NCBI GenBank assembly: GCA_022781505.1
Contig: JALETK010000046.1
Coordinates: 1-33,124, forward strand
Reading direction: 5' to 3'
Source of the DNA: Clostridiales bacterium
GTDB taxonomy: Bacteria > Bacillota > Clostridia > Oscillospirales > Oscillospiraceae
Length of the DNA: 33,124 nucleotides
Within the stretch, counting starts at the first letter, position 1, and every line of letters starts with the position of its first letter. The notes beneath the pieces were generated by a model, which saw only the letters and a list, made by a program, of their open reading frames with translations, was not told the DNA's origin and made no database searches. Positions 1-33,124 of this stretch are shown one piece after another. A program made the translations under genes and the position numbers.

Positions 1-1199
1 TGATTGAACCTGGAAATCAGCTCCGCCATACCGATGCCGGCCAGGACGCCAATGAGGCCGCCCAGGCAGGTGAGCACCGCCGCCTCCGTCAGGAACTGCC
101 AGAGGATTCTCCGGCGCTTGGCGCCCAGGGCCTTTTTCAGGCCGATTTCACTAGTTCGCTCCGTGACGGAGACCAGCATGATGTTCATAACGCCAATGCC
201 GCCCACCAGCAGGGAGATGCTGGCAATCCAAATCAGCTGATTGTTTGTGGCGTTGCTCATCTCCTGCAGGTGCTGGGCCTGCTCCAGCAGGTCCTCGCTG
301 CGGTAGGAGAAGCCGGTGCTGTTCTCACCGCTGCCGGAGGCCTCCATGTCCACCTCGGCAATGTCTCCTCCGTCCAGGGGATCTGCGCCGGTTCCGGAGG
401 CGGCGCTCCGGGTGATCTGGCTCTCCGTCAGGGCGTCGGCAACGTTCTTTCCGGCCCGGGTCATGTCGTCAGTGCTGTTGGCCCGAACCGCCACCGTCTG
501 GGGCTCGTCAAACCGGTAGAGCACCGGCCATGTGCTGTCCGGGACAAACACGGCGTTGCCGGAGGTGTCGGAATAGAGGTAATACTCGTTCATGTTCTCG
601 ATGGTGGGCTCGAAGGTCTTGGTCTGGGTGACAACCCCCACCACAGTGAAGGCGTCCCCCTTGATCTCCAGCACCTTGCCAATGGGGTCCTCCCCCTCAA
701 ACAGGCTGCCCGCGGCCTTGTCGTCCACAATGGCAACCTTCCTGTAATTCTCAAAGTCGGAATCCAGGAAGCCCCGTCCCTGAACCAGCTGATAGCCGTT
801 CACGGAAAAATACGCCCGGTCTACGCCGTACAGGGTGCCGCTGAGAGAATTATTCTTGTAGTACACATTCTCCCCATAGACGGAGCGGGAGCGATAGAAG
901 GAAACCTTGTCCACACCGCCCAGGCTCTCCAACTCCGCCCGGCGCTCCTCGGAAATGGCGCTGACGCCGCTGGGAAGGCCCCACTGCATGTCATAGGGGT
1001 TGTTGGACTGGTATAGCTGGACGGTGACCACGTTGTTGCCGGAGCCAATGAGATTCTGCTTGATCTGCTCATTGGTTCCTTTGATGGTGGACACGATGGT
1101 GATGATGGCGGCAATGCCGATGATAATGCCCAGCATGGTCAGCACGGAGCGTAGCTTATGGCCCCAAATGCCCTGAAAGGCTAATCTGATGTTTTCCAT
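1..1199 (-). CDS. MacB-like ABC transporter permease (3' end outside window)
   Basis: FtsX/MacB-type permease of an efflux ABC transporter. About 399 residues are visible and the frame stays open to base 1, so the C-terminus is missing. The N-terminus (MENIRLAFQGIWGHKLRSVL) leads into a first membrane helix at about residues 17-39. A large extracytoplasmic MacB_PCD-type domain follows to about residue 320, including the usual 'YFSVNGYQLVQGRGF' and 'VAIVDDKAA' stretches. A second helix then starts near 'WIASISLLVGGIGVMNIML', followed by the conserved cytoplasmic 'ERTSEIGLKKALGAKRR' loop and the start of a third helix. The start is fixed by TAAGGAGG directly upstream, which overlaps the stop of the preceding adaptor gene 12 bases away. 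It is the last visible gene of the adaptor-ATPase-adaptor-permease operon. The substrate cannot be told from sequence. Confidence 0.93.
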   Translation of the reverse strand, partial: MENIRLAFQGIWGHKLRSVLTMLGIIIGIAAIITIVSTIKGTNEQIKQNLIGSGNNVVTVQLYQSNNPYDMQWGLPSGVSAISEERRAELESLGGVDKVSFYRSRSVYGENVYYKNNSLSGTLYGVDRAYFSVNGYQLVQGRGFLDSDFENYRKVAIVDDKAAGSLFEGEDPIGKVLEIKGDAFTVVGVVTQTKTFEPTIENMNEYYLYSDTSGNAVFVPDSTWPVLYRFDEPQTVAVRANSTDDMTRAGKNVADALTESQITRSAASGTGADPLDGGDIAEVDMEASGSGENSTGFSYRSEDLLEQAQHLQEMSNATNNQLIWIASISLLVGGIGVMNIMLVSVTERTSEIGLKKALGAKRRRILWQFLTEAAVLTCLGGLIGVLAGIGMAELISRFN

Positions 1200-1211
1200 A
1201 CGGCCGCCTCC

Positions 1212-3068
1212 TTAATAGTTCTCATAGAGCTCAGAGGTATTTGCTTCCTCCGTCGGTGAGCCCACCTTCAGATTGGAGCCGTAGGGGAAGGCGACGCAGT
1301 CATCTTTGCTCAGGCCGCTTACAATCATGGTGTAAGAGCCGTAGAGGGAGGGCCCCGTCTCCACCATCCGCTTCTCCAGAAGGCCATCGTCGCCTCTGAC
1401 ATAGACGTAGGAGACGCCGTTTTCCGAGCGGATAAAGGCATTCTCCAGATAGAAGTCCTCTGTCCCCTCATTGGAGGCAGAATAGGTGATCTGGGCATAG
1501 GAGCCGGTCTGGAGATCGGCGCTCTCATCCACGCTTACCGTGAAGGGATAGTAGGACACATTGGGATTGCCGCCCATGTAGCCGTACCGCTCCGTGGGAT
1601 AGTCCCCAATGGCGGTGATGGTCCCCTCATAGGTGGCTCCCATACTCCAGTCAAGAACCTCCACGCTCTGGCCCAGGGTCAGGGTGTCCAGATTCAACTC
1701 ACTGACCGTACCCTGAATCAGGAAGCCGCCGCCGCCGGAGACCTTGATCATCGGCTCGTTGTTGGCCAGGGCCTCCTCGGGAGAGAGTACGGAAACCACA
1801 TAGCCGTCAATGTCGCTGACGACCACGCCGTTGTCAAACTCCTTCTGCATGATGCTGTACTCCGCCTCTGCCATCTTAATGGAGAACTGCAGCTCCTTGA
1901 TCTCCGCCTCCTTGTCGGCCCGCATCTGAGCAATTTCACTGGAGGTGTAGCCGCTGTTCATATTGATGCCGCCGGAGGAGCCGGAAGAGGAGCCAGAGGA
2001 GCCGCCGGAGGTCGATCCGTCATCCTTGGGCGTCTCATCCGCCTGGAAGAACACAATGGAATACCGGGGAACCTCCACATAGACTTCCCCGGGATCGGGC
2101 TCCGTGGGAGAGGTGGGATCTGTGGGCTCCGTGTCCTGGGTCGGGTCTGTATTCTCCGTGGGGTCCGTATCCTCTGTGGAAGAGGTGTCCTCCGTGGCCT
2201 CGGTCTCCTGAGGCGGAACGGTTGACTCCGGAGATGTGGTGTCCTGGATATTCCCGGAGGGGTCCGTCTGAACATCCGTCAGGAAATGAACCCCATAGTC
2301 CCCGGAGCTGGCGGAGGCCTGGAGCGCGTGCGCTCCCACAGCGGGAACCCGAGAGATCTCCACCGTGATCTCCATGCCAATCCGGCTGATCACGTCTCCC
2401 GCAGCCTTGTCCTTCTCCCGAACCTCCACAATCACATAGGTCGCGGTGTCATTTCCCAGAAGCGCCGCGAGAATGTCGTTGTTGAATGTGGTTTTCTGCT
2501 TTGCCCAGACAATTCTGGGGCTCCCGGCGGTGCCCTGCCCGCCGAGAATCAGGTACTCCTCCCCGGCGTTAAACTCCCGGGTGGGCTGGTTCTCCGATGG
2601 GGCAGTTGTGGATGTGGCTTTTGTGGTGGTCTTTGTGGTGGAGGGCGTGGTGGTGTAGGAGATGGGCTTCATCTTCTTGATTTCCGCCAGCTGCTCCTGA
2701 GCGTCCTCCAGGCGGAGCTTGCTCCGCTGAATTTCCAGCTTTGCCCGGTCCAGAGACAGCTGGGAGAGAGTGGTGTCATAGGCCATGAGCTTGCTTCCCT
2801 TGGAAACCCGCTGCCCCTCCTGCACATACACATCCGTCACCTCCTGGGTGGCGGAGACATAGACCGTCTGGAGCTTGTCCGTGGTGATCATTCCGTCGGT
2901 GGTGGTGGAGTTGTCCCCGTTCTGTGTCCAGAGCCAGTTGTCCGTAATATTGTACACATGAACCGGTTCTTTTTTCCGGTTGGCAGCGTATAGGCCGATT
3001 CCCGCACCGATGGCGCACACCAGCACCACGCTGACAATGGGAATCCATATTTTCTTACGCTTCTTCAT
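1212..3068 (-). CDS. HlyD/MacA-like membrane-fusion protein, second adaptor
   Basis: Periplasmic-adaptor-type (membrane fusion) protein, 618 residues, expected to be anchored outside the membrane and to couple the ABC ATPase/permease to substrate. Residues 7-28 form one membrane anchor. Lipoyl/barrel-sandwich halves lie at about 66-95 and 418-450 ('DIDGYVVSVLSPEEAL'). Two coiled-coil helices (about 99-136 and 376-413) are separated by an unusually long insert containing a Thr-rich patch (about 140-165), a globular stretch, an acidic Thr/Pro repeat (about 285-327) and a Ser/Gly linker (about 350-365). Beta-barrel and membrane-proximal domains follow to the end. I chose the ATG at 3068 because it gives the signal-anchor start; it overlaps the end of the ATPase gene by 14 bases. 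Longer in-frame starts would run through the ATPase gene. At 618 residues it is much longer than ordinary MacA/YknX proteins, because of the insert. Confidence 0.88.
   Translation of the reverse strand: MKKRKKIWIPIVSVVLVCAIGAGIGLYAANRKKEPVHVYNITDNWLWTQNGDNSTTTDGMITTDKLQTVYVSATQEVTDVYVQEGQRVSKGSKLMAYDTTLSQLSLDRAKLEIQRSKLRLEDAQEQLAEIKKMKPISYTTTPSTTKTTTKATSTTAPSENQPTREFNAGEEYLILGGQGTAGSPRIVWAKQKTTFNNDILAALLGNDTATYVIVEVREKDKAAGDVISRIGMEITVEISRVPAVGAHALQASASSGDYGVHFLTDVQTDPSGNIQDTTSPESTVPPQETEATEDTSSTEDTDPTENTDPTQDTEPTDPTSPTEPDPGEVYVEVPRYSIVFFQADETPKDDGSTSGGSSGSSSGSSGGINMNSGYTSSEIAQMRADKEAEIKELQFSIKMAEAEYSIMQKEFDNGVVVSDIDGYVVSVLSPEEALANNEPMIKVSGGGGFLIQGTVSELNLDTLTLGQSVEVLDWSMGATYEGTITAIGDYPTERYGYMGGNPNVSYYPFTVSVDESADLQTGSYAQITYSASNEGTEDFYLENAFIRSENGVSYVYVRGDDGLLEKRMVETGPSLYGSYTMIVSGLSKDDCVAFPYGSNLKVGSPTEEANTSELYENY
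2086..2215 (-). repeat. low-complexity acidic Thr/Pro coding repeat
   Basis: Inside the second adaptor gene the minus strand codes for repeated T-E-D/N-T-D-P-T units (about residues 285-327). The plus strand shows the matching 'tccgtggggtccgt'-like periodicity. A Ser/Gly run follows at 1975-2020. Such stretches usually form flexible, extended linkers on the cell surface and are prone to slippage in length. Confidence 0.6.
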
Positions 3069-3846
3069 CGGTATTTCCCTCCTCCCGGTCGGTAGCCAGC
3101 AGGCGGTCCAACCGCGCCATAAAATCCTCCTCCCCGGCCCCGGAGCCGGAGTGCGCAGTCGGCGCAGGGGCGGTGGAGGCGCTGTCCAGAAGCTGGCCGT
3201 CCAGAATGTGATAGGTCGTGTTCGCACAGGCCGCAATGGAGGGCTCGTGGGTAATCATTAAAATGGTCATTCCCCGGTCCGCAAGGCCCCGGAAGATATC
3301 CATAATCTGATAGCCCGAGGCAGTATCCAGAGCGCCTGTGGGTTCGTCAGCCAGGAGGATCTCCGGCTTTCCGACCATGGCCCGGGCAATGGCCACCCGC
3401 TGGCACTGGCCGCCGGAGAGCTGATTGGGATAGAAATTTAACCGCTCCTCCAGACCGACCGCCTCCAGCGCCTCCTTTGCCCTGGCCCGGCGCTCCTTCA
3501 GAGAGACGCCGGCGTACAGCAGCGGCAGCGCCACATTGTCCAGCGCCGTCATCTTCGGCAGCAGATAAAAATTCTGGAACACAAAGCCGATGTGCTTGTT
3601 CCGAACCTCCGCCAGCTGGTTGTCGGACATGGCGCCCACGTCCTCGCCCTTGAGATAATAGGCCCCGGAGGTGGGCAGATCCAGGCAGCCAATCAGATTC
3701 ATGAGGGTGGTTTTGCCGGAGCCGGAGGGACCCATGATGGCGATATAGTCCCCCTCGTTCACCTGCAGGTTCACGTTCTTCAGAACCGGTACCGGCTCCT
3801 TTCCACGAAAATAGTCCTTACAGACGTCACGCAATTCCAAAATCAT
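3055..3846 (-). CDS. MacB/LolD-type ABC transporter ATP-binding protein
   Basis: Cytoplasmic ATPase of the efflux complex, 263 residues. Walker [10 protein letters not shown] (39-47), Q-loop Q91, signature LSGGQ (143-147), Walker [10 protein letters not shown] (163-171) and H-loop H200 are all intact. The fold matches the MacB/LolD/YknY family that works with FtsX-type permeases. The start ATG at 3846 follows a GGGAGG site and lies four bases after the preceding adaptor's stop, so translation is probably coupled. The longer open frame upstream is only the adaptor gene read in another frame. After the canonical domain there is an Ala/Pro/Ser-rich tail of about 45 residues (roughly 214-263), unusual for this family. 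Its gene overlaps the start of the next adaptor. Confidence 0.95.
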
Positions 3847-3850
3847 CGGC

Positions 3851-5275
3851 TCAGCCTCCCAAATTGCCGGAGCTCGCGGCATTGGTGGCTCCCATGTTGC
3901 CGTCGGAAGCGGTACCGGAGCCGGAGCTGGGGAACGCCGGGGTGCCCAGGGTGGGCTCCGGGATGTCCTCCCCTGCCGGGATGGAGACGTCCTCGCCGGC
4001 CACGTCACCCGGCTGCAGCTCCTCCTGCCAGGCGCCGTCCTCCACAGGAAGCCCCCCGTTCTCCAGATCCGGCTCAGCAAACTCCTCGCCGGTTCCGTCT
4101 GTGGCGGGGGTCACCTTGGAGTAGTCCCTGGTCGCACTGGCACCCTCCACGCAGGTCTCGTCCGGGAAGGCAATGTAATCGTCCACGGTCAGGCCGTCCA
4201 GAATCTCATAGGCCATGCTCAGTTCATCATAGGCGCCCAGAGTCACATAGCGCTTCTCCAGACGCTCCTTGCCGTTGTCCGCCCAGACATACGCCCTGGG
4301 GGTCTCCTCCTCCGGAGCCTCCTCATAGCAGATGTAGTATTCCGGCAGCCACAGGCCCTCGCCGGTTCCGATCTCTCCGTTGTTTACCTCCAGATAGACA
4401 TGCTGGCCCAGCATCAGCCCCTCGGCGCTGTCCAGCTCCACATAGAAGGGGTACTTGCTGGTGCTGGTCATCTCGTCGGAGGGATATACACCGTAGTACA
4501 TGGAGCTGCTGTCCTGAATGGTGCTCTCCAGATCCACCAGGGTGACCACGCCGGTCCACATCTGCTCCGGGTCCTGCCGGGAGGTAATCCGCATGGCTGT
4601 GCCCTCGGTGATGGTGCCCAGGTTCATCTCATTGATGGTGCCCTTGACCCGGTAGGAGCCGGTCTTCTGGATGGATATGTAGGCCTTGGGGTTTCCGTAC
4701 TCGTCCATCCCGCTCTCGCTGATGGAGACGATCCGTCCGGCAATGGGAGAGAGGATCTCCGCATTGGCAAGGGTGGTTTTGGTCTGGTTGATCTCCTTCT
4801 GCTTGACTTTGATATTGTAATCATTTTCGTTTTTTTCCGCCTGCTTGGACGAAATCTCAATATCATAGCTCAGCTGATCTTCCTTGCTTGCCTTCTTCTG
4901 TTCGTTGGTCAGCTTGGTGATCTGAGACTGGAGGGTGGAAGAGGTCTGCTGCAGCCGCTCCAGCTCCAGCTCCTGCTTCTCCAGCTCCAGCTGCAGGGCC
5001 TCGGAGTCATACTCGAACAGCACGTCTCCCTGGTTCACATCCTGGCCCTCAGAGACATACAGCTTGGAGACCTGCCGGCTGGTGTCCCGCTGGATCTCCG
5101 TCACCTGCTCGGAGACCACCACACCCGCGAATTTGTCATTCACGGCGATGCTTCCGTAGCCTGTAATCTCCCCCACGTTCTCCACATAGACCATGGTATC
5201 CGGCTCGTTGCTGCAGCCCCACAGGCCCAAAAGGGCTGCGGCGCTCAGGGCAGCGGCAATCCATTTTTTACTCAT
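3851..5275 (-). CDS. HlyD/MacA-like adaptor lipoprotein, first adaptor
   Basis: Membrane-fusion protein, 474 residues, first gene of the efflux operon. The signal peptide ends in a lipobox (LLGLWGC, Cys21), so it is probably a lipoprotein on the outer face of the membrane. The two halves of the barrel-sandwich domain are at about 66-91 ('LYVSEGQDVNQGDVLFEYDS') and 174-190 ('ILSPIAGRIVSISESG'). They are separated by a long coiled coil (about 92-172), and beta-barrel and C-terminal domains follow. The tail after about residue 405 is acidic and Gly/Ser/Pro-rich. An ATG five codons upstream is possible, but the GGAGGG ribosome site overlaps that ATG and is correctly spaced for the ATG at 5275. 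Only this adaptor carries a lipobox; the second one has a membrane anchor instead. Confidence 0.9.
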   Translation of the reverse strand: MSKKWIAAALSAAALLGLWGCSNEPDTMVYVENVGEITGYGSIAVNDKFAGVVVSEQVTEIQRDTSRQVSKLYVSEGQDVNQGDVLFEYDSEALQLELEKQELELERLQQTSSTLQSQITKLTNEQKKASKEDQLSYDIEISSKQAEKNENDYNIKVKQKEINQTKTTLANAEILSPIAGRIVSISESGMDEYGNPKAYISIQKTGSYRVKGTINEMNLGTITEGTAMRITSRQDPEQMWTGVVTLVDLESTIQDSSSMYYGVYPSDEMTSTSKYPFYVELDSAEGLMLGQHVYLEVNNGEIGTGEGLWLPEYYICYEEAPEEETPRAYVWADNGKERLEKRYVTLGAYDELSMAYEILDGLTVDDYIAFPDETCVEGASATRDYSKVTPATDGTGEEFAEPDLENGGLPVEDGAWQEELQPGDVAGEDVSIPAGEDIPEPTLGTPAFPSSGSGTASDGNMGATNAASSGNLGG

Positions 5276-5310
5276 AAGCGTACCCTCCAAATACAGTACT
5301 TACTGAAGAA

Positions 5311-5339
5311 ATGATACTTGACTTCCCCGGGAAAGTCAA
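5311..5339 (-). promoter_or_regulatory. sigma-A promoter of the efflux operon
   Basis: On the minus strand: TTGACT (5339-5334), 17 bases, TATCAT (5316-5311). Transcription would begin near 5304 and leave a leader of about 30 bases containing the GGAGGG site of the first adaptor gene. Confidence 0.75.
5318..5339. promoter_or_regulatory. palindromic candidate operator
   Basis: A 22-base interrupted palindrome, TTGACTT-8 bases-AAGTCAA with a CCCGGG core, pairs at 20 of 22 positions. It covers the -35 box and most of the spacer of the efflux operon promoter, so a bound repressor would block RNA polymerase. The regulator is unknown. Confidence 0.5.
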
Positions 5340-5395
5340 CGGTTCCAACCCTTAAGAAAGCTTAAATTTCTGTAACATGTGTATGAACACCAACG

Positions 5396-5848
5396 TCAGA
5401 ACAGATCCACCATGTCCCGGTGGGTGCAGGCGACGGGAAGCTCCTTCAGCTCCTGCCGGGTAAACCAGCGGAGCTCCCTGGACTCGTGGCTCACCCGGAG
5501 CTCCGGCTCCCGCTCCAGCCGGGCCCGGTATAAAATCACCACCATGCGCCACACGGTTCCATCCTGATAACTGGCAATGCGCCCCCGCTCGGAAAAGACC
5601 CGCAGCTTCTGAAACGCCGCCTCCGGCAGGCGCAGGCCCGTCTCCTCATAGAGCTCTCTGGCAATGGCCCTGGTCTCCGGCTCCCGGCCCTTGACCTTTC
5701 CCCCGGGAAGACCCCACTGCCCGCAATCCCACCGCCGCTCCAAAAGCAGCTTTCCGTCCCACTCCAAAAGGACGTTCACCCCCAAATGGGTGGGCCGGTT
5801 GGGCTTGGGAGCCTCCGCCTCGTTGAGATAATACTTTGCAAATGCCAT
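5396..5848 (-). CDS. Nudix hydrolase
   Basis: Nudix-superfamily pyrophosphohydrolase, 150 residues, cytoplasmic. The Nudix box G-x5-E-x7-R-E-U-x-E-E-x-G-U is complete at residues 50-72, with the metal-binding R-E-L-Y-E-E-T-G-L core. It is preceded by 'WGLPGG', typical of MutT/ADP-ribose-type enzymes. The substrate (nucleotide, sugar nucleotide or damaged dNTP) cannot be assigned. I chose ATG 5848 because AAGGAG lies 10 bases upstream. An in-frame ATG at 5884 would add 12 residues but has no ribosome site. It lies upstream of the efflux operon on the same strand, but that operon has its own promoter. Confidence 0.9.
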   Translation of the reverse strand: MAFAKYYLNEAEAPKPNRPTHLGVNVLLEWDGKLLLERRWDCGQWGLPGGKVKGREPETRAIARELYEETGLRLPEAAFQKLRVFSERGRIASYQDGTVWRMVVILYRARLEREPELRVSHESRELRWFTRQELKELPVACTHRDMVDLF

Positions 5849-5892
5849 GAAGATGCCGCTCCTTCCTGCTTGAACTCTGGTCATTCCAGAAT

Positions 5893-5921
5893 ATCATACC
5901 ACCTTTTCCTCCGAAAAACAA
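5893..5921 (-). promoter_or_regulatory. possible promoter of the Nudix gene
   Basis: Minus strand: TTGTTT (5921-5916), 17 bases, TATGAT (5898-5893). The -10 box is good and the -35 weak. The spacing and the position 45 bases before the chosen start fit. Confidence 0.4.
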
Positions 5922-6124
5922 GCCAAAAGTCAGGTCAACCCCTGCAACGCAAAGAATGCAACTATACTTTTGGTACTGCTTCCACTGTCTGCGGCTCCTG
6001 TGTCCGGAGGAAGAGATAAAAGCCGGAGGGCCTACAGATTTGAAGTTGTGCTTGAAAAGGAACGAAAAAAGATTCATTTGCCGGCACCCCAGATGAGGCC
6101 GGAAGCTGCGCTGGATACACATAT

Positions 6125-6164
6125 GGATGGGCTACCTCAAAACGAATTCTGAAGCAGCCCATCC
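6125..6164 (-). terminator. weak hairpin after the AraC-type gene
   Basis: Perfect 9-base arms, GGATGGGCT and AGCCCATCC, with a 22-base loop, start 11 bases past the stop of the AraC-type gene. No U-run follows, so it may be a weak or factor-dependent terminator. Confidence 0.35.
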
Positions 6165-6175
6165 GATGGCGGGAT

Positions 6176-7057
6176 TTATCCGTTCTTTCTCACGGCCCGC
6201 AGCTCAATGTACCCCCGTTCCCCACGAGGCTCCAGTTGGATGCGGGGGTTTTTGTCGTCCCATTGGTAGCCAATGAGAGACGGGTCATAGCGGTTCATGG
6301 CCTGCTGCACGGCGTCGATGGCCTCGCAGTAGTCCTCCTCCCGGAAGGGCTCGCCCTGGAACATCAGGTACTCCGCCTCCGGCAGGGTGATGGTATCAAA
6401 ATCCTGGGGTACGGGGCCCTCATAGTCCACGGAGACCTCCACACCCTGGACATAGGTGGAGGTGCCGGGCTTCCTGTACGCTTCCGGCAGCCACAGGCAC
6501 ACCGGCTCGCCGCACAGAGAATCCATGCTCATCAGGATCCCCCAGACGTCGCAGCCCACCTCCGCACAATAGGCGAAATACGCCTCCGCCCGGAGACCCC
6601 GGCGGAGAATGACCTTCCGCTCCGGTTTTCTCACCAGCTGGACAAAAACACTGCGCACTTCTTTCATATGGCTCGCATCCTTTCTCAGTTCCCGGAATTT
6701 TACGCCATAGGGGATGAACAGCGGAATGGGAACCCTGGTTCTGGCGTACTCGCCGGGATTGCAGCCGAAGGCCCGGAAAAAGGCCCGCTGGAACCCGTCC
6801 ACACTCCCAAAGCCCTGGTCAAAGGCCGCGTCAATCACCCGGCAGGCCCCATGTTTAAGATCCATGGCCGACCGGGACAGACGCAGGCGGCGGATGTACT
6901 CCGCCGGGGTCAGCCCTGTGTACTGCCGGAACAGCCGGTAGGAGTGCCAGGGAGAAAAGCAGGAGACCCGTGCCAGCTGGGCCAGGGTGATCTCCCGGGT
7001 CAGATTCTCTTCAATATACTCCTGCATCCGCTGCACCGCCAGGATTTGCTCCGTCAC
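6176..7057 (-). CDS. AraC-family regulator with GyrI-like effector domain
   Basis: Transcription regulator, 293 residues. The N-terminal part (about 1-110) is an AraC/XylS double helix-turn-helix ('ITLAQLARVSCFSPWHSYRLF', then 'VIDAAFDQGFGSVDGFQRAF' and 'GCNPGEYAR'). The C-terminal part (about 130-290) is a GyrI/Rob-like small-molecule binding domain ending in 'YIELRAVRKNG'. This HTH-first, effector-second order is typical of Rob/SoxS-like regulators that sense drugs or other hydrophobic ligands. The start is a GTG at 7057 with GGAGG nine bases upstream and a perfect TATAAT just before it. The neighbouring efflux operon is a conceivable target, but no linked operator is visible. Confidence 0.9.
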   Translation of the reverse strand: MTEQILAVQRMQEYIEENLTREITLAQLARVSCFSPWHSYRLFRQYTGLTPAEYIRRLRLSRSAMDLKHGACRVIDAAFDQGFGSVDGFQRAFFRAFGCNPGEYARTRVPIPLFIPYGVKFRELRKDASHMKEVRSVFVQLVRKPERKVILRRGLRAEAYFAYCAEVGCDVWGILMSMDSLCGEPVCLWLPEAYRKPGTSTYVQGVEVSVDYEGPVPQDFDTITLPEAEYLMFQGEPFREEDYCEAIDAVQQAMNRYDPSLIGYQWDDKNPRIQLEPRGERGYIELRAVRKNG

Positions 7058-7082
7058 CCTTCATCACCTCCGGACTGGGTTC

Positions 7083-7088
7083 ATTATA
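7083..7088 (-). promoter_or_regulatory. -10 box of the AraC-type gene
   Basis: A perfect TATAAT on the minus strand, placing the transcript start near 7076 and leaving a leader of about 19 bases made up mostly of the ribosome site. No recognisable -35 box lies 16-18 bases upstream, so an activator may be needed. Confidence 0.5.
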
Positions 7089-7156
7089 CAGGATCTGAGA
7101 AAAACCTTCTCGACCTTTCTTGCCATTTCTTCCCGGGATGATGCCGGGCAGCATGA

Positions 7157-7197
7157 AACGCCTCCGGCCCGGGCATATACACAGGTTCGGAGGCGTT
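7157..7197 (-). terminator. hairpin after the GNAT gene
   Basis: Ten-base perfect arms AACGCCTCCG/CGGAGGCGTT with a 21-base loop, about 57 bases past the stop of the acetyltransferase gene. On the minus strand the stem is followed only by UUUC, so termination would be modest. Confidence 0.45.
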
Positions 7198-7253
7198 CTG
7201 ACCGGATAGTTCATCGGAGAGCCGGTATCCCCAGCAGGAGCAGGCCAGGCGTC

Positions 7254-7724
7254 CTATCCTCTGTGGACATACATTCTGCTCATCTCAGGCTCCCCGTCCC
7301 CCTGCACCATGCACAAGAACGTCCAGCCGTACCTCTCATAGAAGCCGGTGTGGTCTGTGATCAGATACAGCGTATCAACGCCAAAGGATTCCATATCCCC
7401 GCAGACATAGGCCAGGAGACGGCCTGCGATTCCCTTGCAGCGATGCTCCGGCTCCACATAGACGGCGCAGACGTTGGGGGTCAGATCCTTTCGGTCATGA
7501 AAATCATTTTCAATGACCCCCAGGCCCCCCACAATACCGCCGCTCTCCATGGCCAGATACCACTGGGGCACCGGCTGTCCGCCCTTCACACAGGCCGAAA
7601 TGCTCTCCTCATAGGCTGCCAGGGGGATACCCCACTTGGAATGAAACCACCGGGCAGCCGCTCCGGCCAGCTCCGGGTGCTCCCTCAGCTTCAAAAGCAC
7701 AGCTTCTTCTTTTCCTGTGTTCAT
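7254..7724 (-). CDS. GNAT-family N-acetyltransferase
   Basis: Acetyl-CoA-dependent acetyltransferase, 156 residues. The acetyl-CoA site is visible as 'CAVYVEPEHRCKGIAGRLLAYV' (R-x-x-G-x-A/G type) at about residues 92-113, followed by 'LYLITDHTGFYERYGW', a usual C-terminal element of the fold. Substrate unknown. The ATG at 7724 overlaps the stop of the flavodoxin-like gene (ATGA), with GAGGAG seven bases upstream, so the two are translationally coupled. A longer reading with an earlier start has no ribosome site. It is the last gene of the KTR-flavodoxin-GNAT operon. Confidence 0.9.
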   Translation of the reverse strand: MNTGKEEAVLLKLREHPELAGAAARWFHSKWGIPLAAYEESISACVKGGQPVPQWYLAMESGGIVGGLGVIENDFHDRKDLTPNVCAVYVEPEHRCKGIAGRLLAYVCGDMESFGVDTLYLITDHTGFYERYGWTFLCMVQGDGEPEMSRMYVHRG

Positions 7725-8227
7725 AGGTGCGCTCCTCTCCCGGCGCTGTACCAATCCAGCACCGCCTTCAGATTTTCAAACCGGACCCGGTCTCCCCCAT
7801 GCTCCAGCATATCCAGCATGTCCTCTTCCTCCGGTGTCCTGGCCTCCTTCTGCGCCAGAGACTTCACCATGATTTTCATCATCATTTTGTACACGCCGTG
7901 GAGCTTCTCCAGGTCAAAGCTGCCCTGAAGCGTGAACAGGGGAATCTCCCCGGGGATGGCGTTTTTCTCCCGCAGCTCCTGAACCTGGGTGCCCGTTTGG
8001 CACATCCCCACACCGCAGACAGCGCAAACCCGAAACCGCTTCGCGGCCTCCTGCCAGCCCCGAATGCCGCCTGCCATGACCCAGCCCAGGTAAAGAATCT
8101 CCTCCCGGGCCGGAAGCTGCTTTTTCGCCTCCTGGGCCGAGTAGACGGGCAGCCCCGTCTCATGGGCCAGGAGCTTGGCGTAGCGGGCCGTGCTCCCTGC
8201 GTTGGAGGTATAAACAATTGCTTTCAT
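7721..8227 (-). CDS. flavodoxin-domain protein (HemG-like)
   Basis: A 168-residue protein with a flavodoxin-like start: 'AIVYTSNAGSTARYAKLLA' contains the FMN-phosphate loop T-S-N-A-G-S-T (7-13) followed by a helix. A second strand, 'ILYLGWVMAGGIRGW', follows. It resembles the Flavodoxin_5/HemG-type group of short flavodoxin-domain proteins rather than true electron-carrier flavodoxins. The C-terminal half contains 'KMMMKIMVKSLAQKEARTPEEEDM', as in many clostridial members. The start ATG has AAGGAG nine bases upstream. It is 33 bases after the KTR gene and overlaps the GNAT gene by four bases. A redox role is likely; the partner is unknown. Confidence 0.85.
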   Translation of the reverse strand: MKAIVYTSNAGSTARYAKLLAHETGLPVYSAQEAKKQLPAREEILYLGWVMAGGIRGWQEAAKRFRVCAVCGVGMCQTGTQVQELREKNAIPGEIPLFTLQGSFDLEKLHGVYKMMMKIMVKSLAQKEARTPEEEDMLDMLEHGGDRVRFENLKAVLDWYSAGRGAHL

Positions 8228-8260
8228 TCAGTCTCACTCCTTATTATAAAGCGCCCGCCT

Positions 8261-8461
8261 TCAGACCTTCGGACAGGCTCCCGCGCCGCAGACCTTCCAA
8301 ATCCGGAACTCCCTGGCGTCAATCAAAGTCTCTTGCCTGCATTTGGGACAGAACAAGGGGAAGTGGATGAGAACCGTGTCCTGCCGCAGGCGCAGACGGG
8401 TTTTGCTCCCACATTTCGGACAGTGAACCCACTGTGTGAGGGCAAGCATTTCAGCCGGCAT
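8261..8461 (-). CDS. cysteine-rich KTR domain protein
   Basis: A 66-residue protein of the Cys_rich_KTR family. The hallmark is complete: W-V-x-C-P-K-C-G-x-K-T-R (residues 11-22), then 'FPLFCPKCRQETLID' (34-48), giving a four-cysteine zinc-ribbon-like site (C14, C17, C38, C41). The C-terminus adds two further cysteines ('VCGAGACPKV'). Function is unknown; family members are often seen on Tn916-like and tetracycline-resistance elements (established knowledge), but no such element is visible here. I chose the ATG at 8461 because AAGGGAG lies eight bases upstream and because the longer reading (to 8545) would start inside the promoter. Confidence 0.85.
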   Translation of the reverse strand: MPAEMLALTQWVHCPKCGSKTRLRLRQDTVLIHFPLFCPKCRQETLIDAREFRIWKVCGAGACPKV

Positions 8462-8533
8462 ATACCACACTCCCTTCCCGGAACGCTCCCACAGCGCCGT
8501 CATATTAAAACCAATGTTTTGAATCGTAGTTTT

Positions 8534-8562
8534 ACTATAGCACACAGCAGCTCCTTTGTCAA
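8534..8562 (-). promoter_or_regulatory. promoter of the KTR-flavodoxin-GNAT operon
   Basis: Minus strand: consensus TTGACA (8562-8557), 17 bases, TATAGT (8539-8534). The start would be near 8527, about 66 bases before the KTR start codon. It is divergent to the PerR-like promoter, with the two -35 boxes about 60 bases apart. Confidence 0.8.
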
Positions 8563-8621
8563 CAGAACCCCAAGGGCCTTCAAATGAACCGGCACTTTAC
8601 CATCTTTTTCCGGGATTCGGC

Positions 8622-8650
8622 TTGACAAATTTTTAAGAAAGATTTATAAT
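8622..8650 (+). promoter_or_regulatory. consensus promoter of the PerR-like/rubrerythrin locus
   Basis: Perfect sigma-A promoter: TTGACA (8622-8627), 17 bases, TATAAT (8645-8650). Transcription would start near 8657. Such a strong promoter in front of a repressor gene fits autorepression. Confidence 0.85.
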
Positions 8651-8658
8651 AGTACAAA
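8644..8658 (+). promoter_or_regulatory. weak candidate PerR box
   Basis: TTATAATAGTACAAA has a perfect left half of the known PerR box (TTATAAT-N-ATTATAA) but only 3 of 7 matches in the right half. The left half also coincides with the -10 box, so the match may be accidental. Confidence 0.25.
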
Positions 8659-8687
8659 GTCCTAATATTGAAGTTGGGGGGAGCGTG

Positions 8688-9083
8688 ATGAAGCAGCAGC
8701 GGAATTCCAGGCAGCGTCAGATGGTTTTGGATGCGGTCAGTACCAGGTGCGACCATCCCACTGCGGATCAGATTTATCTGGACGTGCGCTCCAAAGACGA
8801 CAAAATCAGCCGGGGCACGGTGTACCGCAACCTGGGTGTGCTGTCCGAGGACGGGGAGATCACCAATGTGAAGGTTCCCGCCGCTGACCGGTATGACTCC
8901 AGGCTGGAGCGCCACTATCACATGTTCTGCACCGGCTGTGGCGGCGTTTTTGATGCGCCCCTCCCCTATCATGAAGCGTATGATCTCCAGATTGCCAGGC
9001 AGACCGGTTTTCAAGTCACCAGGCACAGAATGATTTTTGAAGGTCTGTGCCCGGCGTGTCTGGCCCGGCAGAAAGAAAAATAA
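8688..9083 (+). CDS. perR: PerR-type Fur-family repressor
   Basis: Metal-dependent repressor of the Fur family, 131 residues. The winged helix contains '[11 protein letters not shown]' and '[13 protein letters not shown]'. By alignment with Bacillus subtilis PerR, all five regulatory-metal ligands are present: H23, D70, H76, H78 and D89. The two structural-zinc CxxC pairs are C81/C84 and C121/C124. The Asp at 89, where Fur proteins carry Glu, favours a peroxide sensor (PerR) over an iron sensor. It starts at ATG 8688 (a GTG lies directly before it) after a run of G's that serves as ribosome site. The next genes encode rubredoxin and rubrerythrin domains, classical PerR targets, and only 70 bases separate them, so they probably share a transcript. 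Confidence 0.88.
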
Positions 9084-9153
9084 ATCAGGCTCTCCAGGCG
9101 GCCTCCCTCCGGGAGGGCGGCTTCGGAGTTGGCCAAATCACGGAGGTGTATTC

Positions 9154-11253
9154 ATGGCAATTTACAAATGCAAAATCTGCGGCTTCGTCTATGACGAGGA
9201 GAAGGAAGGCGTACCTGTCTCTCAGCTCACCTGCTGCCCGGTTTGCAAGGTGCCGGCTTCCAACCTGGCGCCTGTGGCAGAGCCGGAGGCCCCGGTGAAG
9301 ACTGACCCCGGCACGCTGGACTATGACCCGGCCACCGCGCGGCACGACCCCTCCAGCCGCTACATGGCGGAGATCCATGAAATGGCGGTGTCGGGGAAGA
9401 CCATCGGCGGCTCCATGGGCACCAAAATGCCCATGCCCAGCTGGGATGACATCCTGCTCCTGGGCGCTCAGCTCAATCCCCCTCCCCTGGACGACCATGC
9501 CCCGGTCAGCTCCGTCACCGTAATCGGCAAGCACGCCAAAAAGCCCATGGTTCTGGAGAGCCCCATCTATATCTCCCACATGTCCTTCGGCGCCCTGTCC
9601 AAAGAGGTGAAGGTGGTCCTTGCAAAGGGCTCCGCCATGGCAAAAACCGCCATGTGCAGCGGCGAGGGCGGCATTCTGCCGGAGGAGAAGCAGGCGGCTT
9701 ACAAGTACATATTTGAGTATATTCCCAACAAGTACAGCGTCACCGACGAGAATCTCCGCTCCTCGGACGCCATCGAAATCAAAATCGGACAGGGCACCAA
9801 GCCCGGCATGGGCGGTCACCTGCCCGGGGAAAAGGTCACCCCGGAAATCGCCGCCATCCGCGGAAAGAAGCCCGGGGAGGACGTTCAGAGTCCCAGCAAG
9901 TTCCCGGAGCTGAACTCCAAGGAAGACCTGCGGGATATGGTGGATATGCTCCGGGAGCGGTCTGAGGGCCGGCCCATCGGCATTAAGATCGCCGCGGGCA
10001 ACATCGAGCGGGACCTGGCCTACTGCGTCTTCGCCCGCCCGGACTTCATCACCATTGACGGCAGAGGCGGCGCCACCGGCTCCAGCCCCCTGCTCCTCCG
10101 GGAGGCCACCACGGTTCCCACGGTCTATGCCCTGAGCCGGGCCAGAAAGTATCTGGACTCCGTGGGCTCCGACATCTCCCTGGTGATCACCGGCGGCCTC
10201 CGGGTCTCGGCGGACTTTGCCAAGGCCCTGGCCATGGGCGCCGACGCCGTGGCCATTGCCAGCGCCGGTCTCATCGCCGCCGCCTGCCAGCAATACCGCA
10301 TCTGCGGCAGCGGACGCTGCCCCGTGGGTGTGGCAACTCAGGACCCGGAGCTTCGGAAGCGGCTGAATGTGGAGGCCTCTGCCCAGCGGGTGGCGAATTT
10401 CCTGAATGTCTCCACCCAGGAGCTGAAAACCTTCGCCCGGGTCACCGGGAACACCTCCGTCCACGACCTGTCCATGGAGAACCTCATAACCACCGACAAA
10501 GAGATTGCCGAATACACGGGCATCCGTCACGCCGGTGAAGCCAACCCCGGGGAAAGTCCCCTTTCCAATATTCAAAATTTTAAGGAGGAAAACAAAATGA
10601 TTCAGTACAAGTGCAAATTATGCGGTGCGACCTTCCAGGTCAAGGAAGGCGAGGCTCCCGTCTGTCCCCGCTGCGGCGCAACCGGCGACGCTCTGGAGGT
10701 CATCCAGCCTGCTCCCAAGAACAAGTATGCCGGCACCCAGACCGAGAAGAATCTGGAGGCTGCCTTCTCCGGCGAGTCCGGCGCCCGGAACAAGTACACC
10801 TACTTCGCCTCCGTGGCAAAGAAGCAGGGCTTTGAGCAGATCGCGGCTCTGTTCCTGAAGACCGCCGACAACGAGAAAGAGCATGCCAAGATGTGGTTCA
10901 AGGAGCTGAACGGCATCGGCGACACCGCCGCCAACCTGGCCGCCGCCGCCGAGGGTGAGAACTACGAGTGGACCGATATGTACGATGGCTTCGCCAAGAC
11001 CGCCGAGGCTGAGGGCTTCCCGGAGCTGGCCGCCAAGTTCCGCATGGTGGGCGAGATCGAGCGCCACCACGAGGAGCGCTACCGCGCCCTGCTGAAGAAC
11101 GTGGAGACCGCTCAGGTCTTTGCCAAGAGCGAGGTCAAGGTCTGGGAGTGCCGCAACTGCGGCCACATCGTAGTGGGCACCAAGGCCCCCGAGGTCTGCC
11201 CCGTCTGCGCCCATCCCCAGAGCTACTTTGAGATCAACGCCAAGAACTATTGA
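9154..11253 (+). CDS. rubredoxin-glutamate synthase domain protein, in frame with rubrerythrin
   Basis: One open frame of 699 residues. Residues 1-40: rubredoxin-like knot (C6xxC9, C28xxC31). Residues about 85-460: the FMN-binding synthase core of glutamate synthase (Glu_synthase), with '[14 protein letters not shown]', '[16 protein letters not shown]' and the [3Fe-4S] ligands C378-x5-C384-x4-C389. There is no glutaminase domain and no GltD partner nearby, so real glutamate synthesis is doubtful. From residue 482 the frame continues into a complete rubrerythrin. A strong internal ribosome site and ATG at the joint mean a separate rubrerythrin is almost certainly made too. Without the fusion, the first protein would be about 481 residues. 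The start ATG at 9154 follows GGAGGT at good spacing. The fused product may be real or may reflect a one-base deletion or sequencing error. Confidence 0.85.
10581..10599 (+). promoter_or_regulatory. internal ribosome site and start codon for rubrerythrin
   Basis: TAAGGAGG (10581-10588), eight bases, ATG (10597). The TAA overlapping this site is one base out of frame with the upstream gene. Elsewhere in this window stops overlap ribosome sites in just this way (at 1212 and 22026), so the TAA probably was the upstream stop. Confidence 0.8.
10597..11253 (+). CDS. rubrerythrin with rubredoxin modules at both ends
   Basis: Product of the internal start, 218 residues; peroxide reductase of anaerobes that passes electrons from rubredoxin iron to a di-iron site. 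N-terminal rubredoxin-like module: C6xxC9 and C23xxC26. Ferritin-like di-iron domain about residues 48-170: E60 ('[13 protein letters not shown]'), E93/H96 ('ADNEKEHAK'), E137/E139 ('TAEAEG') and the '[14 protein letters not shown]' helix (E153-H158). C-terminal rubredoxin module: C185xxC188 and C201xxC204. Classical rubrerythrin has the rubredoxin at the C-terminus and the reverse type at the N-terminus; this one has both. Codon use is highly biased to C/G-ending codons, suggesting strong expression. It is followed by a strong terminator. Confidence 0.93.
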
Positions 11254-11283
11254 TTTCCCAAAGGGCTTCCCCGTCCCGCTGCA

Positions 11284-11327
11284 GGCCGGGGGTCTCAAAA
11301 CTCGTTTTGAGACCCCCGGCCGTTTTT
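11284..11327 (+). terminator. strong intrinsic terminator after rubrerythrin
   Basis: Nearly perfect 18-base arms beginning GGCCGGGGGTCTC and closing GAGACCCCCGGCC around a tiny loop, followed by GTTTTT. It lies 30 bases past the rubrerythrin stop. Confidence 0.95.
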
Positions 11328-11421
11328 CCTGTGCAACTGTATATGTGACAGCCCCTTTCTTGCCCCTCTTCGCAAGACCGGATTGCGCCGGAATTCCGTG
11401 AGGACATCCCGGCGCGCAATA

Positions 11422-11586
11422 TCACATGATATGCTCTTCCGCGCAGTTGTCCTCCACCCGGACGCCCATTTTTTCTCTGGGGGCCACGGGGAACTTCGCC
11501 ACGCTGACCGCGTCGAATTTGGCGCACATCCGCGCTTCGGGGTCCAGGCGGAAATCCTCCGCCTCTCTGGTTCGTTTTCGCGCCAC
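11422..11586 (-). CDS. small hypothetical protein (54 residues)
   Basis: Unrecognised. GTG start at 11586 with GGAGG seven bases upstream; the product begins VARKRTREAEDFRLDPEA and ends VEDNCAEEHIM. It is charged, has two cysteines and no membrane segment. About three quarters of its codons end in G or C, like the surrounding genes, which together with the ribosome site is the main reason to call it. No promoter is evident. It lies alone between the rubrerythrin terminator and the secG terminator. Confidence 0.5.
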   Translation of the reverse strand: MARKRTREAEDFRLDPEARMCAKFDAVSVAKFPVAPREKMGVRVEDNCAEEHIM

Positions 11587-11674
11587 AGCTTCTCCTCCCT
11601 TCTGAAAACCGGCAGCTCCCATGGGGATTCACCGCCTCTGTTAGGATAACCGGAACAAAGGGATGGCATCAATA

Positions 11675-11724
11675 AAAACGGCTGAAAAGCTTCCCGGTTG
11701 CGGGTTTGCTTTCCAGCCGTTTTG
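11675..11724 (-). terminator. intrinsic terminator of secG
   Basis: On the minus strand AAAACGGCTGGAAAG pairs with CTTTTCAGCCGTTTT (one G-U pair) and is followed by UUAUU. It starts within ten bases of the secG stop. Confidence 0.85.
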
Positions 11725-11729
11725 AATTT

Positions 11730-11969
11730 TTACACCAGGTTCAGAGCCAGGGTCAGAACCGCAAAGACCAGGGCAATCCACTTGGTAATGGAAGCCAGCA
11801 TCTTCTCTCTGTTGGCCTTCTTGGACTTGCTCAGATAGCTGTCGCTGCTGCCACCAGCCAGAGCGCTGGACAGGCCAGCCTCCTTGCCGGACTGGAGCGT
11901 AATGATCGCAATCAGGGCCACGCTGACAATGGCCAGCAGAACGGCCAACACCGTTTCCAGAACATTCAT
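11730..11969 (-). CDS. secG: preprotein translocase subunit SecG
   Basis: Small membrane subunit of the Sec translocon, 79 residues. Two hydrophobic helices (about 3-24 and 57-78) flank the conserved cytoplasmic loop, here 'LQSGKEAGLSSALAGGSSDSY', which carries the Q-x-G-K-x-x-G-L-x-x-A-x-x-G-G motif of SecG. The start ATG at 11969 has GGAGG nine bases upstream; a longer reading adds ten residues without support. It has its own promoter and terminator, so it is expressed independently of prfB. Confidence 0.95.
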   Translation of the reverse strand: MNVLETVLAVLLAIVSVALIAIITLQSGKEAGLSSALAGGSSDSYLSKSKKANREKMLASITKWIALVFAVLTLALNLV

Positions 11970-12064
11970 GGTTTGTAACCTCCCATCTGCCGGCTTCAAG
12001 GGCAGCCTGGAGCCGCCTGCGAGCCAAGATTCAATCCCGAAGGATTCTTACACATAGCTTGATT

Positions 12065-12093
12065 ATTATATCACAGGAAATTCCATATGGCAA
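12065..12093 (-). promoter_or_regulatory. promoter of secG
   Basis: Minus strand: TTGCCA (12093-12088), 17 bases, TATAAT (12070-12065). The leader is about 90 bases and contains a small UUCG-loop hairpin (AATCC-TTCG-GGATT) near 12040. Confidence 0.75.
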
Positions 12094-12128
12094 GCAAAAT
12101 TTTCAGAAAAGCAGCCGAAATGTGGGAC

Positions 12129-13253
12129 TTATTTTGTGACCCAGGTTCCGGTGGCCATACAGGTCAGGTAAGCGTTGATGAAGGGGTCCAGGGCGCCGTC
12201 CATAACCGCGTTCACATTGGAGGTCTCGCAGCCGGTTCTGGTGTCCTTCACCAGGGTGTAGGGCATGAACACATAGTTGCGGATCTGGCTGCCCCACTCG
12301 ATTTTCTGCTGGACGCCCTTGATATCGGAAATCTTCTCCAAGTGCTCCCGCTCCTTGATTTCCACCAGCTTGGAACGGAGCATTCGCATACAGGTCTCCC
12401 GGTTCTGGAACTGGCTCCGCTCCGTCTGGCAGGCCACCACGATTCCCGTGGGCTTGTGAATCAGCCGGACAGCGGAGGAGGTCTTGTTGATGTGCTGGCC
12501 GCCTGCTCCGGAGGAGCGGTAGACCTGCATCTCAATGTCCTCGGGGCGAATCTCCACGTCGTTGGAGGTGTCCGTAATCTCGGGAATCACCTCCACGGCG
12601 GCAAAGGAGGTCTGGCGGCGGGCGTTGGCGTCAAAGGGAGAGACCCGCACCAGGCGGTGGACGCCGTTCTCCCCCTTCAAAAAGCCATAGGCATTGGGGC
12701 CCTCGATGGCGATGTCCGCGGACTTGAGGCCTGCCTCGTCGCCCTCCTGGTAGTCCATAATCTTATAGGTGAAGCCGTGGGCCTCGGCCCAGCGGGTGTA
12801 CATCCGGTAGAGCATCTGGCACCAGTCCTGGGCCTCGGTGCCGCCGGCGCCGGCGTGGAAGGACATGAGGGCATTGTTGCCGTCATACTCCCCGGTGAGG
12901 AGGGTCTCCAGCCGGGCCTCCTCCATCCGCTGGGACAGCTGCTCAAAGCCCTCCTGGAGCTCAGGCAGCATGGAGTCATCGTTCTCCTCCAGCGCCATCT
13001 CGCAGATGGTGGTGAGGTCCTCCCACTGGGAGATCATTTTCCGGTACTTGTCCAGCTTGGCCTCCACCAGCTTGGTCTCCACCACAATCTTCTGGGACTT
13101 CTCCGGGTCGTCCCAGAAGCCGGGCGCCTCCTGCATGGCGTGGAACCGCTCCAGGTCGTTTCTGGCCTTGTCCAGGTTCAGAGAAACCGCCAGGTCCTTC
13201 AGCTTGGGCTCCAGGTCGCTGAGCTTCAATTTATATTCTTCAAATTCAATCAT
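12129..13253 (-). CDS. prfB: peptide chain release factor 2
   Basis: Class I release factor reading UGA and UAA, 374 residues. SPF at 205-207 is the RF2 stop-codon recognition tripeptide. GGQ at 251-253 ('SSGAGGQHINKTSSAVR') drives peptidyl-tRNA hydrolysis. The usual RF2 gene carries an in-frame UGA near codon 25 that needs a +1 frameshift; here the corresponding region (codons for LAVSLNLDKA, 21-30) is read straight through with no UGA, so this copy lacks the autoregulatory frameshift. Two ATGs lie two codons apart; the second (13253) has the better spaced, though weak, GAGAG site. Confidence 0.95.
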   Translation of the reverse strand: MIEFEEYKLKLSDLEPKLKDLAVSLNLDKARNDLERFHAMQEAPGFWDDPEKSQKIVVETKLVEAKLDKYRKMISQWEDLTTICEMALEENDDSMLPELQEGFEQLSQRMEEARLETLLTGEYDGNNALMSFHAGAGGTEAQDWCQMLYRMYTRWAEAHGFTYKIMDYQEGDEAGLKSADIAIEGPNAYGFLKGENGVHRLVRVSPFDANARRQTSFAAVEVIPEITDTSNDVEIRPEDIEMQVYRSSGAGGQHINKTSSAVRLIHKPTGIVVACQTERSQFQNRETCMRMLRSKLVEIKEREHLEKISDIKGVQQKIEWGSQIRNYVFMPYTLVKDTRTGCETSNVNAVMDGALDPFINAYLTCMATGTWVTK

Positions 13254-13288
13254 AACCATCTCTCACAATCTGTCAGCATTCCTTGCAT

Positions 13289-13317
13289 ATTATAATCGGA
13301 AGTTCCCTTTCTGTAAA
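13289..13317 (-). promoter_or_regulatory. promoter of prfB
   Basis: Minus strand: TTTACA (13317-13312), 17 bases, TATAAT (13294-13289), about 36 bases before the start codon. Confidence 0.75.
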
Positions 13318-13344
13318 GGGGAAAATGGAGCATTTTTCCGGGCT

Positions 13345-14550
13345 TTAGGTTTCCTCCGGGAGGGTTTCCGGCTCCGGAGCGGTCTCCTCCGGCTCCGTCT
13401 CCTCCTGGGTGGGCTCCGGCAGGGTCTCCTGGCCTACGGTCTCCCCCGGCTCCTCCGTCTCGGGAACGGGGGGCTCCGGCACAGGGCAGGCGGGGTACTG
13501 CTTGATATTCCAGGCATAGGCCTCCATCTCCGGGTCAAACCGGGGGGTCAGCTCTCCGGTCTGCAGGTCCGCCGTCAAATCCACATGGCAGTACTCCCCA
13601 TCCAGCAGCAGAATATTCCAGTACCAGGGCTCCCCGTCCCTGGTGCCTGAGACCACCTGGCACTCCAGCCCCGCCTGGGTACACAGGAGGCAGTACACCG
13701 TGGCCACGGACTGGCTGTCCCCGGTTCCCTGGCACAGAAGGCTGTAAACCGGCGTGGACGTGCTTCCCTCCTGGTTGATGAGGGGCGCCAGAAAGGAGAA
13801 CAGCCGCTGGGCCTTGACCCGCTGAGAGGTCTGATCCCGCACATATCCGGCGGCGGAGGAGAGGATAATCTGGACACCCTGGCGCATATTCAGCAGGTTC
13901 TCCTGGGTCTGGGTGTACTGGAAGCTGATCTCCAGAATCCGCACGGTCCCCCGCTCCGGATAGCTGGTCACCGTGACCCTGGGACACTCCATCACCACAT
14001 CCAGATGCTCCCGGTAATATTCTTCCACATACTGGTTGAGGTCAAGGCTCTGATACCCGTTGAACCGCAAAACCAGCCGGGACTCCGCGCCCTCCAGAGC
14101 CTGGCGCACCTTGGCCCGGACTCCGTCGGCGCCCCAGGCCGGCTGAATTTCCCGCACCTGGAGCTCCGTCCGGCGGTAGCTCACCGTCACCGACGCCACC
14201 CGTCTGGCGCCAACCTCCGCCACCTCCGCCCGGATGTCCTCCACGGCGTAGGCCGTCAGGGGATCCTCGCTTTTGGACTGGGCGATGGCCTTTTCCAGAT
14301 CCTCCTCCAGCGTGTCCGGATACTGGCTCACATCCACGGAGGCCAGTGTCACATGCTCCTCCACCAGCCGCAGCAGCAGCGCCGTCAGCTCCTCATAGCT
14401 CTTCACCGCCTCGGAGTCCGCAGGCTGTGTGGCGGTATAGGCCTCCATATGGGGCGTCACAGAGGTAAAGCTCCCCTCCATCCAGCCGGTACAGCCGGCC
14501 AGCAGCGCCACGGTGAGCAGGCAAGCCGCTCCAGCAATCTTACGCCCCAT
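13345..14550 (-). CDS. lipoprotein with degenerate transglutaminase-like domain
   Basis: A 401-residue lipoprotein: signal peptide with lipobox LLAGC (Cys20). The middle is alpha/beta and not assigned. Residues about 265-330 resemble the transglutaminase-like core ('GTGDSQSVATVYCLLCTQAG' ... 'WYWNILLLDGEYCHVDLT'). Aligned with typical members (G-V-C-x-G-Y ... H-A-W-N ... H-V-D-x-T), the catalytic Cys is Asp278 and the His is Trp309; only Asp324 remains. It is therefore probably a non-catalytic binding version. The last ~45 residues form an acidic Pro/Glu/Thr tail. The start ATG has GGGAGG seven bases upstream, and the gene follows the YitT gene after 14 bases, so the two are likely co-expressed. 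Confidence 0.75.
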   Translation of the reverse strand: MGRKIAGAACLLTVALLAGCTGWMEGSFTSVTPHMEAYTATQPADSEAVKSYEELTALLLRLVEEHVTLASVDVSQYPDTLEEDLEKAIAQSKSEDPLTAYAVEDIRAEVAEVGARRVASVTVSYRRTELQVREIQPAWGADGVRAKVRQALEGAESRLVLRFNGYQSLDLNQYVEEYYREHLDVVMECPRVTVTSYPERGTVRILEISFQYTQTQENLLNMRQGVQIILSSAAGYVRDQTSQRVKAQRLFSFLAPLINQEGSTSTPVYSLLCQGTGDSQSVATVYCLLCTQAGLECQVVSGTRDGEPWYWNILLLDGEYCHVDLTADLQTGELTPRFDPEMEAYAWNIKQYPACPVPEPPVPETEEPGETVGQETLPEPTQEETEPEETAPEPETLPEET

Positions 14551-14564
14551 GTGAAACCTCCCAA

Positions 14565-15431
14565 CTACGACAGAGAATCCTTGGAATACCGGCCAAAGCC
14601 GTCGCCCAAAACCTGATGGGCCTCCTGGAAGATGATAAACGCATCCGGGTCAATGGCCACCACAATTTCCTTCAGCTCCGCCACCTGCTGGCGCTTGATG
14701 GCGGACAGCACCACCCGGGTGGGGCGGTGGCTGTAATACCCCTCCCCATCCAGGAGGGTGACGCCCCGCTCCAGGCGCTGGGTGATGGCCCTGGCAATCT
14801 CGTCATACTTGGGAGAGATAATCAAGGCCACTCGGGAATAGTCGAAGCTGTAAATCACCGCGTCAATAATCATGGAGCTGACGTACAGGGTCACGCCGCT
14901 GTACAGGGTCTTGCTGAAATCCTCAAACACAATACCCGTGAGCAGGGCCACGGAGACGTCCAGGCACAGGGAAATCTTTCCGATGGGGACGTTTTTATGC
15001 CGCTGCTTCAGAAGCCGCACAATAATGTCCGTGCCGCCGGAGGAGACACCGGACAGGAACACCAGGCCCATGCCCACGCCGGAGATGAGGCCGCCATACA
15101 GAGCGCCCAGAAGGGGCTCCGTCTTGGGAACCGGGATGCAGGTGAACAGATCCAGGAAAAAGGACATGGAGAGCATCCCCACAAAGGAGCCGAAGAAGAA
15201 CTTTTTCCCGATTCTCTTGCCCCCCAGGATAAACAAAGGGACGTTCATCAAAGCCGTGAGCAAACCTACCGTACCAAACCGGAACCACTCCACAAATACC
15301 TGGGCAAGGCCGGACAGGCCGCCGCAGTTAAACTCATGGGGCGCCAGGAACAAGTCAAATGCCAGAGAGAATATGGCGCAGCCCACGACGACCGTAGGCA
15401 GCCATTTCCATTGTGACCATAGCTTTTTCAA
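14565..15431 (-). CDS. YitT-family membrane protein (DUF161/DUF2179)
   Basis: Integral membrane protein, 288 residues from the chosen start. About five or six hydrophobic helices occupy residues 8-190, with 'HEFNCGGLSGLAQ' and 'GVSSGGTDIIVRLL', both characteristic of YitT. The C-terminal 80 or so residues are a soluble DUF2179 domain ('RGVTLLDGEGYYSHRPTRVV'). Molecular function is not established. I prefer the TTG start at 15431 because AAAGGGAG lies eight bases upstream; the frame can be read 16 residues further to another TTG with no ribosome site. It lies 63 bases after parC without an obvious terminator. Confidence 0.88.
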   Translation of the reverse strand: MKKLWSQWKWLPTVVVGCAIFSLAFDLFLAPHEFNCGGLSGLAQVFVEWFRFGTVGLLTALMNVPLFILGGKRIGKKFFFGSFVGMLSMSFFLDLFTCIPVPKTEPLLGALYGGLISGVGMGLVFLSGVSSGGTDIIVRLLKQRHKNVPIGKISLCLDVSVALLTGIVFEDFSKTLYSGVTLYVSSMIIDAVIYSFDYSRVALIISPKYDEIARAITQRLERGVTLLDGEGYYSHRPTRVVLSAIKRQQVAELKEIVVAIDPDAFIIFQEAHQVLGDGFGRYSKDSLS

Positions 15432-15494
15432 TTCGTCCGCTCCCTTTCTGTCTGATGTGGCTTCCCCGCGGGGGATCAATACATTACAAGGGAT

Positions 15495-17747
15495 TTACTC
15501 CAGGGGCAATGAAATCTGCTTCTCCTCCAAATCCTCCGGCCGCAGAACCGCTCCTGCGGCGGGAAGGTTCCTCCCCTTATAGCGGCTCTGGTTGGTAATG
15601 CCGCACTCCTCCAGGGGGCAGGCTCTGTCCAGCGCGGCCTTCTTCCGAAGGGTCAGCACCGCCACGCCCATGGTGGAGCGGGTGGTCTTGGGGGCCAGCT
15701 GGGCCGTGGAGAAGATCATAGCTCTGCTGTCGGTGGAGTATACCGCCACCAGACCGTCCTCTCCCATGGAGAGGATGGTCTTAACCGGGCTCTTGTCCGA
15801 ATAGGCTCCCGTGAGCTTCCGGCGGTTGGACTTGGTGTCGTAGGCGCTGAGGGGAACCTTGGCCGCCTTGCCGTTTTCAAAGAAGAACAGGACAAAACCG
15901 GTGTAATCCCCCGGCAAAATCACCTGCACCAGATTCTCTCCCGGGTCAAAGCCCAGCTTGGTGGGCAGATAGTCTCCCAGCTGGGAGGCCTTGCCGTCGT
16001 CAAAGTCCGAAAGCCGGGCCTTGTAGCATTGGTACCGGTCAGTGAAGGCCAGGAGCTCCGCCCGGTTGGTGGTCTCCCGGGAGAAGGCCAAGGCGTCTCC
16101 CTCCTTGAACTTCTGCTCTCCGGAGGAGCGGAGGGACTGGGGGGTGATCTTCTTGATATACCCCTCCCGGGATACGAACACCGTCACGGGATAGTCCGGA
16201 AGCTCCTGGCTCTCCTCCTGCCCGGCGGACATGTCCCAGTTGTACACCAGCTCCGTTCTCCGGGGCTGGCCATATTTTTTGGAGACCTGCTCCAGCTCTC
16301 CCATGATGATTTTCCGGATGCGCCGCTCGCTGTTCAGGGTATCCTCCAGGTCCTGAATCTCTTTTTCCAGGGCGCCGGTCTCCGCCGTGCGCTTCAGGAT
16401 ATACTCCCGGTTGATGTTCCGCAGCTTGATCTCCGCCACGAACTCCGCCTGAACCTGGTCGATGCCGAAGCCGATCATCAGGTTGGGCACCACGTCCGCC
16501 TCCAGCTCCGTCTGGCGGATGATGGCAATGGCCTTGTCAATGTCCAGGAGAATCTTCTCCAGGCCCTTCAGGAGGTGCAGCTTGTCCCGCTTCTTTCCCA
16601 GCTGGAAGAAGACCCGGCGCTTCACGCACTGGCTCCGCCAGGCGGTCCACTCCTCCAGGATCTCCCCCACTCCCATGACCTGGGGCATACCGGCAATGAG
16701 AATGTTAAAGTTGCAGGGATAGGAGTCCATGAGGGGGGTCATGCGGAAGAGCTTCTGCATCAGCTTCTCCGGCTCCACCCCCCGCTTCAGGTCAATGGTG
16801 AGCTTCAGGCCGGAAAGGTCCGTCTCGTCCCGCATGTCGGAGATCTCCTTGATTTTTCCGCCCCGGATCAGCTCCGCCACCTTGTCCATAATGGCCTCGG
16901 CGGTGGTTGTGTAGGGAATCTCATAGATTTCAATGAGGTTCCCCTCCTTCTGATACCGCCATCTGGCCCGAATCTTAAAGCTGCCCCGGCCGGTTTTGTA
17001 GATGGCGCGCATCTCCAGGGGGTCATAGAGCAGCTCTCCCCCGGTGGGAAAATCCGGGGCCGGCATGGTCTCCAGAAGGTCATGGTCCGGATTCTTCATC
17101 CGGGCAATGGCAGTGTCGCAGACCTCCTTCAGATTGAAGCCGCAGATGTTGCTGGCCATGCCCACGGCGATGCCCGTGTTGGAGGAGACCAGCACATTGG
17201 GAAAGGTGGTGGGAAGGAGGGTGGGCTCTTTCATGGTGGCGTCATAATTGTCCACCATGTCCACCGTGTCGAAGTCAATGTCCCGGAACAGCTCCCCGCA
17301 GATTGGGTCCAGCTTGGCCTCGGTGTACCGGGCCGCCGCGTAGGCCATGTCCCGGGAGTAGACCTTGCCGAAGTTGCCCTTGGAGTCCACAAAGGGGTGG
17401 AGCAGAGTCTCGTTGCCTCTGGACAGACGCACCATAGTCTCGTAGATGGCGGCGTCACCGTGGGGATTCAGGCGCATGGTCTGGCCCACAATATTAGCGG
17501 ATTTGGTTCTTGAACCGGTCAAAAGTCCCATTTTGTACATGGTGTACAGGAGCTTCCGGTGAGAGGGCTTGAAGCCATCAATCTCCGGGATGGCCCGGGA
17601 GACAATGGCGGACATGGCATAGGGCATGAAGTTGATCTCCAGAGTCTCGGAGATGGCCTGCTCCGTGGTGGAGCCCACCAGTCCTACCACGCCGTCGGTG
17701 TTGACTTTCTTTTTCTTCTGTTCCGGTTCCGTTTTCTTTCGTGCCAT
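15495..17747 (-). CDS. parC: type IIA topoisomerase subunit A (ParC/GyrA-like)
   Basis: DNA-breaking subunit of a type II topoisomerase, 750 residues. Breakage-reunion domain about 30-480: active-site R140-Y141, the quinolone-determining stretch 'NPHGDAAIYETMVRLS' (94-109), and the 'TGIAVGMASNI' motif. A coiled-coil tower follows, then a beta-pinwheel-like C-terminal part from about 510 with repeated F/Y-rich strands. No GyrA box (QRRGGKG) is seen, so topoisomerase IV rather than gyrase is the better call. Ala99 replaces the quinolone-contacting Ser. The start ATG has GGAG six bases upstream. It lies 21 bases downstream of the ParE-type gene. Confidence 0.9.
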   Translation of the reverse strand: MARKKTEPEQKKKKVNTDGVVGLVGSTTEQAISETLEINFMPYAMSAIVSRAIPEIDGFKPSHRKLLYTMYKMGLLTGSRTKSANIVGQTMRLNPHGDAAIYETMVRLSRGNETLLHPFVDSKGNFGKVYSRDMAYAAARYTEAKLDPICGELFRDIDFDTVDMVDNYDATMKEPTLLPTTFPNVLVSSNTGIAVGMASNICGFNLKEVCDTAIARMKNPDHDLLETMPAPDFPTGGELLYDPLEMRAIYKTGRGSFKIRARWRYQKEGNLIEIYEIPYTTTAEAIMDKVAELIRGGKIKEISDMRDETDLSGLKLTIDLKRGVEPEKLMQKLFRMTPLMDSYPCNFNILIAGMPQVMGVGEILEEWTAWRSQCVKRRVFFQLGKKRDKLHLLKGLEKILLDIDKAIAIIRQTELEADVVPNLMIGFGIDQVQAEFVAEIKLRNINREYILKRTAETGALEKEIQDLEDTLNSERRIRKIIMGELEQVSKKYGQPRRTELVYNWDMSAGQEESQELPDYPVTVFVSREGYIKKITPQSLRSSGEQKFKEGDALAFSRETTNRAELLAFTDRYQCYKARLSDFDDGKASQLGDYLPTKLGFDPGENLVQVILPGDYTGFVLFFFENGKAAKVPLSAYDTKSNRRKLTGAYSDKSPVKTILSMGEDGLVAVYSTDSRAMIFSTAQLAPKTTRSTMGVAVLTLRKKAALDRACPLEECGITNQSRYKGRNLPAAGAVLRPEDLEEKQISLPLE

Positions 17748-17768
17748 ACTTGGCTCCTTTTACATCCG

Positions 17769-19745
17769 TCAGGAAATGTCCGCCAGATCCAGATACTTGG
17801 CGCCATTTTCCGCGATAAAGTTCTTTCTCTCATTGAGGCTGTCCCCCAGGAGCACGTCAAAGTAATAGGAGGTGCGCTCCGCCTCCTCGGGCATCACCTT
17901 AATGAGCCGCCGGGTTTCCGGGTTCATGGTGGTCATCCACATCATCTCCGGGTCATTCTCGCCCAGGCCCTTGGAGCGCTGGATGGTGACCTTCTTCCCC
18001 TCCAGCCCCTTCAGAATCCGGACCTTCTCCTGCTCATTGTAGGCAAACCAGGTCTTGTCCTTGCAGGTAATTTCAAACAGGGGGGATTCGGCAATATACA
18101 CATAGCCGTCCCGGATTAATGTGGGGCACAGGCGGTACAGCATGGTGAGAATCAGGGTGCGGATGTGGAAGCCGTCCTCATCCGCATCGGTGCAGATGAC
18201 CACCTTGCTCCACCGCAGGCTGTCCAGGTCAAAGCTGGACAGCTCCTTGGCCTTTTTTCCCTGCACCTCCACGCCGCAGCCCAGAACCTTCATCAGGTCC
18301 GTAATGATGGGCGAGGCGAAAATTCTGGAATAGTCCGCCTTCAGGCAGTTGAGAATCTTGCCCCGGACGGGCATGATGCCCTGGAATTCCGCGTCCCGGG
18401 ACAGCTTCACAGAGCCCAGAGCGGAGTCGCCCTCCACAATATAGAGCTCCCGCTTGCTCACGTCCCGGCTCCGGCAGTCCACGAATTTCTGAACCCGGTT
18501 GCTGATGTCCATGGCGCCGGAGAGCTTCTTTTTAATGGAGATCTTCGCCCGCTCTGCCGTCTCCCGGCTGCGCTTATTCACCAGAATCTGATCCGCCGCC
18601 CGGTCGGCCTCGGCCTTGTTCTCCAGGAACCAGACCTGGAGATTGTCCCGGAAGAAGGCGGTCATGGCCTCCTGGATGAACTTGCTGTTCACGGATTTCT
18701 TGGTCTGGTTCTCAAAGCTGGCAATGGTGGAAAAGCAGTTGGTCACCAGCACCAGACAATCCTGAATGTCCTGGAAAAGAATCTTTGACTCGTTCTTGGT
18801 GTACTTTCCGGAGTCCCGGATGTACTTGTCAAAGGCGGCCACAAAGCCGGAGCGGGCCGCCTTGTCCGGGGAGCCCCCGTGCTCCAGCCAAGAGGAGTTG
18901 TGATAATACTCAATATGGCTCACCTTCTTGGAAAAGCAGAAGGCAGCCGTAATTTTCAGCTTCATCTCCGGGCGGGTCTCGCTGTCCCGGCCCCGGCGCT
19001 CCGCCTCAAAGTAGGCGGGCATGGTGAAAGCGTCGTCCCCGGTGAGCTCCTCCAGGTATTGGACGATGCCCCGCTCATAGCAGAACTCCTCCACCTGGAA
19101 CTTCCCGTCCACCTGGTTCCGGAAGCGGAAGGTGATTCCCTTGTTCACCACCGCCTGGCGGCGAATCACATCCCGGAAATAGTCCGCAGGGATGTCAATC
19201 TCCGTAAACACCTCCCGGTCGGGACGCCAGCGGAAGTAGGAGCCGGTCTTCTTCCGGTCCCCGGGCTCCTTTTTCAGGCCGCCCACGTTCTTGCCCTTTT
19301 CAAAGTGCAGGGAATACTTATAGCCGTCCCGGCGGATCACCGCGTCAAAATACTCCGAAGCGTACTGGGTGGCGCAGGAGCCCAGACCGTTGAGGCCCAG
19401 GGAGTACTCATAGTTCTCCCCGCCGGTATCGTACTTGCCGCCGGCGTACATCTCACAGAACACCAGCTCCCAGTTGTAGCGCTTTTCCTTCTCGTTCCAG
19501 TCCACGGGGCAGCCCCGCCCAAAGTCCTCCACGTCCACGGACAGATCCTCATACCGGGTCACCACAATGAGATTGCCGTAGCCCTCCCGGGCCTCGTCAA
19601 TGGCGTTGGACAGAATTTCAAACACCGCGTGTTTACAGCCCTCCAGATCGTCCGATCCAAAAATGACGGCAGGGCGCCTCCGCACCCGCTCTTCATCCTT
19701 CAGCATGGAGATGGAGCTGTTGTCATATACCTTTTTCTTAGCCAT
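17769..19745 (-). CDS. parE: type IIA topoisomerase subunit B (ParE/GyrB-like)
   Basis: ATPase subunit, 658 residues. The GHKL ATP site is visible: E43-I-L-S-N47-A-I-D50, D74-F-G-R-G78, and the ATP lid G117-L-N-G-L-G122. The transducer domain follows, then the TOPRIM domain with 'VEGDSALGSVKLSRD' and the metal-binding D-A-D-E-D ('TDADEDGFHIRT'), and 'RSKGLGENDPEMMW' near the end. Several motifs depart from usual ParE/GyrB (EGDSALG for EGDSAGG, DADEDG for DADVDG, DFGRG for DNGRG), marking a divergent branch. I chose ATG 19745 after GGGGGA; the longer open frame runs through the promoter. It is transcribed together with parC. Confidence 0.9.
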   Translation of the reverse strand: MAKKKVYDNSSISMLKDEERVRRRPAVIFGSDDLEGCKHAVFEILSNAIDEAREGYGNLIVVTRYEDLSVDVEDFGRGCPVDWNEKEKRYNWELVFCEMYAGGKYDTGGENYEYSLGLNGLGSCATQYASEYFDAVIRRDGYKYSLHFEKGKNVGGLKKEPGDRKKTGSYFRWRPDREVFTEIDIPADYFRDVIRRQAVVNKGITFRFRNQVDGKFQVEEFCYERGIVQYLEELTGDDAFTMPAYFEAERRGRDSETRPEMKLKITAAFCFSKKVSHIEYYHNSSWLEHGGSPDKAARSGFVAAFDKYIRDSGKYTKNESKILFQDIQDCLVLVTNCFSTIASFENQTKKSVNSKFIQEAMTAFFRDNLQVWFLENKAEADRAADQILVNKRSRETAERAKISIKKKLSGAMDISNRVQKFVDCRSRDVSKRELYIVEGDSALGSVKLSRDAEFQGIMPVRGKILNCLKADYSRIFASPIITDLMKVLGCGVEVQGKKAKELSSFDLDSLRWSKVVICTDADEDGFHIRTLILTMLYRLCPTLIRDGYVYIAESPLFEITCKDKTWFAYNEQEKVRILKGLEGKKVTIQRSKGLGENDPEMMWMTTMNPETRRLIKVMPEEAERTSYYFDVLLGDSLNERKNFIAENGAKYLDLADIS

Positions 19746-19782
19746 AGTTCCCCCAAAGCACATTCTTCCATTATATGCTGTT

Positions 19783-19811
19783 ATTATATTCGATCTTTTA
19801 AGGAAAGTCAA
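19783..19811 (-). promoter_or_regulatory. promoter of the parE-parC operon
   Basis: Minus strand: TTGACT (19811-19806), 17 bases, TATAAT (19788-19783), about 30 bases before the start codon. Confidence 0.8.
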
Positions 19812-19860
19812 CAAAATGGCGCCGGTTGCTTCCGGACCGCCATTGTCTACGGAGCGCAGG

Positions 19861-19890
19861 TTGCATTTTACACATGCCTTGTGGTATGCT
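19861..19890 (+). promoter_or_regulatory. weak promoter and inverted repeat before the XRE-SOR gene
   Basis: TTGCAT (19861-19866), 18 bases, TATGCT (19885-19890) is a poor but possible promoter. Overlapping it is the interrupted repeat CATGCC-TTGT-GGTATG (19873-19888, 5 of 6 pairs), a possible operator for self-regulation. Confidence 0.3.
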
Positions 19891-19912
19891 GAGGCAGAAG
19901 GAGTTGAGAACC

Positions 19913-20497
19913 ATGAACACATACATCACCGGCGCCGCCATCCGGGCCCTTCGGGAGTCCAAAGGCCTGACCCAGGCAAAGCTGGGCGAGTGCATCGGCG
20001 TCAGCAGCAAAACCATCTCCAAATGGGAGACCTCCCGGGGGCTTCCGGACATCTCCCTGCTCCAGCCTCTGGCAAGGGCTCTGGGCGTCTCCCTCATTGA
20101 GCTCATGAACGGGGAGAACATCGCCAACAGAAATATCTCCTGCAACATCCTCCGCTCCAGGCTGTACGTCTGCCCCATCTGCGGCAATGTGATTCACGCC
20201 GCAGGCGAGGCGATGATCAGCTGCTGCGGCGTCACCCTCCCGGCTCTGGAGGCAGAGGAGCCGGACGAAGACCATCTTCTTACCATTGAGAATGTGGAGG
20301 ATGAGCACTTTCTCACCGTCCATCACCCCATGACCAAAGAGCACTACATCTCCTTCCTGGCCTTTGTCACCTCGGACCGGTTTCAGCTGGTGAAGCTGTA
20401 CCCCGAGGGAAACCCGGAGACCCGGATGCAGCTGCGGGGCCATGGCATCGTCTTCCTGTACTGCAACCGCCACGGCCTCATGAAGCGGAGAATCTGA
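19913..20497 (+). CDS. XRE regulator fused to desulfoferrodoxin/superoxide reductase-like domain
   Basis: A 194-residue protein. Residues 6-66: XRE helix-turn-helix ('LTQAKLGECIGVSSKTISKW'). Residues 85-112: desulfoferrodoxin N-terminal rubredoxin-like site, C87xxC90 and C104-C105. Residues 119-190: superoxide reductase-like beta domain with all five iron ligands of the His4Cys centre by alignment: H121, H138 ('HHPM'), H144 ('EHYI'), C184 and H187 ('CNRHGL'). The enzyme's catalytic Lys (E-K-H) is Asp120 here, so a sensor role for superoxide, peroxide or iron is more likely than catalysis (inference). The start has AAGGAG nine bases upstream. It is divergent from parE; targets are unknown. Confidence 0.9.
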   Translation: MNTYITGAAIRALRESKGLTQAKLGECIGVSSKTISKWETSRGLPDISLLQPLARALGVSLIELMNGENIANRNISCNILRSRLYVCPICGNVIHAAGEAMISCCGVTLPALEAEEPDEDHLLTIENVEDEHFLTVHHPMTKEHYISFLAFVTSDRFQLVKLYPEGNPETRMQLRGHGIVFLYCNRHGLMKRRI

Positions 20498-20549
20498 ACT
20501 CCCCGCACCCACGTCCACAAAGGTGGCGGGGCCTTCCCCCCTCACATCG

Positions 20550-20591
20550 AAAACCGTCCCGCCGGGAATCAGTCCGGGGGGACGGTTTTTT
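20550..20591 (+). terminator. intrinsic terminator, possibly bidirectional
   Basis: Sixteen-base arms beginning AAAACCGTCCC and ending GGACGGTTTT, with one mismatch and an eight-base loop. A run of six T's follows on the plus strand and four on the minus strand. It lies between the convergent XRE-SOR gene and the small exporter gene. Confidence 0.9.
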
Positions 20592-20595
20592 CGTC

Positions 20596-21069
20596 CTATT
20601 GTGCAGAGAAGACCGCGAATACCCCGGTTCCCACCAGGGTCATAATGATACCGGCAATGATCACCCCGGACAGAACCGCCAGAACCGTGGGCTTAAACTC
20701 CATGTCCAGGAAGCTGGCCGCCAGGGTTCCGGTCCAGGCCCCTGTGCCGGGAATGGGAATGGCCACAAACATCATCAGCGCCAGGAACAGTCCCCGGCCT
20801 GCCTTGGCCTTCAGCTTCTCGCCCCCCCGGTGGCCCTTCACCAGGCACCATTTGAAGAACTTTCCGATCACCGGCTTATCGGCTCCCCAGACCAGAACCT
20901 TCCGGGCAAAGAGATAGATAAAGGGCACGGGAAGCATGTTGCCCAGGATACAGACGATGTAAGCCGGAATCGTGGGCAGACCGAGCCCCGGGGCCATGAG
21001 CGCAGCGCCCCGCAGCTCAATCATGGGAACCATGGAAACCAGGAAAACAATCAGGTACTTTTCTATCAT
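20596..21069 (-). CDS. small multidrug export family protein
   Basis: Membrane protein of the Sm_multidrug_ex (COG2426-type) family, 157 residues. About four hydrophobic helices; conserved features are 'SMVPMIELRGAALMAPGLGLP' near the N-terminus and 'FVAIPIPGTGAWTGTLAASFL' in the middle. The drug-export role rests on the family name and is weakly supported. The ATG at 21069 is preferred; a TTG three codons upstream is also possible and neither has a strong ribosome site. It ends just before the bidirectional terminator. Confidence 0.85.
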   Translation of the reverse strand: MIEKYLIVFLVSMVPMIELRGAALMAPGLGLPTIPAYIVCILGNMLPVPFIYLFARKVLVWGADKPVIGKFFKWCLVKGHRGGEKLKAKAGRGLFLALMMFVAIPIPGTGAWTGTLAASFLDMEFKPTVLAVLSGVIIAGIIMTLVGTGVFAVFSAQ

Positions 21070-21108
21070 CGCGGGCAACCATCCTGTAGCAAGATCAAAT
21101 ACTCTCTC

Positions 21109-21137
21109 AGTCTATCCGGCATCCGTAGAAAAGTCAA
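21109..21137 (-). promoter_or_regulatory. promoter of the small exporter gene
   Basis: Minus strand: TTGACT (21137-21132), 17 bases, TAGACT (21114-21109), 40 bases before the start. Confidence 0.6.
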
Positions 21138-21203
21138 GTGAATGAAGTGTAAAATATTCATCCTCGAGACAATCCTGAAAATCTGGGTAAGGGTTTCCCC
21201 ATT

Positions 21204-22016
21204 TTATGGTTCCAGGCCCAGGAGCCTGGCGCCGTTGTCCCAGGCGATCATCTGCTTCTCCTCCGGAGTGAGGGGCAAGGCCAGGAAGTGCTGCACCTCG
21301 TCGGCCTGCCGCCACATGGGGAAGTCCGTGCCGAAGAGCACATGCTCCGGGCCGTAGGCGTGGATCAGATCCACCACCTTCTCCGGCGGGAGGGCGAACA
21401 TGGTGGAGGACACATCCACATAGAGATTCTCAAACCGCCCGGCCAGCAGCCGGGTAGCGTCCTCCCAGACGGTGTAGCCGCCCATGTGGGCCCCGATGAA
21501 CACCGTGTCCGGAAACTCCTCCAGGACGGGGAGGAGCTGCTCGGGATTGGAGAAATCATAGCGGCTGTCTCCCGTATGGAGCAGGAATGGCAGCCGGTTC
21601 CCGGCCAGCTCGTAAAGGCGCATGGCCTTGGGCTCATCCAGGGCAAAGCGCTGCATGTCCGGGTGGAGCTTCACACCGTGAAGCCCCAGGTCAATGAGAT
21701 GGTCAATGTCCCCGGCCACATCCTCGCTGTCCGGATGGAGGGTGCCGAAGGAGAGGCACCGGCCGCCGCTCTGGGCCTGCTTCCGGGCCAGGAACTCATT
21801 GATGTGCTGCACCTGATGGGGCACCGTGGCGGCGGAGCAGATCACCGTCTTGGTGATGCCCGCCTCCGCCTGGGCCTGGAGCACATCCGCAAGGGCGCAG
21901 CCCTGCTCCGCAATATCCGTGCCCCGCCGCACCCCGTAAAACCGGGCCACCGCCTCGGCGGCCTTGTCCGCAATGGTGTGGGGATAGACGTGGCAGTGAA
22001 AATCCAGAATCTTCAT
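21204..22016 (-). CDS. amidohydrolase family 2 metal-dependent hydrolase
   Basis: Cytoplasmic TIM-barrel hydrolase of the Amidohydro_2 group, 270 residues. Metal motif D5-F-H7-C-H9 at the N-terminus, 'GVKLHPDMQ' near residue 115, 'HTGDS' and 'GAHMGG' in the middle, and 'LFGTDFPM' with the catalytic Asp near the end. Substrate unknown; relatives include decarboxylases and lactonases. The ATG has GGAGAG six bases upstream, overlapping the stop of pepD (TAAGGAG), and the genes are nine bases apart, so they share a transcript. Confidence 0.9.
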   Translation of the reverse strand: MKILDFHCHVYPHTIADKAAEAVARFYGVRRGTDIAEQGCALADVLQAQAEAGITKTVICSAATVPHQVQHINEFLARKQAQSGGRCLSFGTLHPDSEDVAGDIDHLIDLGLHGVKLHPDMQRFALDEPKAMRLYELAGNRLPFLLHTGDSRYDFSNPEQLLPVLEEFPDTVFIGAHMGGYTVWEDATRLLAGRFENLYVDVSSTMFALPPEKVVDLIHAYGPEHVLFGTDFPMWRQADEVQHFLALPLTPEEKQMIAWDNGARLLGLEP

Positions 22017-22025
22017 CGTCTCTCC

Positions 22026-23471
22026 TTACAGCCGCTTCAGAATCTCCAGCAGGTAATCCCACATTCTGGCTGTGGAGGCGATGTTCAGCTTCTCCCGGCT
22101 GGTGTGAATGTCCTGCATCTGGGGGCCGAAGGAGACACAGTCCAGGCCCGGGAGCTTATCGCCCAGAAGGCCGCACTCCAGACCGGCGTGGATGGCCACC
22201 ACCTGGGGCTCCTGCCCGAACATCTCCCGGTAAACCTCCACCATGGTCTCCCGCAGGGGGGAATCCTTCCGGTACTCCCAGGCGGGGTACTCCCCCATCT
22301 GGCCGTAGGTGCCGCCGAAGTCCCCGGCGATGGTGCGCAGCCGGGTCAGGAGGGCCTCCTTCTCCTCATTGACAGAGCTGCGGACAGAGAAGGTCAGGTG
22401 CAGGGCGTCCCCCTCCACCTTGGCGATGCCCAGGTTGAGAGAGGTCTGAACCAGGCCACCCATGTCAGCGCTCATGGCCTGAACCCCATTGGGAACCGCC
22501 CGGAGAAGCTCCGCCACCTTTTTGGAGTCGTCGGTGCTCATAGCCATGCCCCCCAGAGCCTCCACCGCCTTGGCGGAGATCACCAGCTCCGGGTCGTTAT
22601 ACCGGCCCCGGGCCTCGGCCTGGAGGCCGGCGGCAATTTCGGAGATGGTGTCCAGCTCCAGGCCCATGGCCACCAGATTCACCCGGCAGTTTCTGGGGAT
22701 GGCATTGTCCTTGGCGCCGCCGGCGAGGCTCACAATGCACACGGGCATTTTCTCCTGAATCCGGCACAGAAGCTCTCCCATGACCTTATTGGCATTGGCC
22801 CGGTTCTTGTGAATCTCCACACCGGAGTGGCCTCCCTGAAGGCCGTCCACCTCCAGAAGCACACAGGGGCCATACACCGTCCGGCGGACAACCGGCAGGT
22901 CAATGAAGGCCGTGGCGCCGCCGGCACAGGACACGGTGAGAACGCCCTCGTCCTCGGAGTCCAGGTTGACCAGGGTTCTTCCCTGGAGGTCGGACAGGTC
23001 AATGTCCGCCGCTCCCAGCATTCCGATCTCCTCATCCACGGTGACAATGACCTCCAGCGGGGGATGGGGAATGTCCTTTGCGTCCAGCAGAGCCAGGGAG
23101 TAGGCCACGGCAATACCGTCGTCGCCACCCAGGGTGGTGCCCCGGGCAAAGATGTCCGTGCCGTCGTGGGTGAGATCCAGGCCGTCGGTCTCGAAGTTGA
23201 TGGGGCAGTCCGGCTCCTTCTCGCAGACCATGTCCATGTGGCCCTGGAGAATCACCGGGGCGTGGTTCTCATATCCGGGGGTGCCGGGCTTTTTGATCAC
23301 CACATTGTTGAGTGCATCCTGGCGGCAGGCCAGGCCCCGCTCCTCCGCGAATGCCACCAGATAATCGCTGATGGCCTTGGTATTCCGGGAGCCATGGGGG
23401 ATTCTGCAGATTTCCTCAAAAAAATGAAAGACACTCGCCGGCTCCAGGCCGGCCAGAGGATGCTGTTCCAT
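22026..23471 (-). CDS. pepD: aminoacyl-histidine dipeptidase PepD (M20)
   Basis: Zinc dipeptidase of peptidase family M20, 481 residues, close to the usual length; cleaves Xaa-His and other dipeptides in the cytoplasm. Metal and catalytic residues are visible: H78 in 'LQGHMDMV', D117 in 'TLGGDDGIAVAYSLAL', E147/E148 in 'TVDEEIGMLGA'. The lid domain holds 'LQGGHSGVEIHKNRANANKVMGEL', a hallmark of PepD. The ATG follows GGAGTG about ten bases upstream. First gene of a pepD-amidohydrolase operon with its own promoter. Confidence 0.95.
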   Translation of the reverse strand: MEQHPLAGLEPASVFHFFEEICRIPHGSRNTKAISDYLVAFAEERGLACRQDALNNVVIKKPGTPGYENHAPVILQGHMDMVCEKEPDCPINFETDGLDLTHDGTDIFARGTTLGGDDGIAVAYSLALLDAKDIPHPPLEVIVTVDEEIGMLGAADIDLSDLQGRTLVNLDSEDEGVLTVSCAGGATAFIDLPVVRRTVYGPCVLLEVDGLQGGHSGVEIHKNRANANKVMGELLCRIQEKMPVCIVSLAGGAKDNAIPRNCRVNLVAMGLELDTISEIAAGLQAEARGRYNDPELVISAKAVEALGGMAMSTDDSKKVAELLRAVPNGVQAMSADMGGLVQTSLNLGIAKVEGDALHLTFSVRSSVNEEKEALLTRLRTIAGDFGGTYGQMGEYPAWEYRKDSPLRETMVEVYREMFGQEPQVVAIHAGLECGLLGDKLPGLDCVSFGPQMQDIHTSREKLNIASTARMWDYLLEILKRL

Positions 23472-23545
23472 GATGATAACACTCCTTTTTTATTTCTCTG
23501 CCGGGGACAAGCCCGGGCAGGGTTCCACTTCAGGCTTCTCCTTCT

Positions 23546-23574
23546 ATTTTATCACGGCTTTCCCCTTCTGTCTA
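23546..23574 (-). promoter_or_regulatory. promoter of pepD
   Basis: Minus strand: TAGACA (23574-23569), 17 bases, TAAAAT (23551-23546). It starts directly after the terminator of the upstream MATE gene. Confidence 0.65.
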
Positions 23575-23579
23575 CTGAC

Positions 23580-23618
23580 AAAATGTGACCTGCCTGGGGC
23601 AGCCCCCGGCAGGTCACA
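23580..23618 (-). terminator. intrinsic terminator of the MATE gene
   Basis: Perfect arms GTGACCTGCC/GGCAGGTCAC with an inner GGGG-CAG-CCCC stem, followed on the minus strand by AUUUUG. It starts six bases past the MATE stop. Confidence 0.85.
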
Positions 23619-23623
23619 GAGCC

Positions 23624-25006
23624 TTATTCCCCAATGATGTTCTGAATCCAGGCGCCTTTTTTGATCATATAGCCGCCCAGGAAGCACTTCAGCACCTCCG
23701 TGCCCTGGCACAGAATGTACACCGGCACAATGGGAAGGCTGGTAAACCGCACCAGGCACCAGGCCAGGGGCACACAGACGCACCAGACAAAGCAGCTGTC
23801 AAACAGGAAGGTCACCAAGGTCTTGCCTCCGGAGCGCAGGGTGAAGTAGGTGGCGTTGGTGTAGGCACAGAAGGGCATGAACACCGCGCCGGTCAGGATA
23901 AAGCTGGTGGCGAGGCTCCGCACCTCCTCCGTGGTGTTGTAGATTCTGGGGAAGGCCGGGGCCAGGGCCGCCAGAGCGGCGCCGAAGGCCAGGCAGAACA
24001 GTACGGAGAAGGTCAGGAGTTTCCGGTTCACATCCCGGATCTCCTCCTCCGGCTCCCCTGCCCCCAGGCGCTGGCCCATGAGAATGCCCACGGCGTTGCC
24101 CATGGACAAAAAGGAGACGCTGAACACGTTCCAGATGGTGCTGGAGATGTTGGCGGCGGCCACCACATCCAGGCTACGCATGGAGTAGCACTGATTCAAA
24201 ATGGCCATACCACCCGACCACAGGGCCTCGTTCACCAGAAGGGGCATACCCTTTATAAAAATCTTTTTGGTCAGGGGAGCGGGAATGTACATGGAGCGGT
24301 AGGCCCCCTTGATGAAGGGCTCCTTCTCCCTGTGGGTGTGGGTCCACAGGGCCACAATCCCCAGCTCCACATACCGGGAGACCACCGTTGCGACCGCCGC
24401 GCCCCGAACTCCCATGGCCGGTGCGCCAAAATGCCCGAAGATCAGGACATAGTTGAGCATCAGGTTCACCAGCACCGCGGAAATGCCCGCCGCCATGGGA
24501 ACCACCGTCTGGCCTGTCTCCCGGAGGGTGCCGGAGTAGGCGCTGGAGAGGCTGAAGGGCAAAAGGCCCAGAAGCATGATGCCCAAGTAATCCTTGCCAT
24601 AGCTCAGATACAGCCGGGCATCCTCCGCCGCGCCCTCGCCCTTGAGATAGAGCCGGATCAGGGACTCTCCACCCAGAAGGAAGACGAGGGAGCCCACCGC
24701 CGTCAGAGCCAGGCAGACCAGGATCTTAAACCGGAAGGTGTGCCGGATGCCCTCATGATCCCGGGAGCCGGCAAACTGGGCGGTGAAGATTCCCGCCCCG
24801 GATACCGCGCCGAACACACACAGGTTGAACACAAACAGAAGCTGATTCACAATGGCCACACCGCTCATCTGGGCGGTGCCGATCTGCCCCACCATAATGT
24901 TGTCCAGCATACTCACGAAGTTGGTGATGGCATTCTGGATGATGATGGGCACGGCCACGGCCATGGTCATCTTGTAAAATTTCTTGTCTCCAAAGTATTT
25001 GTGCAT
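23624..25006 (-). CDS. MATE-family efflux transporter
   Basis: Cation-coupled drug/metabolite exporter of the inner membrane, 460 residues, twelve predicted helices in two similar halves (about 10-220 and 235-450). Family features are 'VPIIIQNAITNFVSMLDNIMVGQIG' at the start and 'GMPLLVNEALWSGGMAILNQCYS' at the beginning of the second half. The substrate cannot be deduced. The ATG has a GGGAG site at normal spacing and lies 26 bases after nagA with no terminator between, so it is probably transcribed with the amino-sugar genes. Confidence 0.93.
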   Translation of the reverse strand: MHKYFGDKKFYKMTMAVAVPIIIQNAITNFVSMLDNIMVGQIGTAQMSGVAIVNQLLFVFNLCVFGAVSGAGIFTAQFAGSRDHEGIRHTFRFKILVCLALTAVGSLVFLLGGESLIRLYLKGEGAAEDARLYLSYGKDYLGIMLLGLLPFSLSSAYSGTLRETGQTVVPMAAGISAVLVNLMLNYVLIFGHFGAPAMGVRGAAVATVVSRYVELGIVALWTHTHREKEPFIKGAYRSMYIPAPLTKKIFIKGMPLLVNEALWSGGMAILNQCYSMRSLDVVAAANISSTIWNVFSVSFLSMGNAVGILMGQRLGAGEPEEEIRDVNRKLLTFSVLFCLAFGAALAALAPAFPRIYNTTEEVRSLATSFILTGAVFMPFCAYTNATYFTLRSGGKTLVTFLFDSCFVWCVCVPLAWCLVRFTSLPIVPVYILCQGTEVLKCFLGGYMIKKGAWIQNIIGE

Positions 25007-25032
25007 GGCAGGTCTCCCTGTTTTTCAAAAAC

Positions 25033-26160
25033 TCAGATTCGGACGCCTCCGATGTAGACTTCCTTTCTGGCAAAATCGGGGCCGCAGACCACAAAGTCCG
25101 CCAGCTTTCCCTCTGCGATGGAGCCGATTTCCTCCTGGGCTCCAATGGCGCAGGCGGGATTCCAGGTGGCCGCCCGCACGGCGTCCTCCGGGGCAATGCC
25201 GAAGGAGATGGCCTTCACCATGCAGTCAAAGAGGTTGGTGGCGGAGCCGGCGATGGTACCGTCGGCCAGCCGGGCAACGCCGCCGGACAGGAAGACCTGC
25301 TGGCCGCCCAGCTCGTACTCACCGTCGGGCATACCGCAGCACCGCAGGGCGTCGGAAATCAGCACCATCCGCTCCGGCCCAAAGGCCCGGAAGGCAAAGC
25401 GCACAGAGGCGGGGTGCACATGGAGGCCGTCGCAAATCAGCTCCGCCCGAACCGCCTCATTCTCCGCGGCGGCGGGAATCACGCCGGGCTTCCGGTGATG
25501 GATGCCGGGCATGGCGTTGTACAGGTGAGTCACATGGGTGGCGCCGGCGTCAAAGGCCGCCTTAGCCTCGTCATAGGAGGCGTCGGTGTGGGCCACGGAG
25601 ACGGTGCACAGCTCCTTTGCCTTCTGGATGAACTCTACAGAGCCGGGGAGCTCCGGAGCCACGTCCACAATCCGCACCAGGCCGCCGCAGCCCTCCTCCA
25701 GAGCGCGGAAGGCCTCAAAGTCCGGATTCCGCAGGTAAGCCCCGTTCTGGGCGCCTTTCTTTTTCTCCGAGAAGAAGGGACCCTCCATCTGAATGCCCAT
25801 GAGCCGGGCACAGCCCTGGGGCGCTTCATCCTTCAGCTGCCGGGCGGTGGCGAAGGCCTTGGCCAGAACCTCATAGGGAAGGGTCATGGAGGCGGGGGCA
25901 AAGGAGGTGACGCCGCAGCTTCCCAGATAGGCGGCCATGGTCTTGAGGCCCTCGTAATCTCCGTCAGAGAAATCCTTGCCGGAGTTGCCGTGGTTATGTA
26001 CGTCCACCAGACCGGGAATCACATAGGCCCCCTCCAGATCCACCGCGTCCGCGGGAATCTCCTGGGGAAGCACCTGAGCAAAGCGCCCGTTTTCCACCTG
26101 GAAGCCTCCCAGATGGAAGCGGAAATCCTGGGTATAGAGATTTGCATTTTTAAAGAACAT
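25033..26160 (-). CDS. nagA: N-acetylglucosamine-6-phosphate deacetylase
   Basis: Removes the acetyl group of GlcNAc-6-phosphate, 375 residues, in the cytoplasm. Active-site elements in order: H55-N-H57 ('VDVHNHGNSGKDFSDG'), E126 in 'QMEGPFFS', H191 ('VAHTDASY'), H212 ('THLYNAM'), and catalytic D270 in 'LISDALRCCGMPDG'. The C-terminal 'NPACAIG' and 'GSIAEGKLADFVV' are typical of the family. I chose the ATG at 26160 with GGAG at seven to eight bases. A hairpin that can hide this ribosome site lies directly upstream. It runs between the N-acetylhexosamine-kinase-like gene and the MATE gene. Confidence 0.95.
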   Translation of the reverse strand: MFFKNANLYTQDFRFHLGGFQVENGRFAQVLPQEIPADAVDLEGAYVIPGLVDVHNHGNSGKDFSDGDYEGLKTMAAYLGSCGVTSFAPASMTLPYEVLAKAFATARQLKDEAPQGCARLMGIQMEGPFFSEKKKGAQNGAYLRNPDFEAFRALEEGCGGLVRIVDVAPELPGSVEFIQKAKELCTVSVAHTDASYDEAKAAFDAGATHVTHLYNAMPGIHHRKPGVIPAAAENEAVRAELICDGLHVHPASVRFAFRAFGPERMVLISDALRCCGMPDGEYELGGQQVFLSGGVARLADGTIAGSATNLFDCMVKAISFGIAPEDAVRAATWNPACAIGAQEEIGSIAEGKLADFVVCGPDFARKEVYIGGVRI

Positions 26161-26167
26161 TTGAATA

Positions 26168-26213
26168 CTCCTTTCCAGTGAAAGGCACGCTGCAAATGGG
26201 TTACAGCGTGCCT
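26168..26213 (-). promoter_or_regulatory. overlapping hairpins in front of nagA
   Basis: In the minus-strand RNA, hairpin 1 pairs AGGCACGCTG with CAGCGTGCCT (26213-26183, ten perfect pairs). Hairpin 2 pairs CCTTTC with GAAAGG (26185-26170) and covers the nagA ribosome site. The two share CCT, so they cannot both form fully. This may regulate nagA translation, or hairpin 1 may be an mRNA-processing or partial-terminator stem. Confidence 0.4.
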
Positions 26214-26249
26214 GATCTTTATCCTTCATTTCGCCCGGCGGGCAGGTCC

Positions 26250-27320
26250 TCAGTGCCGGACCTCTTTTGCCACCTTATCCACAATCCGGTGCATTTCATC
26301 CCACTTGCACTCCATGTCCGCCACCAGCTTCATCTGGGCTCTGGCACGAACCAGATTGTGCTCCGGGTAATTCACCCGGAAATAGCGGTCGCCGTCGATG
26401 TAGTCCGTCAGGAAGCGCATGGCAAGCTCCAGGGTGAGAATCTTCGCACCCATGGGCATCATGTCAATCTCCCGCTGGGTGAGGCTGGGACAGGCCTCCA
26501 TATAGCCCTTGGTGTAAATCTCAAAAAGGTGGAGATCCAGACCCATCTTGCTGGTATCTCTCTCATCCTCCTCCGCCGTGGCAGCTCCGAAGCGGATGGA
26601 ATCGCCGAAATCATACAGGGAGAGGCCGGGCATCACCGTGTCCAGATCCAGAACGCACAGGGACTTTCTGGTCTTCTTGTCCAACAGCACGTTGTTGAGC
26701 TTGGTGTCATTGTGGGTCACCCGGAGGGGAAGCTCCCCGGACTCCCGCATTCTCTGAAGGGTGCCGCCCTCCTCCTCCCGGGCCAGGATAAAGTCAATGT
26801 CCGCCTTGACCCCCTCCGCACGGCCCCAGGGGTCCGCCGCCAGGGTGTGGCGGAAGGTACCGTAGCGGTAGGTGGTGTTGTGGAATTCCGGGATGGTCTC
26901 GTACAGGGTCTCCGCCGGGAACTGGGAGAGCATCTCCTGAAACCGGCCGAAGGCCAGGGCGCTCTGGTAGAAGTCCTCGTCGGACTCCGGCGTGTCCAGG
27001 CAGAAGCCGCCCACAAAGTCGTACATCCGCCAGAACTGTCCCTGCTCATCCATATGGTAAAACTTCCCGTCCTTGGTGGGAAGGAAGTGGAGAGCGGCCC
27101 GGGGGTCGGACACCCGCTCCCGGAGATAGGCCGTCACGGAGCCCACGTTCTCCATGAGGCGGACGGGATCCTTGAAGACGTATTTGTTAATCTGCTGAAG
27201 AACGTATTCCGCGCCGGTGTCCGTCTTCACCCGCAGCGTATAGTTGATATGGCCATGCCCAAAGACCTTACATTCCACGGGTGTGCCGTCAATCTGGAAT
27301 GCAAAGACTGCTTTTTCCAT
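26250..27320 (-). CDS. N-acetylhexosamine 1-kinase-like phosphotransferase
   Basis: APH-fold small-molecule kinase, 356 residues, resembling bifidobacterial NahK and the proteins labelled 'mucin desulfatase'. Kinase motifs: Brenner box H203-N-D205-x4-N210 ('VTHNDTKLNNVLLD') and the metal-binding Asp in 'LDLDTVMPG' (D227); nucleotide-binding N-lobe with 'GHGHINYTLRV' and 'YVLQQIN' at 21-45. The expected reaction is ATP-dependent phosphorylation of GlcNAc/GalNAc at C1; nagA next to it supports amino-sugar use. The ATG at 27320 has GGAGGG eight bases upstream; an earlier ATG lacks a site. It is probably first in a three-gene operon with nagA and the MATE gene. Confidence 0.85.
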   Translation of the reverse strand: MEKAVFAFQIDGTPVECKVFGHGHINYTLRVKTDTGAEYVLQQINKYVFKDPVRLMENVGSVTAYLRERVSDPRAALHFLPTKDGKFYHMDEQGQFWRMYDFVGGFCLDTPESDEDFYQSALAFGRFQEMLSQFPAETLYETIPEFHNTTYRYGTFRHTLAADPWGRAEGVKADIDFILAREEEGGTLQRMRESGELPLRVTHNDTKLNNVLLDKKTRKSLCVLDLDTVMPGLSLYDFGDSIRFGAATAEEDERDTSKMGLDLHLFEIYTKGYMEACPSLTQREIDMMPMGAKILTLELAMRFLTDYIDGDRYFRVNYPEHNLVRARAQMKLVADMECKWDEMHRIVDKVAKEVRH

Positions 27321-27426
27321 GTAAAACCCTCCATACCCGACTATAGGCGCCATGGGCCCAGGGAGTCGTTTGTGTCTTTATCGTATGCCCGGATCAGGCA
27401 GCAGGTTCCTTGTATACTTTCGTTGT

Positions 27427-27455
27427 ATTGTATCAAAAAAACGGAAAGAATGCAA
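27427..27455 (-). promoter_or_regulatory. possible promoter of the nahK-like/nagA/MATE operon
   Basis: Minus strand: TTGCAT (27455-27450), 17 bases, TACAAT (27432-27427). The -10 is good, the -35 poor. It would give a leader of about 100 bases. Confidence 0.45.
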
Positions 27456-27501
27456 TATCAATCAGGCGACAATCACGCATATTCCGGAAATTCGTCACAT
27501 C

Positions 27502-28350
27502 TCACAGGATTCCGGTGAACAAAAGTCCGCATATGGTGCCCAAAATCACACCGGACAGCAGAAGCGTGCCCCCGATGGCAAGGTTCTCCCGGCGGTTCCG
27601 GTTCACCCGGAAGAGTACCAAAAGGCCCACACCGGCGTTCACCAGCAGGCCCGCAAGCATGGGCCCGGGGCCCATGACGCCGCTGAGATACAGATCCGTG
27701 ATCATCACCGAAGCGGCACAGTTGGGCAGAAGTCCCACAATCGCCGCCAGAAGCTCTCCCAGCACCGGGACGCTCCACACGGCGGCAATGCGCTCCTTGG
27801 GCAGATACAAAAACACCAGGTTCAGAAGCACCGTCACCGCAAAGATCAGAAGAATGATTTTCACCGTATGCCGCAGGGCGGAGCGGAGAATGCCGCCGTC
27901 ACAGGAGCAGTGCTCCCGCTCGCAAAACTCATGGATCTCCCGGTGTCTGCCCACATGGCGCAGCCGGAGGAAGAAATCCACAAGGAAGCCCACCAGAACA
28001 CCGCAGACCAGCTTCACCCCCAGGATGGTCAGAACCGTCTTCCCGGGAACCTGGGCGGAAATCAAAATAGGAAGCATCTCGTCCGAGGTAGCAAGAAAAA
28101 CGGCAAGAAGCGTGCCCGCCGTAATGGCTCCGCCGGCGTAAAAGCTGGCAGCCGCCCCGGAGAAGCCGCACTGGGGCACCAGACCCAAAAGCGCACCGAA
28201 AAAGGGGCCCGCCCCTCTGGCCCGCTGCAGCAGCCGCGCCGCCTTGCCACCGGCGTGGTGCTCCAGATATTCCATCAGAAGATAGGTCAAAAATAAAATC
28301 GGCAGGATTTTCCCGGTGTCCACCAGGGAATCTAAAATCGTGTCGAGCAT
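27502..28350 (-). CDS. ArsP_2-type putative metal/metalloid exporter
   Basis: Integral membrane protein, 282 residues, of the family annotated as heavy-metal/arsenic exporter or putative manganese transporter (ArsP_2). Two inverted halves carry matching P-x-C motifs: 'GLVPQCGFSGAAASFYAGG' (P59-Q-C61) and 'GLLPNCAASVMITDLYLSG' (P209-N-C211). Between them, residues 132-150 form a soluble loop rich in His, Cys and Glu ('RHVGRHREIHEFCEREHCSC') that could bind metal. About eight to ten helices. The start ATG has AGGAGG five bases upstream. It follows the tRNA-Thr terminator; no metal-regulator gene is adjacent. Confidence 0.8.
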   Translation of the reverse strand: MLDTILDSLVDTGKILPILFLTYLLMEYLEHHAGGKAARLLQRARGAGPFFGALLGLVPQCGFSGAAASFYAGGAITAGTLLAVFLATSDEMLPILISAQVPGKTVLTILGVKLVCGVLVGFLVDFFLRLRHVGRHREIHEFCEREHCSCDGGILRSALRHTVKIILLIFAVTVLLNLVFLYLPKERIAAVWSVPVLGELLAAIVGLLPNCAASVMITDLYLSGVMGPGPMLAGLLVNAGVGLLVLFRVNRNRRENLAIGGTLLLSGVILGTICGLLFTGIL

Positions 28351-28396
28351 GGCTGCCTCCTTGGGCTTGTTTTACCCCGCCTGGGGATAGAATATG

Positions 28397-28430
28397 AGAA
28401 AAGAGCCTAACGCGCAAGCGTCAGGCTCTT
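28397..28430 (-). terminator. terminator of tRNA-Thr
   Basis: Thirteen-base arms AAGAGCCTGACGC/GCGTTAGGCTCTT (one G-U pair) with a four-base loop, followed on the minus strand by UUCUC. It begins three bases after the tRNA CCA end. Confidence 0.9.
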
Positions 28431-28432
28431 AC

Positions 28433-28508
<76 letters not shown>

Positions 28509-28526
28509 ATTTCGGACAGCTTCCTC

Positions 28527-28555
28527 ATTATACTCATCTACCCTCATTTTGTCAA
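28527..28555 (-). promoter_or_regulatory. consensus promoter of tRNA-Thr
   Basis: Minus strand: TTGACA (28555-28550), 17 bases, TATAAT (28532-28527); a perfect match to the sigma-A consensus, as expected for a stable RNA gene. Confidence 0.9.
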
Positions 28556-28611
28556 GCCCGAATTTTGGAAATTTCAAAAGTTTTTTTGAGCTTTCCGAGG
28601 CTTTTTGAGGG

Positions 28612-28647
28612 CAAGTGAAACGCCCACCCATGTGGGCGTTTCACTTG
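28612..28647 (-). terminator. perfect 16-base hairpin directly after tRNA-Trp
   Basis: CAAGTGAAACGCCCAC pairs without mismatch with its complement around a four-base loop. It begins at the base after the tRNA-Trp CCA. No U-run follows, so it is either a factor-assisted terminator or a processing signal. Confidence 0.6.
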
Positions 28648-28723
<76 letters not shown>

Positions 28724-28751
28724 ATTTATAGAAAAGCAAAAGCTGAGTTTG

Positions 28752-28828
28752 TGGTGGGCCTTCAGGGATTCGAACCCGGGACGATCCGGTTATGAGCCGG
28801 AGGCTCTAACCAACTGAGCTAAAGGCCC
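28752..28828 (-). tRNA. tRNA with CAT anticodon, probably tRNA-Ile2
   Basis: Cloverleaf of 77 bases with encoded CCA. Acceptor GGGCCTT/AAGGCCC; anticodon loop CTCATAA, anticodon CAT. The acceptor start, 'TAGCTCAGTTGGTTAGAGC' D arm and 'CGGCTCATAACCG' anticodon arm match Ile2-type tRNAs (lysidine-modified, reading AUA) better than elongator tRNA-Met. First tRNA of the Ile-Trp transcript. Confidence 0.9.
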
Positions 28829-28867
28829 ATAGCAGTCACAGGCTTCATCAACGCCGTCACGAGTGAT

Positions 28868-28896
28868 ATATTAGCACTGATTTCCGCTCTTGTCAA
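28868..28896 (-). promoter_or_regulatory. promoter of the tRNA-Ile/tRNA-Trp transcript
   Basis: Minus strand: TTGACA (28896-28891), 17 bases, TAATAT (28873-28868). Confidence 0.7.
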
Positions 28897-28945
28897 CAAT
28901 TATTTTTCTTCCGGCCACATTTTTTCTTTTTCGGGGAAATCCCTC

Positions 28946-28974
28946 TTGATTCCCACCCCGGCAGGAAGTACAAT
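28946..28974 (+). promoter_or_regulatory. promoter of the small protein/S9 peptidase pair
   Basis: TTGATT (28946-28951), 17 bases, TACAAT (28969-28974), about 30 bases before the first start codon. Confidence 0.6.
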
Positions 28975-29004
28975 GAACCTGACTATGAATTCGGATGGTG
29001 CGCC

Positions 29005-29247
29005 ATGGAACGACTGACTCAAAAAACGCCCACGGGATACACCGCCCCGGAGCTCTCTGCGGCTCTGAACCGTCTGGGCCGCTGGGAGGATCTTTATGAA
29101 GGGCTCTCCGCAGAGCTGGAGGCCACTGCCGCCCAAATGCGGCAGCTCTCCCAGGCCGGCAAAACCGGCTCGGCCACCTACCGCCAGCTGTTCGCCCGAA
29201 AGCTCACCCTTACGGACTTTCTCAGCCGTCTGGACGCCTGCCGTTAG
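29005..29247 (+). CDS. small hypothetical protein (80 residues)
   Basis: Function unknown. It begins MERLTQKTPTGYTAPELSAA and continues 'LNRLGRWEDLYEGL', a pattern reminiscent of short 'MERLT...RLGxYED' proteins common in clostridia and their phages (recollection, not tested). Predicted mostly helical and charged, with no membrane segment. The ribosome site is weak (GGATGG). It sits between a recognisable promoter and the S9 peptidase gene, 32 bases upstream of the latter, so both are likely on one transcript. Confidence 0.65.
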   Translation: MERLTQKTPTGYTAPELSAALNRLGRWEDLYEGLSAELEATAAQMRQLSQAGKTGSATYRQLFARKLTLTDFLSRLDACR

Positions 29248-29279
29248 TCACGGATTACAAATGATAGGAGCGATGCTTG

Positions 29280-31271
29280 ATGGAGCCCTTGCAACTGAAC
29301 GATTTTCTGAATTACCGGTTTTTGTCCCAGCCCAAGTTTGCCCCCGGAGGGGCCCGCGCCGCCTTTGCTGTGGCAAATTGCAACGAGGAAGAGAACGCCT
29401 ATGAGTCCCGCCTCTGGCTCTGGGAGGGCGGAGCCCTGCGGCAGCTGACCGATCTGGGAAAGGAAGCCCAGTATCTGTGGGAGGATGAGACCCACATCCT
29501 CTTCCCTGCCGTCCGGAGCGCGGCGGAGAAGAAGCGCGCCGAGGCCAAGGATCAGTTTACCCCTTTCTACCGGCTGGATGTCACCGGCGGCGAGGCCCTT
29601 CCCGCCTTTACCCTCCCCTTTGCCGCAGGCCCCGTGTACCGGGTCACGGAGACCCTTTATGTGGCCGTGGGTCTCATTGACGCCAACCATCCCGATTACT
29701 ACAAGCTGGACAAGGAGGGCCGGGCCGCCGTCGCCAAGGAATACGAGGAGAACCGGGACTATGAGGTTCTGGATGAGATTCCCTTCTGGATCAACGGCCA
29801 GGGCTTCGTGAACAAGCGCCGCACCGCCCTGTTCCTGTGCAATGTGGCAACCGGCGAGGTGTCCCGGGTTACGGAGCCTCTGCTCAGCGTGGATTCCGTG
29901 GCGGTTTCCGGAACGGACGTCTATTTCACCGGAGAGTCCTACACGGCCAAGTCCCGGGAGATCAGCGCCCTGTGGAAGCTGGACTGCCTCACCGGCGAGG
30001 CCCGCTGCCTGCAGGAGACCATGCCCATCCGCGTCCACGGCCTCCTCACCGCCGGGGACCGGCTCCTGGCCCTGGGCACCGACTCCAAGCGCCACGGCCT
30101 CAACGAGAACGCCTTTGTATACGGGGTGAACCCGGCGGACGGCAGCCTTACCCTGATTCGCGCCGAGGAGGAGAACATGTACTCCAGCGTGGGCAGCGAC
30201 TGCCGGTACGGCGGCGGGGAGTCCTGCCAGGCCCGGGGCCGGGAGGTCTTCCACCTCACCACCCGCTGGGGCAACTCCCATCTGTACCGCCTGACTCCCG
30301 GGGGCGAGAGCCTGCCTGTCCTCACGGAGGACGGCAGCATTGACGCCTTTGCCGTAAGTCCCGATTCGGACACCGTCCTTCTGGTGGCCATGTACGGCTG
30401 CCGCCTCCAGGAGCTCTATGCCTATGACCTGGCCTCCGGCGCCCTCACCCAGGTGAGCCATTTTAACGACGCCCCCCTGGCGGGGAAATATGTGGCCCAG
30501 CCCCAGCGCCTGACCCTGGAAAGCGGCGGCTGGGAAATCGAGGGCTGGGTGCTCCTTCCCAGGGATTTTGATCCGGCCAAAACCTATCCCGCCGTTCTGG
30601 ACATTCACGGCGGCCCCAAGACGGTGTACGGCCCGGTGTTCTACCACGAGATGCAGCTCTGGGCCAACCGGGGCTACTTCGTCCTGTACTGCAACCCCAT
30701 GGGCTCTGACGGCCGGGGCAACGCCTTCGCCGACATCCGGGGCCACTACGGGGAGACCGACTATGAAAACATCATGGACTTCACCGACGTAGTGCTGTCC
30801 AAATACCCCCAGATTGACAAGAAGCGGGTGGCGGTCACCGGCGGCTCCTACGGCGGCTTTATGACCAACTGGATCATCGGCCACACGAACCGCTTTGCCT
30901 GCGCCGCCTCCCAGCGCTCCATCTCCAACTGGCTTAGCTTCTACGGCGTCTCGGACATCGGCCCCATGTTCGCCACGGATCAGTGCGACGGAGATCCCTT
31001 CGACACCCCGGAGAAACTCTGGGCCCACTCTCCCCTGCGCTATGCCAAGAACGTGGTGACCCCCACCTTGTTCATCCACTCCGACGAGGATCACCGCTGC
31101 CCCATGCCCGAGGGAATGCAGATGTTCACCGCCCTCACCGACCGGGGCGTTCCCGCCCGCCTGTGCTACTTCCGGGGCGAAAACCACGAGCTCTCCCGCT
31201 CCGGCAAGCCCAAGCACCGGATTCGCCGGCTGAAGGAAATCACGGACTGGATTGAGAAATACACCAAGTAA
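29280..31271 (+). CDS. S9-family prolyl oligopeptidase-like peptidase
   Basis: Serine peptidase of family S9, acylaminoacyl-peptidase-like, 663 residues, with no signal peptide and so cytoplasmic. Residues about 1-390 form the beta-propeller; about 400-663 the alpha/beta-hydrolase domain with 'YPAVLDIHGGPKTVYG'. Catalytic triad: S523 in 'GGSYGGFMTNW', D604 in 'HSDEDHRCP', H636 in 'GENHELSRSG'. It probably trims short or acylated peptides. The ATG at 29280 has AGGAG nine bases upstream; a TTG immediately before it is less likely. A long perfect hairpin lies between it and the convergent SLH gene. Confidence 0.95.
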   Translation: MEPLQLNDFLNYRFLSQPKFAPGGARAAFAVANCNEEENAYESRLWLWEGGALRQLTDLGKEAQYLWEDETHILFPAVRSAAEKKRAEAKDQFTPFYRLDVTGGEALPAFTLPFAAGPVYRVTETLYVAVGLIDANHPDYYKLDKEGRAAVAKEYEENRDYEVLDEIPFWINGQGFVNKRRTALFLCNVATGEVSRVTEPLLSVDSVAVSGTDVYFTGESYTAKSREISALWKLDCLTGEARCLQETMPIRVHGLLTAGDRLLALGTDSKRHGLNENAFVYGVNPADGSLTLIRAEEENMYSSVGSDCRYGGGESCQARGREVFHLTTRWGNSHLYRLTPGGESLPVLTEDGSIDAFAVSPDSDTVLLVAMYGCRLQELYAYDLASGALTQVSHFNDAPLAGKYVAQPQRLTLESGGWEIEGWVLLPRDFDPAKTYPAVLDIHGGPKTVYGPVFYHEMQLWANRGYFVLYCNPMGSDGRGNAFADIRGHYGETDYENIMDFTDVVLSKYPQIDKKRVAVTGGSYGGFMTNWIIGHTNRFACAASQRSISNWLSFYGVSDIGPMFATDQCDGDPFDTPEKLWAHSPLRYAKNVVTPTLFIHSDEDHRCPMPEGMQMFTALTDRGVPARLCYFRGENHELSRSGKPKHRIRRLKEITDWIEKYTK

Positions 31272-31296
31272 TCCCACCCCATCACAATCTGCCCCA

Positions 31297-31344
31297 GTGT
31301 AAGCAATGACCTCCCTTGCCAACAAGGGAGGTCATTGCTTACAC
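31297..31344. repeat. perfect 22-base inverted repeat with 4-base loop
   Basis: The arms begin GTGTAAGCAATGACC and are fully complementary over 22 bases around CCAA. It sits between two convergent genes where a terminator is expected, but no T-run follows on either strand. Confidence 0.85.
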
Positions 31345-31383
31345 AATATCGTCGATGATTTGCGGGATATGCTCTACACTATG

Positions 31384-32508
31384 TTACTTCCCGTAATTGC
31401 GGAACAGGAATGTCACAACCTGGCCACGGGTGCAGAAGTCATCTGGTACGAAAGTGGTTTCCGTCATGCCGCTGGTGACACCCTTCTCTGCTGCCCACAG
31501 CACGGCCTCATAGAAGAAGCGTTCCTCCGTTACGTCCGCAAAGGGGTTTTCCCCACCGGTTGCCTCCGGCTTTCCGGCGGCACGCCACAGGAAGGTGACA
31601 AATTGACCGCGGGTAACTGTCTTCTCCGGGCCAAAGGTAGTGTCTGTCAGTCCATTGGCAATTCCTTGCTCTGCGGCCCACAGGATCGCTTTGTAATAAA
31701 AGCGGTCAGAGGAAACGTCGGTGAAGGGATTCTCCGTGCCAGCGGGCTCCGGCTTTCCGGCAGCGCGCCACAGGAAGGTGATCACTTGCCCGCGGGTGCA
31801 GGAACCATTGGGGGCAAAGGAGGTCTCCGACATACCGCTGGTAATACCATCGTTTACAGCCCAGGCCACAGCAGGCCCATAGAAGCGTTCTGCATCCACA
31901 TCCAGGAAGGGCGGAATCCATGCCTTGCAGGTAAAGGATTGGAAGATATACGATTGCAGAACCTCCTCCGTCCAGGTCTTATTCCCCAGGGGATAATAGA
32001 CTGTGGCAACTGTATCCTCATAAATAATGCCGTCGTTAAAGGTCGGCACATCTCCGGCAAAATAGAGCTTTTTGAGTGCCGTGCAATTTCCAAACGTAGA
32101 ATGTGCAATAAAGGTCACGCTGGCGGGAATGAAAATCTGTGTCAGGTTGCTGCATCCCCGGAATGACACCGCATGAATGTCCGTCAGCGTATCCGGAAGG
32201 GATACGGAGGTAATGCCGGTGCAATTCTCAAATGCTGCCTCCCCAATGGTGGTGACACCAGGCTCAATCACTACCGTCTTGATTTTTTCCTTGTATGGAG
32301 CCCAGGGAGCCGGATCAATCACATAGTGGCTCATCTCTCCGGTGCCGCGAATGGTCAGCACCCCAGTCTCCAAGTCCGCCGTCCAAGTCAGATTTTCCCC
32401 GCATCCACCAGATGGGGATTCTGTCGGAGCCGCCAGGGCAATCGTAACCGGTTGCGCCAATGCAAAAGCCATCGCAAAGATCAGAATGCAACTAAGTATT
32501 TTTTTCAT
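31384..32508 (-). CDS. SLH-domain surface protein with BspA-like leucine-rich repeats
   Basis: Secreted cell-wall protein, 374 residues. Signal peptide 1-26 (MKKILSCILIFAMAFALAQP, cleavage near ALA-APT). Residues 36-155 hold a short LRR_5/BspA-like region ('VTTIGEAAFENCTGITSVSLP', 'SFRGCSNLTQIFIPASV'). Three SLH domains follow at about 201-250, 261-311 and 322-372, each ending F-x-P-x5-TRGQ-V-x-F-L-x-R, which usually bind pyruvylated wall polymer. The ATG at 32508 has GGAGG ten bases upstream; the longer reading has no support. It may present the LRR part for adhesion (inference). The AT-rich leader before it holds no clear promoter. Confidence 0.92.
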   Translation of the reverse strand: MKKILSCILIFAMAFALAQPVTIALAAPTESPSGGCGENLTWTADLETGVLTIRGTGEMSHYVIDPAPWAPYKEKIKTVVIEPGVTTIGEAAFENCTGITSVSLPDTLTDIHAVSFRGCSNLTQIFIPASVTFIAHSTFGNCTALKKLYFAGDVPTFNDGIIYEDTVATVYYPLGNKTWTEEVLQSYIFQSFTCKAWIPPFLDVDAERFYGPAVAWAVNDGITSGMSETSFAPNGSCTRGQVITFLWRAAGKPEPAGTENPFTDVSSDRFYYKAILWAAEQGIANGLTDTTFGPEKTVTRGQFVTFLWRAAGKPEATGGENPFADVTEERFFYEAVLWAAEKGVTSGMTETTFVPDDFCTRGQVVTFLFRNYGK

Positions 32509-32694
32509 TTTCTGTTTCCTCCTTTTTTTGCAGGCCGGTTTCCAGCCTTCACTTATTAAGACAGGATCCGTTCCGAAAATGATACAGAAAACCAAAAATT
32601 TTTTTATATTTTTTCTCTAGCGTCCCGATCATGAGCCGCAACCTGCAGATGCTTTTCCCCTCTTTCCGAAAAAGCAGAGTCCACCCCCCCGGAA
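32509..32694 (-). other. AT-rich intergenic leader of the SLH gene
   Basis: Much richer in A/T than its neighbours (runs of A and T near 32580-32620). A TATCAT-like box is present near 32572-32577 without a matching -35. A short hairpin (GGCTGG-AAA-CCGGCC type) lies near 32540. No gene is supported. Confidence 0.4.
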
Positions 32695-33124
32695 TTACAG
32701 CATATCAAAGAAATGGGAGGCGTTTTTGGCGGAGCGGAGGCGGTCGGTTTCGCTCTTGGGTTCCTCCTTGGGTTGCTCCGCCGGGGGGGCTGCCGGGGCG
32801 GCTACGGTCTGGATGATCTGGATGGGCTGGGGTTTCTCCTTCTCCGGTTCTTTCACCCGGCTGACAATGGCCCGGAAGGCCTCCAGATCCAGGCACAGCT
32901 CGCCGGTCTCCATGGCGCTCTCCGCCATGGAATAGTGGCGCTTATAGGTGACTAGGGCCCGCTCCTTCAGATAGAGCTGGGACAGGTATAATGTGGAGGA
33001 CAGATCCCGGAGCTTCAGCCCCTCGGAGGCGATGGCCAGATCCTTGGCCGTCAACCCCTTTTTCAGGGGGAACTGGGCCCCCAGGGTCTCCTGATAGAAG
33101 GCGGTCCGCTCCTCCAGGGTGGGC
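32695..33124 (-). CDS. unknown protein, possibly AAA+ ATPase C-terminus (5' end outside window)
   Basis: About 143 C-terminal residues are visible; the frame is open to the window edge. The first part ('PTLEERTAFYQETLG', 'FPLKKGLTAKDLAIASEGL', 'LRDLSSTLYLSQLYLKERAL') looks like the helical lid that follows the ATPase core in AAA+ proteins, where a P-x-x-E-E-R stretch and a G-L-T-x-x-D-L-A helix are common. No Walker motif is visible in this fragment, so this is only a suggestion. The last ~50 residues are Pro/Ala/Glu-rich and end in HFFDML. Confidence 0.6.
   Translation of the reverse strand, partial: PTLEERTAFYQETLGAQFPLKKGLTAKDLAIASEGLKLRDLSSTLYLSQLYLKERALVTYKRHYSMAESAMETGELCLDLEAFRAIVSRVKEPEKEKPQPIQIIQTVAAPAAPPAEQPKEEPKSETDRLRSAKNASHFFDML

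Follow-up and report, generated by a model that had tools for sequence, protein, structure and literature searches.

One open reading frame of an Oscillospiraceae bacterium encodes a glutamate-synthase-like (GltS) protein and a rubrerythrin, and a Shine-Dalgarno (SD) sequence and an ATG are located at the joint between them. This raised the question of whether one gene yields rubrerythrin in both fused and free form, or whether a lost base has joined two genes. The locus was analysed in a stretch of 33,124 nt (contig JALETK010000046.1), which is called the window here.

Organization of the fused gene

The frame was uninterrupted from ATG 9154 to TGA 11251-11253 on the forward strand and encoded 699 amino acids (75.6 kDa), as the preliminary description had stated. 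The order of the parts was rubredoxin, glutamate-synthase-like flavodomain, zinc-ribbon, rubrerythrin, and rubredoxin (9154-11253). The N-terminal rubredoxin-like domain (CKIC...CPVC, 9154-9291) was slightly below the cutoff of Pfam Rubredoxin (1.4e-4). Rubredoxins of the PDB matched it near 1e-3, and its Cys pairs were located at residues 6 and 28. The glutamate-synthase FMN/FeS-type domain at 9520-10449 (Pfam Glu_synthase, 1.5e-95, residues 123-432) was present without the amidotransferase part. A full GltB (~1500 aa, with amidotransferase) was ruled out, since only the Glu_synthase domain was found and NF008730 gave 142 bits against a cutoff of 1047. An AT-rich variable linker (residues 462-481, 10537-10596) followed.

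The sequence of the joint was TTT AAG GAG GAA AAC AAA ATG. The SD core GGAGG (10584-10588) was located inside TAAGGAGG (10581-10588) at -13 to -9 from the in-frame ATG at 10597-10599, with 8 nt in between. This ATG, the predicted start of the free rubrerythrin, opened a complete ribbon-rubrerythrin coding sequence of 218 aa and 24.2 kDa in the same frame (10597-11253). A stand-alone ribbon-rubrerythrin gene with the same N-terminus was found in a relative (L003). The ferritin-like diiron domain (10747-11094; Pfam Rubrerythrin, 3.1e-24, residues 532-647) and the C-terminal rubredoxin-like domain (11143-11232; Pfam RUBY_RBDX, 1.1e-17, residues 664-693) were both above cutoff. With NCBIfam NF045767 at 244 bits (cutoff 200), the rubrerythrin part was of the classical type by domains, and it matched PDB 9fj2 at 7e-64. 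The AlphaFold prediction (window protein with 39 of the 120 listed homologues) was unusably poor, with a mean pLDDT of 56.3 and pTM of 0.45.

The SD and the start codon for a complete rubrerythrin were thus found as described before. The TAA of TAAGGAGG, at 10581-10583, was likewise confirmed to lie out of the fusion frame. It had also been remarked that other genes of the window end in such overlaps. This was checked for TAAGGAGG alone: just one further copy exists. It covers 1207-1214 on the minus strand and overlaps the stop codon of the ORF 1212-3236. The window contained two copies in total, and about one was expected by chance.

The fused frame in related genomes

The preliminary description had offered a homopolymer deletion or read error as one explanation, by which a stop was deleted and the real genes are separate. 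A and T runs are indeed located immediately 5' of the joint. The loci were obtained from a contig scan of the best 80 of 546 relatives, plus loci from further genomes. The resulting 122 GltS loci are those nearest to the window among the matches listed, selected for likeness to it. L126 and L130 were removed before counting as repeats of L036 and L074, and L119 was reassigned by hand from GltS alone to GltS with ribbon. The set consisted of 61 fused loci, 3 with adjacent separate genes, 8 with GltS and ribbon but without rubrerythrin, 47 with GltS alone, and 3 at contig ends. The comparison of the joint proposed earlier therefore gave an in-frame fusion in 61 of the 64 adjacent pairs, one of them in the Faecalicatena contorta ET51 record (L074). 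All 120 protein homologues among the matches listed (7999 scored) were single fusions of 695-705 aa. Database annotation already records the fusion; P0049, for instance, is named "glutamate synthase domain-containing protein 2/rubrerythrin". Among farther relatives GltS alone predominated, and the whole query was spanned in one piece by 8 of 76 matches.

The linkers of the fused genes had varied sequences and spanned 12-35 residues (57 scored), always in frame. Stops in the other frames were present in 52 of the 57 linkers; the fused frame had none, as membership of this class requires. An out-of-frame stop abutted the SD in 19 of the 57, the linker of the window included. Judged from these relatives, the fused frame is genuine and not a sequencing error, and the 699-residue frame is a member of a large family of rubredoxin/glutamate-synthase-like/rubrerythrin fusions. 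With differing linkers in the fused pairs and fusion in every listed homologue, the comparison has already refuted the error explanation for the family, and an error in the window itself is extremely improbable.

Conservation of the internal start

The start codon at the joint of the 61 fusions was ATG in 52, TTG in 3, and GTG in 2, and none was present in 4. An SD duplex with dG ≤ -6 kcal/mol preceded all 52 joint ATGs, compared with 100 of 1013 in-frame ATGs located elsewhere in these genes. Because all 52 have an SD, choosing loci by ATG is about the same as choosing them by SD. GGAG beginning at -13 was present at 49 of the 61 joints and at 23 of the 1013 other ATGs. The counts of 61 include near-identical joints; only the codon counts used a set of 49 distinct joints. 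L064, with a weak GTG, was among the 54 fusions with dG ≤ -6 kcal/mol and was placed by hand in the group without SD for the tree, folding, and codon counts. In proteins, Met was located at the joint in 114 of 120 homologues among the matches listed. Val or Leu replaced it in 4 of 6 GltS-type and 7 of 10 ferredoxin-type exceptions (by eye, proteins only), as GTG or TTG would give. In addition, the start region was AT-rich and predicted to be open. The joint of the window showed a GC content of 0.25 versus 0.64 for the gene and an MFE of -2.3 versus -18.2 kcal/mol. For the joints together (n = 53), the MFE was -2.9 kcal/mol, compared with -13.3 kcal/mol elsewhere in the genes. An SD and a start codon inside the ORF were therefore kept at the nucleotide level, as in a gene with an internal start.

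Codon use was examined in the 49 distinct joints. Lys at codon -5 was AAG in 37 of 38 cases versus 52 of 201 elsewhere in the same linkers (Fisher 1e-17), and Glu at codon -4 was GAG in 45 of 46 versus 27 of 95 (Fisher 1e-16), P values that overstate the certainty because related loci are not independent. Codon -5 ended in G in 47 of the 49 joints, whether it encoded Lys, Thr, Met, Glu, Gln, or Arg. This synonymous choice shows that the SD nucleotides themselves are conserved under selection. A weaker test was the synonymous null with fixed peptide and random codons, under which 12.2 of 54 equally strong sites were expected. It was often weak for single loci (P up to 0.687), and the joint of the window alone was insignificant (P 0.605 for its own peptide).

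A second strong SD with an ATG was observed between the ribbon and the diiron domain in L061, L066, L081-L084, and L101. It may be a coincidence of a coding motif.

Natural controls and phylogeny

Of 53 ribbon-bearing fusions, 47 had a joint ATG; none of the 8 proteins that carry the ribbon but no rubrerythrin had one (Fisher 1e-6). Two of these eight, L115 and L138, had a GTG with an SD-like stretch. A usable joint start or SD was missing in 7 of the 61 fusions (L045, L056, L062, L067, L068, L069, and L135). L064, with its weak GTG only, was the eighth weak fusion, and the flavin-reductase fusion L165 likewise had no usable internal start. Since these fusions lack a good site, the short form would be dispensable in some lineages, and such lineages are a natural control. 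The ribbon was absent in 8 of the 61 fusions. Five of them (L052, L133, L136, L139, and L141) kept ATG and SD directly before the diiron domain, and the remaining three belonged to the seven without a usable start.

On the careful tree, which omits L118, L124, and L155, the fused state changed at least 17 times, and 53 of the 61 fused rows bore the SD-start. The label of fused with SD changed at least 10 times on well-supported (starred) branches alone. Independent pairs of joint ATG against rubrerythrin presence numbered three on starred branches, of which 2.8 agreed on average (median p 0.25); this is not significant because three pairs are too few.

Ferredoxin and flavin-reductase fusions

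A ferredoxin-like module was fused in frame to ribbon-rubrerythrin in 11 loci (L004, L005, and L156-L164) with 8 distinct joints. All 8 had ATG and GGAG at -12, -13, or -15, and a similarly placed GGAG was found at 14 of 109 control ATGs. The codon phase of the GGAG was 0 in five and 2 in three of these joints. Met was located at the joint in 95 of 105 scored proteins of this type among 120 listed, with 15 unscored. By these joints, the predicted internal start is extended beyond the GltS fusion to fusions of the ferredoxin type. Of 120 listed flavin-reductase-ribbon-rubrerythrin proteins (P0241-P0360), 118 were scored, and 116 of these had Met downstream of the ribbon and immediately ahead of the diiron domain. 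The claim for this type rests on proteins because the DNA covers three loci, one of them with a start: L006 had SD and ATG, L165 no usable start, and L166 was unfused.

Alternative explanations

The fused frame, the internal ribosome-binding site, and the start codon were conserved among near relatives, and we infer that both products are made. It is quite probable that this is a gene with two translation starts, in which internal initiation would give a ~76 kDa fusion and a ~24 kDa free rubrerythrin from one message. The earlier suggestion of one gene for both forms thus gained support from the codon-level conservation of SD and start and from the absence of the ATG where there is no rubrerythrin. 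Three other readings were weighed against it. The SD and ATG might be unused leftovers of an operon in which a lost stop fused once-separate genes. Separate adjacent genes occur in 3 of 64 pairs, of which L097 has its own SD, and the out-of-frame stop abutting the SD in a third of the scored linkers is what a small gene-fusing shift could leave. However, linker length and sequence have diverged and the G-ending codons of the SD are fixed, the fused state changed repeatedly on the tree with the SD-start in most fused rows, and ferredoxin fusions retain the SD in a different codon phase. This origin is unlikely.

It is very improbable that the ATG is incidental and that the SD-like stretch either makes ribosomes pause while the first domain folds or reflects selection for a charged Lys-Glu linker in the protein. 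KEE or KED residues are frequent in the linkers, and the synonymous null was often weak for single loci, as such a role would allow. However, the start codon is located at an almost constant distance in 52 of 61 fusions, TTG replaces the joint ATG in L042, and Val or Leu takes the place of Met in the exceptions seen by eye in proteins. In addition, the AAG and GAG preference is confined to the SD positions, and all eight ribbon proteins without rubrerythrin lack the ATG. Translational coupling is common between adjoining genes, and it might be that only the free rubrerythrin matters, the open frame being read-through coupling and the fusion polypeptide functionless. The stand-alone rubrerythrin with the same ribbon in L003 would fit. 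Coupling does not need an in-frame fusion, yet nearly all adjacent pairs are in frame, and the seven fusions without a start are still fused, so we give this reading little probability.

Proposed function of the two products

On the preferred reading of a gene with two starts, translation initiated at 9154 would yield the 76 kDa fusion of rubredoxin/glutamate-synthase-like flavoprotein and rubrerythrin, and initiation at the internal SD and ATG (10584-10599) of that mRNA would yield the free rubrerythrin of 24 kDa. Because the ribosome-binding site and start codon are kept at the joint, many anaerobic Clostridia likely make both forms. The flavoprotein arm may be a built-in electron donor, with electrons passing from pyridine nucleotide to FMN/FeS, rubredoxin, and the diiron peroxidase. 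Fusion of the GltS-like protein to rubrerythrin would raise the local concentration. The free form might let peroxidase subunits outnumber donor arms, possibly in mixed oligomers.

One of the closest described systems is CD0828 of C. difficile, which has a rubredoxin domain and a GltS-like domain with modelled FMN and [3Fe-4S] in 480 aa (PMC11980386). Its gene is located in the rbr-perR-sor-CD0828 operon, a PerR operon of peroxide defence, and the mutant was peroxide-sensitive. CD0828 was reduced by NADH, electron transfer to Rbr was slow, and the authors judged efficient electron donation by CD0828 in vivo unlikely (PMC11980386). This weakens the electron-donor step proposed here. C. difficile Rbr is described as a tetramer (PMC11980386), so mixed oligomers of fused and free chains would be possible. 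The rubredoxin and GltS part of the window protein matched CD0828 in domain order and size, compared by published description; CD0828 differs in that its gene is separate from rbr and unfused.

Gene fusions are usually taken as a permanent joining of functions, and the annotation lists a single product. A seemingly functional start was kept across dozens of loci and in ferredoxin-like fusions. This retention suggests a need for the fused as well as the free form. We tentatively propose a broader idea, in which rubrerythrin would be a dual-output module that carries its ribosome-binding site inside any donor (rubredoxin-GltS flavoprotein, ferredoxin, or flavin reductase-rubredoxin). It might thereby give wired and unwired peroxidase and mixed oligomers with few donor arms feeding many diiron sites. 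If so, selection would maintain both the joining and the separateness of two proteins in one gene. The fusion is also a lead on which electron partner naturally serves rubrerythrin in anaerobes, a question left open by the C. difficile study.

Comparison with known systems

Like the GltS-rubrerythrin gene, the gene of cyanobacterial CcmM has a long and a short product (M58 and M35). CcmM differs in being a carboxysome scaffold of unrelated proteins, and both of its forms have been demonstrated, whereas the pair of fused and free rubrerythrin is predicted from sequence. Downstream starts in an SD context within the ORF are likewise described for infB, clpB, cheA, mrcB, and ssaQ, giving N-terminal proteoforms (PMC11005335). 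Starts of the infB type mostly truncate one protein, whereas the rubrerythrin start lies where two domains are fused and would yield a second, complete enzyme. The [FeFe] hydrogenase-rubrerythrin chimera HydR of C. perfringens is alike in combining rubrerythrin and an electron source in one chain; it differs in having a hydrogenase as donor, and the accessible part of that report mentions no second start (PMC11926857). Class F flavodiiron proteins, such as the FDP-Rb-NROR fusion of Trichomonas, are also self-sufficient donor-acceptor fusions. Their catalytic core is different, and the accessible text of the source mentions no second product (PMC9364112). A survey of rubrerythrins mentions rubredoxin fusions and, in its accessible part, no GltS-rubrerythrin fusion (PMC5114695). 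A literature search of titles and abstract openings found, among the matches listed, nothing on internal starts within rubrerythrin fusions or on the GltS-rubrerythrin fusion. The internal-start mechanism is therefore known elsewhere, as in CcmM, and its setting in a rubrerythrin fusion appears to be new.

Gene neighbourhood and inheritance

A gene for a Fur-family, PerR-like regulator (8685-9083, forward strand; Pfam FUR, 4.1e-22) is located directly upstream and ends 70 nt before the fusion start. Its best NCBIfam match was PerR (1.4e-25), with 90 bits under the equivalog cutoff of 200. Among loci with more than 450 nt upstream, a PerR-like gene was present upstream on the same strand within 1.5 kb in 29 of 51 fusions with SD, the window among them, versus 0 of 45 GltS-alone loci. 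It was also present in 4 of 8 fusions without SD, 1 of 7 GltS with ribbon, and 1 of 3 separate pairs. This regulator may turn the unit on under peroxide. TTATAATNATTATAA, the Per box consensus of B. subtilis, had no match in the window at up to 3 mismatches.

A close homologue of the GltS part was found in 8 of 400 genomes of the family, including that of the window, and in none of the 36 congeners searched, where the best match was near 38% identity. The fused gene was likely inherited patchily or transferred, as far as this distribution indicates. A misbinned contig was considered and rejected: the contig fits the genome because the gene at 15498-17747 follows the genus, with 72-78% identity in the congeners that have the orthologue. 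The genome of the window also contains a second, unfused rubrerythrin (G000:C5:18782-19312) that is 55% identical. The prfB of E. coli carries a frameshift. The gene at 12129-13259 on the minus strand of the window, presumably a prfB-like release factor 2 by its translation, is one unbroken frame without a frameshift.
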